From NCBI RefSeq assembly GCF_009765735.1, contig NZ_LMUW01000023.1:1-64000 (forward strand): a stretch of DNA of 64,000 bases, in the 5' to 3' direction. The position numbers were made by a program, and so were the translations under genes. The stretch comes from Xenophilus sp. L33. GTDB taxonomy: Bacteria > Pseudomonadota > Gammaproteobacteria > Burkholderiales > Burkholderiaceae_C. Of this stretch, positions 1 through 64,000 are shown piece after piece (position 1 is the first letter of the stretch; every line of letters begins with the position of its first letter). Under the pieces are notes generated by a model. That model was not told the origin of the DNA, did not search any database, and was given only the letters and a program-made list of their open reading frames with translations.

Positions 1-2
1 CC

Positions 3-1511
3 ATGACCGCCTCGATCGCCCACTTCATCGCCGGCCGCCCCGCGTCCGGCAGCGCCGACCGGGCGCAGGACGTCTTCAACCCGGCCACCGGCCGGGTCAG
101 CGGCCGCGTCGCGCTCGCCAACCGCGCCGACGTCGACGCCGCGGTCGCCGCGGCCAAGGCGGCCTTCCCGGCCTGGGCCGACACGCCGCCGATCCGCCGC
201 GCGCGGGTGATGTTCAAGTTCCTCGAACTGCTCAACCGGCACCGCGACGAACTGGCGCACCTCATCACCGCCGAGCACGGCAAGGTCTTCACCGACGCGC
301 AGGGCGAGGTCACGCGCGGTATCGACATCGTCGAATTCGCCTGCGGCATCCCGCAGCTGCTCAAGGGCGACTTCACCGAGCAGGTGTCCACCGGCATCGA
401 CAACTGGACCTTGCGCCAGCCGCTCGGCGTGGTCGCCGGCATCACGCCCTTCAACTTCCCGGTGATGGTGCCGATGTGGATGTTCCCGGTGGCGATCGCG
501 GCCGGCAACAGCTTCGTGCTCAAGCCCAGCCCGACCGACCCGAGCGCGTCGCTGCGCATGGCCGAGTTGCTCAAGGAAGCCGGGCTGCCCGACGGCGTCT
601 TCAACGTCGTGCAGGGCGACAAGGAAGCGGTCGACGCGCTGCTGGAGCATCCGGACGTGAAGGCGATCAGCTTCGTCGGCTCGACGCCGATCGCCAATTA
701 CATCTACGAGACCGGCGCGCGCAATGGAAAGCGGGTGCAGGCGCTCGGCGGCGCCAAGAACCACATGGTGGTGATGCCCGACGCCGACATCGAGCAGACC
801 GTCGACGCGCTGATCGGCGCCGGCTACGGCTCGGCCGGCGAGCGCTGCATGGCGATCTCGGTGGCGGTGCTGGTCGGCGATGTGGCCGGGAAGATCATGC
901 CGCTGCTCACCGAGCGCGCGAAGACGCTCAAGGTGCGCAACGGCACCGACCTCGCCGCCGAGATGGGCCCGATCGTCACCCGCGCGGCGCACGAGCGCAT
1001 CACGGGCTACATCGCGCAAGGCGTCAAGGAAGGCGCGCAGCTGGTGGTCGACGGCCGCGACTTCGACGCCGCGCAAACGGGCGAAGGCTGCGGCGACGGC
1101 TTCTGGATGGGCGGCACGCTGTTCGATCACGTCACGCCCGACATGCGCATCTACAAGGAAGAGATCTTCGGCCCGGTGCTGTCCTGCGTGCGCGTGGCCG
1201 ACCTGAAGGAGGCGGTCGACCTGGTCAACGCGCACGAGTTCGGCAACGGCGTGAGCTGCTTCACCCGCGACGGCAACGTGGCGCGCGAATTCGGCCGCCG
1301 CATCGAGGTGGGCATGGTCGGCATCAACGTGCCGATCCCGGTGCCGATGGCCTGGCATGGCTTCGGCGGCTGGAAGCGCTCGCTGTTCGGCGACATGCAT
1401 GCCTACGGCGAGGAAGGCGTGCGCTTCTACACGCGGCAGAAGTCGATCATGCAGCGCTGGCCCGAGAGCATCGGCAAGGGCGCCGAGTTCGTGATGCCGA
1501 CCGCCAAGTAA
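3..1511 (+). CDS. mmsA: CoA-acylating methylmalonate-semialdehyde dehydrogenase
   Basis: Oxidises methylmalonate or malonate semialdehyde to propionyl- or acetyl-CoA with NAD and CoA, at the end of valine, inositol and pyrimidine catabolism. The 502-residue length is normal for the family. The aldehyde dehydrogenase fold is clear: a [10 protein letters not shown] segment, the NAD-site glycine stretch FVGSTPIA, and the catalytic cysteine in GSAGERCM (about residue 282). The LGGAKNH segment is typical of MmsA rather than other aldehyde dehydrogenases. The ATG lies two bases from the window edge, so its promoter and any upstream operon partner are outside the window. No other valine-pathway gene is present here. 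Confidence 0.95.
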
Positions 1512-1627
1512 GCCACGCAGGCTGTCTCCCAAGCGATCCGGGGCCGGGTAAGTCCGCAGCGAGCGGCGCCCGGCCCACCTTTACGCTCCGGGCGCGGCTC
1601 GTCAGAAGCCTAGCCGGAGACAGATCC

Positions 1628-3070
1628 ATGCCCTCTCGCCGTGTTCTCGTGCTGGCGCTCGCCGCCGCCGTGGGCCTCGTCGCCTGCAGCGCGATGGCGC
1701 CATGGCGTCCGGAAGACAAGCGGCCGCAGGACGCCCGCACTTCCTTCAAGCCGGCGGCGCCGGGCGACACCACCTTCTCCGCGCTGGCGCCCGCGCCCGG
1801 CGACACGATCGACGTCGCCACCACCAGCCGCTGGGCCGGCGTGCTCGGCGGCGCCGCCTACCGCGTCGAGGTGCCGGCCGACTGGAACGGCAAGCTGGTG
1901 ATGTACGCGCACGGCTATGCCGGCGAAGGCAACGCGCTGGTGGTGCAGAACCCGGCCATCCGCCGCTACCTGGTGCAGCACGGCTACGCCTGGGCGGCTT
2001 CCAGCTACAGCAGGAACTTCTACGACGTGCGCGCCGGCGTCGAGGACACCAACGCGCTGGCGCTCGAATTCAACCGGATCGCCGCCGCCGCCGGCCGCAA
2101 CCTGCCGGCGCCGGGCAAGGTCTACATCACCGGTGTCTCGATGGGCGGCCACATCACGGCCGCGGCGATCGAGGACGAGGCCTACGCCACCGAGAAGCAC
2201 AAGGTCCGCTACAACGGCGCAGTGCCGATGTGCGGCGTGGTCGGCGACACCGCGCTCTTCGACTACTTCGCCGGCGCGCAGTTGGCGGCGCAGGCGATCG
2301 CCGGCGTGCCGCGCTATCCCTTCGGCGACTGGGCCGACATCTCGGCACAGGTGACGAGCGCGCTCTTCACCACCATGAAGCCGACCGTCACGCTGACGCC
2401 GGCGGGCGTGAAGTTCGCTTCGGTGCTGCAGAACCTCACCGGCGGCCCGCGGCCGATGTTCGACATCGGGCTGGAGGTCGGCGGCTCCTTCCCGATCGTC
2501 TGGGGCACCTTCGGCAGCGACGGCACGGTGAGCGGCATCGTCAACAAGAACATCGCCGACACCCAGCGCTTCACCTACACGATCGACGGCGACCCGGCCG
2601 GGAGCGCGGCGCTCAATGCCAAGGTGCTCCAGCTGAGCGCGATGCCCGACGCCAACCGGCTACGTAGCGACGGTCTGCGCTGGATCCCGAAGGTCAACGG
2701 CGACATCCACGTGCCGGTGATCAGCCTGCACACGCTGGGCGACCTCTACGTGCCCTTCGGCATGGAGCAGGTCTACCGCCAGCGCGTGAGCGCCAAGGGC
2801 AACGACCGCTGGCTGGTGCAGCGGGCGATCCGCGGCGCGACGCATTGCGACTTCACGGTCGCCGAGGAGGCCACCGCCTTCGAGGACATGGTGAAGTGGG
2901 AGCGCGACGGCGTCGTGCCGCGCGGCGACGACGTGCTGACGCCGGCGACGGTCGCGGCGGCCGGCTACGGCTGCAGCCACACCCAGGACACGATCGGCCC
3001 CGACGACCGACCCGAGGTCGCCAAGCTGCGCGGATACATCGCCCAGCACAGCCCGGCCTGCCCGCGCTGA
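1628..3070 (+). CDS. Predicted alpha/beta-hydrolase lipoprotein
   Basis: A 480-residue exported hydrolase. The N-terminus is a lipoprotein signal with lipobox LVAC, so Cys18 or so is the likely lipidated residue. The nucleophile elbow GVSMGG puts the serine near residue 171. A later Asp in HTLGDLYVP and a His in GATHCDF could complete the triad. The substrate is unknown; the layout resembles secreted esterase or tannase-like proteins, but I cannot assign one. The start is the ATG directly before the signal peptide; the same frame stays open far upstream, but that part is a shadow of mmsA. It ends 9 bp before the convergent oxidoreductase gene. Confidence 0.8.
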   Translation: MPSRRVLVLALAAAVGLVACSAMAPWRPEDKRPQDARTSFKPAAPGDTTFSALAPAPGDTIDVATTSRWAGVLGGAAYRVEVPADWNGKLVMYAHGYAGEGNALVVQNPAIRRYLVQHGYAWAASSYSRNFYDVRAGVEDTNALALEFNRIAAAAGRNLPAPGKVYITGVSMGGHITAAAIEDEAYATEKHKVRYNGAVPMCGVVGDTALFDYFAGAQLAAQAIAGVPRYPFGDWADISAQVTSALFTTMKPTVTLTPAGVKFASVLQNLTGGPRPMFDIGLEVGGSFPIVWGTFGSDGTVSGIVNKNIADTQRFTYTIDGDPAGSAALNAKVLQLSAMPDANRLRSDGLRWIPKVNGDIHVPVISLHTLGDLYVPFGMEQVYRQRVSAKGNDRWLVQRAIRGATHCDFTVAEEATAFEDMVKWERDGVVPRGDDVLTPATVAAAGYGCSHTQDTIGPDDRPEVAKLRGYIAQHSPACPR

Positions 3071-3079
3071 CCGGCTTGC

Positions 3080-4216
3080 CTACTTGCTCGGATTGAGCAG
3101 GTACTTCTCGCCGGTCGCCTGGCGCGAGTAGACCGAGATTTCCGCCAGCGACAGCGCCTCGGCCAGCGAGATCTCCTTGGTGTAGCGGCTCGCGAAGGTG
3201 GTCTTGAGTTCGGCCGCCACCCGCGCCTTGAGCTTCTGCGCGCCCTCGGCGCCGACCTTCTGCAGGAAGTTGAACAGCAGCCAGCCGCCCATGCCCCAGG
3301 CCATGCCGAAGCCCCGGGTGAATTCGGTCGGCGTGCGGTCGAGGCCACCGTAGATGTAGACCTGCTTGTGCACGCTCGAGCCGTAGCGGCTGTATTCGCC
3401 CGCGGCGTTGCGGGCGATCGCCGCTTCCATCGCGTTGAGGATCTGCCCGGCCAGCTTGCCGCCGCCGGTGGCGTCGAAGGCCAGGGTGGCGCCGGTCTCC
3501 GCCAGCGCGTCGGTGAGCGACGCCATGAAGTCCGGCGCGGTCGCGTTGCAGACGTACTTCGCGCCGATGCCGCGCAGCAGGTCTTCCTGCTCCCTCTTGC
3601 GCACGATGTTCACCAGCGCGATGCCGTCCTGCCGGCAGATGCGGTTGAGCATCTGGCCGAGGTTCGAGGCGGCGGCGGTATGCACCAGCGCCTTGTGGCC
3701 CTCGCGCCGCATCGTGTCGACCATGCCGAGCGCCGTGAGCGGATTGACGAAGCACGAGGCGCCATCGGCCGCGCTCGCGTCAGCGGGCAGCGGCATGCAC
3801 TGCGCCACCGGCACCGCGCGGTACTGGGTGTACATCGCGCCGCCGAGCACCGCGACCTTGCGGCCCATCAGGGCCTGCGCCTCGGGCGAGGCACCGGCCG
3901 CGACCACCACGCCCGCGCCTTCGTTGCCGACCGGCATCGACTGGTCGACGCGGCCGGCCATGCCCTTCATCGCCGCTTCCGGCACCGTGGCGGTGACCAC
4001 CGGCTGGCCCGGCGTGCCGCCGACCTTGGCGGTCTTCAGGTCGGCCGCGCCGAACAGCAGGCCAAGGTCGGACGGGTTCATCGGCGAGGCCTCGATCCGC
4101 ACCAGCACCTCGTGGGCGGCCGGCTGCGGCATCGGCTCGTCGACCAGCGAAAGGGTCAGCTCGCCCTGGCTGCTGACGAGGGAACGAAGGGTGCGCGTGG
4201 TGGCGGGCAGGGTCAT
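3080..4216 (-). CDS. Zinc-binding-dehydrogenase-like (MDR) oxidoreductase
   Basis: A 378-residue medium-chain dehydrogenase/reductase. The N-terminal GroES-like half contains EVLVRIEASPMNPSDLG, typical of quinone oxidoreductases, and the Rossmann half contains HTAAASNLGQMLNR and FDATGGGKLAG. I see none of the structural-zinc cysteine cluster, so an NADPH-dependent quinone or enone reductase is more likely than a zinc alcohol dehydrogenase. The reading frame extends upstream past this ATG into the shadow of the next gene. The chosen ATG begins MTLPATTRTLRSL, which fits the family. It stands alone, downstream of the YjjJ-like gene on the same strand. Confidence 0.8.
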   Translation of the reverse strand: MTLPATTRTLRSLVSSQGELTLSLVDEPMPQPAAHEVLVRIEASPMNPSDLGLLFGAADLKTAKVGGTPGQPVVTATVPEAAMKGMAGRVDQSMPVGNEGAGVVVAAGASPEAQALMGRKVAVLGGAMYTQYRAVPVAQCMPLPADASAADGASCFVNPLTALGMVDTMRREGHKALVHTAAASNLGQMLNRICRQDGIALVNIVRKREQEDLLRGIGAKYVCNATAPDFMASLTDALAETGATLAFDATGGGKLAGQILNAMEAAIARNAAGEYSRYGSSVHKQVYIYGGLDRTPTEFTRGFGMAWGMGGWLLFNFLQKVGAEGAQKLKARVAAELKTTFASRYTKEISLAEALSLAEISVYSRQATGEKYLLNPSK

Positions 4217-4287
4217 GGGGGTCTCCGGTCTCCGTGGGGGGCGGCCAGTATAGGAGCGGCCGCTGGAGCGCGTCGGCGCCGGACGCT

Positions 4288-5703
4288 TCAGGCCCTGGCG
4301 GCGTTGTCGGCCAACAGTTGCGCATTGGCTTGCGCCACCGACCGGAAGCCGGCACTGATGCGCCGCTCGCCCGTGACCCGGGTCCAGAAGGCGATCGCCG
4401 CCCGGCACGCCGTGGCCCAGATTTCGCGCTGGTCCGGCAGCGGGAGCGCCGGCTGGAAGGGGCGCACGGGCACCTCGCCGCCTGGCAATGGCGCGTAGAG
4501 CATCGGCAGCATGTCGTAGGTCGGCGCCAGCTGGAGCATGCCTTCGGGCCTGAAGCTGAGGTTGCCCAGGTGCATGTCGGTGTTGGCGATCAGGCGGCCG
4601 AACCACCACAGGTGCCGAACGCGAGTCTCGTCCTCCGCCGACAGCCAGCCGGCCTGTGCCAGCCGCGAGGCAAGCCTCGGCCAGTCCATCGTGCCCTCGC
4701 CGATGAGCGCGGCGTTGAGGGTGTCGAGGCCGCACAGGCGGCTGCGGCCGAACAGGCCGACGCGGTCGAAACGCTCGACCTCGAGAAAGCTGCGCCCCTT
4801 GTGCACGATCAGCCGGCTGCGCGCGCTGCGCACACCCGGCAAAGTGGCGGCGCATTCCAGCGCCAGGTGTTCGGCGGCCAGCAGGTCGGCCCAGCGCCGT
4901 ACCGCGGCCGAATCGTCGGCGCCGGAGAACTTGACCAGCACATGCGGCGTGACCGCGCCCGGCAGGTCGCGCATCGCGCCGAACTTCGGGAATTCGCCGC
5001 CGACGCTCGAGCCCGGCACGCCGGCCGCGATCGCCTGCTCGGCCAGTCGCGCGTAGGCCGGCCCGACCTGCATGCCCGCGAGCGGATCGGCCACCGACGA
5101 CTTCGATTCCAGCCAGAGCTCGCAGGCCGCGTCGCCCAGGATCAGGTTGCCGCTGGTGTCCCAGCCGCTGCGCGAGAGCACGAAGAGCACGTCGTCGTCC
5201 GACCATTCCTCGGGATCCGGCGCGACCGCCAGCACGCGGTGCTCCGCGCGCGCCAACTGGCGCCCCAGGTAGCCTTGCGGCCGCATGTCGTGGAGCGGGT
5301 ACGGCAGGCCCGGCCACCAGCCGTCGCGCGCTTCCTCGATCAGCGGCCAGCCGGCGCCTTCGAACGGCATCCAGGTCCCGGCGGGCGCGGTCAGCGCCAG
5401 GCGGCTGCGCAAGGTCGCGCGGCCCGCTTCATCGACCTCGTAGAGCGGCAGGTCCGCCGCATCGCCGCGCAGGGCGCGCCGGAGCGCATAGCGCGCGCGC
5501 CGTGCCTTGCCGCCGGCGACGACGCGATCGCCCAGTTCATCGAGCCACCGGTGCACCGTGGGCACGCTCGTGCCCACGGCGGCGGCCAGTTCGGCCGCGC
5601 TCGACATGGGGCGGCGGCCAAGCAGCGTCGCCAGCGATTCGCGTGCGGCCATGCTCCGGTTTTGCATGAGAAAATGAGAAGATTTTTGAGAAGATTCTTT
5701 CAT
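4288..5703 (-). CDS. yjjJ: HipA-family Ser/Thr kinase toxin, YjjJ type
   Basis: A 471-residue single-gene HipA relative. The N-terminus (about 25-75) looks like a winged helix (AAELAAAVGTSVPTVHRWLDEL) fused to the kinase, where classical hipBA has a separate HipB antitoxin. Kinase elements are present: the Gly-rich loop SSVGGEFPK (232-240), a candidate ATP lysine in LVKF (258), the catalytic loop NTDMHLGN (374-381) and a DFG-like YDMLP (396). No hipB-like gene adjoins it. The start is uncertain: ATGs at 5703, 5667 (residue 13) and 5652 (residue 18) are all possible, and the region between the first and last is AT-rich with repeats. The alternative starts remove only non-conserved residues. 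Family identity is secure; toxicity is inferred. Confidence 0.85.
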   Translation of the reverse strand: MKESSQKSSHFLMQNRSMAARESLATLLGRRPMSSAAELAAAVGTSVPTVHRWLDELGDRVVAGGKARRARYALRRALRGDAADLPLYEVDEAGRATLRSRLALTAPAGTWMPFEGAGWPLIEEARDGWWPGLPYPLHDMRPQGYLGRQLARAEHRVLAVAPDPEEWSDDDVLFVLSRSGWDTSGNLILGDAACELWLESKSSVADPLAGMQVGPAYARLAEQAIAAGVPGSSVGGEFPKFGAMRDLPGAVTPHVLVKFSGADDSAAVRRWADLLAAEHLALECAATLPGVRSARSRLIVHKGRSFLEVERFDRVGLFGRSRLCGLDTLNAALIGEGTMDWPRLASRLAQAGWLSAEDETRVRHLWWFGRLIANTDMHLGNLSFRPEGMLQLAPTYDMLPMLYAPLPGGEVPVRPFQPALPLPDQREIWATACRAAIAFWTRVTGERRISAGFRSVAQANAQLLADNAARA

Positions 5704-5707
5704 TCTC
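5667..5707. promoter_or_regulatory. TGAGAA repeats at the start of yjjJ, possible autoregulatory operator
   Basis: In an otherwise GC-rich area this AT-rich stretch holds two exact copies of TGAGAAGATT (5675-5684 and 5687-5696, 12-bp period), a third partial TGAGAA (5667-5672) and an inverted ATTCTC (5702-5707). It overlaps the first codons of the longest yjjJ frame, so either translation starts later at 5667 or 5652, or the operator lies inside the coding region. Binding by the protein's own winged helix is an inference. Confidence 0.4.
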
Positions 5708-5778
5708 CCACAGAGGCAAAGTGAGCCGGTTCCGGAGCCTCGGACGAGAAGATCCTCGAGACCTTCAGCCCCAGCCTC

Positions 5779-7092
5779 TCAAGGCGCCAGGTCCACCGCC
5801 TGCGCATCCGGGAATGCCAGCACCCGGTCGATCCGCCGCCCTTCCAGCGCGTTCACCTCGAAGCACCAGCCGGCGCAGTCGATGCGCTCGCCGACCGCCG
5901 GCAGATGGCCGGAGACGAACATCAGGAGCCCCGCCACCGTGTTGTAGCGGCCGCGGTCCTCTTCGGGCAGCTCGCGGATGGCGAGCCGGGCGCGCAGTTC
6001 GGACACCGGCATCAGGCCGTCGAGCTCCCAGGTGCCGTCCGGCCGTTCGCGGGCCCAGGCGTCGTCGTGCGTGGCCACCTGCAGTTCGCCGGTGATCGCC
6101 TCCAGCAGGTCGCGCGGCGTCATCAGGCCTTGCACCACGCCGTATTCGTCGACCACGAAGACCAGGCGGCCGGCGTGCGAGCGGAACTGCTCCAGCAGTT
6201 CCATGCCGGTCAGCGTCTCCGGCACGAAAACCGCCGGCTGCGCCGCCGCCTCGACTGGCCCGGCGTGCCCCGCCCCCAGCCGCAGCAGCGACGCCACGCT
6301 GATCACGCCGACCACGTCGTCCAGCGAGCCGCGGCAAACCGGATACCAGGAATGGATCAGGTTCAACGCGCCGGCCGCCGACACCGTCTGCAGGCTCTGC
6401 GCCACGGTGTCGGAGGCTTCCAGCCATTCGATGTCGGCGCGCGGCACCATCAGCGAGGACAGCCGGCGGTCGTCGAGGTGGAACACGTTGCGCACCATCT
6501 GGTGCTCGTGCATCTCGATCACACCGGCGTCGACGCCCTCTTCGAGGCTGGCGGAGATCTCTTCCTCGGTGACCACGCGGGCGGCGTTCGAATCGATGCG
6601 TAGCAGCCGCAAGGTGGCGGCGGTCACGCTCGACAGCAGCAGCACGAAGGGCTTGGCGGCGGTCGCCAGGCCGCGCATCGGCCGGGCCACGAAACGCGCC
6701 ACCGGCTCGGGGTAGAGCTGGCCGATGCGCTTGGGCACCAGCTCGCCGAAGATGATCGTGAAGAAGGTGATGCAGCCCACCACCACCGCGGTCGACACGA
6801 TGCCCGCGGTGCCGGCGCCCATGCCCAGGTGCACCATCCAGACCGCCAGCGGCGCGGCGAAGGCGGCCTCGCCGACGATGCCGCTCAGCATGCCGATCGA
6901 GGTGATGCCGATCTGAACCGTCGAGAGGAACTGGGTCGGCTGCTCCATCAGCTTGAGCGCCGCGATGGCGCCCAGGTCCCCGGTTTCGGCCAGTGCCGCC
7001 AGGCGCGCACGCCGGCTGGTGGCCAAGGCCATTTCGGACATTGCGAACGCCGCGTTGAGCGTCGTCAGCAAGGCCAGGAGCAGAACATCCAT
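5779..7092 (-). CDS. CNNM/CorC (HlyC)-type transporter-associated membrane protein
   Basis: A 437-residue protein with the usual order for the family: an N-terminal CNNM membrane domain of several hydrophobic helices with FTIIFGELVPKRIG, then a CBS pair (LMVPRADIEWL and VDEYGVVQGLMTPRDLLEAI), then a C-terminal CorC/HlyC domain (RYNTVAGLLMF). Homologues are linked to Mg2+/Co2+ efflux and were historically called hemolysins. The ATG at 7092 (MDVLLLALL) is preferred over one at 7122, because it starts at the first helix and does not run into the divergent apaH gene. The role in divalent-cation transport is inferred from the family. Confidence 0.88.
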   Translation of the reverse strand: MDVLLLALLTTLNAAFAMSEMALATSRRARLAALAETGDLGAIAALKLMEQPTQFLSTVQIGITSIGMLSGIVGEAAFAAPLAVWMVHLGMGAGTAGIVSTAVVVGCITFFTIIFGELVPKRIGQLYPEPVARFVARPMRGLATAAKPFVLLLSSVTAATLRLLRIDSNAARVVTEEEISASLEEGVDAGVIEMHEHQMVRNVFHLDDRRLSSLMVPRADIEWLEASDTVAQSLQTVSAAGALNLIHSWYPVCRGSLDDVVGVISVASLLRLGAGHAGPVEAAAQPAVFVPETLTGMELLEQFRSHAGRLVFVVDEYGVVQGLMTPRDLLEAITGELQVATHDDAWARERPDGTWELDGLMPVSELRARLAIRELPEEDRGRYNTVAGLLMFVSGHLPAVGERIDCAGWCFEVNALEGRRIDRVLAFPDAQAVDLAP

Positions 7093-7115
7093 GGACGCGG
7101 GAGAGAATGGGGACC

Positions 7116-7958
7116 ATGGCACTCTACCTGATCGGTGATGTGCAGGGCTGCGACGAACCGCTGCAGCGCCTGCTGGACCACATCGACTTTTCCCCGAGCC
7201 GAGACACGCTGGTGCTGCTCGGCGACCTGGTCAATCGCGGGCCGGCGTCGGCCGACGTGCTGCGCCGGATGCAGCGCTACGGCGCCGCGGCGCGAAGCCT
7301 GCTGGGCAACCACGACCTGCATCTGCTCGGCGTCGCGCACGGCGCGCGCAAGGCCGGCCGCAGGGACACGCTCGACGACATCCTGGGCGCACCCGACCGC
7401 GAGGCGATGCTCGACTGGCTGCGCCACCAGCACATGGCCCTGCACCAGCCGCTGGCCGGCGGCGACCTGCTGATGGTGCATGCCGGCGTCCTGCCGCAAT
7501 GGAGCGTGGCCGACACGATGGCTCACGCGGCCGAACTGGAAGCGGTGCTGCGCGGTCCGTCGCTCGGCGAATTCCTGCGCGGCATGTACGGCGACGAACC
7601 GGCGCAATGGAACGACGCGCTCACCGGCCCCGCGCGGCTGCGGGTGATCGTCAACGCGCTGACCCGGCTGCGCTTCTGCAGCGCCGACGGCGTGATGGAG
7701 TTCGAGACCAAGGACGGCTCGGCGGCGCCGCCGGCCGGCTTCATGCCCTGGTTCGACGTCCCGGGACGGCGCACCGCGCGGGCGACCGTGGCCTTCGGGC
7801 ATTGGTCGACGCTGGGATGGGTGTCTCGTCCCGACCTGCTATCCACCGACACCGGCTGCGTCTGGGGCGGCTGCCTGAGCGCGGTGCGGATCGGCCCGGG
7901 GCTGCAGCAACGGGACCTGCTCCAGGTGCGCTGCCCGCAGGCGCGCAAGCCCGGCTGA
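7116..7958 (+). CDS. apaH: Symmetrical bis(5'-nucleosyl)-tetraphosphatase
   Basis: Hydrolyses Ap4A to two ADP and can also decap Np4-RNA. The metallophosphatase motifs are in order: GDVQGC, GDLVNRG, GNHDLHL, MVHAG and FGHWS. Length is about 280 residues, as in enterobacterial ApaH. The ATG at 7116 gives MALYLIGDVQG, matching the family N-terminus, with GGGAGAG about ten bases upstream. An in-frame ATG at 7107 would add three residues. It is divergent from the CNNM gene, with only 23 bp between the two starts. Confidence 0.95.
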   Translation: MALYLIGDVQGCDEPLQRLLDHIDFSPSRDTLVLLGDLVNRGPASADVLRRMQRYGAAARSLLGNHDLHLLGVAHGARKAGRRDTLDDILGAPDREAMLDWLRHQHMALHQPLAGGDLLMVHAGVLPQWSVADTMAHAAELEAVLRGPSLGEFLRGMYGDEPAQWNDALTGPARLRVIVNALTRLRFCSADGVMEFETKDGSAAPPAGFMPWFDVPGRRTARATVAFGHWSTLGWVSRPDLLSTDTGCVWGGCLSAVRIGPGLQQRDLLQVRCPQARKPG

Positions 7959-7967
7959 GCCGCCAGG

Positions 7968-9443
<1,476 letters not shown>

Positions 9444-9522
9444 GAAGCCCTCGATTGTCGCACCGCCGCAAAAAACCCGTGTTACAGGCCCATGACGTGC
9501 CCCGGGGCGGCCCTTTCAGGCC

Positions 9523-10401
9523 TCAGAGGTAGCGGGCGGAAAACGTGTCGCAGTCCTGCACGCTGCCGTTCTTGTAGCCGGCGCCGAACCAGTGCTGGCG
9601 CTGGGCGCTGGTGCCGTGCGTGAAGCTGTCGGGCACGACTGCGCGGCCGGCGGAGCGCTCCAGCGTGTCGTCGCCGATCTTTTGCGCGGCGTTCATGGCC
9701 GACTCGATGTCGCCCGGGTCGAGCCAGTGCTTGGACTGCTCCGAATGCTGGGCCCAGACGCCGGCGAAGCAGTCGGCCTGCAGTTCGACCCGCACGCTCA
9801 GCGCGTTGGCCTGCGCCGGGCTCAGCTTGCCGCGCATCTGGTCGACCTTGGCGGTGATGCCCAGTTCGTCCTGCACGTGGTGGCCGACCTCGTGGGCGAT
9901 CACGTAGGCCTGGGCGAAGACGCCCGGCGCGCCGAGCTGGTTCTTGAGGGTGTCGAAGAAGCCGAGGTCGATGTAGACCTTCTGGTCGGCCGGGCAGTAG
10001 AAGGGCCCCATCGCCGATTGGCCGGTGCCGCAGCCGGTCTGGGTGGCGCCGCGGAACAGCACCATCTTGGGCGGCGTGTAGGTCTTGCCGTTCTTCTGGA
10101 AGATGTCGGTCCAGACCACCTCGGTGTTGCGCAGCACGGTCGAGGCGAAGGCGGCCTGCTGGTCGTTGGCGGGCGGCTTGGGCGCCGGCCCCTGCTGAGT
10201 CATCGGCGCGGACTGCCCGCCGCCGCTCAGGAGGCCGAGCACCGTCAGCGGATTGATGCCGAAGACCCAGCCGGCGATCAGGGCCACCGCGATGGTGCCG
10301 ATGCCGATGCCGCGTCCGCCGATCGGGAAACCGCCGCCACCGCCGCCGTCGCCTCGGCGATCTTCGACGTTGTCCGACTGTTCGTTGCCTTCCCACCTCA
10401 T
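9523..10401 (-). CDS. ypfJ: Neutral zinc metallopeptidase, YpfJ family
   Basis: A 292-residue membrane-anchored putative metalloprotease. A Gly-rich N-terminus (residues 15-30) precedes one transmembrane helix (about 30-55). The zinc motif HEVGHHVQ lies near residue 170, with a downstream ELQADCFAG that could supply the third ligand. This matches the neutral zinc metallopeptidase (YpfJ/KPN_02809) family in length and order. The substrate is unknown. It sits upstream of rhlE and downstream of a small membrane protein on the same strand; gaps of about 80 bp leave co-transcription open. Confidence 0.87.
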   Translation of the reverse strand: MRWEGNEQSDNVEDRRGDGGGGGGFPIGGRGIGIGTIAVALIAGWVFGINPLTVLGLLSGGGQSAPMTQQGPAPKPPANDQQAAFASTVLRNTEVVWTDIFQKNGKTYTPPKMVLFRGATQTGCGTGQSAMGPFYCPADQKVYIDLGFFDTLKNQLGAPGVFAQAYVIAHEVGHHVQDELGITAKVDQMRGKLSPAQANALSVRVELQADCFAGVWAQHSEQSKHWLDPGDIESAMNAAQKIGDDTLERSAGRAVVPDSFTHGTSAQRQHWFGAGYKNGSVQDCDTFSARYL

Positions 10402-10479
10402 GTGTGTCTCCTCGTCGCCGCCTGGCTCGGGGCGCTCGGCGGATGGTACGCGTTTGGTGGCAAGGCGAGAACCTTGCGG

Positions 10480-10740
10480 CTACGAGGCGTCGTTCGACGC
10501 CGTGGTGACGGCGCTGCGCTCGACACCGGCCGCCGACGCCGCAGTCGCAGCGGATGCGGCCCGGTCCGCCGCCGCGTCCCGCGCCTCGCGCTGCTGCGCG
10601 TAGTAGGCGTCGGCCTTGCGCACCTGCGAGCGGGTCACCTCGACCATCGCGATCGCCTGGGCCACCAGGACGACGCCCAGCACCACGACCAGCAGCAGCC
10701 GGTAGGGGCTGGTTTCATACAGGGTGTCGATGATCCGCAT
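10480..10740 (-). CDS. Small single-helix membrane protein, unknown function
   Basis: An 86-residue protein. One hydrophobic helix at about residues 12-33 (YRLLLVVVLGVVLVAQAIAM) is followed by a basic stretch and a long Ala-rich, probably helical tail with charged residues. I recognise no family. The start is the ATG at 10740, the first Met before the helix; the frame remains open upstream into the shadow of dcd. It lies between dcd and ypfJ on the same strand. The clear helix and lack of a better alternative frame support a real gene. Confidence 0.5.
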   Translation of the reverse strand: MRIIDTLYETSPYRLLLVVVLGVVLVAQAIAMVEVTRSQVRKADAYYAQQREARDAAADRAASAATAASAAGVERSAVTTASNDAS

Positions 10741-10859
10741 GCCTTGCTCCTTGGGCCATGCGGTTGTCGCACGGCATGGACCGGATGGTGGCGGCTCGGC
10801 GTCTCGGTGGACCGCCGCGCGCGACGCGTGCGGATGTAGGACCGCGCCGAAGGAAGGCC

Positions 10860-11426
10860 TCAGGCCTTCGGCAGCGTGACGCCGCTCTGGCCCTGGTACT
10901 TGCCGCCGCGGTCCTTGTAGCTGGTCTCGCAGACCTCGTCGCTCTCGAAGAACAGCACCTGGGCGCAGCCCTCGCCGGCGTAGATCTTGGCCGGCAGCGG
11001 CGTGGTGTTGCTGAACTCGAGCGTCACGTAGCCTTCCCATTCGGGCTCGAAGGGCGTGACGTTGACGATGATCCCGCAGCGCGCGTAAGTGCTCTTGCCC
11101 AGGCAGATGGTCAGCACGTTGCGCGGGATGCGGAAGTATTCGAGCGTGCGCGCCAGCGCGAAGCTGTTGGGCGGGATGATGCAGCTGTCGCCGTGGAAGT
11201 CGACGAAGCTCTTCTCGTCGAAGTTCTTCGGGTCGACCACGGTACTGTGGATGTTGGTGAAGACCTTGAACTCGGGCGCGCAGCGGATGTCGTAGCCGTA
11301 GCTCGACGTGCCGTAGCTGATGATGCGGCTGCCGTCGCGCTCGCGGATCTGGCCCGGTTCGAAGGGCTCGATCATGCCGGTCTGCTCGGCCATGCGGCGG
11401 ATCCACTTGTCGCTCTTGATGGTCAT
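10860..11426 (-). CDS. dcd: dCTP deaminase
   Basis: Deaminates dCTP to dUTP in pyrimidine deoxynucleotide synthesis. At 188 residues it is full length. The typical N-terminus [13 protein letters not shown], the SSYGYDIR segment, the [14 protein letters not shown] segment and the catalytic-glutamate context [18 protein letters not shown] are all present, so this is the proteobacterial monofunctional type. It is followed by a small membrane protein gene and preceded by guanine deaminase, which ends 41 bp upstream; an operon is possible but not shown. Confidence 0.96.
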
Positions 11427-11467
11427 CTGGTGTTTTCCTCGGCCGCCATTCTAGGAGCGGCGAAGGT

Positions 11468-12751
11468 TCAGACGGCCTGGGAAACGACGGTGCGCTCGAC
11501 CAGCCGGTCGTCGCCCAGCACGATCATCGCGAACAGCAGTTCCTCCAGGTTGCCGGCCAGCGCGGTCTTGCGCGCCAGCAGCGGCGTGGCCTTCGGGTTC
11601 AGCACCAGGAAGTCGGCCTCGCAGCCGGGCTGCAGGTTGCCGATGACGCCTTCGAGGCCCAGCGCGTGCGCCGCGCCGCCGGTGTGCTGCCACCACAGCT
11701 GCGACGGCGCGATGCTGACGCCAGGCTTGGTCTGGCCCTCGCGGCCGACGTAGTAGGCGGCCAGCATGGTCGAGAAGGGGCTGAAGCTGGTGCCGCCGCC
11801 GACGTCGCTGGCCAGGCCGTGGCGGTAGCCGATGCGCTCGGCGCCCTCGAAGTCGAAGAAGCCGCTGCCCAGGAACAGGTTGCTGGTCGGGCTCACCGCG
11901 GTGGCGGCGCCGGTGTCGCGCATCAGGCGCCGGTCGTCGTCGTCGAAGTGGATGCAGTGGGCGTAGACCGCGCGCTCGCGCATCAGGCCGAAGCCGAGGT
12001 AGACGTCGAGGTAGGAGCGGGCCTTCGGGAAAAGTTCGCGGGCCCACTTCACCTCGTCCTTGTTCTCGGCGACGTGCGAATGGATCCAGGTGTCGGGGTA
12101 GGCGGCCGCCAGTTCGCCGGCGCCGCGCAGCTGGGCGTCGGTGCTGGTCGGCGCGAAGCGCGGGGTGATCGCGTAGCCGAGGCGGTCGACGCCGTGCCAG
12201 CGGCGGATCAGCGCCTCGGTGTCCGTCAGGCTCTGCTCAGTCCGGTCGCGTACACCGTCCGGCGAATGCCTGTCCTGCAACACCTTGCCCGTGATCATGC
12301 GCAGCTGCCGCCGCTTGGACGCCTCGAAGAAGGCCTCGACCGACTGCGGGTGCGAGGTCGCGAAGGTCAGCGCCGTGGTGACGCCGTTGCGCATCAGCTC
12401 GTCGAGGAAGAACTCCGCCACCTCGGCGGAATGGGCCGGGTCGGCGAAGCGGGCCTCGGCCGGGAAGGTGTAGTTCTCGAGCCAGGGCAGGAGGCCTTCG
12501 GAAGGCGCGCCGATGATGTCGGTCTGCGGGTAGTGGATGTGCATGTCGACGAAGCCGGGCGCCAGGACGCGGCCCGGCCAGTGCGTCACCGCCAGGCCCG
12601 GATGGCGCGCCGACACCGTGCCGAAGTCGCCGGCGTCCAGCACCCGCTGGCGGCCCGCCGCGTCGGGGCCGACGACCAGCAGGCCGTCGGTGTCGAAAAC
12701 CGGCTGGCCGGCGGCGTCGAAACGCAAAAGAGAGGCACGGTACGCTTGCAT
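11468..12751 (-). CDS. guaD: Guanine deaminase
   Basis: Converts guanine to xanthine, feeding the xanthine dehydrogenase encoded at 26-30 kb. A 427-residue amidohydrolase with zinc-site motifs VDMHIHYPQTD, HSHVAEN and AHCIHFD, and the acidic ligand in SDVGGGTSF. The ATG at 12751 (MQAYRASLLRFD) is chosen; a start at 12829 would add 26 residues with no family match. It faces the divergent glycosyltransferase across a 175-bp gap. It fits the window's purine theme although it stands 13 kb from the main xdh locus. Confidence 0.92.
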   Translation of the reverse strand: MQAYRASLLRFDAAGQPVFDTDGLLVVGPDAAGRQRVLDAGDFGTVSARHPGLAVTHWPGRVLAPGFVDMHIHYPQTDIIGAPSEGLLPWLENYTFPAEARFADPAHSAEVAEFFLDELMRNGVTTALTFATSHPQSVEAFFEASKRRQLRMITGKVLQDRHSPDGVRDRTEQSLTDTEALIRRWHGVDRLGYAITPRFAPTSTDAQLRGAGELAAAYPDTWIHSHVAENKDEVKWARELFPKARSYLDVYLGFGLMRERAVYAHCIHFDDDDRRLMRDTGAATAVSPTSNLFLGSGFFDFEGAERIGYRHGLASDVGGGTSFSPFSTMLAAYYVGREGQTKPGVSIAPSQLWWQHTGGAAHALGLEGVIGNLQPGCEADFLVLNPKATPLLARKTALAGNLEELLFAMIVLGDDRLVERTVVSQAV

Positions 12752-12926
12752 GGCACGGAGGTTAAGGCAGCAAGAGCGTGACGCAATCCGCGTGCCCGTA
12801 TGCAGCGTATATGAAGGCGGCCCTGCCACGGGCGGAACCCTTCCTGCTCTCGAACATAATTCAGCCCACCAATTTCCCGGGAACAGAAATGAATCGAAGT
12901 GAAGCCAGCAGGAGCGTGCGCCACCG
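12752..12926. promoter_or_regulatory. Divergent promoter region between guaD and the glycosyltransferase
   Basis: A 175-bp gap, more AT-rich than its neighbours, must hold promoters for both directions. AT-rich patches occur near 12797-12812 and 12853-12890. I see no convincing -35/-10 pair or long dyad, and no small coding sequence. Confidence 0.35.
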
Positions 12927-14066
12927 ATGAAAGTGCTCCTGATCGGAAACTACGTGGCCGACGGCCAGACCAGCATGCTGGCCTTCAGGCGGATCCTGGA
13001 ACGTGAACTCCCGAAAGCCGGCTGCGACGTCCGTGTCATCGCCCCCGCGAAGCACCTGACCCGCATCTCGCCCAATTCGCGGTTGTGGAAGTGGCTCGGC
13101 TACATCGACAAGTTCATCCTGTTCCTGCCGACCCTGCGCAGTCATCTGCGCTGGGCCGACGTGGTGCATATCGGCGACCATTCCAATTCCATGTACGTGC
13201 GCTGGGTCAAGAGCCGGCCCAGCGTCGTCACCTGCCACGACGTGATCGCGATCCAGGCCGGCCTCGGCCAGGGCTACCAGGTGAGCTGGACCGGCCGGCT
13301 GTTCCAGCGGCTGATCTCCGAAGGCCTCGGCCGCGCCGACCTCGTGGCCTGCGTGTCGGACATGACCAAGCGCGAGCTGCTGCGCATGGGCCTCGCGACC
13401 GAGGACAAGGTCACGGTCGTCACCAACGGCCTGAACGACGACTTCGCGCCGGTGCCGCGCGAAGAAGCGGCCCGCCTGATCGCCCGCTTCGGCCTCACGC
13501 CCGACAGCCGCTACCTGATGCACATCGGCTGGGAGATCGCGCGCAAGAACCGTCCGGGCGTGGTCAACACCTTCATCGAACTGCAGGAACGCGCCAAGCG
13601 GGACGGCCGCCAGCCGGTGGTCGACCGGCTGCTCTTCGTCGGCCCCTTCCTGGAGCCGCAGCTGGCCGAGCCGCTGGCCGCCCACGGCCTGACCGACCGG
13701 GCGCAGAACGTCCGCGGCATCTCGCACGAGGAGCTGCGGGCGCTCTACAGCTGCGCGACCGCCCTGCTCTTCCCGTCGTTCCAGGAAGGCTTCGGCTGGC
13801 CGATCATCGAGGCCCAGGCCTGCGGCTGTCCGGTGTTCACCACCAACCTGCCGCCGATGAACGAGATCGGCGGCCCGGGCGCGGTCTACGTCGACCCGAA
13901 CGATCCGGTCGCCATGGCCGCCGCGATCGAGGAAGCCGCGCCGCGGCTGGGCGAGATGCGCCGCCTCGGCCTGGAGAACGCGGTGCACTACAGCGCCGCG
14001 CAGATGACCGCCAACTACATCGCCGCCTACCAGCGGGCCATCGACGCGCGCAAGGCCGGCAAGTGA
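12927..14066 (+). CDS. Glycosyltransferase, GT4/GT1 (GT-B) type
   Basis: A 379-residue GT-B glycosyltransferase. The donor-binding region FPSFQEGFGWPIIEAQACGCPV has the E-x7-E arrangement of GT4 enzymes, and HIGWEIARKNRPG is a normal hinge region. The sugar donor and acceptor cannot be read from the sequence. The gene overlaps the acyltransferase that follows by GTGA, so the two products probably act on the same exported polysaccharide or glycolipid. No flippase, polymerase or other glycan gene is nearby, so this is an isolated pair rather than a capsule locus. Confidence 0.85.
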   Translation: MKVLLIGNYVADGQTSMLAFRRILERELPKAGCDVRVIAPAKHLTRISPNSRLWKWLGYIDKFILFLPTLRSHLRWADVVHIGDHSNSMYVRWVKSRPSVVTCHDVIAIQAGLGQGYQVSWTGRLFQRLISEGLGRADLVACVSDMTKRELLRMGLATEDKVTVVTNGLNDDFAPVPREEAARLIARFGLTPDSRYLMHIGWEIARKNRPGVVNTFIELQERAKRDGRQPVVDRLLFVGPFLEPQLAEPLAAHGLTDRAQNVRGISHEELRALYSCATALLFPSFQEGFGWPIIEAQACGCPVFTTNLPPMNEIGGPGAVYVDPNDPVAMAAAIEEAAPRLGEMRRLGLENAVHYSAAQMTANYIAAYQRAIDARKAGK

Positions 14067-14725
14067 AGCGCCTCCTGGCACTGGGCATCGTCTTCCTGCC
14101 CTGGAAGATCAAGCGCTGGGCGCTGCGGCGCTTCTGGGGCTACCAGATCGCGGACAGCGCCCGCATCGGGCTGTCGTACATCTTCCCGGGCGAGCTGGTG
14201 ATGGGCGAAGGCGCGTCCATCGGCCACCTGAACGTCGCGATCCACCTGCGGCGCCTGGACTGCGGCGCCCATTCGATCATCGACCGCTCCAACTGGATCA
14301 CCGGCCATCCGCCGAGCGGCCGGCACTTCAGGCACCGCACCGGGCGCGACCCGTCGCTGCTGCTCGGCGCGCACGCGGCGATCACCAAGTCGCACATCAT
14401 CGACTGCACCGACAAGATCGAGATCGGCGCGTTCACGACGGTCGCCGGCTATGCCTCGCAGTTCATCACGCACGGCATCGACGTCGTCACCAACCGGCAG
14501 GACTGCAAGCCGATCCGCATCGGCGCCTACTGCATCGTGGGCACCCGGGTCACGGTGCTGGGCGGGGCGACCCTGCCCGACCGCTCGATCCTGGGTGCCG
14601 CGTCGACGCTGAACAAGGCCCACGTCGAGGACTGCGCGGTCTACGCCGGCTCGCCGGCGGTGCAGGTCAAGCGGCTGGATCCGGAGGCCGCGTACTTCCA
14701 CCGGCCCACGGGCTTCGTCGACTGA
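14063..14725 (+). CDS. Left-handed beta-helix acyltransferase, WcaF-like
   Basis: A 220-residue hexapeptide-repeat acyltransferase. Repeats such as IGLSYIFPGELVMGEGA, IEIGAFTTVAGYA and IRIGAYCIVGTRVTVLGGATLPDRS show the LbH fold, and the C-terminal VYAGSPAVQVKRL is typical of O-acetyltransferases acting on exopolysaccharide. It starts with GTG at 14063, overlapping the glycosyltransferase stop by GTGA. The frame is open far upstream, but that part is a shadow of the glycosyltransferase. It probably adds an acetyl group to the glycan made with the upstream enzyme. Confidence 0.8.
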   Translation: MKRLLALGIVFLPWKIKRWALRRFWGYQIADSARIGLSYIFPGELVMGEGASIGHLNVAIHLRRLDCGAHSIIDRSNWITGHPPSGRHFRHRTGRDPSLLLGAHAAITKSHIIDCTDKIEIGAFTTVAGYASQFITHGIDVVTNRQDCKPIRIGAYCIVGTRVTVLGGATLPDRSILGAASTLNKAHVEDCAVYAGSPAVQVKRLDPEAAYFHRPTGFVD

Positions 14726-14735
14726 GACCGCGCGC

Positions 14736-15671
14736 TCAGTCCTTCAGTCCCTCGCGCACCGCCTCGCGCATCAACTCGGCCAGCCGCGCCACAGCCGGCT
14801 CCGGCTCCGCCTGAGCGCGGTACATGGCCAGGGTCATCGGCGGGAGCGCCGGCAGGCCGAGCAGCTCGCGATCGAGCGGACGCACGTGCGGCGGCAGGCC
14901 GAACGCGGTCAGCGCCGACAGGCCGAGCCCGACCGACGACGCCGCCCACAGGGCCGACAGGCTGGTGCTGGTGAAGGCGTGCCGCCATGCCACGCCGGCC
15001 CGGTCGAGCGTGGTGGTGACGGTCTCGCGCAACGGGCAGGAGGCATCGAGCAGCACCAGCGGCAGCGGCTCGGCCGCCTGGCCGGCGCGCCGTTGCGACC
15101 ACCAGGGCGCGTCGAGCGAATCCGGATCGGCCGGACCCAGCCAGTGCAGCGGCAGTCGCACCAGCCGCTCGCCGTTCGGCAGCGCGGCGGCGCCGGGCGC
15201 GCCCTTGATCTCCCAGACCAGCATCAGGTCGAGCTGGCCCAGCTGCATGCGCCCGCGCAGCTCGGCGCTGCGCGCCATGCAGGCCTCGATGCGGACCTTC
15301 GGATGGGCGCGCGAGAAGCGGCCGAGCACCGCGGGCAGCAGCGATTCGCCGACGTTCTCCTGCATGCCGATGCGGATCCAGCCCTGGAGGTCGGCGCCGC
15401 GCATCGCCGCGGCGGCCTCGTCGTTGATGTCGAGCAGCCGGTGCGCATAGGCCAGCAGCGTGTGGCCGGCATCGGTCAGCTCGAGGCCGCGCCCGGCCTT
15501 GCGAAAGAGCGGCGTGCCGGCCTGCTGCTCGAGCTTCTTGAGTTGCGCGCTCACGGCGGAAGTGGAGCGGCCGAGCCGGTCGGCCGCCCGCGCGAAGCTG
15601 CCGAGCGAGACGCCGGTGGAAAAACTGCGCATCACGTCGAGGTCGAACATCACCTGGGTCATCGGGACCAT
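14736..15671 (-). CDS. LysR-family transcriptional regulator
   Basis: A 311-residue LysR regulator. The helix-turn-helix is at about residues 20-50 (GSFARAADRLGRSTSAVSAQLKKLEQ), followed by an effector domain with IRIGMQENVGESLLPAVL. Internal Met codons at residues 4 and 8 are possible starts. It is divergent from the MFS transporter, with 72 bp between the starts, so it probably controls that gene and itself. The inducer is unknown. Confidence 0.92.
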   Translation of the reverse strand: MVPMTQVMFDLDVMRSFSTGVSLGSFARAADRLGRSTSAVSAQLKKLEQQAGTPLFRKAGRGLELTDAGHTLLAYAHRLLDINDEAAAAMRGADLQGWIRIGMQENVGESLLPAVLGRFSRAHPKVRIEACMARSAELRGRMQLGQLDLMLVWEIKGAPGAAALPNGERLVRLPLHWLGPADPDSLDAPWWSQRRAGQAAEPLPLVLLDASCPLRETVTTTLDRAGVAWRHAFTSTSLSALWAASSVGLGLSALTAFGLPPHVRPLDRELLGLPALPPMTLAMYRAQAEPEPAVARLAELMREAVREGLKD

Positions 15672-15706
15672 CCTGTAATTCGGGACGAAGCGTCGATTAT
15701 TTTCTG

Positions 15707-15717
15707 ATTTTCAAAAT
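15707..15717. promoter_or_regulatory. AT-rich palindrome in the lysR/MFS divergent promoter
   Basis: ATTTTCAAAAT, an 11-bp perfect dyad around a single central base, lies 27 bp before the MFS start and 36 bp before the LysR start, in the only AT-rich part of the gap. It is a candidate LysR contact site or part of the MFS promoter. No second copy was seen nearby. Confidence 0.35.
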
Positions 15718-15743
15718 GATTCCAGCGGCCGACACTGCCGCGC

Positions 15744-20318
<4,575 letters not shown>

Positions 20319-20359
20319 TGTTGGAATCCTCGAAGGACGGTTGGCGAAGAAAAGCGAGA

Positions 20360-21283
20360 TTATGAGCCGGGGTAGAACGGTTTCCCGATCGAGGCCGGCA
20401 TGTTGATCTTGATGAACGCCGGGTTGCGCGAGATCAGCGCCAGCACCACGATCGGCGCCAGGTAGGTGAGCATGCTGAGGAACTGGCTGGGCACGTTCAC
20501 GCCGGTGCTCTGCAGGTAGAAGCCGAGCATCGAGACGCCGCCGAAGAGGTAGGCGCCCAGCAGCACCCGCACCGGCCGCCAGGTGGCGAAGGTGGTGAGC
20601 GCCAGCGCGATCCAGCCGCGGCCGGCGACCATGCCCTCGACCCACAGCGGCGTGTACACCGTCGACAGGTAGGCACCCGCCAGCCCGCACAGCGCGCCGC
20701 CCGCCAGCACCGCCAGGAAGCGGATGCGCCGCACCGGATAGCCCAGCGCATGCGCCGATTCCGGCGACTCGCCGACCGAGCGCAGCACCAGGCCGGCGCG
20801 GGTGCGGTAGAGGAACCAGATCAGACCCGCGGTCAGCAGCATCGCCAGGTAGACCATCGGATGCTGGCGGAACAGCGCCGGGCCCAGCAGCGGAATGTCG
20901 GCCAGCACCGGGATCGAATAGCTGGTGCTTTCCGGCAGCTTGGCCTGCACGAAGTTGATGCCGGCGAACGCCGAGAAGCCCACGCCGAAGAGGCTCAGCG
21001 CCAGCCCGGTCGCGTACTGGTTGGTGTTGAGCCAGATCACCAGCACGCCGAAGAAACCCGAGAGCAGCGCGCCGGCGGCCATGCCGGCCAGGAAGCCGAG
21101 CCAGGTGCTGCCGGTGGTCGCCACGGTGGCGAAGCCGGCGATCGCGGCGCACAGCATGATGCCCTCGGCGCCGAGGTTGACGATGCCGGCCTTCTCGTTG
21201 ATGAGCAGGCCGAGCGCTGCGATCGCGAGGACGGTGCCGGCGCTCAGGGCCGAGCCGATGAGGAGTGCGTACGAGTCCATCAT
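20360..21283 (-). CDS. Nucleoside ABC transporter permease (second subunit)
   Basis: A 307-residue inner-membrane permease of the branched BMP/CUT2-like class, with about eight to ten hydrophobic segments and the conserved stretch LINEKAGIVNLGAEGIML typical of YufQ-like permeases. It pairs with the permease upstream to form the channel. Its start overlaps the end of that gene by ATGA at 21280-21283, and the binding-protein gene follows after 41 bp. Confidence 0.9.
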   Translation of the reverse strand: MMDSYALLIGSALSAGTVLAIAALGLLINEKAGIVNLGAEGIMLCAAIAGFATVATTGSTWLGFLAGMAAGALLSGFFGVLVIWLNTNQYATGLALSLFGVGFSAFAGINFVQAKLPESTSYSIPVLADIPLLGPALFRQHPMVYLAMLLTAGLIWFLYRTRAGLVLRSVGESPESAHALGYPVRRIRFLAVLAGGALCGLAGAYLSTVYTPLWVEGMVAGRGWIALALTTFATWRPVRVLLGAYLFGGVSMLGFYLQSTGVNVPSQFLSMLTYLAPIVVLALISRNPAFIKINMPASIGKPFYPGS

Positions 21284-22434
21284 GCGGCTCCTTCAGTCGG
21301 CGTTGCGACCGTCGCTGTCAGCGGCGTGCTGGCTTGCAATGACGAAGTGCCCACGGCCGGCGGCGCCACCGTCTTCGGCGCCGACCGCGGCTTGAGCCGA
21401 TACGCGATCAACGTGTCGCAGGCCAGCAGCGTGAACAGCAGCAGCCCCTGGAACACGCCGGTGAGCGACTTCGGCAGGCCCAGGCGCGACTGCGCCAGTT
21501 CGCCGCCGATGTAGAACATGCTCATCAGGATCGACGAGAAGATCATGCCGACCGGATGCAATCGCCCGACGAAGGCCACGATGATCGCGGCGAAGCCGTA
21601 GCCGGCCGGCACGTAGGGCGTGAGCTGGCCGATCGGGCCCGCCACCTCGAGCGCGCCGGCCAGGCCGGCCGCGCCGCCGGAGGTGAGCAAGGCGATCCAG
21701 ACCGCGCGCCGCGACGAGAAGCCGGCATAGCGCGCCGCCGCCGGCGCCAGGCCGCCGACCTGCTGGGCGAAGCCGGCGCGGGTGCGGAACAGGAAGACCC
21801 ACAGCGCGGCCGAGCCGGCCAGCGCGATCAGGAGGCCGATGCTCACGCGCGAACCCTTCATCAGCCGCGGGATCTGGGTCACCGCCTCGAAGGTCTTGCT
21901 CTGCGGGAAGTTGTAGCCGTGCGGGTCCTTCCAGGGCCCGTAGACCATGTAGCTCAGCAGCAGCACCGCGACATAGACCAGCATCAGGCTGACCAGGATC
22001 TCGTTGGCGTTGAACTTGTCGCGCAGGAAGGCCACGATGCCGGCCCACACCATGCCGCCGATCACCCCGGCGACCAGGATGGCCGCGATGATCCACGGCC
22101 CGGTGTTCTTCTCGGCGGTCAGCGCGACGCCGCCGGCGACGATCGCGCCGAAGACGAACTGCCCTTCGGCGCCGATGTTCCAGACGTTGGCTCGGAAGCA
22201 CACCGCCAGGCCGAGCGCGATGATGAGCAGCGGCGTCGCCTTCACCATCAGCTCGCCGAGCGCGTAGCTGCTCTTGATCGGCTCCCAGAAGAACACCGCC
22301 AGCCCCTTGAACGGGTCCTTGCCGAGGGCGGCGAACAGCGCCATGCCGATCAGCACCGTGATCAGCAGCGCCAGGATCGGCGAGGCGTAGCTCCAGAACC
22401 GCGACAGCTGCGGACGGGCTTCAAGCTTGAACAT
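21280..22434 (-). CDS. Nucleoside ABC transporter permease (first subunit)
   Basis: A 384-residue inner-membrane permease of the YufP type, with the conserved segment RANVWNIGAEGQFVFGAI and multiple hydrophobic helices. The last 40 residues are an Ala/Thr/Pro-rich, non-hydrophobic tail that looks like an extension beyond the usual C-terminus. The start overlaps the ATPase gene by 14 bp and the end overlaps the next permease by 4 bp, so the subunits are translationally coupled. Confidence 0.9.
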   Translation of the reverse strand: MFKLEARPQLSRFWSYASPILALLITVLIGMALFAALGKDPFKGLAVFFWEPIKSSYALGELMVKATPLLIIALGLAVCFRANVWNIGAEGQFVFGAIVAGGVALTAEKNTGPWIIAAILVAGVIGGMVWAGIVAFLRDKFNANEILVSLMLVYVAVLLLSYMVYGPWKDPHGYNFPQSKTFEAVTQIPRLMKGSRVSIGLLIALAGSAALWVFLFRTRAGFAQQVGGLAPAAARYAGFSSRRAVWIALLTSGGAAGLAGALEVAGPIGQLTPYVPAGYGFAAIIVAFVGRLHPVGMIFSSILMSMFYIGGELAQSRLGLPKSLTGVFQGLLLFTLLACDTLIAYRLKPRSAPKTVAPPAVGTSSLQASTPLTATVATPTEGAA

Positions 22435-23974
22435 GGGCGCTCTCCGATGCTTGCGTGACTTTCGACGGCGCCTGGGAGGGATCCCACAGCCCGCTCATCC
22501 ATTCGCCGATCTGCGGCACGGTGGCCGCGGCCCGGTCGATCGACGGCGACAGCCGCCCCTTGGCGATCACGTACAGCCGGTCGCTGATCTCGAACAGCTC
22601 GTCGAGCTCCTCGCTCACCACGAGCACCGCGCAGCCGGCGTCGCGCAGCGCCAGGATCTCGCCGCGGATCAGCGCCGCTGCGCCGACGTCCACGCCCCAG
22701 GTCGGCTGCGAGACGATGAAGATCTTCGGGTTGGCGTCGATCTCGCGGCCGACGATGAACTTCTGCAGGTTGCCGCCCGACAGCGAGCGCGCCGCCGCGT
22801 TCGGGCCGCCCGCCTTGACGTTGAAGCGCCGGATGATGTCGGCCGCCTGCTTCTGCAGCAGCCCGGTGCGGATCCAGCCGCCCGAGCCGACCGCCTCGCC
22901 GCGCGTGAGCAGCAGGTTGTGCGCGAGGCCCAGCGTCGGCACCGCGCCGCGGCCGAGCCGCTCCTCCGGCACGAAGTGCAGCCCGAGCGCCCGGCGTCGT
23001 CGCGGCCTGAGCCGCGCCGCCGGTTCGCCGAAGACCTGGATCATCCCGGCCTCGGCCCGCACGTCCTCGCCCGAGAGCGTGTAGAGCAGTTCCTTCTGGC
23101 CGTTGCCGGAGACGCCGGCGATGCCCACCACCTCGCCGGCGCGCACGTCGAGCGAGATGCCGTCGAGGTCGACCCCGAACTGGTCCTCGCGCGCCAGGCG
23201 CAGGTCGCGCACCTGCAGCGCGACCGCGCCGGCATGCACCGGGCGGTGCTGCAGCGGCGGCGGCTCGGCGCCGATCATCAGCCGCGACAGCGACTCGTTG
23301 CTCTCCTCCTGCGGGTTGCAAACGCCGGTCACCTTGCCGCCGCGCAGCACGGTGCAGGCGGTGCACAGCTCGCGGATCTCGTGCAGCTTGTGCGAGATGT
23401 AGAGGATGCTGCAGCCCTCCGACGAGAGCTTGCGCAGCACCACGAACAGCTTCTGCACCGCCTGCGGCGTCAGCACCGAGGTCGGCTCGTCGAGGATCAG
23501 CAGCTTGGGGTCGGTCAGCAGCGCGCGGATGATCTCGACCCGCTGCATCTCGCCCACCGACAGCGTGTGGACCGGCCGCTTCGGGTCGATGTCCAGGCCG
23601 TATTCGCCCGCCTTGGCCTCGACCCGCCGCACCACCTCGGCCAGCGCCAGGCTCTTGTCGAGGCCGAGCCAGACGTTCTCGGCCACGGTCAGCGTGTCGA
23701 AGAGGCTGAAGTGCTGGAACACCATGCTGATGCCCAGCGCCCTCGCCTCCTGCGGGTTGCGCAGGTTCACCACCTGGCCGTTGAAGGTCACCACGCCCTC
23801 GTCGGGCTTGACCGACCCGTAGATGATCTTCATCAGGGTCGATTTGCCGGCGCCGTTCTCGCCGAGCACCGCGTGGGTCTCGCCCGGCGCGACGGTGAGC
23901 GAGACGTCGCTGTTGGCCACCACCGCCGGATAGCGCTTGGTGATGTGGGCGAGCTGGAGTCTTTGGATGGTCAT
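22421..23974 (-). CDS. Nucleoside ABC transporter ATP-binding protein with two ABC domains
   Basis: A 517-residue tandem ATPase of the YufO/RbsA-like class. Domain 1 has Walker A GENGAGKST (38-46), signature SVGEMQRVEI and Walker B LLILDEPTSVL. Domain 2 has a degenerate Walker A (GVSGNGQKEL) but a good signature LSGGNLQKF. One canonical and one degenerate site is normal for this class. It is the first gene of the ABC set and follows the NCS2 permease by 50 bp. Confidence 0.93.
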   Translation of the reverse strand: MTIQRLQLAHITKRYPAVVANSDVSLTVAPGETHAVLGENGAGKSTLMKIIYGSVKPDEGVVTFNGQVVNLRNPQEARALGISMVFQHFSLFDTLTVAENVWLGLDKSLALAEVVRRVEAKAGEYGLDIDPKRPVHTLSVGEMQRVEIIRALLTDPKLLILDEPTSVLTPQAVQKLFVVLRKLSSEGCSILYISHKLHEIRELCTACTVLRGGKVTGVCNPQEESNESLSRLMIGAEPPPLQHRPVHAGAVALQVRDLRLAREDQFGVDLDGISLDVRAGEVVGIAGVSGNGQKELLYTLSGEDVRAEAGMIQVFGEPAARLRPRRRRALGLHFVPEERLGRGAVPTLGLAHNLLLTRGEAVGSGGWIRTGLLQKQAADIIRRFNVKAGGPNAAARSLSGGNLQKFIVGREIDANPKIFIVSQPTWGVDVGAAALIRGEILALRDAGCAVLVVSEELDELFEISDRLYVIAKGRLSPSIDRAAATVPQIGEWMSGLWDPSQAPSKVTQASESAHVQA

Positions 23975-24024
23975 GCCTATGCCTGGCTGTTGGAATCGCC
24001 TTGTGGCGACTCGCCGTTTTTAAA

Positions 24025-25386
24025 TCAATGTCCGCCGATATAGATGAACTTGAAGAGGAACACACCACCGATCAGCCACACCATCCAGTGCACCTTGGCC
24101 GCCTGGCCGGTGAACAGCTTCAGCACCGCGTAGGTGATGAAGCCGAAGGCCAGGCCGTTGGCGATGGAATAGGTGAAGGGCATGACCAGCGCCGTGACGG
24201 CGGCCGGAATGACCTCGGTGGTGTCGTCCCAATCCAGTTCGGTCAATTCCCTAAGCATCAAACAGGCCACGAAGAAGAGCGCGGGTGCCGTGGCATAGGC
24301 CGGCACCGCGCCGGCCAGCGGCGAGATCACCAGCGCCGCCAGGAACAGCACGGCCACGGTGAGCGCGGTCAGGCCGGTGCGGCCGCCGGCCTGCACCCCG
24401 GCCGCGCTCTCGACATAGGCGGTGGTGCTGGAGGTGCCGAGCAGCGAGCCGGCGAAGATCGCGCCGCTGTCGGCCAGGAGCGCCTTGTTGAGCCGCTCCA
24501 TGCGGCCCGGCACCAGGAGGCCGGCGCGCCGCGCCACGCCCATCAGGGTGCCGGTGGCGTCGAACAGCTCGACCAGGAAGAACACCAGAATCACGTTCAG
24601 GATGCCGCCCGAGAGCGCCGCCTTGATGTCCAGCTGCAGGAAGGTCGGCGCGATCGACGGCGGTGCCGCGAAGACGCCGTGGAACACGTTGCCGCCGAAG
24701 AAGAAGGAGGCGATGGTCACCGCCACGATGCCGATCAGGATCGCCCCCGGCACCTTCAGCCGGTCGAGCACCACGATCAGGAAGAAGCCGATCGTCGCCA
24801 GCACCGCCTCGGGCGTGTGCAGGTCGCCGAGCGTGACGTAGGTGGCCTTCGACGCGGCCACGATGCCGGCGCTCTTCAACGCGATGATCGCCAGGAAGAG
24901 CCCGATGCCCACCGTGATCGCGACCCGGATCGAATGCGGGATGCCGCGGATGATCAGCTCGCGCAGGCGGAACACGGTCACCAGCAGGAAGAGGCAACCC
25001 GAGACGAACACCGCGCCCAGCGCCGCCTGCCAGGTGAAGCCCATCTGGCCGACCACCACGTAGGCGAAGTAGGCGTTCAGGCCCATGCCCGGCGCCAGCG
25101 CGATCGGGTAGTTGGCGTAGAGCGCCATGATCGCGCTGCCGAGCGCCGCGATCAGGCAGGTGGCGACGAACACCGCCTCCTTCGGCATGCCGGCGTCGCC
25201 GAGGATCGCGGGGTTGACGAAGATGATGTAGGCCATCGTCAGGAAGGTCGTGAGGCCCGCGACCAGCTCGGTGCGCACGGTGGTGCCGTGCTCGCCGAGC
25301 TTGAAGAAGCGTTCGGCCCAGCCGCTGCCCGTGCTGGGTGTGATGGCGCGTCGATCGAGGTCGAGCGCTTGGTTTGTCCGGTTCAT
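24025..25386 (-). CDS. NCS2-family purine permease (AzgA/PbuG-like)
   Basis: A 453-residue membrane carrier of the adenine/guanine/hypoxanthine branch. The motifs fit: a FFKLGEHGTTVRTELVAGLTTFLTMAYI N-terminus, NAYFAY, GSLLGTSSTTAYVESAAGVQAGGRTGL and FDATGTL. It imports free purine bases by proton symport. It lies between a LysR regulator and the nucleoside ABC genes, so the operon can take up both bases and nucleosides. Confidence 0.93.
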   Translation of the reverse strand: MNRTNQALDLDRRAITPSTGSGWAERFFKLGEHGTTVRTELVAGLTTFLTMAYIIFVNPAILGDAGMPKEAVFVATCLIAALGSAIMALYANYPIALAPGMGLNAYFAYVVVGQMGFTWQAALGAVFVSGCLFLLVTVFRLRELIIRGIPHSIRVAITVGIGLFLAIIALKSAGIVAASKATYVTLGDLHTPEAVLATIGFFLIVVLDRLKVPGAILIGIVAVTIASFFFGGNVFHGVFAAPPSIAPTFLQLDIKAALSGGILNVILVFFLVELFDATGTLMGVARRAGLLVPGRMERLNKALLADSGAIFAGSLLGTSSTTAYVESAAGVQAGGRTGLTALTVAVLFLAALVISPLAGAVPAYATAPALFFVACLMLRELTELDWDDTTEVIPAAVTALVMPFTYSIANGLAFGFITYAVLKLFTGQAAKVHWMVWLIGGVFLFKFIYIGGH

Positions 25387-25462
25387 CGCTTGTCTGTCTC
25401 CGTCTCTTTGTGGGTGGCGTTCTTTTCGGGGTCGCGGCGCCGTTGCGACTTCATGGGTTCGG

Positions 25463-26407
25463 TCAGGGCGTCGCGGCCACCGGCCGCAGCGAGGCGGCCA
25501 CCGACTTGATGCGTTCGCGCAGCCAGCGCGCCGAACTCGACGAATGGGAGCGCTCGTGCCACAGCTGGTAGTACATGAGGCGCGGCAGCGCCAGCGGGCA
25601 AGGCAGGATCGCGACCGGCAGCCGGTCGAGGAAGCGCTCGCAATACTGGCGGCCGCTGGTCAGCACCAGGAGGCTGGAGGCGACCATGTCCGGGATCAGC
25701 CCGAAGTGCGCGCAGCGCGCCATGATGTTGCGCTGCCGGCCGAGCTCGTCGAGCATCTGGTCGATGATGCCGCGGGCGCCCGGATGCAGCGGCGTCGGCG
25801 CGATGTGCTCGGCGGCCAGCCAGCTGTCGAGGTCCCAGCCGCGGCGCACCGCCGGATGGTCCTTGCTCACCATCGACACCACCTCGTCGCCGAAGAGCCG
25901 GGCCATGTGCAGGTCTTCCGGCGGCTTGAGCCAGTTGCCGATGACCACGTCGACCTGGCCGAGCGACAGGTGGTTGTGATAGTCCGAGTCGGGGCTGAGC
26001 GGGTGGATCTCGATGTGGCAGAGCGGCGCCTGGCTCTTGATCTGCGCCACCAGCAGCGGCAGGAACTGCGGGTCGAGGTAGTCGCTCGCGGCGATGCGGA
26101 AGGTGGTCGCCGCGCTCTGCGGGTCGAAGCCGCGCGCATCGCTGAACAACACCTCGGCCGCGCGCAGGATCTCCGCGGCCGGCTCGATCATCCGGAGCCC
26201 GGCATCGGTCGGCACCATGCCCGAGCCGGAGCGCACCAGCAGCGGGTCGCCCGACAGGTCGCGCAGCCGCTTCAGCGCGGCCGAGACGGCCGGCTGGTAC
26301 ATGCCCAGGCGGATGGCGGCGCGCGAGACGCTGCGGTCGGTCAACACGGTATGAAGCACTCGGATGAGATGAAGATCGATCTTGTCGAGAAGCGCCTGGT
26401 CTCTCAT
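25463..26407 (-). CDS. LysR-family regulator, probably of purine genes
   Basis: A 314-residue LysR regulator with helix-turn-helix RSVSRAAIRLGMYQPAVSAALKRLRD (about 26-51) and an effector domain opening TFRIAASDYLDPQFLPLL. It belongs to the group that precedes catabolic operons. It lies between xdhB (65 bp upstream) and the NCS2 permease (76 bp downstream), all on the minus strand. Control of the xdh and transporter genes by a purine intermediate is inferred from position. Confidence 0.88.
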   Translation of the reverse strand: MRDQALLDKIDLHLIRVLHTVLTDRSVSRAAIRLGMYQPAVSAALKRLRDLSGDPLLVRSGSGMVPTDAGLRMIEPAAEILRAAEVLFSDARGFDPQSAATTFRIAASDYLDPQFLPLLVAQIKSQAPLCHIEIHPLSPDSDYHNHLSLGQVDVVIGNWLKPPEDLHMARLFGDEVVSMVSKDHPAVRRGWDLDSWLAAEHIAPTPLHPGARGIIDQMLDELGRQRNIMARCAHFGLIPDMVASSLLVLTSGRQYCERFLDRLPVAILPCPLALPRLMYYQLWHERSHSSSSARWLRERIKSVAASLRPVAATP

Positions 26408-26472
26408 GACTGCCCGCCGTGGTCTGTGTTTTGCGGGCAGTTATACAGCGCTGCAATCACATGGGGCTGCCC

Positions 26473-28899
26473 TCAGGCGGCGGCGTCCTGCACCGCGGTG
26501 ATGGCCCGCAGGATCGACTCGCTGGTGGCCGGCGCGCGCAGCGGCGGGTCGGCGCGATGGCCGCCCACCGACGACACCGCGTCGCGGATCGCGAAGAAGA
26601 CCGAGAAGGGCAGCAGGAGCGGCGGCTCGCCGACCGCCTTGCTGCGGTGGATCGAGTCTTCGAAGTTGCGGCCCTCGAAGAGGCGCGCGTTGAACACCGG
26701 CGGGCAGTCGTTGGCCGTCGGGATCTTGTAGGTGCTCGGCGCGTGGGTGCTGAGCATGCCGGTCTTCGGATGCCAGACCAGCTCCTCGGTGGTGAGCCAG
26801 CCCATGCCCTGGATGAAGGCACCCTCGACCTGGCCGATGTCCAGCGCCGGGTTCAGCGACTTGCCGGCGTCGTGCAGGATGTCGGCGCGCAGCAGCTTCC
26901 ATTCGCCGGTGAGGGTGTCGACCACCACCTCGCTCACCGCCGCGCCGTAGGCGTAGTAGAAGAAGGGCCGGCCGAACATCTTGTCCTTGTCCCAGCTGAG
27001 GCCCGGCGTGGCGTAGAAGCCGTCCGACCACAGCTGCACCCGGTCGAGGTAGGCCTCGCCGACCACCGTGCTGAACTGCAGCACGCGGCCGTTGACGGTC
27101 ACCTTGTCGTTGGCGAAGCGCACGTCGGCCGCCTCGCCGCCGTGGCGCGCCGCGGCGCACGCCGCCAGCCGCTCGCGGATCTGCCGCGCGGCGTCCTGCG
27201 CGGCCTTGCCGTTCAGGTCGGCGCCGGTGGAGGCGGCCGTCGCCGAGGTGTTGGCGACCTTCTGGGTGTCGGTGGCGGTGACCCGCACGCTCTCGAAGCT
27301 CACGCCCAGTTCGTGCGCGACCACCTGGGCGACCTTGGTGTTGAGGCCCTGGCCCATCTCGGTGCCGCCGTGGTTCACCAGGATCGAGCCGTCGGTGTAG
27401 ACGTGCACCAGCGCGCCGGCCTGGTTGAAATGCTTGACGTTGAAGGAGATGCCGAACTTCAGCGGCGCCAGCGCGATGCCGCGCTTGAGCACCGGGCTCC
27501 TGGCGTTGAAGGCGGCGATCTCGTCGCGCCGCGCGCGGTAGCCGCTGGTCTCCTCCAGCTCGGCGACCAGCTCGTGGATGATGTTGTCGCTGACCGTCTG
27601 GCCGTAGGGCGTGACGTTGTTCTCGCCCTTGCCGTAGAAGTTGACCCGGCGCACGTCGAGCGGATCGCGGCCCAGCTGCCGCGCCACGCTGTCCATGATG
27701 TTCTCGATCGCGATCGCGCCCTGCGGGCCGCCGAAGCCGCGGAAGGCGGTGTTGCTCTGCGTGTTGGTCTTGCCCGAGAAGCCGTGCATCGAGACGTCGG
27801 GCAGCCAGTAGGCGTTGTCGAAGTGGCAGAGCGCCCGGGTCATCACCGGGCCCGACAGGTCGGCCGAGTGGCCGGCGCGCGAGACCATCGTGATCTCGGC
27901 GCCGAGGATGCGGCCCTCGTCGTCGAAGCCGACTTCGTATTCGTACCAGAAGCAGTGGCGCCGGCCGGTGATCATGAAGTCGTCGTCGCGGTCCAGCCGC
28001 AGCTTGACCGGCCGCTGCAGGTGGTTCGCCGCCACCGCGGCGACGCAGGCGAAGAGGCCCGACTGCGATTCCTTGCCGCCGAAGCCGCCACCCATGCGCC
28101 GGCATTCGACGTGCACCTCGTTCGCGTGCAGGTGCAGCGCATGCGCGACCAGGTGCTGCATCTCGCTCGGATGCTGGGTCGAGCAGTGCACGTGCATCGT
28201 GCCGCCCTCCTTCGGGATCGCGTAGCTGATCTGGCCCTCGAGGTAGAACTGCTCCTGGCCGCCGACGTCCAGCTCGGCCTTCAGCCGGTGCGGTGCGCGG
28301 GCGATCGCGGCCTGCGCGCCGCCCTCGCTGGTGCTGCGCACCAGGTGCATCGGCGGCACCACGTACTGGCCCTTGGCGTGGGCGTCGCGCGGGGTGAGCA
28401 CCGGCGGCTCGGCGTCCACCACGATGGCGTTGCGAGCGCGCGCGGCGGCTCGGCGGGCGGCATCGCGGGTCTCGGCGATCACCGCGAAGACCGGCTGGCC
28501 CAGGTAGCGGATCTCGCCGTCGCACAGGATCGGGTCGTCGTGGATGATCGAGCCGCAGTCGTTGCTGCCCGGGATGTCGGCGGCGCTCAGCACCGCGACC
28601 ACGCCCGGCTGCGCCCGGATGAGTTCGAGGTCGACGCTCTTCAGCCGGCCGGCGGCCACCGGCGACAGGCCGAGCGCGCAATGCAGCGTGCCGGCCAGTT
28701 CCGGGATGTCGTCGATGTAGGTCGCCTCGCCGGCCACGTGCAGCCCGGCCGATTCGTGCGGCCGGCTGATGCCCACGCGGGCACCGTCGTCGTGCGCCTT
28801 GGCCTCGGCGCCGACGTCGATGCGGGCCTTGGCGTTGGCGAGGTAGTCGGCGAAGGCCTCGGCCGACTGGAAGAGGCCCGGGTCGATCGGTTTGTTCAT
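26473..28899 (-). CDS. xdhB: Xanthine dehydrogenase, molybdopterin-binding subunit
   Basis: Oxidises hypoxanthine to xanthine and xanthine to urate at a molybdenum centre. An 808-residue large subunit with the Moco-binding RMGGGFGGKESQ, the FRGFGGPQG segment, GGTEMGQGLNTKV and the C-terminal catalytic-glutamate region VEGAFIQGMGW. It starts one base after the xdhA stop. The maturation factor XdhC is not here but at 51.7 kb, an unusual separation of about 21 kb. Confidence 0.96.
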   Translation of the reverse strand: MNKPIDPGLFQSAEAFADYLANAKARIDVGAEAKAHDDGARVGISRPHESAGLHVAGEATYIDDIPELAGTLHCALGLSPVAAGRLKSVDLELIRAQPGVVAVLSAADIPGSNDCGSIIHDDPILCDGEIRYLGQPVFAVIAETRDAARRAAARARNAIVVDAEPPVLTPRDAHAKGQYVVPPMHLVRSTSEGGAQAAIARAPHRLKAELDVGGQEQFYLEGQISYAIPKEGGTMHVHCSTQHPSEMQHLVAHALHLHANEVHVECRRMGGGFGGKESQSGLFACVAAVAANHLQRPVKLRLDRDDDFMITGRRHCFWYEYEVGFDDEGRILGAEITMVSRAGHSADLSGPVMTRALCHFDNAYWLPDVSMHGFSGKTNTQSNTAFRGFGGPQGAIAIENIMDSVARQLGRDPLDVRRVNFYGKGENNVTPYGQTVSDNIIHELVAELEETSGYRARRDEIAAFNARSPVLKRGIALAPLKFGISFNVKHFNQAGALVHVYTDGSILVNHGGTEMGQGLNTKVAQVVAHELGVSFESVRVTATDTQKVANTSATAASTGADLNGKAAQDAARQIRERLAACAAARHGGEAADVRFANDKVTVNGRVLQFSTVVGEAYLDRVQLWSDGFYATPGLSWDKDKMFGRPFFYYAYGAAVSEVVVDTLTGEWKLLRADILHDAGKSLNPALDIGQVEGAFIQGMGWLTTEELVWHPKTGMLSTHAPSTYKIPTANDCPPVFNARLFEGRNFEDSIHRSKAVGEPPLLLPFSVFFAIRDAVSSVGGHRADPPLRAPATSESILRAITAVQDAAA

Positions 28900-28900
28900 G

Positions 28901-30487
28901 TCAGGCTCCTTCGCCCACGAGGTGAGGCATCACGCTCCAGACGCTGGTCGCCTCCACCGGCAAGGGGTCGACGGTGCGCGTTTCCAGCCACAGCCGCTGC
29001 AGCAGGTTCTGCGCCACCTGGAGCCGGTAGTCGGCGCTGGCGCGCATGTCCGACAAGGGCTTGAAGTCTTCCGCCAGCGCCAGCTTGGCCGCGTTGACAT
29101 TGGCCTGGGTCCAGGGCTTGCCGGTCAGCGCCGCCTCGGCGCGGCCGCCGCGGCGCACGGTCGCGGCCATGCCGCCGTAGGCCAGCCGGATTTCCTTGAC
29201 CACGTCGCCGTCGAGCGAGATCGCAAAGCCGGCGCACAGGGCCGAGATGTCGCAGTCGAAGCGCTTGCTGATCTTGTAGACCCGCACCTGGCGTTGCAGC
29301 GCCGCCAGCGGCACCGCCAGGCCCTGCACGAATTCGCCCGGCTCCATGTGGTTCTTCATGTAGTCGATGTAGAAGTCCGCGAGCGGCATGCGGCGCACCC
29401 GGTCGCCTTTGCGCAATTCGATCTCGGCGTCGAGCGCCATCAGCACCGGCGGCGAGTCGCCGATCGGCGAGCCGTTGGCGACGTTGCCGCCCATGGTGCC
29501 GGCGTGCCGGATCGGCGGCGAGGCGAAGCGCAGCCAGACGTCGGTGAGGCTCGGCACCCGGCGCGTCAGCGCCTGGTAGGCCGCTTCGAGCGAGGCGCCG
29601 GCGCCGATGTAGAGCTCGGCCGTGTCACCCGCGCCCTGCTCCTCGATGCGCTTCATCTCGGCGACGTCGCCGACCGAAATGATGTCGCCGAGGTCGCGGA
29701 ACTGCTTGTTGACCCAGAGGCCGACGTCGGTCGAGCCGGCCAGCAGCTGCGCCGTCGGCTTGGCCAGGCGGAGGGCGGCCAGCTCGGCCAGCGTGCTCGG
29801 GGCGTGGAAATGGTCCATCCGCTGGCCCAGCGGCGCGGCGTAGTCGAAGGTGTCGCCGCGTTCGAGCGTCGAGAGCGCCTGCAGCACCGGCTCGGTGTCC
29901 AGCCGCACGCCGGGCAGGTCGAACATGCGCTGGCCGGCGTCGAGGATCGGGCGGTAGCCGGTGCAGCGGCAGAGGTTGCCGGCCAGGTCGTCGGCCAGCT
30001 GCTGGCGCGTCGGCCGGGTCTCGCCCTCGCAGTGGTGCTCGTAGGTCGACCAGAGCGACATCACGAAGCCCGGCGTGCAGAAGCCGCACTGCGAGCCATG
30101 ACAGTCGACCATCGCCTGCTGCACCGGATGCAGGCGCGTCACCGGGTGCTTCTCGCCCAGGCTCGGATCGGGACCGCGGCCGCACTGGGCCTTCAGGTCC
30201 TCCACGGTGAAGAGCGCCTTGCCGTGCAGGGTCGGCAGGAACTGGATGCAGGCGTTGACCGTCGACAGTCGCAAGCCGCCGACGCTGCCCGCATCGCCCG
30301 GCCGCGCCTTCTCGCCGATCACCACGGTGCATGCACCGCAATCGCCCTCGTTGCAGCCCTCTTTGGTGCCGGTGCAGCGCGCGTCCTCGCGCAGCCAGTC
30401 CAGCACCGAGCGGGTCGGATGCACGCCGCTGACTGCGACGATCCGGCCGCGGTGATAGAAGCGAATGGGTTGGCTGCTCGGGGTCAT
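28901..30487 (-). CDS. xdhA: Xanthine dehydrogenase, iron-sulfur/FAD small subunit
   Basis: A 528-residue electron-transfer subunit. The first [2Fe-2S] cluster uses C45, C50, C53 and C80 (CNEGDCGAC); the second uses C134, C137, C173 and C175 (CGFC and CRC). The FAD domain follows (AGSTDVGLWVNKQF, GGNVANGSPIGDSPP). It is the first gene of the long minus-strand purine run. The upstream 237-bp gap contains a 15-bp dyad at 30584-30598 that may be the control site. Confidence 0.96.
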   Translation of the reverse strand: MTPSSQPIRFYHRGRIVAVSGVHPTRSVLDWLREDARCTGTKEGCNEGDCGACTVVIGEKARPGDAGSVGGLRLSTVNACIQFLPTLHGKALFTVEDLKAQCGRGPDPSLGEKHPVTRLHPVQQAMVDCHGSQCGFCTPGFVMSLWSTYEHHCEGETRPTRQQLADDLAGNLCRCTGYRPILDAGQRMFDLPGVRLDTEPVLQALSTLERGDTFDYAAPLGQRMDHFHAPSTLAELAALRLAKPTAQLLAGSTDVGLWVNKQFRDLGDIISVGDVAEMKRIEEQGAGDTAELYIGAGASLEAAYQALTRRVPSLTDVWLRFASPPIRHAGTMGGNVANGSPIGDSPPVLMALDAEIELRKGDRVRRMPLADFYIDYMKNHMEPGEFVQGLAVPLAALQRQVRVYKISKRFDCDISALCAGFAISLDGDVVKEIRLAYGGMAATVRRGGRAEAALTGKPWTQANVNAAKLALAEDFKPLSDMRASADYRLQVAQNLLQRLWLETRTVDPLPVEATSVWSVMPHLVGEGA

Positions 30488-30583
30488 GCGGTTTCGTGGG
30501 TGGCGGGACGACTCGGGGTGACGTTCAAAAAACGGGCCAACCGGACATTAGGGCTTCGGCGCGTCGCTGGCATACGGTCGGCG

Positions 30584-30598
30584 CCATAGCGCCTATGG
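30584..30598. promoter_or_regulatory. 15-bp inverted repeat upstream of xdhA
   Basis: CCATAG-CGC-CTATGG is a perfect 6-bp-arm dyad 97 bp before the xdhA start and 127 bp before the Asn/Trp-rich gene on the other strand. It contains an ATAG-N3-CTAT core that would suit a LysR-type dimer, and the LysR gene of the locus lies beyond xdhB. The site and binder are inferred from sequence symmetry and position only. Confidence 0.4.
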
Positions 30599-30724
30599 GA
30601 CGATCGATATGCGACGGCCGGGAAAACCCTGGAAACGTCCACATTGTGGCGCCGACCGCACGGACTTCGTCCCTCCGGCGGACCATGCTTGCGCAATGGT
30701 GTCCCGAATGCAATATTCCAAATC

Positions 30725-31108
30725 ATGAAAAAAGTGATTTCGGCCTCCCTCCTGGCGCTCGCCGGCCTGGTCAGCGCCATGCCCGCCTCGGCCCAGTGGC
30801 ACAACAGCTCCGCCTTCGACCGCGACAGCCGCGACTGCAACCGGCGCGGCGTGAACTTCGACCAGTGCATGTGGCAGCGCGGCTGGTCGCGTGGCAACGG
30901 CCATCGCTGGAACCACAACAACAACTGGAACAACAACGGTTGGCACAACCCGCCGAACAACGGCTGGAACAACAACAACAACTGGAACAACTCGCGCAAC
31001 CAGCCGCGCCTGAGCGACATGCAGCAGCGTGCGCTCAACAACTGCGCCCTGCTGCAGCCGTCGGAGCAGCCGCGCTGCCGTGCGACGGTGATGTCGACGG
31101 TGCGCTGA
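30725..31108 (+). CDS. Secreted Asn/Trp-rich low-complexity protein, unknown function
   Basis: A 127-residue protein with a classical signal peptide (MKKVISASLLALAGLVSAMPASA, likely cut near residue 23). The mature part has a paired-cysteine segment (CNRRGVNFDQCMWQRGW), then about residues 58-95 almost wholly Asn, Trp, Gly and His with NNNWNN and NNGW repeats, and a C-terminal part with two more cysteines (NNCALL, QPRCRA) that could make disulfides. I recognise no characterised family. The AAC-rich repeat gives locally lower GC. The ATG is fixed by the signal peptide. Confidence 0.75.
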   Translation: MKKVISASLLALAGLVSAMPASAQWHNSSAFDRDSRDCNRRGVNFDQCMWQRGWSRGNGHRWNHNNNWNNNGWHNPPNNGWNNNNNWNNSRNQPRLSDMQQRALNNCALLQPSEQPRCRATVMSTVR

Positions 31109-31392
31109 AGGCGCTCAGGGCGCGGCCCAGCAGGCGGAGCGACGCCAGCATCAATCAGAAAGTCGGTCAGCGCTTCTCCGCCGATCGCGGGTTGGGCCGC
31201 TCGCGCGCAGCGGCCCGATCCGTCCAGCCAGAGTGCGCCACAGACCGGGACCGAGGCGATACCGCTGCGTCCGTGCCCCGGCCCAGGCAGCACCGGAACG
31301 CTACAGGTAAACGCCAATGGTCCTCCGTCGATTCTTATAAAGAATAACGATATTCGGCCATCGGCCGCCCAGGAACCTCGAGGAGACCGCCC
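31109..31392. other. Intergenic region before the TRAP transporter operon
   Basis: A 284-bp gap. The first 200 bp are GC-rich with no clear gene. The last 80 bp are AT-rich and hold a 15-bp inverted repeat (31331-31345) and the likely dctP promoter. GAGGAGA at 31378-31384 is a good ribosome binding site for the dctP start at 31393. Confidence 0.5.
31331..31345. promoter_or_regulatory. Inverted repeat upstream of dctP-like gene
   Basis: ATTCTT-ATA-AAGAAT is a perfect dyad 48 bp before the TRAP binding-protein ATG. It includes TATAAAG, which may also act as a -10 element, so a repressor bound here would block initiation. No regulator gene adjoins the TRAP operon. Confidence 0.4.
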
Positions 31393-32445
31393 ATGCAAGC
31401 CACCCGTTTCACATCGGCCACCCTGCGCATTGCCACCGCCGTGTCGGCGCTGTCGGCCGCCCTCGCGCTGGTCGCCTGGCCGGCCCAGGCGCAGGACAAG
31501 CCGGTCAACCTCAAGATGTCGAGCTGGGTGCCGGCGCAGCATCCGCTGAACCCGTCGCTGCAGGCCTGGGCCGACGACATCAAGAAGGCCTCGAACGGCA
31601 CGATCACCGCCACCCTGTTCCCGTCGGAGCAGCTGGGCAAGGCCTTCGACCACTACGACATGGCCCGCGACGGCATCGCCGACTTCGCCTACATCAACCC
31701 CGGCTACCAACCCGGCCGCTTCCCGATCATGGCCGGCGCGTCGCTGCCCTTCCTGTTCGCCAACGGCAAGAGCGGCTCCAAGGCGATCGACGAGTGGTAC
31801 CGGCCCTATGCCGCCAAGGAAATGAAGGACGTGCACTTCTGCTTCGCCTTCGTGCACGACCCCGGCACCTTCCATGCGCGCAAGAAGATCCTGCTGCCGA
31901 CCGACATCAAGGGCATGAAGATCCGCCCGGCCACCAGCACCATCGGCCAGATGGTCACCACGCTCGGCGGCACCAACGTGCAGGCCTCGGCGCCGGAGTC
32001 GCGCGACATGCTCGAGCGCGGCGTCGCCGACGCGATCACCTTCCCCTGGGGCTCGGTCGGCCTCTTCGGCATCGACAAGGTGGTGAGCTTCCACATGGAC
32101 GCGCCGCTCTACGTCACGCCCTTCGTCTGGGCGATGAACAAGGACGTCTACGACGGCATGTCGGCGGCCCAGAAGAAGGTGATCGACGACCACTGCACCA
32201 GCGAGTGGGCCGAGCGCGTGGCCGCACCCTGGGCCGATTTCGAATACGCCGGCCGGGCCAAGATCGCCGCCGAGCCGGGCCACGAGATCTACAAGCTGAC
32301 GCCCGAGCAGCTCGACGCGTGGCGCAAGGCGGTCGCGCCGGTCGACGCCCAATGGGCCGACAGCGTGAAGAAGGTCGGCCAGGATCCGAAGGCGGTCATG
32401 GACGGCCTGAAGGCCAGCCTCGCGAAGAACAACGCCGCCCTCTGA
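31393..32445 (+). CDS. TRAP transporter substrate-binding protein (DctP family)
   Basis: A 350-residue periplasmic binding protein. The signal peptide ends PAQA-QDKP (cut near residue 33). The DctP fold is recognisable from LKMSSWVPAQHPLNP, a conserved arginine region (GMKIRPATST) and the C-terminal YAGRAKIA region. It delivers a carboxylate-type substrate to the DctQM membrane subunits encoded next. The substrate is unknown; the adjoining thioesterase hints at an aromatic acid. Confidence 0.9.
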   Translation: MQATRFTSATLRIATAVSALSAALALVAWPAQAQDKPVNLKMSSWVPAQHPLNPSLQAWADDIKKASNGTITATLFPSEQLGKAFDHYDMARDGIADFAYINPGYQPGRFPIMAGASLPFLFANGKSGSKAIDEWYRPYAAKEMKDVHFCFAFVHDPGTFHARKKILLPTDIKGMKIRPATSTIGQMVTTLGGTNVQASAPESRDMLERGVADAITFPWGSVGLFGIDKVVSFHMDAPLYVTPFVWAMNKDVYDGMSAAQKKVIDDHCTSEWAERVAAPWADFEYAGRAKIAAEPGHEIYKLTPEQLDAWRKAVAPVDAQWADSVKKVGQDPKAVMDGLKASLAKNNAAL

Positions 32446-32470
32446 CGTGGACGCACCCGCGGGAGCCGCC

Positions 32471-32995
32471 ATGACGAAACGCGCCACCGGCGTCATGGAC
32501 CGGATGATCAACACGATCGAGTGGCTGGCGGCGCTGTTCGTCGGCATCGTGGCGCTGAACATCTTCATCGGCGTGGTGCTGCGCAAGTTCTTCGACACCT
32601 CGATCCCCGACGGCTACGACTTCGGCCGCATGCTGCTGGGCATCCTGATCTTCTGGGGCATCGCCGCCACAAGCTACCGCGGCGGCCACATCACGGTCGA
32701 CCTGGTCTGGAGCGCGGCCAGCCCGAAGATGAAGCGCTGGATCGACATCTTCGCCACGCTGGTGCTGCTCTTCGTGGTCGCGGTGCAGACCGCCATGCTG
32801 TTCGACAAGGTGCGCGGCACCTACGTCGACCACGTGCTGACCTACGACATGAACATCCCCACCTGGCCGTTCTACGCGATCGCCTGGTGCGGCGACGTCT
32901 CGGCCGTGGTGCTGATCGCGATCCGGACCTACCGGCTGATCTTCCAGCCCGAGCTGCTGCACGACGAAGCGCCCGAACAGAAGGCGGATGAATGA
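32471..32995 (+). CDS. TRAP transporter small permease (DctQ)
   Basis: A 174-residue membrane protein with four hydrophobic segments, as expected for DctQ, including MLLGILIFWGIAATSYRGGHITVDLVW. It bridges the binding protein and the large permease. The ATG at 32471 is preferred to a GTG at 32447 because GGGAG lies five bases before it. The gene ends in overlap with a longer frame of the large permease; the real permease start lies 55 bp further on. Confidence 0.9.
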   Translation: MTKRATGVMDRMINTIEWLAALFVGIVALNIFIGVVLRKFFDTSIPDGYDFGRMLLGILIFWGIAATSYRGGHITVDLVWSAASPKMKRWIDIFATLVLLFVVAVQTAMLFDKVRGTYVDHVLTYDMNIPTWPFYAIAWCGDVSAVVLIAIRTYRLIFQPELLHDEAPEQKADE

Positions 32996-33050
32996 GCCGC
33001 CCGGCCGCTCCGAAGGCGATTGCCGCAGCGCTGCTGCGCGGAGGCTCTCC

Positions 33051-34352
33051 ATGAGCACCGACCTGATTGCGGTTCTGGGCTTCGTGGTGCTCTTCGCCCT
33101 GATGCTGCTGCGCGTGCCCGTCGGCATGGCGATGGGCCTGGTCGGCGTCGGCGGCTATGCCTGGATCGTCGGGCCCGGACCGGCGCTCAAGCTGGTCGGC
33201 CAGACCTCGATGCGCACCGTCACCGACTACACCTTCGGCGTCATCCCGATGTTCATGCTGATGGGCGCGCTGGTGTCGGTGTCGGGCGTGAGCCGTGAAC
33301 TCTTCAAGGCCGCCAACTCGCTGATCGGCCACTTGCGCGGCGGCCTCGGCGTGGCCACGGTGCTGGCCTGCGGCGGCTTCGCGGCCATCTGCGGCTCGTC
33401 GGTGGCGACCGCGGCGACCTTCTCGGCGGTGGCCTATCCGGAGATGCGGCGCTTCGCCTACCCGCAGTCCTTCTCGACCGGCGTGATCGCCGCCGGCGGC
33501 ACGCTGGGTGCGATCCTGCCGCCGTCGACCGTGCTGGCGGTCTACGCGATCCTCACGCAGCAGGACATCGGCAAGCTCTTCATGGCGGGCATCGTCCCCG
33601 GCATCCTGGCGATGGCCATGTACGTGCTGACGATCGCGATCATCGTGCGGGTGCGCCCGAACTGGCTGCCGGCCGGCGAGATCAAGAGCTGGCCCGAGCG
33701 CATGAGCGACCTGAAGAACGTCTGGGCGCCGCTGGTGCTCTTCGTCTTCGTGATCGGCGGGCTCTACGGCGGCTTCTTCACGCCGACCGAGGCCGGCGGC
33801 GTCGGCGCCAGCGGCGCCTTCATCCTCGGGCTGGTGCGGCGCAAGCTCGACGGCCCGAAGATCCGCGAGGCGCTGCTGTCGGCCACCCGCACCGCGGCGG
33901 CGGTGTTCACGGTGCTGATCGGCGCCCTGCTCTTCGGCTACTTCCTGACGATCACGCAGAGCCCGCAGAAGCTCACCGGATTCCTCACCGGCCTGGGCAT
34001 CGGCCGCTACGGCGTGCTGGCGCTGATCATGCTGATGTACCTGGTGCTCGGCTGCCTGATGGACGCGATGGCGATGATCATCCTCACGGTGCCGATCATC
34101 TATCCGGTGATCGTGCACCTGGGCTTCGACCCGATCTGGTTCGGCGTGATCATCGTGATGACGGTCGAGCTGGGCCTGATCCATCCGCCGGTGGGCATGA
34201 ACGTCTTCGTCATCAAGAGCGTGGTGAAGGAAGTGAGCTTCACCACGATCTTCAAGGGCGTACTGCCCTTCATCCTGACCGACATCCTGCGGCTGGTGAT
34301 CCTGATCGCGTTCCCGGTCATCGCGCTCTGGCTGCCGACGAGAATGGGCTGA
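33051..34352 (+). CDS. TRAP transporter large permease (DctM)
   Basis: A 433-residue DctM subunit with about twelve hydrophobic segments and the conserved GTLGAILPPSTVLAVYAILT and FFTPTEAGGVGA segments. It carries the ion-coupled transport path. The ATG at 33051 has GGAGG about six bases upstream; an ATG at 32988 would add 21 non-hydrophobic residues and overlap dctQ. Its stop overlaps the thioesterase start (TGATG). Confidence 0.93.
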   Translation: MSTDLIAVLGFVVLFALMLLRVPVGMAMGLVGVGGYAWIVGPGPALKLVGQTSMRTVTDYTFGVIPMFMLMGALVSVSGVSRELFKAANSLIGHLRGGLGVATVLACGGFAAICGSSVATAATFSAVAYPEMRRFAYPQSFSTGVIAAGGTLGAILPPSTVLAVYAILTQQDIGKLFMAGIVPGILAMAMYVLTIAIIVRVRPNWLPAGEIKSWPERMSDLKNVWAPLVLFVFVIGGLYGGFFTPTEAGGVGASGAFILGLVRRKLDGPKIREALLSATRTAAAVFTVLIGALLFGYFLTITQSPQKLTGFLTGLGIGRYGVLALIMLMYLVLGCLMDAMAMIILTVPIIYPVIVHLGFDPIWFGVIIVMTVELGLIHPPVGMNVFVIKSVVKEVSFTTIFKGVLPFILTDILRLVILIAFPVIALWLPTRMG

Positions 34353-34762
34353 TGAAAGAAATCGTCTACACCGTCAAGGTCGAGTTCGGCGACTGCGACC
34401 CGGCCGGCATCGTCTGGTTCCCGAACTTCTTCCGCTGGATCGACGCCGCCTCGCGCCACTTCTTCGCCGAAAGCGGCGTGCCGCGCTGGGAAGAGACCGC
34501 GCGCACGATCGGCGTCATCGGCACGCCGCTGGTCGACACGCACACCCGCTTCGTCAAGAGCGCCAGCTACGGCGACACCCTGCAGGTCGCGACGACCATC
34601 CCCGAGTGGCGCGAGAAGAGCTTCGTGCAGAAGTACCGCGTGCTGCGCGGCGCCGACCTGATCCTCGAATGCGAGGAGGTGCGCATCTTCGCGGCCCAGC
34701 GCGAAGGCGGCGGAATCCGTGCGGTACCGATCCCGCCGTCGATCCGCGCGCTCTGCGAGTAG
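34352..34762 (+). CDS. 4-hydroxybenzoyl-CoA thioesterase-like protein
   Basis: A 136-residue hot-dog-fold thioesterase. The segment EFGDCDPAGIVWFPNFFRW (from residue 11) closely resembles the Pseudomonas 4-hydroxybenzoyl-CoA thioesterase, including the catalytic aspartate (D16 here), and the EWREKSFVQKYRV region matches too. It should release a hydroxybenzoate-type acid from CoA. It is coupled to dctM by a one-base overlap, so transport and thioesterase activity are co-expressed. No dehalogenase or CoA ligase is adjacent. Confidence 0.85.
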   Translation: MKEIVYTVKVEFGDCDPAGIVWFPNFFRWIDAASRHFFAESGVPRWEETARTIGVIGTPLVDTHTRFVKSASYGDTLQVATTIPEWREKSFVQKYRVLRGADLILECEEVRIFAAQREGGGIRAVPIPPSIRALCE

Positions 34763-34787
34763 CGCGAAGCGAATCGGCGCGGGCCGC

Positions 34788-36317
34788 TCATGCCAGCGCC
34801 AGCAGGTCCGCCACCTGCAGCGGCTTGATCAGGTGGTGGTCGAAGCCGGCCGCCGCGATCCGCTCCTTGTCGCCTTGCTGGCCCCAGCCGGTGAGCGCCA
34901 CCAGCCGGATGCCCTTTCCCGCGGGCAGCGCCCGCAACTGCCGCGCCAGTTCGCAGCCGTCCATGCCGGGCATGCCGATGTCCAGCACCGCGAGGTCGGG
35001 CGCCTGGGCGCGCGCCAGCTCGAGCGCTTCCTCGCCGCCATAGGCGACCCACGCGGTCGCGCCCAGCGAGCGCAGCAGCTCGGCCAGGCTGTCGGCGGCG
35101 TCCCGGTTGTCGTCGACCACCAGCACGGTGCCGGCGATCGCCACGTTCGCCTGCGCATCGGCGGCGGCCGAGAGCCGCACGCCCGCGCTGCGCGCCAGCG
35201 GCAGCCGGACGCTGAAGGTCGCGCCCTGGCCCAACCCGTCGCTGCGCGCCTCGACGTTGCCGCCGTGCAGCCCGACCAAATTCTTCACCAGCGTCAGGCC
35301 GATGCCGAGCCCGCCCTGCGCCGCCTTCGAAGTGCCGCTCACCTGCACGAACATGTCGAAGATCGATTCGAGCATCTCCTGCGCCAGGCCGACGCCGGTG
35401 TCGCTCACCTCGACCAGTGCCTGGCCGCCCTGCTCGCGGGCGCTCACGCGCACCTGGCCGCCGGCCGGCGTGTACTTGGCGGCGTTGTTCAGGAGGTTGG
35501 CGAAGACCTGGGTCAGCCGCACGCCGTCGCCGGGCACCACCAGCGGCTCGGACGGCAGGTCGATCGCCAGCGTGTGGCCGGCGCCTTCGACCAGCGGCCG
35601 GCTGACCTCGATCGCATCGCCCAGCACCTCGTCCAGGCGCACCGGCGCGACCCTGAGGTCGATCTTGCCGCGCGTGATGCGCGACACCTCCATCAGGTCG
35701 TTGACCAGCCGCACCATGTGGTCGACCTGGCGGCCCATCAGTTCGTAGTAGCGCTCGGCCTCCTCGGGCGCCGGCTTCTTGCGCGCGAGCAGCGACAGCG
35801 CGGTGCTGATCGGCGCCAGCGGATTGCGAAGCTCGTGCGCCAGCGTGGCCAGGAATTCGGTCTTGCGCTGGTCCGCCTCGCGCAGCCCGTCGAGCAGGCC
35901 GCGCAGCTCGTACTGGCGGCGGCGCGCGCGCAGCGCGGTGCGCACCGCGCTGACCAGCGAGGCGACCCGCATCGGTCGCTCGATCACGGTCACGTTCACG
36001 AAGGCGTCCATGACATGGACGATGGCGCGCGAATCCGCGCCCTGGCGGGCCAGCACCACCAGCGGCACGTCGGACCACGGCGGCTGGGCCGCCAGCGCCT
36101 CGGTCAACTGGCCGAGCGCCGGCTCGACCAGCACTTCCTCGGCCACCAGGATCGCGCCGGCGCCGCGCCGCAGCTCGGTCAGGAGGTCGGCCATGTCGCT
36201 GCAGGGATGTGGCACGAACGAAGCCCGCTCCAGCACCGCGCTGGCCATCAGGGCGTCCTTGGAGGTCGCCGTGCGCAACAGGATGCGATGCTCGAGATGC
36301 GCGGGCGTTTCGTTCAC
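34788..36317 (-). CDS. Hybrid histidine kinase with N-terminal pseudo-receiver and C-terminal receiver
   Basis: A 509-residue soluble kinase. Residues 1-130 have receiver-like organisation but no evident phospho-acceptor aspartate (the strand reads GAILVAEE), so this is a degenerate receiver. The HisKA domain has FLATLAHELRNPLAP with H161. The ATPase domain has NLLNNAAKYT, DTGVGL and GLGIGLTLVK. The C-terminal receiver (about 395-509) has VDD, LDIGMPGMDG with the acceptor Asp, and LIKP. There are no membrane segments. It overlaps the KaiC-like gene by ATGA, so the pair is co-expressed. Confidence 0.9.
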   Translation of the reverse strand: MNETPAHLEHRILLRTATSKDALMASAVLERASFVPHPCSDMADLLTELRRGAGAILVAEEVLVEPALGQLTEALAAQPPWSDVPLVVLARQGADSRAIVHVMDAFVNVTVIERPMRVASLVSAVRTALRARRRQYELRGLLDGLREADQRKTEFLATLAHELRNPLAPISTALSLLARKKPAPEEAERYYELMGRQVDHMVRLVNDLMEVSRITRGKIDLRVAPVRLDEVLGDAIEVSRPLVEGAGHTLAIDLPSEPLVVPGDGVRLTQVFANLLNNAAKYTPAGGQVRVSAREQGGQALVEVSDTGVGLAQEMLESIFDMFVQVSGTSKAAQGGLGIGLTLVKNLVGLHGGNVEARSDGLGQGATFSVRLPLARSAGVRLSAAADAQANVAIAGTVLVVDDNRDAADSLAELLRSLGATAWVAYGGEEALELARAQAPDLAVLDIGMPGMDGCELARQLRALPAGKGIRLVALTGWGQQGDKERIAAAGFDHHLIKPLQVADLLALA

Positions 36318-37843
36318 GATGACCGCGGCCCGGCCACGGTGGCTTCGGATTCGTCGATGGGCACCGGGATGCCGGTGAGGATGCCGCGGAAGTTGCGCAG
36401 CGGTTCGCCGACATGGATGCCGTCCGGACCCAGGCTGAAGTCGCGGATCGTGCGCTCGTGCGCACCGCCGCGCTTCTTCAGCACCGAGATGGCCTGGCGG
36501 ACCTCGCCCTGGGCCTCGAAGTAGCGCAGCAGCACCACCGCATCGGCCAGGTAGCTGGCATCGACCGGCGTCTGCATCTGCATGCCGATCAGCCCGTGCT
36601 GCGCACCGATCAGCAGGGTGGCGACGCCGGCCTGGCCGAGGAAGGTGAGCAGCTCGTGCAGCTGGACGATCAGGAAGCGCTCGTCCGGCATCGCGTTGAG
36701 GTAGCCGTTCAGGCTGTCGATCACGATCACCTTGGCCTGGCGCTGGCCGACCGCCTCTCGGATCTCCTGGACCAGCTCGCCCGGCGACAGCTCGGCCGGG
36801 TCGACCTGCCGCACCGTGATCGTGCCGTCGTCGAGGTATGGCCCCAGCTCCATGCCCAGGCCGGCGCAGCGGGTGCGCAGGGTGCTGATGCTCTCGTCGA
36901 AGATGAAGAGCGACGCCCGCTCCCCGCGCTGCGCCGCCGACAGCGCGAACTGCACCGCGAGCGTCGACTTGCCGGTGCCCGGCGCGCCCAGGAACAGGGT
37001 GCTGGTGCCCTTCTCGATGCCGCCACCGAGCAGCTCGTCCATCGTGGCGAGGCCGCTCGGGATGCGGGTCTGGGTCAGGGGCGGCACATGCTCGGCCGCC
37101 ACCAGGCGCGGAAACACCTGCAGCCCGCCGCGGGTGATCTTGTAGTCATGGAAGCCGCCGCGGAAGGACTTGCCGCGGTACTTGCTGACGATCAGCCGCC
37201 GGCGCGAGGCGCCGTAGTCCGAATTCAGCTGCTCCAGGCGGATCACCGCGTGGGCGATGCTCTGCACCTGCAGGTCGTGCTGCGTGGCCGTCATGTCGTC
37301 CAGCAGCAGCACGGTGCATCGCCGGCCGGCGAAGAACTGCTTGAGGGCCAGGATCTGCCGGCGGTAGCGCAGGGAGCTGGCGGCCAGCAGCCGCAATTCC
37401 GACAGCGAATCGAAGACAACACGGGTCGGCTTGATGACGTCGACGTCGGCCAGGATCTTGAGCGTGGTCTCGCTCAGCTCGACCTCCGACGGGTGGAACA
37501 TGGTGTATTGCTCGTCCGGCTCCAGGGCGTCCAGCGCCGGCAGCATCTCGCGCACGTGGATGCCGTCCAGCGTCCAGCCGTGCGAGCGGGCCACGCCCTC
37601 CAGCTCGATCAGGTTCTCCGACAGCGTCACGTACAGCACCGACTCGCCGCGCGCCGCGCCCTCGCGCAGGAACTGCATGGCGACCGTGGTCTTGCCGGTG
37701 CCCGGGGCGCCCTCCAGCAGGTAGAGGCGGTTGGCCGTCAGGCCGCCGCCCAGCACGTCGTCGAGCCCGGGAACGCCGACCTGCAGCAGCTCGGTTTCGT
37801 CGCCCGCGGGCGGATCGCTCGTCTTCATCCCACGCTCCGTCAC
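36314..37843 (-). CDS. KaiC-like ATPase with two RecA-type domains
   Basis: A 509-residue tandem ATPase. Walker A motifs are GAPGTGKTT (45-53) and GAPGTGKST (286-294), each followed by a Walker B region (RVVFDSLSEL, KVIVIDSLNGYL). This is the duplicated KaiC architecture, here outside cyanobacteria. By hand alignment the KaiC phospho-site pair Ser-Thr reads Ser-Tyr in the second domain (near YLADAVVLLRY), so a cyanobacterial-type phosphorylation cycle is doubtful. No kaiA or kaiB is nearby. A start at residue 6 (37828) is possible. It is the first gene of the pair with the hybrid kinase. Confidence 0.88.
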   Translation of the reverse strand: MTERGMKTSDPPAGDETELLQVGVPGLDDVLGGGLTANRLYLLEGAPGTGKTTVAMQFLREGAARGESVLYVTLSENLIELEGVARSHGWTLDGIHVREMLPALDALEPDEQYTMFHPSEVELSETTLKILADVDVIKPTRVVFDSLSELRLLAASSLRYRRQILALKQFFAGRRCTVLLLDDMTATQHDLQVQSIAHAVIRLEQLNSDYGASRRRLIVSKYRGKSFRGGFHDYKITRGGLQVFPRLVAAEHVPPLTQTRIPSGLATMDELLGGGIEKGTSTLFLGAPGTGKSTLAVQFALSAAQRGERASLFIFDESISTLRTRCAGLGMELGPYLDDGTITVRQVDPAELSPGELVQEIREAVGQRQAKVIVIDSLNGYLNAMPDERFLIVQLHELLTFLGQAGVATLLIGAQHGLIGMQMQTPVDASYLADAVVLLRYFEAQGEVRQAISVLKKRGGAHERTIRDFSLGPDGIHVGEPLRNFRGILTGIPVPIDESEATVAGPRSS

Positions 37844-37910
37844 ATTGCAAAGGTTCAGAATTTAAAACAATCCGGCACCTTGTTCCTGTCAGCGCAGGCC
37901 GCGACGGCGC

Positions 37911-38789
37911 CTACTCCTTGACCGACCCGGTCAGGCCCGACACGTAGTATTCGACGAAGAAGGAATAGATGAAGGCCACCGGCAGCGAGCCCAGCAAGGC
38001 GCCGGCCATCAGCGGCCCCCACTGGTAGACGTCGCCCTGCACCAGTTCGGTCACCACGCCCACCGGCAGCGTCTTGATCTCCGACGAGGAGATGAAGGTC
38101 AGCGCGTAGATGAACTCGTTCCACGACAGCGTGAACGCGAAGATGCCGGCCGAGATCAGCCCCGGCACCGCCAGCGGCAGCACGATCTTCACCAGGATCT
38201 GCCAGCGGTTGGCGCCGTCGATCAGCGCGCATTCCTCCAGCTCGGCCGGGATCGACCGGAAGTAGCCCATCAGGAGCCAGGTGCAGAACGGGATCAGGAA
38301 GGTCGGGTAGGTCAGCACCAGCGCCCAGCGCGAATCGAAGAGGCCCAGCTTGAACACCACGTTGGCCAGCGGAATGAACAGGATCGACGGCGGCACCAGG
38401 TAGGCCAGGAAGATGGCCAGCCCGGTCTGGCGCGAACCCTTGAAGCGCAGCCGCTCGATCGCATAGGCGGCGAAGACCGACACCATCAGCGAGAAGAAGG
38501 TCGACACCACCGACACCAGCACCGTGTTCCAGAGCCACTGCGGATACTCGGTCGCGAACAGCAGCTTGTGGAAATGCCCGAGCGTCGGCGCGATGACCCA
38601 GAACGGATTGCCCTCGCGCGAGAGCAGTTCCGCGTCCGGCTTCACCGAGGTGATCGCCATCCAGTAGAACGGGAAGAGCAGCACCACGAGGAAGACCAGC
38701 AGCGGCAGGTAGACCGTGACCGCCTTGCGCGGCAAGGTGTCCAGGTAGCCCATGCCCGCGACGTCGACTTGTCCTGCCTTGCCGCTCAT
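37911..38789 (-). CDS. Carbohydrate ABC transporter permease (MalG/UgpE type)
   Basis: A 292-residue permease with six hydrophobic segments and the EAA loop (ELEECALIDGANRWQILVKIVLP). The ATG overlaps the stop of the preceding permease gene by ATGA. It is the last gene of a four-gene CUT1 system: ATPase, binding protein, permease, permease. The sugar is unknown, but the divergent genes suggest an aldonate or related sugar acid. Confidence 0.92.
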   Translation of the reverse strand: MSGKAGQVDVAGMGYLDTLPRKAVTVYLPLLVFLVVLLFPFYWMAITSVKPDAELLSREGNPFWVIAPTLGHFHKLLFATEYPQWLWNTVLVSVVSTFFSLMVSVFAAYAIERLRFKGSRQTGLAIFLAYLVPPSILFIPLANVVFKLGLFDSRWALVLTYPTFLIPFCTWLLMGYFRSIPAELEECALIDGANRWQILVKIVLPLAVPGLISAGIFAFTLSWNEFIYALTFISSSEIKTLPVGVVTELVQGDVYQWGPLMAGALLGSLPVAFIYSFFVEYYVSGLTGSVKE

Positions 38790-39682
38790 TTTTGCCACGC
38801 CCTGCGTTGGAGACCGAAGAAGCTGAACATGATGCAGGCCAGGAGGAAGGGCACCATCGCGATCGCGATCGCCGCGCCCTCGCCCAGCGCGCCGCCGGAG
38901 ATCGCGCGCTGGAACGACAGCGTGGCCATCAGGTGCGTCGCGTTGAGCGGGCCGCCGCGGGTGATCACGTAGATCAGCTGGAAGTCGGTGAAGGTGAACA
39001 GCACCGAGAAGGTCATCACCACCGCGATGATCGGCGTCAGCAGCGGCAGGGTGACGTGGCGGAACTGCTGCCACGAGGTGGCGCCGTCGATCGCCGAGGC
39101 CTCGTAGTAGCTCGGCGAGATGGTCTGCAGCCCGGCCAGCAGCGTGATCGCCACGAAGGGCACCCCGCGCCAGACGTTGGCGGCGATGACCGCGAAGCGC
39201 GCGTTCCACGGGTCGCCGAGGAAGTCGATGTAGTGGTCGATGAGCCCCATCTTCACCAGCGCCCAGCTCAGAATCGAGAACTGCGAGTCGTAGATCCACC
39301 AGAAGGCGATCGCCGACAGCGCGGTCGGCACGATGTAGGGCAGCAGGATGACGGCGCGGAAGAAGGTCTTGAACCGGATGTTCTTGTTCAGCAGCACCGC
39401 CAGCCAGAGCCCGAGCAGGAACTTGAAGACGCTCGCCACCACCGTGTAGAAGAGCGTGTTGAAGAGCGCCAGCCGGGTGACCGCATCGCCCCACAGGAAC
39501 TCGTAGTTCTCCAGGCCGATCCAGACGCCCGGCCGGCCCACCTTGGTGTCGGTGAAGCCAAGCCAGGTGCCCAGGCCGAGGGGATAGGTCAGGAACAGCA
39601 GCAGCAGCACCGCCGCCGGCAGCATGAACAGGAAACCGAGGGCGTTGCGGCTGTTCTGCAGCCTGGCGAGGGTGGCGGCCAT
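38786..39682 (-). CDS. Carbohydrate ABC transporter permease (MalF/UgpA type)
   Basis: A 298-residue permease with six hydrophobic segments and the EAA motif (YYEASAIDGATSWQQFRHVTLP). It starts 10 bp after the binding-protein stop and overlaps the second permease by ATGA. Confidence 0.92.
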   Translation of the reverse strand: MAATLARLQNSRNALGFLFMLPAAVLLLLFLTYPLGLGTWLGFTDTKVGRPGVWIGLENYEFLWGDAVTRLALFNTLFYTVVASVFKFLLGLWLAVLLNKNIRFKTFFRAVILLPYIVPTALSAIAFWWIYDSQFSILSWALVKMGLIDHYIDFLGDPWNARFAVIAANVWRGVPFVAITLLAGLQTISPSYYEASAIDGATSWQQFRHVTLPLLTPIIAVVMTFSVLFTFTDFQLIYVITRGGPLNATHLMATLSFQRAISGGALGEGAAIAIAMVPFLLACIMFSFFGLQRRAWQK

Positions 39683-39692
39683 CCAGTGCGCT

Positions 39693-41021
39693 TCAGACCT
39701 TGTAGTAGCGCTCGGCGCGCTTCTGGGCCCGCTCCGCGGCCTCCTGCGGCGTCTTCGACCCGCTGGCCGCCTCGGCCACCATGTTCGGGATGATGAAGTC
39801 GGCGGCGACGCCGGCCGAGGCGTAGCCCAGCTTGCCTTCGTAGCCGGCCGGCCGCAGGTTCTTGACCGAGTCGCGGTAGGGCGTGTTCTTCGGGTCGGAG
39901 GTCCAGACCGGATTCGCCTCGTAGGCCCGCAGCGGCTGCGCGACGTAGCCGCCGCAGCCCACCAGCCAGTCGTCGAACTGCGGCCGCTCCATCATGAAGC
40001 GCAGGAACTCGCGCGCCGCGTTCGGGTACTTGGTGTACTTCATGATCATCTGGTTGAAGAACAGGTGCGACTCGGTCGGCACGCCGACCGGGCCGACCGG
40101 GAACACCGCGTGGTTGATGTCCGCGGCCATTTCCTTCAACTTCGGATCCGGCGAATTCTTGGCGGCGTAGTAGATCGAGATGCCGTTGTTCGTGACGCTC
40201 AGTTGCCCGTCCAGGAAGGCCTTGTTGTTGTTCGGATCGAGCCACGACAAGGTGCCCGGGATGAAGGTCGGATACAGCTCCTTGGCGTATTCGAGCGCCT
40301 TGAGCGTCTCCGGGCTGTTCAGCACCACCTGGTTGTTCTTGTCGGCCAGCTTGCCGCCGAAGGCCCAGATCAGCCAGTTGGTCCAGGTGCTGTCGCCGGT
40401 GGCGTTGCCGAGCGCCATGCCGCCGGGCGTGCCGTTGGCCTTGAGCGCCTTGAAGAGCTTGAGGAAGTCGTCGGTGTTCTTCGGGAAGGCGTCGAAGCCG
40501 GCCGCCTTGACCTGGCTGATGCGGTAGACGATGAGCGAGCCCGAGGCGCCCAGCGGCAGCCCCAGCCAGTGCTTGCCGTCGGGCCGCATGAACTGCTCGC
40601 CGGCCGAATACCAGCCGCCGTATTTCTGGCCCAGGTACTCGGCCAGCTCGGTGCAGTCGAGCACCTTCTCGGGATAGAGGTTGGCGTCGTCGTTGGTCGA
40701 AAGGATGATGTCCGGGCCGGCGCCGGTGTTGGCCGCCACCGCCGCCTTCGGGCGCACGTCCTCCCAGCCTTCGTTGTCCACGCGCACCTCGACGCCGGTC
40801 GCGTCGCTGAACTTCTTGACGTTGGCCATGTAGGCGTCGATGTCGCCCTGCACGAAGCGGCTCCAGCGCAGCACCCGCAGCTTGGCGCCGGGCTCGGGCT
40901 TGTAGCTCAGCGTCTGCGCGTTGGCCAGCGACGGGAAGATCGCGCTGCCGACGCCGAGCGATGCGGCGGCGGCGATGCCGGCCGAGCCCTTGAGGATCTC
41001 GCGGCGGTTGAAGTCACTCAT
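39693..41021 (-). CDS. Carbohydrate ABC transporter substrate-binding protein
   Basis: A 442-residue extracellular solute-binding protein family 1 member. The N-terminus NRREILKGSAG followed by a hydrophobic stretch and ANAQ looks like a Tat signal, with cleavage near residue 35. The mature part has the usual bilobal SBP features. Its strongly charged surface and position beside DenD and an IlvD dehydratase suggest a sugar-acid ligand, though this is inference. Confidence 0.9.
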   Translation of the reverse strand: MSDFNRREILKGSAGIAAAASLGVGSAIFPSLANAQTLSYKPEPGAKLRVLRWSRFVQGDIDAYMANVKKFSDATGVEVRVDNEGWEDVRPKAAVAANTGAGPDIILSTNDDANLYPEKVLDCTELAEYLGQKYGGWYSAGEQFMRPDGKHWLGLPLGASGSLIVYRISQVKAAGFDAFPKNTDDFLKLFKALKANGTPGGMALGNATGDSTWTNWLIWAFGGKLADKNNQVVLNSPETLKALEYAKELYPTFIPGTLSWLDPNNNKAFLDGQLSVTNNGISIYYAAKNSPDPKLKEMAADINHAVFPVGPVGVPTESHLFFNQMIMKYTKYPNAAREFLRFMMERPQFDDWLVGCGGYVAQPLRAYEANPVWTSDPKNTPYRDSVKNLRPAGYEGKLGYASAGVAADFIIPNMVAEAASGSKTPQEAAERAQKRAERYYKV

Positions 41022-41051
41022 GCATGTCTCCTGTTGTTGAAGTGGGGGCAG

Positions 41052-42122
<1,071 letters not shown>

Positions 42123-42201
42123 GCAAGTCCTGTTGTAACCAGCGCGCAGTATTGGTAGCGCGACCCCATGGCGCATCGGGACAAACCGCTAGCTGCAGGT
42201 C

Positions 42202-42206
42202 AGGGA
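42202..42206 (+). promoter_or_regulatory. Ribosome binding site supporting a TTG start
   Basis: AGGGA lies four bases before TTG 42211. No ATG or GTG occurs in frame ahead of the helix-turn-helix, so this site decides the TTG start of the GntR gene. Confidence 0.6.
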
Positions 42207-42210
42207 AGAT

Positions 42211-43071
42211 TTGTATGATCACCTGATAACCGTCCTGACTGCACCCTCGGCCTCCGCCCGACCGCCGGCCCTTTCCCAACCCCAGTTGCTGATCGTCGAT
42301 CGGCTGTCGGACCGGTTGGCGGCCTTGCTGGGCGCGCAGATCGAAGCCGGCACCCTGGCCGCCGGCGACCGGCTGCCGACCGAGCAGCAGCTGGCCACCA
42401 CCCACGGCGTCTCGCGCACCGTGGTGCGCGAGGCGGTGCACCAGTTGAAGTCGCGCGCGCTGGTGGTCTCACGCCAGGGCTCGGGCAACTTCGTGGCGCC
42501 GCGGCCGCTCAACCAGCCGCTGGCCTTCGACCCCTCGGTGCTGCGCTCGGTCGAGGCGGTGGTCCACGTGATCGAGGTCCGCCGGGTGCTCGAAGGCGAG
42601 ATCGCCGCGCTGGCCGCCGAGCGTGCCACCCGCGCCCAGGTGGCGGCCCTGCGGCGCTCGCTCAAGTCGATCGACGCGGCGGTGGCCGACGGCCGCGACG
42701 GCGTCGCCGAAGACCTCGCCTTCCACCGGATCATCGGCGAGTCGACCGGCAATCCGCAGTTCCGGCTGCTGCTCGGCTTCCTCGAGCAATACCTGCGCGA
42801 GAACATGCGCATCACCCGCGGCAACGAGTCGCGCCGCGCCGACTTCATGAGCGCGGTGCAGTCGGAGCACCGCGCCATCTTCGACGCCATCGCCGCGCGC
42901 GATCCGGTGGCCGCGCGGCTGAAGGCCACCGAGCACCTGATCCGCGGCGAGCAGCGCCTGGTCACCGGCGGCATCATTGCCGGCCGGCGGCGCCAGGCCG
43001 CGGCCCGGGTCGCCCGCAGCGCCGGCCGCTCCATCGTTCCCAGAGACAAACCCCAGAAGGAGACCCCATGA
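42211..43071 (+). CDS. GntR/FadR-family transcriptional regulator with FCD domain
   Basis: A 286-residue regulator starting at TTG. The winged helix has [28 protein letters not shown] and [11 protein letters not shown], and the C-terminal FCD domain has the metal-binding histidines in FHRIIG and [10 protein letters not shown]. The stretch after about residue 250 is Arg/Ala-rich. It faces the CUT1 operon and overlaps the DenD-like gene by ATGA, so it probably controls both by sensing a sugar acid or breakdown product. Confidence 0.88.
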
Positions 43072-44084
43072 AACTCTTGATCACCGGCGGCGGCGGCTTC
43101 GTCGGCGCCCGTCTGGCGCGCCGCCTGCTGAAGCACGGCACCCTCGCCGGCCAGCGCATCGAACGGCTGGTGCTGACCGACATCGCGCCGCCACCGGCCG
43201 ACCTGCTCGCCGACGCGCGGGTCGAGGCCCGCACCGGCGCGCTGCTGGCGCAGACCGAGGCGCTGCGCGACGAGCCCTTCGACGGCATCTTCCACCTGGC
43301 CTCGGCGGTGTCGGGCGAATGCGAGCTCGACTTCGACCTCGGCCTGCGCTCCAACCTGGACAGCACGCGGGCGCTGCTCGACGCGGTGCGCGCCAACGTC
43401 AATGCCGGCGGCAAGGCGCCGCGCCTGGTGTTCTCGAGCTCGGTCGCGGTCTTCGGGCCGGACCCGGCGGTGCCGCTGCCGGCGCTGGTGGCCGACGACA
43501 CGCTGCCCGCGCCGCAGACCTCCTACGGCACCCAGAAGGTGATCTGCGAGCACCTGATCGCCGACTACACGCGCAAGGGCTATGTCGACGGCCGCGCCGC
43601 CCGCCTGATGACGGTCACGGTGCGCCCCGGCAAGCCGAACGGCGCGGCCTCGTCCTTCTTCAGCGGGATCATCCGCGAGCCGCTGGCGGGCATCGAGGCC
43701 ATCTGCCCGGTGTCGCCCGAGGTGTCGCATCCGATGAGCTCGCCCACGCGCACGGTCGACGGCCTCGTCGCGGTCTACGAAGCCAGCCGCGAATCCTTCG
43801 GCGGGCGCCTGGCGCTCAACCTGCCGGGCCTCAACGTGCGGGTGGCCGACATGCTCGACGCGCTCGAGCAGGTCGCCGGCAAGGCGGTGCGGGACCGGGT
43901 GCGCTTCGAGCGCGACGAGCGCATCGCCGGCATCGTCGCCAACTGGCCGAGCGGCGCGACCGCTGCCCGCGCCGCGAAGCTCGGCCTGCACCCGCACGAG
44001 AATTTCGCCGAGATCATCCAGCAGTACATCGACGACTGCGCCGCGCTGCCGGATGCCGCCCAGACCCTGAAGGGAATGTCCTGA
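43068..44084 (+). CDS. denD: DenD-like D-erythronate dehydrogenase family protein
   Basis: A 338-residue NAD-dependent SDR of the extended type with [13 protein letters not shown] at the N-terminus and a YxxxK catalytic pair ([11 protein letters not shown]). The segments [18 protein letters not shown] and [13 protein letters not shown] are typical of the DenD/NAD-dependent epimerase subgroup that oxidises D-erythronate to the 2-oxo acid. A uronate dehydrogenase or related role is the alternative. It overlaps the regulator before it (ATGA) and the dehydratase after it (TGATG). Confidence 0.75.
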
Positions 44085-45919
44085 TGAAAGCCACGAAGAA
44101 AACCTCCACCAAGACCACCAAGTCCGCCAAAACCGCGAAGCCGGGCAAGCTGCGCTCGCAAGCCTGGTTCGACAACCCCGACAACGCCGACATGACCGCG
44201 CTCTACCTGGAGCGCATGATGAATTTCGGCCTCGGCCTCGACGAGCTGCAAGGCGGCCGGCCGATGATCGGCATCGCCCAGACCGGCTCCGACATCGCGC
44301 CCTGCAACCGCCATCACCTGGACCTCGCGCACCGGGTGCGCGAGGGCATCCGCGATGCCGGCGGCGTCGCCTTCGAGTTCCCGATCCATCCGATCCAGGA
44401 AACCTGCAAGCGCCCGACCGCCTCGCTCGACCGCAACCTGCAGTACCTGTCGCTGGTCGAGGTGCTGTACGGCTACCCGATCGACGGCGTGGTGCTGACC
44501 ACCGGCTGCGACAAGACCACGCCGGCGCAGATCATGGCGGCCGCCACGGTCGACATCCCGGCGATCGCGCTCAACTCCGGCCCGATGCTCAACGGCTGGC
44601 ACGAGGGCGAGCGCACCGGTTCCGGCACCATCGTCTGGAAGGCGCGCGAGCTGATGGCCGCCGGCGAGATCGGCTACCAGGAGTTCCTGAAGCTGGTGGC
44701 GTCCTCGGCGCCGTCGACCGGCCACTGCAACACCATGGGCACCGCCTCGACCATGAACTCGCTGGCCGAGGCGCTCGGCATGACCCTGCCCGGCAGCGCC
44801 GCCATTCCGGCGCCCTACCGCGACCGGCAGGAGATGGCCTATCACACCGGCCGGCGCATCGTCGAGATGGTGCGCGAGAACCTGAAGCCCTCCGACATCC
44901 TCACGCGCGCGGCCTTCGAGAACGCGATCGTGGTCAACTCCGCGCTCGGCGGCTCGACCAACGCACCGATCCACCTGAACGCGATCGCCCGCCACATCGG
45001 CGTCGAACTCGACAACGACGACTGGGAAAAGATCGGCTACAAGATCCCGTTGCTGGTCAACCTTCAGCCGGCCGGCGAATACCTCGGCGAGGACTACTAC
45101 CATGCCGGCGGGGTGCCCGCGGTGGTGGCCGAGCTGATCGCCAAGGGCAAGATCCAGCCAGCGATCACGGCCAACGGCAAGACGCTGACCGAGAACTGCG
45201 AAGGCAGGTTCAGCGCCGACCGCAAGGTCATCCTGCCCTACGCCAAGCCGATGAAGAAGAACGCCGGCTTCCTCAACCTCAAGGGCAACCTCTTCGATTC
45301 CGCGATCATGAAGACCAGCGTGATCACGCCCGAATTCCACCAGCGCTACCTCGAGGACCCGAAGGACCCGATGGCCTTCGAAGGCACCGCGATCGTCTTC
45401 GACGGCCCCGAGGACTACCACCATCGCATCGACGATCCGAAGATGAAGATCGGCCCGCACAGCGTGCTGATCATGCGCGGCGTCGGGCCGGTCGGCTATC
45501 CCGGCGCGGCCGAGGTGGTGAACATGCGCGCGCCTTCCTACCTGCTGAAGAAGGGCATCACTGCCCTGCCCTGCATCGGCGACGGCCGGCAGTCGGGCAC
45601 CTCGGGTTCGCCCTCGATCCTCAACGCGTCGCCCGAAGCCGCGACCGGCGGCAACCTGGCGCTGGTGAAGACCGGCGACCGGGTGCGCATCGACCTCAAC
45701 AAGCGCAGCGCCGACATGCTGGTCTCCGACGAGGAACTGGCGCGGCGCCGGGCCGAGCTGGTCGCCGCCGGCGGCTACAAGTACCCGGCCAGCCAGACGC
45801 CCTGGCAGGAGATCCAGCGCGGCATCGTCGACGAATTGGCAGAGGGCATGGTGCTGAAGCCCGCGGTCAAGTACCAGAAGGTGCACGCGACCTTCGGCAT
45901 TCCGCGCGACAACCACTGA
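44084..45919 (+). CDS. IlvD/Edd-family aldonate dehydratase
   Basis: A 611-residue [2Fe-2S] dehydratase. Conserved cysteines lie in [17 protein letters not shown] and [15 protein letters not shown]. The length and [16 protein letters not shown] segment place it with pentonate and other aldonate dehydratases (arabinonate, xylonate) rather than with biosynthetic IlvD. It would turn an aldonate into its 2-keto-3-deoxy product. The first 22 residues are an unusual Lys/Thr-rich extension. It is coupled to the DenD-like gene by overlap. Confidence 0.85.
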
Positions 45920-45928
45920 GCGCGCGGC

Positions 45929-45960
45929 GACGGCGGGCGGCCGCGCGCCGCCCCGCCGTC
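45929..45960. terminator. GC-rich hairpin between convergent genes
   Basis: GACGGCGGG (45929-45937) pairs perfectly with CCCGCCGTC (45952-45960), and the stem can extend further inward with one bulge. It lies between the dehydratase stop and the DUF4136 stop, reading from both sides. There is no T-run, so Rho-independent termination is uncertain. Confidence 0.45.
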
Positions 45961-46495
45961 ACTTGCCCGGCGGGAAGCCCGTGAACATGCGGTCGAGCGC
46001 CGCCTGCAGCGTGGCGTTCATGCGGGCCGGGTCCGGGTTGACCACGCTGCTGGCGGTGCCGCGCCACATCTCGCGGCGGGTCGTGCCGTTGAACATGTCG
46101 ACCACCAGCGTGCCGACGTCGACGGTTTCGTCCGGCGGCGGCGGCGAATTGGGCGGCGGCGGCCCGAAGCCACCCCATCCGAGGTAGCCCGGCCGCGAGG
46201 TGCGGCCGTTGTTGAAGCGCTCGCGCTCGGTGGTGCTCACGTGGGCGTCGACGTGCACGTCGCCGTTGGCGGCGACCAGCCGCCAGCCGCGCGCCTGCAA
46301 GCGGGTGTCGATGCCCTGCACGATCGCCTGCTGCATCTCGGGGCTGGCGCCGTCCGGCTTGCCGAGCCAGCTGTAGCTGTGGACCTGCGAGAAGTCGGCG
46401 CCGGGATCGGCCGCGCTGCGCACCCGCGGGGCGTTCGGGCTGGCGCAGGCCGCCAGCAGCAGCGCGAGGCCCAAGGCTGCGATTCGTCTCTTCAT
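45959..46495 (-). CDS. DUF4136-type lipoprotein
   Basis: A 178-residue lipoprotein with lipobox LAAC and the DUF4136 pattern DFSQVHSYSWLGKPDGASPEM at the start of the mature part. A Gly/Pro-rich stretch at about 104-121 (GWGGFGPPPP and after) precedes VGTLVVDMFNGTTRREMWRG, the family's conserved core. Members sit in the outer or inner membrane leaflet with unknown function. It follows the ketosynthase gene on the same strand. Confidence 0.85.
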   Translation of the reverse strand: MKRRIAALGLALLLAACASPNAPRVRSAADPGADFSQVHSYSWLGKPDGASPEMQQAIVQGIDTRLQARGWRLVAANGDVHVDAHVSTTERERFNNGRTSRPGYLGWGGFGPPPPNSPPPPDETVDVGTLVVDMFNGTTRREMWRGTASSVVNPDPARMNATLQAALDRMFTGFPPGK

Positions 46496-46526
46496 CTTCT
46501 TTCCGTTCCTGTGGTGGAGATGGGGT

Positions 46527-47729
46527 TCAAGCCCGCGTGAACAGCAGCACCGAATTCGTGCCGCCGAACGCGAAGGAGTTGCTGAGCGCGGCCTCGAGCG
46601 CCGGCGCGGCCTCGCCCCCGGCCGCGACCAGGTTCAGTTGGCAAGCCGGATCGACCTGCGTGCAATTGGCGTTGGGCAGCAGCCGGCCTCGCTGCAGCGC
46701 CAGCACCGTGATCACCGCCTCCAGCGCGCCGGCGGCGCCCAGCAGGTGGCCGTGCAGCGCCTTGGTCGAGCTGACCCGCAGTCGATCGAGGTCGTCGCCC
46801 CAGACCTGCGCCAGCGCGTCGCGCTCGATCGGGTCGCCGACCTTGGTGGCGGTGCCGTGCGCGTTGCAGTAGCCGATGTCCGCCGGCTGCAGCCCTGCCT
46901 CGCGCAGCGCCTGCCGCAGGGCGCGCGCCTGGCCGGCGGCGTCCGGCTTGGTGAGGTGCACCGCGTCGCAGCCGAGGCCCCAGCCGGCCAGGGTGGCATG
47001 GCTGCGGGCGCCGCGGGCACGGGCCCGTTCGGCCGATTCGAGCACCATGAAGGCCGCGCCTTCGCCCAGCGCGAAGCCATTGCGGTCGCTGGCGAAGGGC
47101 CGCACCGCCGTGGCCGCGTGCTGCGGATCGACGCTGGCCAGCGTCTGCATCGCCTGCCAGGCCAGCACCACGCCGGGCACGATCAGCGCTTCGCTACCGC
47201 CGGCGATCGCCAGGTCGACGTCGCCCCGGCGCACCGCCTTGGCGGCCTCCGCGATGGCCACCGCCGACGAGGCGCAGGCCACCGAATAGGTCAGCACCGG
47301 GCCTTGCACGCCCTGGCGCATCGCCACGTGGGCGGCCGGCGCGTTGGGCATGAAGGCCGGGATGGTCAGCGGCGGCACCCGGCCACCGCCGCGGTAGGCG
47401 GCCTCCAGCGCCGCCGCGCCGCCCATGCCGCAGCCGGCGAAGACGCCGATGCGTTCGGGGTCGGCACTGCCGGCGGCCTCGGCGTCGCGCATCGCGAGGT
47501 CGGCGGCCGCGACAGCCAGTTGGCTCACCCGGTCGACGCCGGCCAGTTGCAGCTTGGTGAACCAGCGCGCGGCGTCGAAGGCCACGGTGGCCGCGATCGC
47601 CGGCTTGGGCAGTTCGGGAAAGATCGGCGCCAGGGCCGAGTCGCCGCGCATCAGCGCATCGAACAGGGCAGCCGGCGAGTCGCCGTGCGGCGCCATCACG
47701 CCCAGCCCGGTGACGACGACCTCGCTCAC
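46527..47729 (-). CDS. Beta-ketoacyl-ACP synthase (KAS II type)
   Basis: A 400-residue condensing enzyme. The catalytic cysteine is C152 in VACASSAV, and the two histidines lie in CNAHGTATKVGD and TKALHGHLLGAAGALE, giving the full Cys-His-His triad. It starts with GTG at 47729, overlapping the ACP stop (GTGA); the frame is open upstream but only as a shadow. It should extend an acyl chain on the partner ACP. Confidence 0.9.
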   Translation of the reverse strand: MSEVVVTGLGVMAPHGDSPAALFDALMRGDSALAPIFPELPKPAIAATVAFDAARWFTKLQLAGVDRVSQLAVAAADLAMRDAEAAGSADPERIGVFAGCGMGGAAALEAAYRGGGRVPPLTIPAFMPNAPAAHVAMRQGVQGPVLTYSVACASSAVAIAEAAKAVRRGDVDLAIAGGSEALIVPGVVLAWQAMQTLASVDPQHAATAVRPFASDRNGFALGEGAAFMVLESAERARARGARSHATLAGWGLGCDAVHLTKPDAAGQARALRQALREAGLQPADIGYCNAHGTATKVGDPIERDALAQVWGDDLDRLRVSSTKALHGHLLGAAGALEAVITVLALQRGRLLPNANCTQVDPACQLNLVAAGGEAAPALEAALSNSFAFGGTNSVLLFTRA

Positions 47730-47965
47730 GTGGTCTGCGCCGCCCGGACCTTGTCGACCACCGCGGCGAGCTCGGCCAGCGTGTCGATGTTCGGGTCGTC
47801 GTCCGGCATGACGATCTTGAAATGGTCCTCGATCGCGAAGACGAATTCGACCAGGGCCAGCGAATCGAAGCCCTTCTCGCGCATCGACGCATGGGGATCG
47901 AGCGCCGAGGCCTCGATGCCGTACTTCTCGTGGATCAGGTCCTGCAATTCCTTCAGCGAACTCAT
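47726..47965 (-). CDS. Acyl carrier protein
   Basis: A 79-residue ACP. The phosphopantetheine serine is S35 in GFDSLALVE, and the helix pattern is normal. It is translationally coupled to the ketosynthase that follows. No acyltransferase, malonyl transferase, dehydratase or housekeeping fab gene adjoins, so this is an orphan pair, not the main fatty acid cluster. Confidence 0.9.
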   Translation of the reverse strand: MSSLKELQDLIHEKYGIEASALDPHASMREKGFDSLALVEFVFAIEDHFKIVMPDDDPNIDTLAELAAVVDKVRAAQTT

Positions 47966-48043
47966 CGTGCGATGTCCGTCGTCTTGTTTCTCTGCCCCGA
48001 CCGATCCCCGCCGAAGGCACTGTGGTGAATGGCGCCCGGTCTC

Positions 48044-48805
48044 TCAACCCCTCCTGGCTGGGCCGCCGAATCGGCCTGCGGGCACGGTCGCTTCATGATA
48101 TCCGCTCTGCTCGCGCCCTCGCGGCCGGCGCCCCGGGCGCCAGTGCAGCGAAGGCCATGCAAAGGCGATGCCGAGCGCCGCGCCGGCGACCACGTCCAGC
48201 GCCACGTGCTGCTTGACCGCCAGCGTCGACCAGGCGATGGCCGCGAACCAGACCGCGTTGACGATCCGCAGCCAGGCCGGCGCGCCGGCCTCGCGCAGGA
48301 TGTGCTCGACCCAGAGCGCGGTGAACATCGCGATCGCCACGTGCATCGACGGGCAGGCATTGCCGGCCGCGTCGACGCCCTGCAGGATCGCGAAGCCGGG
48401 GAAGTCGGTGGGCTCCAGCGCCATCGGCGGCGCCTGCGTCGGCCAGGCGTAGAACAGGGCCAGCCCGGTGATGCACAGGGCACCGGCCCAGAGGCCGTAG
48501 ACCAGCAGTTCGCGAAAACGCAGCTGCAGCCCGGGCGCCACGCCGACGTAGACCCAGAGCGAGAAGTAAGGCACCAGCGCCCAGGGATGGAAGCCGACCA
48601 GCCGATCGACCGCGGTCAGCGGCATGACCGTGACCGGATGCACCGGCTGGCGCAGCAGGTGGAAGTAGCCGATGAAGAAGAGCCAGGTGAAGGCAGTGGT
48701 GCCGACCACCTTGAGCGCCAGGTGGCGCCGGATCCGCAGCCAGATGTCGAACTGCCAGCCTGGCGGGGAAACGGGCGCCAGGCGCAGGTCGGTGGATGGA
48801 TTCAT
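48044..48805 (-). CDS. PAP2-superfamily membrane enzyme
   Basis: A 253-residue integral membrane protein with about six hydrophobic segments. The PAP2 motifs CPSMHVA and S-x6-H-x3-D (STLAVKQHVALDV) carry the catalytic Ser/His/Asp residues. The family hydrolyses or transfers phospholipid head groups (lipid phosphatase or inositolphosphotransferase type). The C-terminus ends in an Arg-rich tail. It lies upstream of the ACP/ketosynthase pair on the same strand with a 78-bp gap. Confidence 0.8.
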   Translation of the reverse strand: MNPSTDLRLAPVSPPGWQFDIWLRIRRHLALKVVGTTAFTWLFFIGYFHLLRQPVHPVTVMPLTAVDRLVGFHPWALVPYFSLWVYVGVAPGLQLRFRELLVYGLWAGALCITGLALFYAWPTQAPPMALEPTDFPGFAILQGVDAAGNACPSMHVAIAMFTALWVEHILREAGAPAWLRIVNAVWFAAIAWSTLAVKQHVALDVVAGAALGIAFAWPSLHWRPGRRPRGREQSGYHEATVPAGRFGGPARRG

Positions 48806-48870
48806 GGGCTGGAACGGGACATCGGGCACCGAGCATGCCTGCTGCACGCCCAATCCGCAAACCCCCGAGC

Positions 48871-50199
48871 CTACAGAATCAAGATGGCACGGAAGTCGTT
48901 GACGTTGGTGTGCGTCGGCCCGGTCACCAGCAAGTCGCCGATGGCCTCGAAGTAGCCGTAGGCGTCGTTGCGGTCGAGGTGGTCCGCGAGCTTCCGGCCG
49001 GCGGCCTCGGCCCGGCGCAGCGTGTCGGGCGTGACCAGCGCGCCGGCGTTGTCCTCGACGCCGTCGATGCCGTCGGTGTCGGCGGCCAGCGCCCAGATGC
49101 CCGCGCGGCCGGCCAGCGCGCCGGCCAGGCCGAGGCAGAACTCGCCGGCCCGGCCGCCGCGTCCGCGTGCCTGGCCGGGCTTGCGCTGCCGGATCGTCAC
49201 CGTGGTCTCGCCGCCCGAGAGGATCACGCAGGGCCGCGCGAAGGGTTCGCCGCGCAGCGACACCGCGCGCGCCAGCGCCGCGTGCACCTTGCCGACCTCG
49301 CGCGATTCGCCCTCGATCTCGTCGCTCAGGACGTGCGCCGGCAGGCCCGCGGCGCGCGCAGCAGCCGCGGCCGCTTCGAGCGACTGCAACGGCGTGGCGA
49401 TCAAGTGGGTGACGTGACCGGCGAAGACCGCGTCGCCCGGCTTGGGCGTCTCGAGCGCGCCGCTTTCGAGCCGGGCGCGCACCGGCGGCGGCACCTCGAT
49501 GCCGTAGCGGTCGAGGATCGCCAGCGCCTCGGCGCAGGTGCTGGCGTCGGGCACGGTGGGCCCGCTGGCGATGACGGCCGGGTCGTCGCCCGGCACGTCG
49601 CTGATGGTCAGGGTGACGACCCGCGCCGGCGCGCAGGCGGCCGCCAGCCGGCCCCCCTTGATGCGCGACAGGTGCTTGCGCACGCAGTTCATCTCGCCGA
49701 TGTGGGCGCCCGATTCGAGCAGTTGCGTGTTGATGCGCTGCTTGTCGGCCAGGGTGAGGCCTTCGGCCGGCAGGGTGAGCAAGGCGGAGCCGCCGCCCGA
49801 GATCAGGCACAGCACCAGGTCGTCGGCCGTCAGGCCTTCGGTCAGCGCCAGGATGCGCTCGGCCGCCTTCAGGCCGGCTTCATCGGGCACCGGATGCGCG
49901 GCCTCGACCACCTCGATGCGCTCGGCCAGGCCTTCGGGGCGCGGCGGGATGTGGCCGTAGCGGGTGACCACCAGGCCCGAGAGCGGCGCCTCGGCCGGCC
50001 ACAGCGCCTCCAGCGCCTGGGCCATCGAGGCACCGGCCTTGCCAGCGCCGAGCACCAGCGTGCGGCCCTTCGGCGGCGGCGGCAGGCAGGGGCCCATGCT
50101 GGCCAGCGGCAGCGCGCGCTCGACCGCCACGCGGTAGAGGTGTTCGAGGAATTCGCGCGGCGCATGCCGCGGGTCGGGCGTCGATGTCGATGAATCCAT
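48871..50199 (-). CDS. Glycerate 2-kinase (GarK/TtuD, MOFRL family)
   Basis: A 442-residue kinase with the class-II glycerate kinase segments LVLGAGKAGASMA, LCLISGGGSALL and the C-terminal MOFRL domain (SGGETTVTIR, ALAADTDGIDGVEDNAGA, NVNDFRAILI). It phosphorylates glycerate, the last step after glyoxylate condensation. Here it follows puuD and probably handles glyoxylate-derived glycerate from urate breakdown. Gcl and tartronate semialdehyde reductase genes are not in the window. Confidence 0.88.
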   Translation of the reverse strand: MDSSTSTPDPRHAPREFLEHLYRVAVERALPLASMGPCLPPPPKGRTLVLGAGKAGASMAQALEALWPAEAPLSGLVVTRYGHIPPRPEGLAERIEVVEAAHPVPDEAGLKAAERILALTEGLTADDLVLCLISGGGSALLTLPAEGLTLADKQRINTQLLESGAHIGEMNCVRKHLSRIKGGRLAAACAPARVVTLTISDVPGDDPAVIASGPTVPDASTCAEALAILDRYGIEVPPPVRARLESGALETPKPGDAVFAGHVTHLIATPLQSLEAAAAAARAAGLPAHVLSDEIEGESREVGKVHAALARAVSLRGEPFARPCVILSGGETTVTIRQRKPGQARGRGGRAGEFCLGLAGALAGRAGIWALAADTDGIDGVEDNAGALVTPDTLRRAEAAGRKLADHLDRNDAYGYFEAIGDLLVTGPTHTNVNDFRAILIL

Positions 50200-50307
50200 G
50201 AATGTCTCCAGCCCTCGAATCTACCTCGCCGGAAGCCCGGATCGCGCCAGCGAGTCGGCCCCGGCAGGGGGCGGGCGCCCGCACGCGGTGCGGGCAAGGG
50301 GGCGTGC

Positions 50308-51513
50308 CTATTTCGTCGGCGCGCCGCCCTCGAACCACTTGCCGATCAGCGCACGCTCGGCATCGGTGATCCCGGTGGCGTTGTTCATCGGCATGATCTT
50401 GGTCACCACCGCCTGCTGGTAGACCATCTGCGCATGCGCGGCCACCTGCTCCGGCGAGTCGAGCCGCACGTTCTTCATCTGCATGGTGGCGCCGTGGCAC
50501 ATGTAGCAGCGCTGCTCGAGCACCTTCTGCACCTCGCCGTACGACACCTTCTGCGCGACCGAACCGGGCGCCGGCGGCGCTTCGGGCGCCGGCTTGAGCC
50601 AGATGATGGTCAGGCCCAGCACCACGACGCCGAACAGCGCGTAGGGCAGCGGATTGCGCGCGTTGCCGAGCTTGAAGCGGTGCCGCACCACGAAGAACTG
50701 CCGGATCGCCGCGCCGCCCAGCATGATGAGCAGCAGCACGATCCAGTTGTACTGGTTGCTGTAGGTGAAGCTGTAGTGGTTGCTCAGCATCGCGAACAGC
50801 ACCGGCAGCGTGAAGTAGGTGTTGTGCACGCTGCGCTGCTTGCCGCGCTGGCCGTGGACCGGGTCCACCGGCTTGCCCTCGCGCAGCGCCTGCACGTTCT
50901 TGCGCTGGCCCGGGATGATCCAGAAGAAGACGTTGCCGCTCATGGTCGTGGCCATCATGGCGCCGACCAGCAGGAAGGCCGCGCGGCCGGCGAACCAGTG
51001 GCAGGCCAGCCAGGCCGCGAAGGCGATGAAGATCGCGATCAGCACGCCGACCACGGTGTCGCCGTTCTTGCCCTTGCCGAAGATCTGGCAGATGCCGTCG
51101 TAGACCATCCAGAAGACCACGAAGAAGGCCAGCGCGACCGCGATCGCTGCGCCGGGCTGCCAGTCCATCTTCGACTTGTCGATCAGGTAGGTGCTGGCGT
51201 TCCAGAGGTAGGAGACGGTGAACAGCGAGAAGCCGGTGATCCAGGTGCTGTAGCTTTCCCAGTAGGACCAGTGCAGGTGGTCCGGCAGCTTCTTGGGCGA
51301 CAGCGTGTACTTCTGCATGTTGTAGAAGCCGCCGCCGTGCACCGCCCACTGCTCGCCGCCGACGCCCTTGTCGAGCGACTCGGGGTCCTGCGGCTTCTCG
51401 AGGCTGTTGTCCAGCATCACGAAGTAGAAGGAGGCCCCGATCCAGGCCATGGCGGTGACGACGTGGACCCAGCGAAGCAGCAGGTTGGCCCAGTCGAGGT
51501 AGTAACTTTCCAT
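50308..51513 (-). CDS. puuD: Membrane urate hydroxylase with cytochrome c domain
   Basis: Oxidises urate to 5-hydroxyisourate and passes electrons to the respiratory chain. A 401-residue protein: an N-terminal helical membrane domain with VTAMAWIGASFYFVMLDNSL and WSYWESYSTW, and a C-terminal cytochrome c with C336-x2-C339-H340 (CYMCH). It replaces soluble uricase. Downstream are glycerate kinase and upstream XdhC, on the same strand. A palindromic site lies 143 bp before its ATG. Confidence 0.95.
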   Translation of the reverse strand: MESYYLDWANLLLRWVHVVTAMAWIGASFYFVMLDNSLEKPQDPESLDKGVGGEQWAVHGGGFYNMQKYTLSPKKLPDHLHWSYWESYSTWITGFSLFTVSYLWNASTYLIDKSKMDWQPGAAIAVALAFFVVFWMVYDGICQIFGKGKNGDTVVGVLIAIFIAFAAWLACHWFAGRAAFLLVGAMMATTMSGNVFFWIIPGQRKNVQALREGKPVDPVHGQRGKQRSVHNTYFTLPVLFAMLSNHYSFTYSNQYNWIVLLLIMLGGAAIRQFFVVRHRFKLGNARNPLPYALFGVVVLGLTIIWLKPAPEAPPAPGSVAQKVSYGEVQKVLEQRCYMCHGATMQMKNVRLDSPEQVAAHAQMVYQQAVVTKIMPMNNATGITDAERALIGKWFEGGAPTK

Positions 51514-51655
51514 TCGCGCTCAACCTTGTCGGCGCGCGGTCGCGCCGTGGTGATGTCCAGGCCTGCTCACCACTGCGGGCGCTGTAAGCAGAGAAAGTAC
51601 CGCGAACGCAGACCCCGGGGAAGGTCTCGCTCCGCTGCGGCTTGTTGTGGACGCG

Positions 51656-51667
51656 AGTGTATACACT
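51656..51667. promoter_or_regulatory. AGTGTATACACT palindrome upstream of puuD
   Basis: A perfect 12-bp palindrome in the 207-bp puuD-xdhC gap. Read on the minus strand it continues as AAAAGTGTATACAC. The same AAAAGTGTATACA occurs at 53513-53525 beside the GntR gene, so both are candidate binding sites for that regulator. Confidence 0.65.
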
Positions 51668-51720
51668 TTTGGGGCCTAGACGGTGCTTTTCGTGTCAATC
51701 GGGCTGGTGGAAAACCCTGA

Positions 51721-52539
51721 TCAGCCTCTTGCAGCCGAAAGCGATTGCAACAACTGTGCCGCCACCGCGACCGCGATCACCTCCGGTTCCTTGCCGCCGA
51801 TGCCGGGCACACCGATCGGGCAGGTGATGCGCGCCATCTCGTCGGCCGTGAAGCCGCGCGCCTCGAGCCGATGACGGAAGGTCGCCCACTTGGTCTTGCT
51901 GCCGATGAGGCCGACGTAAGGCAGGTCGTCGCGCTCGCGGATGCGCTTCAGGCAGGCGATCACGATGTCGAGGTCCTCGGCATGGCTGAAGCTCATGATC
52001 AGCACGCGCGAGCGGGGCGCGAGCTCGGCCACCGCGTCCTGTACCGGATCCGAATGCTCGGTGTGGACCTGCGCCGGCAAGGCGTCCGGGAAGACGCCGT
52101 CGCGGCTGTCGATCCAGCGCACGCCGAAGGGCAGGCCCGCCAGCAGCCGCGCCAGCGCCGCGCCGACGTGGCCGCCGCCGAAGAGCGCGACCGGATCGAG
52201 CCGCGCCACCAGTTCGCTCTGCAGCAGCCGGGCGTCCTCGGCGGTGATCCGCTGGTAGCTGAGGAAGACCACGCCGCCGCAGCACTGGCCGAGGCTGGGC
52301 CCGAGCGGATAGCGCCGCACGCCGTCGATCGGCTTGCCGCCGGCCAGCCATTCGCGCGCCTCGTCGCTGGCCTGGAATTCGAGCTGGCCGCCGCCGATGG
52401 TGCCGGTCAGGCCGTCGGCCCAGACCGCCATCCAGGTGCCGGCCTCGCGCGGCGCCGAGCCCTGGGTCGAGACGATCCGCACCAAGACGCCGTCCTCGCG
52501 CGCCAGCCGGGCCAGCAGTTCGTCGACAGCGCCGGTCAT
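51721..52539 (-). CDS. xdhC: Xanthine dehydrogenase accessory protein
   Basis: Inserts and sulfurates the molybdenum cofactor for XdhB. A 272-residue XdhC/CoxI protein with STQGSAPREAGTWMAV, GTIGGGQLEF and the C-terminal Rossmann part (ALFGGGHVGAAL, LIGSKTKW). GPSLGQCCGG carries the cysteines usual for the family. ATG 52539 (MTGAVDELL) is chosen over 52572. It is placed with puuD instead of with xdhAB, which lie 21 kb away. Confidence 0.93.
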   Translation of the reverse strand: MTGAVDELLARLAREDGVLVRIVSTQGSAPREAGTWMAVWADGLTGTIGGGQLEFQASDEAREWLAGGKPIDGVRRYPLGPSLGQCCGGVVFLSYQRITAEDARLLQSELVARLDPVALFGGGHVGAALARLLAGLPFGVRWIDSRDGVFPDALPAQVHTEHSDPVQDAVAELAPRSRVLIMSFSHAEDLDIVIACLKRIRERDDLPYVGLIGSKTKWATFRHRLEARGFTADEMARITCPIGVPGIGGKEPEVIAVAVAAQLLQSLSAARG

Positions 52540-52595
52540 GCGCGCGGCTCCGAAGGTGCGCGAGCCTGCCACCGTCGCAGGGTATAAACCCGCCG

Positions 52596-53108
52596 ATGCA
52601 CGTTTCCCAGACCCTGCGTCGCCTCGCCCAAGCGGCGATGCTCCTGTCCGCGCTCTGCCTGGCCGCCTGCGGCAGCCGCCCGGCCTTCGACCGCTCGGTG
52701 CCAGGCCAGCTCAGCAGCGCCACCGGCGGACCGTCGGCCGGCCGCAACCCTGCCCCACCGCCCTCGAACGCCACCACGCCGCGCGCCTACCGGGTCGACG
52801 CCGCGAAGCATCTCTACGCGCTCAACCGCGACCGCATCTACGCCGGCAAGCTGCCGCCGCTGCTCTACGCGGTCGGCACGCTGCAGGTGCGGCTGGATGC
52901 GAAGGGCCAGGTGCTGTCGATGCACTGGGCCCGTGCGCCGAGCCACGCGCCCGAGGTCATCGCCGAGATCGAGCGCACCGTGCTCGCCGCCGCGCCCTAC
53001 CCGGCCCCGACGCAGATGGGCGGCGTCACCTGGACCGACACCTGGCTGTGGGACGAAGGCGGGCATTTCCAGCTCGATACCTTGAGCGAAGGACAGCTGC
53101 AGGAATAG
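52596..53108 (+). CDS. Lipoprotein with TonB-C-like domain, unknown function
   Basis: A 170-residue lipoprotein with lipobox LAAC (about residue 24) and a Pro/Ser/Gly-rich linker to about residue 65. The C-terminal half has the shape of a TonB C-terminal domain: LQVRLDAKGQVLSMHWARAP, then helix VIAEIERTVLAAAPYPAP. The assignment is tentative. It lies on the plus strand inside the urate cluster, divergent from xdhC and convergent with uraH, and is probably not part of that pathway. Confidence 0.65.
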   Translation: MHVSQTLRRLAQAAMLLSALCLAACGSRPAFDRSVPGQLSSATGGPSAGRNPAPPPSNATTPRAYRVDAAKHLYALNRDRIYAGKLPPLLYAVGTLQVRLDAKGQVLSMHWARAPSHAPEVIAEIERTVLAAAPYPAPTQMGGVTWTDTWLWDEGGHFQLDTLSEGQLQE

Positions 53109-53110
53109 CG

Positions 53111-53473
53111 TCAGGAGCCGCGGTAGGTCGCGTACGACCACGGGCTCACCAGCAGCGGCACGTGGTAGTGCTGGTCGGCATGCGCGACGCCGAAGTCCAG
53201 CGCCACCCGGTTCAGGAAGTTCGGCTCCGGCAAGCTCACGCCGCGGGCCTTGAAGTAGCCGGCGACATCGAACACCAGCCGGTAGGTGCCGGTTCTGAGC
53301 GACTGGTTGTCGTAGAGCGGCCCGTCGCTGCGGCCGTCGGCATTCAGATGGAAGCGCCGCACCAGCGTGGCGCGCGCGTCCTCGCCGGTACCGTCGGTGG
53401 TGAACAGCGCCACCTCCATGCCGGCCGCCGGGCCGCCGTGCATGGTGTCCAGGACGTGTGTGCTCAATCCCAT
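53111..53473 (-). CDS. uraH: 5-hydroxyisourate hydrolase
   Basis: Opens 5-hydroxyisourate to OHCU, the step after PuuD. A 120-residue transthyretin-like protein with the family ends STHVLD at the N-terminus and YRGS at the C-terminus, plus HYHVPLLVSPWSYATYRG. The frame is open far upstream, but that is a shadow of puuE and the GntR gene. It is divergent from the GntR gene; the shared operator lies 43 bp before its start. Confidence 0.95.
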   Translation of the reverse strand: MGLSTHVLDTMHGGPAAGMEVALFTTDGTGEDARATLVRRFHLNADGRSDGPLYDNQSLRTGTYRLVFDVAGYFKARGVSLPEPNFLNRVALDFGVAHADQHYHVPLLVSPWSYATYRGS

Positions 53474-53515
53474 CGGAAAGCTCCTTGATGCATTGGGGAA
53501 ATTACGGTCGACAAA

Positions 53516-53527
53516 AGTGTATACAGT
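53516..53527. promoter_or_regulatory. AGTGTATACAGT near-palindrome between uraH and gntR
   Basis: Differs by one base from the perfect palindrome at 51656-51667 and is preceded by the same AAA. It lies 43 bp from the uraH start and 19 bp from the GntR start, so one bound dimer could control both directions and the gene's own expression. Confidence 0.65.
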
Positions 53528-53546
53528 TATCGGCTTTGGGTCTATC

Positions 53547-54221
53547 ATGAAAAACATGGACTCGACCACCACCCGCGGCATCGTCGACGCGCTGACAAAA
53601 GCCATTGTCGAACACCGGCTGCAGCCCGGAAGCAAGCTGGCCGAGCAGAAGCTGGCCGACCACTTCGGCGTCTCCCGCACGCTGGTGAGGCAAGCCTTGT
53701 TCCAGCTTTCGCAGAACCGCCTGATCCGCCTCGAGCCGGCACGCGGCGCCTTCGTCGCGGCACCCGCGGTCGACGAGGCGCGCCAGGTCTTCGCGGTGCG
53801 CCGCATGCTCGAGGCCGAGATGACCCGCGCCTTCGTCCGCACCGTGACGCCAGCCAAGATCAAGGCGCTGCGCGAGCACGTCGCGCTCGAGAAGTCGGCG
53901 GTCGCCGGTGAAGACGTCCCCGGCCGCACCGAGCTGCTCGGCGACTTCCACGTGCGCATGGCCGAGCTCATGGGCAACACGGTGCTGGCGCAGATCCTCG
54001 GCGAGCTGATCTCGCGCTGCGCCCTCATCACGCTGATGTACCAGACGGCCAGCGCCGCCGAGCATTCCAACGACGAGCACGCCGACATCGTCAAGGCGCT
54101 GGCGGCCCGCGACGAGGAGCGTGCGGTGCGCCTCATGAACGAACACCTCGAGCACGTCGAAGCCAACCTCACCTTCGACCGCAAGATTCCCACCAACGAC
54201 ATCTCACTGGCACTGTCATGA
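53547..54221 (+). CDS. GntR-family regulator (FCD), probable urate/allantoin pathway regulator
   Basis: A 224-residue GntR/FCD regulator with a winged helix (EQKLADHFGVSRTLVRQALFQL) and a C-terminal FCD domain with histidines in DFHVRMAE and DEHADIV. ATG 53547 or 53556 may be used; neither has a strong ribosome site. It overlaps puuE by ATGA, so it is part of the allantoin operon. The ligand is probably a urate or allantoin derivative (inferred). Confidence 0.88.
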   Translation: MKNMDSTTTRGIVDALTKAIVEHRLQPGSKLAEQKLADHFGVSRTLVRQALFQLSQNRLIRLEPARGAFVAAPAVDEARQVFAVRRMLEAEMTRAFVRTVTPAKIKALREHVALEKSAVAGEDVPGRTELLGDFHVRMAELMGNTVLAQILGELISRCALITLMYQTASAAEHSNDEHADIVKALAARDEERAVRLMNEHLEHVEANLTFDRKIPTNDISLALS

Positions 54222-55183
54222 CCGATCAAGCCCAAGACCTCGACCGCCAACCGGCCGTCTACCCGCGCGACATGGTCGGCTACGGCCGCAACGTGCCGCA
54301 TGCCCAATGGCCGAACCAGGCCAGGGTCGCGCTGCAGTTCGTCCTCAACTACGAGGAAGGCGGCGAGAACAATCCGCTGCACGGCGACCCGACGTCCGAG
54401 ACCTTCCTGTCGGAACTGGTCACGGCGCAGGCCTACGAGAACCGCCACATGACGATGGAGTCGATGTACGAATACGGCTCCCGCGCCGGCGTCTGGCGCA
54501 TCCTTCGCGAGTTCGAGTCGCGCGGCCTGTCGATGACGATCTTCGGCGTCGGCATGGCGCTGCAGCGCTACCCCGAGCTGCTCGAGACCTTCATGAAGAA
54601 CGGCTACGAGATCGCCAACCACGGCCTGCGCTGGATCCACTACCAGAACCTGCCGATCGCCACCGAGAAGCGCCACATCGACCTCGGCACCCACGTGCTG
54701 CGCGACATGACCGGCGGCCAGTGGCCGCTCGGCTGGTACACCGGCCGCGACAGCCCCAACACGCGCCGCCTGGTGGTCGACCAGGGCAGCTACGAATACG
54801 ACAGCGACTACTACGGCGACGACCTGCCCTTCTGGATGCAGGTCGCTAAAACCGACGGCACGGTGGTGCCGCATCTGGTGGTGCCCTACTCGCTCGACAC
54901 CAACGACATGCGCTTCGTGCAGGCCCAGGGATTCAACACCGGCGACCACTTCTTCAACTACCTGAAGGACAGCTTCGACGCCCTCTACGCCGAAGGCGAG
55001 ACCGCGCCGAAGATGATGAGCATCGGCATGCACTGCCGCCTGCTCGGCAAGCCGGGCCGCATCGGCTCGCTCATGCGCTTCCTCGACTACGTGCAGGGCC
55101 ACGAGCGGGTCTGGATCTGCCGCCGCATCGACATCGCCCGGCACTGGAAGGCGGTGCATCCGTTCACGCCCACCGGAGCCTGA
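54218..55183 (+). CDS. puuE: Allantoinase, polysaccharide-deacetylase type
   Basis: Hydrolyses allantoin to allantoate. A 321-residue PuuE with the family N-terminus YPRDMVGYGRNVPHAQWPNQARVA, the metal region EIANHGLRWIHYQ and GWYTGRDSPNTR. It is unrelated in fold to the amidohydrolase allantoinase AllB. It lies between the GntR gene and the UraD fusion, and overlaps the former by ATGA. Confidence 0.95.
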   Translation: MTDQAQDLDRQPAVYPRDMVGYGRNVPHAQWPNQARVALQFVLNYEEGGENNPLHGDPTSETFLSELVTAQAYENRHMTMESMYEYGSRAGVWRILREFESRGLSMTIFGVGMALQRYPELLETFMKNGYEIANHGLRWIHYQNLPIATEKRHIDLGTHVLRDMTGGQWPLGWYTGRDSPNTRRLVVDQGSYEYDSDYYGDDLPFWMQVAKTDGTVVPHLVVPYSLDTNDMRFVQAQGFNTGDHFFNYLKDSFDALYAEGETAPKMMSIGMHCRLLGKPGRIGSLMRFLDYVQGHERVWICRRIDIARHWKAVHPFTPTGA

Positions 55184-55184
55184 C

Positions 55185-56966
55185 ATGCCGCTCACCATCG
55201 ACCAGCTCAATGCGGCCTCGCCGGCCGAGGCCGTGGCCCTGCTCGACGGCATCTACGAGCATTCGCCCTGGGTCGCCGAAACCGCGCTGGCCTCGCGGCC
55301 CTTCCGATCGCTGCAGCACCTGAAGCACGCGATGGCGCGCGCCGTCGCCGACGCCACGCCCGAGCGGCAGCTGGGCCTCATCCGCGCCCACCCCGAGCTG
55401 GCCGGCAAGGCGATGGAGAGCAAGTCGCTCACTGCCGAATCCACCCACGAGCAGAGCAAGGCCGGCCTCACCAGTTGCACGCCCGAAGAACTGGCGCGCA
55501 TCCGCGAGCTGAACGCGGCTTACGGCGCGAAGTTCGGCTTCCCGTTCATCCTGGCGGTGCGCGGACCGCGCGGCCAGGGCCTCGCCAAGGCCGAGATCCT
55601 CGCCACCTTCGAGCGCCGGCTGCACCACCATCCGGACTTCGAGCGCGGCGAGGCGCTGCGCAACATCCATCGCATCGCCGAGATCCGCCTGGACGACAAG
55701 TTCGACCAGCCGCCGACGCTCGGCAACGAGGTCTGGGACTGGCAGGAACAGCTGGCGGTCCACACCGATCCCGGCTACGCCGAACTGGGCCAGCTCACGG
55801 TCACCTACCTCACCGACGCCCACCGCGCCTGCGCCGCGCAGATCGCGCAGCAGATGCGCGAGGCCGGCTTCGACACCGTGAACATCGACGCGGTCGGCAA
55901 CGTGGTCGGCCGCTACGAAGGCGCCACGCCGGACGCCCGCACCCTCCTCACCGGCTCGCACTACGACACGGTGCGCAACGGCGGCAAGTACGACGGCCGG
56001 CTCGGCATCTTCGTGCCGCTGGCCTGCGTGCGCGAACTGGCGCTCCAGAAGCGCCGCCTGCCCTTCGCCTTCGAGGTGGTCGGCTTCGCGGAAGAAGAAG
56101 GCCAGCGCTACAAGGCGACCTTCCTCGGCTCCGGCGCGCTCATCGGCCACTTCGACACCACCTGGCTCGACCAGAAGGACGCCGACGGCATCACCATGCG
56201 CGAAGCGCGCCAGCATGCCGGGTTGCTCGACGCCGATATCCCCAAGCTGCAGCGCGATCCGTCGAAGTACCTCGGCTTCGTCGAGGTCCACATCGAGCAG
56301 GGCCCGGTGCTGACCGAACTCGACCTGCCGCTCGGCATCGTGACCTCGATCAACGGCAGCGTGCGCTACGTCGGCGAAGTGATCGGCATGGCCAGCCATG
56401 CCGGCACGACGCCGATGGACCGGCGCCGCGACGCCGCCGCCGCGGTGGCCGAGCTGATCCTGTTCGCCGAACAGCGCGCTGCGAAAGACGGCGACTCGGT
56501 CGCCACCGTCGGCATGCTCGAAGTGCCCAACGGCTCGATCAACGTGGTGCCCGGACGCTGCAAGTTCAGCCTCGACCTGCGCGCGCCCGACAACGAACAG
56601 CGCGACGCCATGGCCACCGACGTGCTGGCCGCGCTGAAGGACATCTGCGAGCGCCGCAGCGTGCGCTACACGCTCGAGGAAACCATGCGCGCCGCCGCCG
56701 CGCCGAGCGCGCCCGAATGGCAGCGGCGCTGGGAAAAGGCGGTCGACACGCTCGGCGTGCCGCTCTTCCGCATGCCCAGCGGCGCCGGCCACGACGCCAT
56801 GAAGCTGCACGAGGTGATGCCGCAGGCCATGCTCTTCGTGCGCGGCATCAACTCCGGCATCAGCCACAACCCGCTCGAATCGAGCACCAACGACGACATG
56901 CAGCTGGCCGTGCAGGCCTTCCAGCTGCTGCTGGACAACCTGGCCGCCGAAACCGCAACACCATGA
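55185..56966 (+). CDS. uraD-allC: Fusion of OHCU decarboxylase and allantoate amidohydrolase
   Basis: A 593-residue two-domain enzyme. Residues 1-170 are OHCU decarboxylase, with the catalytic HPEL (His69) and KFGFPFI (116-122). Residues 185-590 are an M20-type amidohydrolase, with metal motifs SHYDTV (258-263), GGKYDGRLG, EEEGQRY and HIEQGP, closest to allantoate amidohydrolase. Thus one chain makes allantoin from OHCU and later hydrolyses allantoate, while PuuE, encoded immediately upstream, does the middle step. A ureidoglycolate amidohydrolase is an alternative for the second half. Confidence 0.9.
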   Translation: MPLTIDQLNAASPAEAVALLDGIYEHSPWVAETALASRPFRSLQHLKHAMARAVADATPERQLGLIRAHPELAGKAMESKSLTAESTHEQSKAGLTSCTPEELARIRELNAAYGAKFGFPFILAVRGPRGQGLAKAEILATFERRLHHHPDFERGEALRNIHRIAEIRLDDKFDQPPTLGNEVWDWQEQLAVHTDPGYAELGQLTVTYLTDAHRACAAQIAQQMREAGFDTVNIDAVGNVVGRYEGATPDARTLLTGSHYDTVRNGGKYDGRLGIFVPLACVRELALQKRRLPFAFEVVGFAEEEGQRYKATFLGSGALIGHFDTTWLDQKDADGITMREARQHAGLLDADIPKLQRDPSKYLGFVEVHIEQGPVLTELDLPLGIVTSINGSVRYVGEVIGMASHAGTTPMDRRRDAAAAVAELILFAEQRAAKDGDSVATVGMLEVPNGSINVVPGRCKFSLDLRAPDNEQRDAMATDVLAALKDICERRSVRYTLEETMRAAAAPSAPEWQRRWEKAVDTLGVPLFRMPSGAGHDAMKLHEVMPQAMLFVRGINSGISHNPLESSTNDDMQLAVQAFQLLLDNLAAETATP

Positions 56967-58189
56967 CCGACTACGCCCGACTCGACGCCTGGATCGACGC
57001 CCACTTCGACGAGGAAGTCCGCTTCCTCCAGGAACTGGTGCGCGTGCCGACCGACACGCCGCCCGGCAACAACGCGCCGCATGCCGAGCGCACCGCCGAG
57101 CTGCTGCAGGGCTTCGGCCTCGAAGCCGAAAAGCACCCGGTGCCGGCCCAGGAGGTCAAGGACTACGGCCTCGAGTCGATCACCAACCTGATCGTGCGCC
57201 GCCGCTACGGCGACGGCGGCCGCACCGTGGCGCTGAACGCCCACGGCGACGTCGTGCCGCCCGGCGAAGGCTGGAGCCACGACCCCTACGGCGGCGAGAT
57301 CGACGGCGGCAGCCTCTACGGCCGCGCCGCCGCGGTCAGCAAGAGCGACTTCGCCAGCTTCACCTTCGCGCTGCGGGCCCTCGAAGCGGTGGCGCGCCCC
57401 ACGCACGGCAGCATCGAGCTGCACTTCACCTACGACGAGGAATTCGGCGGCCTGCTCGGCCCCGGATGGCTGCTCTCGCAAGGCCTCACCAAGCCCGACC
57501 TGATGATCGCGGCCGGCTTCAGCTACGAGGTCGTGACCGCCCACAACGGCTGCCTGCAGATGGAAGTGACGGTGCACGGCAAGATGGCGCACGCCGCCAT
57601 CCCGGCGACCGGCATCGACGCGCTGCAGGGCGCGGTCCACATCCTGAACGCCCTCTACGCGCAGAACACGCTCTACCAGCAGGTGACGTCGCAGGTCGAG
57701 GGCATCACCCACCCGTACCTCAACGTCGGCCGCATCGAAGGCGGCACCAACACCAACGTCGTGCCCGGCAAGGTGGTGCTCAAGCTCGACCGCCGCATGA
57801 TCCCGGAAGAAGACCCGGTCGACGTCGAAGCCACGATCCGCCAGGTGATCGCCCGCGCCGCGGCCGAGATGCCCGGCATCACGGTCGACATCAAGCGCAT
57901 GCTGCTGGCCAACTCGATGCGCCCGCTGGCCGGCAACAAGCCGCTGGTCGAGGCGATCCAGAAGCACGGCCAGGCCGTCTTCGGCGAGCCGATCAAGGCC
58001 ATGGGCACGCCGCTCTACACCGACGTCCGCCTCTACGCCGAAGCCGGCATTCCGGGCGTCATCTACGGCGCCGGCCCGCGCACGGTGCTCGAGTCGCATG
58101 CCAAGCGCAACGACGAACGCGTGCTGCTCGAAGACCTGCGGCGCGCCACCAAGGTGATCGCACGGAGCCTGAGCGACCTGCTGGCCTGA
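56963..58189 (+). CDS. M20-family hydrolase, altered metal site
   Basis: A 408-residue M20 (ArgE/DapE-like) protein. The metal motif HGD (H94, D96), the E159-E160 pair in YDEEFGG and a C-terminal ESHAKRND are present, but the bridging-aspartate position of GRG-x2-D-x-K reads Val (GRAAAVSK, V125). It overlaps the UraD fusion by ATGA and is the last gene of the allantoin operon. It may act on a ureidoglycolate-type or N-carbamoyl intermediate, but the substrate is unproven. Confidence 0.78.
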   Translation: MTDYARLDAWIDAHFDEEVRFLQELVRVPTDTPPGNNAPHAERTAELLQGFGLEAEKHPVPAQEVKDYGLESITNLIVRRRYGDGGRTVALNAHGDVVPPGEGWSHDPYGGEIDGGSLYGRAAAVSKSDFASFTFALRALEAVARPTHGSIELHFTYDEEFGGLLGPGWLLSQGLTKPDLMIAAGFSYEVVTAHNGCLQMEVTVHGKMAHAAIPATGIDALQGAVHILNALYAQNTLYQQVTSQVEGITHPYLNVGRIEGGTNTNVVPGKVVLKLDRRMIPEEDPVDVEATIRQVIARAAAEMPGITVDIKRMLLANSMRPLAGNKPLVEAIQKHGQAVFGEPIKAMGTPLYTDVRLYAEAGIPGVIYGAGPRTVLESHAKRNDERVLLEDLRRATKVIARSLSDLLA

Positions 58190-58462
58190 GCCCCGCACGG
58201 TTAGACTTCGCCGCCATGCCCGCCCGCGCCCTGCTCCCGAACCACGCTGCACACGCAGTCCTGCCCCGCGTGGCAGAGGCTGCGCTGGCGTCGTTCCTGG
58301 CGCGCGCGGCCGACCGGTCGCTGATGCCCACACTTGTCCCGGCCCGGCGATCCGCTTCCTTCTCCTGACAGCGCACCCCATCGACCGCCGGGCCTGCCCA
58401 CCGCGCCAACGCGGCCGTCCGGCACACCGGGCGTGCCGCTTTCATCGAATGGAAAGCGTTTC
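58190..58462. other. Intergenic region upstream of rnk
   Basis: A 273-bp gap of normal GC with no convincing gene or repeat. A ribosome site for rnk (GGAAAG at 58451-58456) is the only clear element. Confidence 0.4.
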
Positions 58463-58864
58463 ATGCAAGCAACCCATCCCGGCGAGCGGACCCTCACCGA
58501 ACTCGACCACCGGCGCCTCTCCAAGCTGCCCGGGGACACCCTGCCCGCCGCGCTGGCGGACATCCTCGACCTCGCCGACGTCATCCGCTCACGCGAGATG
58601 CCGGCGGACATCGTCACCATGTATTCGCAGGTCGAACTGATCGACGTCGCGACCCGGCGGCCCCAGAAGCTGACGCTCTGCTTTCCGCGCGACTCGGCAC
58701 CGGCAGCCGGCCTGGTCTCGGTGCTGTCGCCGGTCGGCAGCGCGCTGCTCGGGCTCAAGGTCGGTGCCATCGCGCGCTGGCGGATGCCGGGCGGCGAAGA
58801 AGCGGCCTCGGAGGTGGTGGCCGTCGTCTACCAGCCGGAGGCCAGCGGCGACTACCTGACCTGA
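58463..58864 (+). CDS. rnk: Nucleoside diphosphate kinase regulator, Rnk family
   Basis: A 133-residue Rnk-type protein. The C-terminal GreA/GreB-C-like domain is seen in VSVLSPVGSALLGLKVG, and the N-terminal coiled-coil part is short. Members bind RNA polymerase or alter NDP kinase levels. ATG 58463 is preceded by GGAAAG. It is convergent with the BvgS-like kinase. Confidence 0.85.
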   Translation: MQATHPGERTLTELDHRRLSKLPGDTLPAALADILDLADVIRSREMPADIVTMYSQVELIDVATRRPQKLTLCFPRDSAPAAGLVSVLSPVGSALLGLKVGAIARWRMPGGEEAASEVVAVVYQPEASGDYLT

Positions 58865-58883
58865 GCGCGCGACGATGCCGCGG

Positions 58884-60962
58884 CTAGAGCGGCGCCACGG
58901 ATCCGTCCGCCATGCCCGCCAGCCGCGCGCGGATCGCCGAATCGAGCGCGCCCACGCTGGCCACGAGGTCGGCGAGCCGCGCCTTCACCTCGGCCGCGTC
59001 CGGTGCCTTGCACGCACGTTCGAGACGCTCGCAATCGCGGTCGACCTCGGCGGCGGCCACCAGGCGCGCCACGCCCTTGATGCGGTGCGCGCGGTCGGCC
59101 GCCTGCAGCCAATCGCCGGCCTCGACGGAGGCGACGAGTTCCTGCAGGTCGGCCTCGTTGGTGTCGAGCAGCACCTCCAGGAAGTGCACCTCGGTATCGA
59201 TGTCGCCGCCCGAGAAGCTGCGCATCGACAGCGCCGGCGTCTCGCCCGCCGCCGCAGGACCGTCACCGTCGGCCGCCAGGTGCCGCTGCAGCGCCGCCGA
59301 CAAGGCGTCGACGCTGAGCGGCTTCATCAGGCACTCGTCCATGCCGGCGGCCAGCGCGTGGCGCCGGTCTTCTTCCTGCACGTGCGCGGTGCAGCCGAGC
59401 ACCGGGCTGCGCGGCAGTCCCCGTTCGTGCTCGACGGCGCGGATCGCCTCCGCCAGCGCATAGCCGTCCATGGGCTGCATCGAGCAGTCGGTCAGCACCA
59501 GGTCGAAGCCGCCGTCGCGCCACAGCGCCAGCGCGCTCTCGCCGTCCTCGGCCAGTTCGCATTCCAGGCCCAGGTGCGCCAACTGGCGCTGCATCAGGAG
59601 CCGGTTGGCCGGATGGTCGTCGACCGCGAGCACCCTGAAGCCGCTCGCGTCCCACGCAGGCGCTGCCGGCCGGTCGCGCCCGTCGATCACCGGCTGGACC
59701 GCGTCGGGCGCCGGTGCCAGGGCCAGCCGGAAGCTGACCCGGACGCAGGTGCCCAGCCCGCGCTGGCTGCTCACCTCGACCTCGCCGCCCATGCGCGCGC
59801 TGAGCCGCTGCACGATCGGCAGGCCCAGGCCGGTGCCGCGGATCGCCCGCGGCCCCGCCGATTCGGCCTGGAAGAAGGGGCGGAACAGGTTCTCGACGTC
59901 TTCCGGCGCGATCCCGATGCCGGTGTCCTCGACCTCGAGCAACAGGAATTCGTCGTCGCCGACCCGCGCCACGCGCCGCAGCCAGATCGTCACCGTGCCG
60001 GCGTCGGTGTACTTGATCGCGTTGCTCACCAGGTTGTTGGCGATCTGCTTGAAGCGGGCCGCGTCGACCCGATGCCATTCGCCGATCGACGGATCGAACT
60101 CGACCTGCATCGCCAGCCCGCGCTGCCGCGCCAGGCCCTGGAAGACCTGCGCGACCTCGCTGACCAGCGGCCGCAGCCGGGCCGTTGCCAGCACGATCTC
60201 CAAGCCGCCAGCCTCGATCTTCGAGATGTCGAGGATGTCGTCGATCAGCCCCAGCAGGGCCTCGGCGGAGTCGCGCGCCAGCTCGGCCGAGTCGCGGTCG
60301 GCGGCGTTCAGCCGGCCTTCGCGCACCAGCAGGTCGAGCATGCCCATGACCGCGTTCATCGGCGTGCGGATCTCGTGGCTCATGGTGGCCAGGAAGTTCG
60401 ATTTGGCGCGGCTCGCGGCTTCGGCGCCGGTGCGTGCACTCTCGAGCTGCTCGATCAGGTGGTGCCGCTCGTTGACGTCGATCGCGCCGCTGACCAGCGC
60501 CACCGGCGCTTCGCCCTCGCACAGCGAGATCGGCGCGGCCCAGTGGAAGATCTTGTGCGTCCGGCCCTGGATCAGGACGTCGACGTCCTCGCTGATGGTG
60601 CCGCGCTCGGCCAGCAGCGCCAGGTAGCGCCTGTGCAGCACCTCCCGTTGCTCGCGGCCGACGTAGCCGAAGCTGGGCTCGACCACGGTCTTGCCGGTGA
60701 CCTCCTGGCGCGTGGTCTCGAACAGCTGCTCGAAGGCCACGTTGCAGAACAGCAGGCGCGCCTCGAGGTCGCGCACGCAGATGGCATGTGGAATGGCGTC
60801 CAGCATGGCGCGTTGGAAGGCCAGCTGGTCGCGCAGCTCGGCCTTGACCGCGACGCGGCTGCGCGCCTCGGCGCGCAACACCCGGTTGCGCCAGCCGAAC
60901 AGCAGCGCGCTCAGCAGCGCGCCGGCGGCGAAACACGCCGCCTGGACATGCCAGTCAGACAA
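58884..60962 (-). CDS. Hybrid sensor kinase, BvgS-like without periplasmic domains
   Basis: A 692-residue phosphorelay kinase: a membrane segment (about 8-24), a PAS domain (about 50-165), HisKA with H196 (MSHEIRTPMN), HATPase (NLVSNAIKYT, DTGIGI), a receiver with acceptor D492 (LTDCSMQPMDG) and an Hpt domain with H626 (AHRIKG). The receiver-Hpt part resembles Bordetella BvgS, but the Venus flytrap domains are missing, so any signal is probably sensed in the membrane or cytoplasm. The response regulator gene directly precedes it. Confidence 0.9.
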   Translation of the reverse strand: MSDWHVQAACFAAGALLSALLFGWRNRVLRAEARSRVAVKAELRDQLAFQRAMLDAIPHAICVRDLEARLLFCNVAFEQLFETTRQEVTGKTVVEPSFGYVGREQREVLHRRYLALLAERGTISEDVDVLIQGRTHKIFHWAAPISLCEGEAPVALVSGAIDVNERHHLIEQLESARTGAEAASRAKSNFLATMSHEIRTPMNAVMGMLDLLVREGRLNAADRDSAELARDSAEALLGLIDDILDISKIEAGGLEIVLATARLRPLVSEVAQVFQGLARQRGLAMQVEFDPSIGEWHRVDAARFKQIANNLVSNAIKYTDAGTVTIWLRRVARVGDDEFLLLEVEDTGIGIAPEDVENLFRPFFQAESAGPRAIRGTGLGLPIVQRLSARMGGEVEVSSQRGLGTCVRVSFRLALAPAPDAVQPVIDGRDRPAAPAWDASGFRVLAVDDHPANRLLMQRQLAHLGLECELAEDGESALALWRDGGFDLVLTDCSMQPMDGYALAEAIRAVEHERGLPRSPVLGCTAHVQEEDRRHALAAGMDECLMKPLSVDALSAALQRHLAADGDGPAAAGETPALSMRSFSGGDIDTEVHFLEVLLDTNEADLQELVASVEAGDWLQAADRAHRIKGVARLVAAAEVDRDCERLERACKAPDAAEVKARLADLVASVGALDSAIRARLAGMADGSVAPL

Positions 60963-60969
60963 GCGAGCC

Positions 60970-61602
60970 TCAGGCGATGAGCTGATGCGCGCGGGTGAAA
61001 TCGACCAGCTCGACCACGGTGCTGATGCCCAGCTTCTCGAAGATGCGGGTCTTGTAGCTGCTGATGGTCTTGTTGCTGATCAGGAGCGTCTCGGCGATCT
61101 CCTTGTTGCTCATGCCGCGGGCCAGGTATTGCAGCACCGTCAGCTCGCGGTCGGACAGCGAGGTCAGCAGCGCCTCCGGCTGGCTCGAGCCGCTCGGCCG
61201 GCCGTGCGCGGCCAGGGCCGAGGTCGGGAACATGTTGTAGCCCGCCAGGATGGTCTGGGCCGCCAGCACCACCGCCTGCATGTCCTCGTGCTTGCTCATG
61301 AAGCCGTTGGCGCCGGCCTGCACGGTGCGCACCGCGAAGATCGATTCCTGCTGCGCCGAGAGCACCAGGAGCTTGGTGGTCGGCTGCGAGCGCTTGACCC
61401 GCTCGATCAGGTCGAGGCCGCTCAGGCGCGGCAGGTCGAGGTCGAGGATGACCAGCGCCGGGCGGTGTTCGCGGATCAGGGCGAGCGCCGAAGGACCGTC
61501 CGCCGCCTCCGCGACGATCTCGAAGTCGTTGGTGGCCGCCAGGGCGGACCGGACCGCGAGCCGGATGGCCGGATGGTCGTCGACGATGATCACTGAATTC
61601 AT
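60970..61602 (-). CDS. BvgA-like NarL/FixJ response regulator
   Basis: A 210-residue response regulator. The receiver has VDDHPAIRLAV at the N-terminus and acceptor D54 (VILDLDLP), and the C-terminal LuxR-type helix-turn-helix has LSDRELTVLQYLARGMSNKEIAE and SNKTISSYKTRIFEKL. These segments are strikingly like Bordetella BvgA. ATG 61602 (MNSVIIVDD) is preferred over 61641. It is the partner of the BvgS-like kinase (7 bp apart) and lies at the edge of an AT-rich region holding candidate target sites. Confidence 0.92.
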   Translation of the reverse strand: MNSVIIVDDHPAIRLAVRSALAATNDFEIVAEAADGPSALALIREHRPALVILDLDLPRLSGLDLIERVKRSQPTTKLLVLSAQQESIFAVRTVQAGANGFMSKHEDMQAVVLAAQTILAGYNMFPTSALAAHGRPSGSSQPEALLTSLSDRELTVLQYLARGMSNKEIAETLLISNKTISSYKTRIFEKLGISTVVELVDFTRAHQLIA

Positions 61603-61799
61603 TTGGTGTTCCCCTGTTATTGGCTGATTGATGCCAGGCAAGCGCCGGAATTTTCATCATGGCGCGCTGCGTCCGAGCAATTCAACTTGAATATGCGTCG
61701 CTTCTGTGCAAATGAAGGAGACATCTTGCACGGAAAAGTTTCTCGATTGCCAGTGCCAACAAGAAATCACTTGTAAAACACAAAGATTGACATGCGAAC

Positions 61800-61813
61800 T
61801 GAGAATTTTCTTA
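61800..61813. promoter_or_regulatory. BvgA-type inverted heptad site 1
   Basis: TGAGAAT directly followed by TTTCTTA: two heptads facing inward with no spacer. TTTCTTA fits the known BvgA half-site pattern WTTCYTA exactly, and TGAGAAT matches its complement in 6 of 7 positions. It overlaps the region of a possible -10 element. Confidence 0.55.
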
Positions 61814-61818
61814 TTTAA

Positions 61819-61828
61819 ACGGTACCGT
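61819..61828. promoter_or_regulatory. ACGGTACCGT palindrome
   Basis: A perfect 10-bp palindrome 5 bp after heptad site 1. It could be a separate repressor site or chance; no second copy was found. Confidence 0.35.
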
Positions 61829-61862
61829 ATTTTTGTATGACGAGAATCAAATGGAACCGCTT

Positions 61863-61876
61863 TGAGAATATTCTTA
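61863..61876. promoter_or_regulatory. BvgA-type inverted heptad site 2
   Basis: TGAGAAT followed by ATTCTTA. It differs from site 1 by one base and lies exactly 63 bp from it, six helical turns at 10.5 bp per turn, so bound dimers would face the same side of the DNA. Confidence 0.55.
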
Positions 61877-61881
61877 TTGTC

Positions 61882-61893
61882 TTGAGCGCTCAA
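61882..61893. promoter_or_regulatory. TTGAGCGCTCAA palindrome
   Basis: A perfect 12-bp palindrome 5 bp after heptad site 2, about 230 bp before the permease start. It is a candidate operator for another regulator. Confidence 0.4.
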
Positions 61894-62123
61894 TTCAAGT
61901 CCGCATCAACAAGCTTCGTCCGCGGCATCCATCGGGGAGGACCATGCGTTTGCCAGGGATTTGGACGCCGCATTGTGTGCCGACTGCAATTCCCGATGGC
62001 CTTGGCGAATTAAGGGTAAACACCGCCTGATCAATTCAATTCGGCACTGCATTGCGCGCTAATCTTGCCCGCCACACGCAAAGACGCGATCCAGCGCCGC
62101 CTTCGAATTGCTCAGGGAGAACC

Positions 62124-63614
62124 ATGAACGCCAGCATCGGCCAAAGCGCCATCGACGCCCCGATTTCCGGGCCGCCCCTTCATCCGGAATCACCGGGCCT
62201 GATCAAGCCCGGCTATCACCCGCGATTGACCAATGAGGACCTGGCGCCATTGCGACGGCAAACCTGGAGCCGCTACAACATCTTCGCGTTCTGGATGTCC
62301 GACGTGCACAGCGTCGGCGGCTACATCACGGCCGGCAGCCTGTTCGCGCTCGGCCTGTCCAGCTGGCAGGTCCTGGTGTCGCTGCTGGCCGGCATCCTGA
62401 TCGTGCAGTTCTTCTGCAACCTGGTGGCCAAGCCGAGCCAGGTGACCGGAACGCCCTACCCGGTCATCTGCCGCGCCTCCTTCGGCGTGCTCGGCGCCAA
62501 CATCCCCGCGGTCATCCGCGGGCTGATCGCGGTGGCGTGGTACGGCATCCAGACCTACCTCGCGTCCGGCGCCGTCCTGCTGCTGGCCTTGCATTTCCTG
62601 CCGGCGCTGGCGCCGTATGCCGACGTGAACCTGCACGGCTTCGCCGGCCTCTCGGCACTGGGCTGGATCGCCTTCGCGGTCATGTGGGTGCTGCAGGCGT
62701 TGCTGTTCTGGCACGGCATGGAAGCCATCCGGCGCTTCATCGACTGGGCCGGCCCGGCGGTCTACGTGGTGATGGCGGCGCTGTGCGGCTGGCTGGTCTG
62801 GAAGGCCGGCTGGGAGAACATCGACCTGCGCCTGGGCGGCGTCAGATTCGAAGGCTGGGACGCGCTGCCGGTGATGCTGAGCGCGATGGCGCTCGTGGTG
62901 AGCTACTTCAGCGGGCCGATGCTCAACTTCGGCGACTTCTCGCGCTACGGCCGCAGCTTCGAGGCGGTGCGCAAGGGCAACTTCTGGGGCCTGCCGGTCA
63001 ACTTTCTCTTCTTCTCGCTGCTGGCGGTGCTGACCTCGGCGGCCACCTTGCCGGTCTTCGGCGAACTCATCACCGACCCGGTCCACACGGTGGCCCGCAT
63101 CGACAACACCACCGCGGTGGTGATCGGCGCGCTGACCTTCATGATCGCGACGGTCGGCATCAACATCGTCGCCAACTTCGTGTCGCCGGCCTTCGACTTC
63201 TCCAACGTCGCGCCGCAGCACATCAGCTGGCGTGCCGGCGGCATGCTGGCCGCGGTCGGCTCGGTCTTCATCACGCCCTGGAACCTCTACAACAACCCCG
63301 AGGTGATCCACTACACACTGGACGTGCTGGGCGCCTTCATCGGGCCGCTGTTCGGCATCCTCATCGCCGACTACTACGTGGTGCGCAAGCAGCGCGTCGA
63401 CGTCGACGCGCTCTACTCGATGAACCCGCGGGACGAATACTGGTACAGCCAGGGCTACAACCCGCGCGCCATGTGGGCGCTGGTGCCGGCGGCGTTGCTG
63501 CCGATGCTGTGCGTGGTCGTGCCGGACCTGCGGGTCGCGGCCAGCTACGCCTGGTTCATCGGCACCGCGGTCGGCTTCATTGCCTACCTGCTGCTCAACG
63601 CCCGCCGGAAGTGA
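62124..63614 (+). CDS. NCS1-family nucleobase/allantoin/hydantoin permease
   Basis: A 496-residue membrane carrier of the Mhp1/PucI/CodB group with about twelve helices. Family segments include NEDLAPLRRQTWSRYNIFAFWMSDVHSVGGY, GTPYPVICRASFGVLGAN and FSGPMLNFGDFSRYG. The next gene is a hydantoin/allantoin racemase, so the substrate is probably a hydantoin, with allantoin the best guess given the urate genes nearby. ATG 62124 has AGGGAGA at ideal spacing; an in-frame ATG 24 codons earlier lacks one. Confidence 0.9.
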   Translation: MNASIGQSAIDAPISGPPLHPESPGLIKPGYHPRLTNEDLAPLRRQTWSRYNIFAFWMSDVHSVGGYITAGSLFALGLSSWQVLVSLLAGILIVQFFCNLVAKPSQVTGTPYPVICRASFGVLGANIPAVIRGLIAVAWYGIQTYLASGAVLLLALHFLPALAPYADVNLHGFAGLSALGWIAFAVMWVLQALLFWHGMEAIRRFIDWAGPAVYVVMAALCGWLVWKAGWENIDLRLGGVRFEGWDALPVMLSAMALVVSYFSGPMLNFGDFSRYGRSFEAVRKGNFWGLPVNFLFFSLLAVLTSAATLPVFGELITDPVHTVARIDNTTAVVIGALTFMIATVGINIVANFVSPAFDFSNVAPQHISWRAGGMLAAVGSVFITPWNLYNNPEVIHYTLDVLGAFIGPLFGILIADYYVVRKQRVDVDALYSMNPRDEYWYSQGYNPRAMWALVPAALLPMLCVVVPDLRVAASYAWFIGTAVGFIAYLLLNARRK

Positions 63615-63619
63615 CCGCC

Positions 63620-64000
63620 ATGCGCATCAAGATCATCAATCCCAACACCACCGCCAGCATGACCGCCAAGATCGGCGCCTGCGCGCGCTCGGTGGCCGCT
63701 GTCAGCACCGAGGTCGTGGCGGTCAGTCCCGGCATGGGGCCGGTCTCGATCGAGAGCCACTACGACGAGGCGCTGGCGGTGCCCGGCCTCTTGCAGGAAA
63801 TAGCGACCGGCGAGCTTCAAGGCTTCGACGGCTACCTGATCGCCTGCTTCGGCGACCCGGGCCTGAAGGCCGCGCGCGAACTGGCGCGCGGGCCGGTGGT
63901 CGGCTGCGCCGAAGCGGCGATGCACCTGGCGAGCCTGGTCGCCGGCCGCTTCAGCGTCGTCACGACGCTCGGCCGCACCATGGGGCAGGCCTGGCACCTG
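63620..64000 (+). CDS. Hydantoin/allantoin racemase family protein (partial at window end)
   Basis: The first 127 residues of an Asp/Glu/hydantoin racemase. The family start MRIKIINPNTTASMTAKI and the first catalytic cysteine region (YLIACFGDPGLKAAREL) are visible, and a CAEAAMH segment follows. The gene begins 5 bp after the permease stop, so they are co-transcribed. In purine-degrading bacteria such as Klebsiella the homologue HpxA racemises allantoin, which fits here. The C-terminus is beyond the window. Confidence 0.88.
   Translation, partial: MRIKIINPNTTASMTAKIGACARSVAAVSTEVVAVSPGMGPVSIESHYDEALAVPGLLQEIATGELQGFDGYLIACFGDPGLKAARELARGPVVGCAEAAMHLASLVAGRFSVVTTLGRTMGQAWHL

Follow-up and report, generated by a model that had tools for sequence, protein, structure and literature searches.

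The 64,000-nucleotide stretch of the Xenophilus sp. L33 genome that we analysed (hereafter the window) carries a gene pair for a response regulator and a hybrid kinase, separated from a divergent permease gene by an AT-rich gap that holds two palindromic sites of similar sequence. The locus raises the question of which gene these sites serve and which protein binds them. The original prediction read them as BvgA-type operators through which the regulator controls itself, the permease, or both. From comparisons at the sequence level, we consider it probable that the sites form part of the regulator-kinase operon's promoter region and are bound by the operon's own regulator in phosphorylated form, which would raise expression of that operon.

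The regulator and its kinase

The response regulator was found where it had been predicted, at 60970-61602 on the (-) strand. Its open reading frame encodes 210 amino acids of the NarL/FixJ type, with a domain search recovering a receiver (Asp54) and a LuxR-type helix-turn-helix. The nearest NCBIfam models are FimZ and EvgA, both below the equivalog cut-off, so that neither name is assigned to the protein. Identity amounts to 42% with E. coli FimZ and 36% with EvgA, with a similar recognition helix, which supports an EvgA/FimZ-type assignment. Within the genus sample (101 genomes of the Variovorax group, including that of the window), 16 genomes have matches to the regulator at E<=1e-60, and among 399 family-sampled genomes it was recovered only in the window's own, with seven candidates scored per genome and misses therefore possible. 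All 19 genus rows fall into one clade (support 100/99) of a tree of 67 regulators, whose only named reference is E. coli EvgA on a long branch. We distinguish group A (the window and the four other loci with the gene pair), group B (seven loci, a clade near a gene taken by eye for uvrA) and group C (the remaining seven loci, split between two sub-clades). Support for A plus B as one group is 100/99, while A alone does not resolve as a clade.

The hybrid kinase (58884-60962, (-) strand) begins with a TTG codon 7 bp past the regulator stop and comprises one hydrophobic segment followed by PAS, HisKA (His196), HATPase, receiver (Asp492) and Hpt (His626) domains. In this it resembles the TM-PAS-HisKA-HATPase-REC-Hpt half of BvgS and EvgS, but unlike them it has no periplasmic Venus-flytrap part; a scan of all five pair kinases for SBP_bac_3 (Venus-flytrap) domains found none, in agreement with the predicted BvgS-type kinase lacking a periplasmic sensor. 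The protein is colinear with EvgS residues 529-1189 (30% identity), and its residues 11-681 are colinear with residues 539-1220 of a Venus-flytrap kinase of 1228 aa (L122) at 57% identity. SBP_bac_3 Venus-flytrap domains are present in the kinases of L121, L122, L126 and L128, and one group C kinase (L125, 727 aa) is without them. Group B kinases carry several PAS domains in both that were scanned and show 34-38% identity in the three compared. For group A, similarity and tree disagree: its kinase is nearest to group C and its regulator nearest to group B (L109-L128). This mismatch in affinity suggests that kinase partners may have been exchanged, or that the group B kinase may have been replaced.

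Two inverted-heptad sites in the gap

A pattern search placed site 1 (TGAGAAT-TTTCTTA, TGAGAATTTTCTTA) at 61800-61813 and site 2 (TGAGAAT-ATTCTTA, TGAGAATATTCTTA) at 61863-61876, both on the (+) strand and with the predicted 63 bp (3 x 21) between their starts. Their description as inverted heptads of the WTTCYTA type holds for one half of each site, which is exact (TTTCTTA, ATTCTTA), whereas the other half, ATTCTCA on the other strand, departs from it by one mismatch at position 6. The second half reads NNTCTGA in four relatives, and the first half is TTTCTCA in L110. Across the whole genome (6,916,727 bases, 224 contigs), exact TGAGAATNTTCTTA occurs at sites 1 and 2 only; the other 12 genome rows have two mismatches each, one of them being site 2 (61863) on the opposite strand. 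With up to three mismatches the window holds eight matches, each site being counted on the other strand as well, against a shuffle mean of 1.35; none of 100 shuffles reached eight (maximum 7).

A lone half-site, CGAGAAT, was noticed by eye between the two sites at 61841-61847 on the (+) strand (41 bp from the first, 22 bp from the second), and is possibly a weak intermediate site, the full 14-mer there not being among the top-scoring sites. Two further features were observed in passing. A perfect 10-bp palindrome, ACGGTACCGT, lies between both sites at 61819-61828 and faces a gap in the relatives' alignment, and at 5675-5700, distant from the regulator, the motif occurs in two imperfect copies that overlap (TGAGAAGATTTTTGAGAAGATTCTTT).

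Conservation of site 1 and its link to the regulator

Five of the 101 genus genomes, the window's and four more, contain the regulator-kinase pair. Conservation of the sites in relatives that keep the gene pair was a check named at the outset, and site 1 is present in all four of the other genomes, lying 183-220 bp upstream of the regulator ATG across all five. Of all 14-mers in the 340-bp upstream alignment it is the best conserved (63/70, against a mean of 30), and the next separate conserved block is TAAAATNNNNTTGAATTG. By eye from the alignment, a -10-like hexamer in the regulator's direction, CATATT, stands at 61690-61695 on the (-) strand, 104 bp from site 1. At the same alignment place the four relatives have TAAAAT (also by eye), 105, 107, 106 and 106 bp from the site. 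These hexamers were chosen post hoc and the window's CATATT scores 4/6, while a consensus sigma-70 scan of 61400-62300 returned no promoter and the -10-like block is without a recognisable -35. Across the five genomes the distance from site to hexamer stays at 104-107 bp, whereas that from site to ATG ranges over 37 bp, and this near-fixed spacing to the -10-like block links the site with the regulator's side.

Autorepression, with the same sites and regulator but binding that lowers expression, seems unlikely to us. The sign is not fixed by sequence, and a repressor reading could draw on the long distance to the putative promoter with no clear sites between; against it, an arrangement with upstream sites and no recognisable -35 is reminiscent of the BvgA-activated promoters described in the accessible part of PMC7250471.

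Two of the pair genomes, G023 and G024 (L110, L111), are near relatives, so that the five upstream regions are not independent and the spacing statistics given below are optimistic. In a third, G027 (L023/L113), the deposited sequence has a frame shift in the regulator near residues 17-20 (L023:4001-4060), which may reflect a broken gene or a read error; the upstream site is retained. Beyond the pair, a site with at most two mismatches within 600 bp was found at only two of the 14 group B and C loci (L123, L126), and looser scoring (at least 8, within 400 bp) places a site upstream in 8 of these 14.

The neighbouring permease

The divergent neighbour of the regulator is an NCS1-family permease of the allantoin/nucleobase type (62124-63614, (+) strand, domain search), which is probably not the main target. 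The pair lies reversed between an M20 peptidase gene and NCS1/NCS2-type permeases, and in all five genomes ureide-degradation genes adjoin it; the neighbours include GntR, PuuE and UraD-AllC genes and an HIU-hydrolase-like gene, the last identified by eye. This setting, with site 2 about 250 bp from the NCS1 ATG, gives some colour to a reading in which the array serves both divergent genes and the regulator also drives NCS1, and with it allantoin/nucleobase uptake. Such dual control would be compatible with autoregulation, and we assign it a small probability. Against it, NCS1 is directly divergent in the window alone. It lies further away in L112 and L113, and was not found in the 20-kb regions of L110 and L111, although both of these (the G023/G024 pair) keep the site. 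The M20 gene of the ureide locus is present in 98 of the 101 genomes and the pair in five, which implies that the ureide locus as such does not need the pair. Within 13 kb of the M20 gene in 12 other genus genomes, NCS1 or NCS2 occurs in nine and neither in three, and no relative of the regulator or kinase was detected there at the cut-off used.

Three strains without the regulator (L183, L188, L189) share a different conserved block upstream of NCS1, AGGGAATCTACGGATATATG ... TTGTATACAAAT, which argues against the heptad sites as NCS1 elements. Only traces of this block are found in the window, which weakens the argument for the window itself, where NCS1 might use other elements. The same three strains and L113 carry TTGTATACAA upstream of NCS1, which is absent from the window at up to one mismatch. 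These four loci share TTGTATACAAA there, which has the shape of a GntR/FCD operator and was not found in the window. In the loci tested, the NCS2, Rnk, UspA and sm20 promoters gave no site scoring at least 8 (best 6.5). We therefore set aside NCS1 as the ancestral target on synteny and on the different block upstream of it in other strains, and regard autoregulation as most likely, because NCS1 is rarely divergent and the other promoters lack sites. Of the predicted control of self and/or NCS1, self-control is the better supported part, with a site beside the regulator in five of five genomes, and control of NCS1 the poorly supported one, with the site persisting in two genomes that have no NCS1 nearby.

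A wider regulon was considered and rejected. When a 16-bp pattern was searched in the five genomes, only G077 and G027 (L136, L132) gave matches without mismatch beyond the regulator gap, both in open frames of coding-like composition; of nine one-mismatch matches, five (L134, L141, L142, L143 and L149) are not in clear coding frames. Site 1 scores 26-31, whereas the highest value for a 16-mer elsewhere in the window and the 20-kb neighbourhoods is 14.4. Azoarcus AccS/AccR was likewise dropped as a catabolic parallel, no heptads being mentioned in the available portion of PMC6456745, and the open-access literature yielded nothing on Variovorax, allantoin and two-component systems combined.

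A separate observation concerns two small proteins without a Pfam match (85 and 64 aa), encoded near UspA and a GreA-like gene (L110:9132-9614, L111, L113, L193, L194). Close relatives of the 64-aa protein (at least 70%) occur in 11 of the 101 genomes, ten of which carry a group A or B regulator, a co-occurrence that may be explained by common ancestry of the strains.

Spacing of paired sites

Inverted heptads were scored with a model built from group A and three literature half-sites, applied leave-one-out so that the scored sequence was excluded from its own model. The best second site falls at +22 in L110 and L113, +44 in L112, +53 in L111 (with +22 next) and +63 in the window, where neither +22 nor +44 holds a scoring full site. 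Outside site 1, the mean leave-one-out profile is highest at +22, followed by -9 and then +44. When flanks were shuffled, neither the real mean at +22 nor that at +44 was reached in 3000 trials; the +22 value was reached somewhere among offsets 14-104 in 3/3000, at least three best sites at multiples of 22 arose in 4/3000, and a looser helical-phase count was matched by 68/3000.

As an outside test, 62 upstream regions of other, less related regulators were reduced to 35 non-redundant ones, of which 14 have a site scoring at least 8 and 21 do not. Around the best site of these regions, the spacing profile peaks at 22, 21, 44 and 43 bp, and the 22-bp value was reached in none of 500 shuffles. 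Column-permuted models lean to 22 as well (mean z 1.1), with the real z at 22 and that at 44 each reached by 16 of 300 such models and the two matched jointly by one of 300; phased A/T tracts thus contribute part of the 22-bp signal. A plain count finds a second site at 21-23 bp in 5 of the 14 outside regions, a fraction reached by 8 of 400 shuffles. Single cases are L163, with two good sites 44 bp apart, L181, with 43 bp, and L126, which presents one good and two weak inverted heptads in exact 22-bp steps (-205, -183, -161) beside its Venus-flytrap kinase. The upstream regions of E. coli evgA and fimZ, checked for generality, show no such arrangement; that of evgA has TTCTTA and TAAGAA halves apart and in opposite order (by eye), with no head-to-head array.

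Other candidate readers of the sites

The sites could instead be operators of another NarL/FixJ-type regulator, RcsB-like or paralogous, rather than of the neighbour. The RcsAB box, the RcsA/RcsB operator of enterics, is a 14-bp palindrome with consensus TaAGaatatTCcta and conserved T, A, G, T and C, according to the accessible text of PMC4325325. Site 2 is nearly equal to it in sequence, agreeing by eye at 12 of 14 positions including all five most conserved letters. The looser sites upstream of 8 of the 14 other genus regulator genes point in the same direction. We nonetheless think this reading improbable, given that the genome's only two exact matches adjoin the neighbouring regulator gene and that the site accompanies the pair in five genomes, compared with a site of at most two mismatches in only 2 of 14 paralogue loci. 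RcsAB boxes of enterics are not known to form 22-bp arrays.

It is very improbable that the sites are functionless chance palindromes. Such a reading could draw on the AT-rich gap, the shortness of the half-sites, the share of the 22-bp signal that phased A/T tracts account for, and the retention of the site in G027 despite its shifted regulator frame. Against it, all five genomes conserve the site, its distance to a second conserved block is nearly fixed, and the genome has no further exact match.

A proposed mode of autoregulation

We hypothesize that the phosphorylated regulator binds the inverted heptads as head-to-head dimers about two helical turns apart, in the manner of phosphorylated BvgA (BvgA~P), and that these dimers would act some 110 bp ahead of a -10-like block without a recognisable -35, leading to positive autoregulation. 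Site 1 would be the ancestral anchor, with the second site at +22, +44 or +63 depending on the genome. Since the BvgS-type phosphorelay kinase has no Venus-flytrap domains, its input would presumably arrive via either its membrane segment or its PAS domain. More tentatively, and short of calling it probable, head-to-head heptad arrays with two-turn spacing might be the element by which a Burkholderiales clade of BvgA-like regulators ancestrally controlled itself, retained while the partner kinases lost, swapped or kept their sensors. If so, the design would be a general one of which the Bordetella virulence switch is a single branch, and the Variovorax pair would represent a natural BvgS that lacks Venus-flytrap domains and has to sense by PAS or the membrane segment.

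Comparison with known systems

In Bordetella, bvgAS is autoregulated. As far as the consulted part of PMC7250471 describes, BvgA~P binds inverted heptads head-to-head at fhaB and ptx, with dimers 22 bp apart on centre and a weak or imperfect -35 at ptx; weak BvgA sites are not easily predicted. The fhaB heptad is given as TTTCCTA in the portion of PMC4314077 that we could consult. The sites described here share with BvgA~P arrays the head-to-head inverted heptads. As to spacing, 22 bp is seen in the relatives L110, L111 and L113 and 44 bp in L112, against 63 bp in the window. The sites differ from the fhaB heptad in reading WTTCTYA with a weaker NNTCT(C/G)A half. Site 1 ends 104 bp from the -10-like hexamer. 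No promoter-proximal site abutting a -35, as in BvgA-type promoters, was seen, nor any clear site between site 1 and the predicted -10. The sequence likeness supports a BvgA-like array; the predicted BvgA-type arrangement finds support, but the label was too specific for the sites themselves, since site 2 fits the RcsAB box. Among the open-access papers listed by our searches, and in passages of PMC6456745, PMC4352136 and PMC3726324, we could match none to a 22-bp array outside Bordetella.

The locus offers a sequence-level, testable case of BvgA-style array binding in a soil genus rather than in Bordetella. It also suggests that a DNA-site architecture can outlast the exchange of a kinase sensor. 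It corrects the easy assumption that a permease adjoining a regulator is that regulator's target. A BvgS-type kinase that is naturally sensor-less also bears on the default on/off setting of such kinases.
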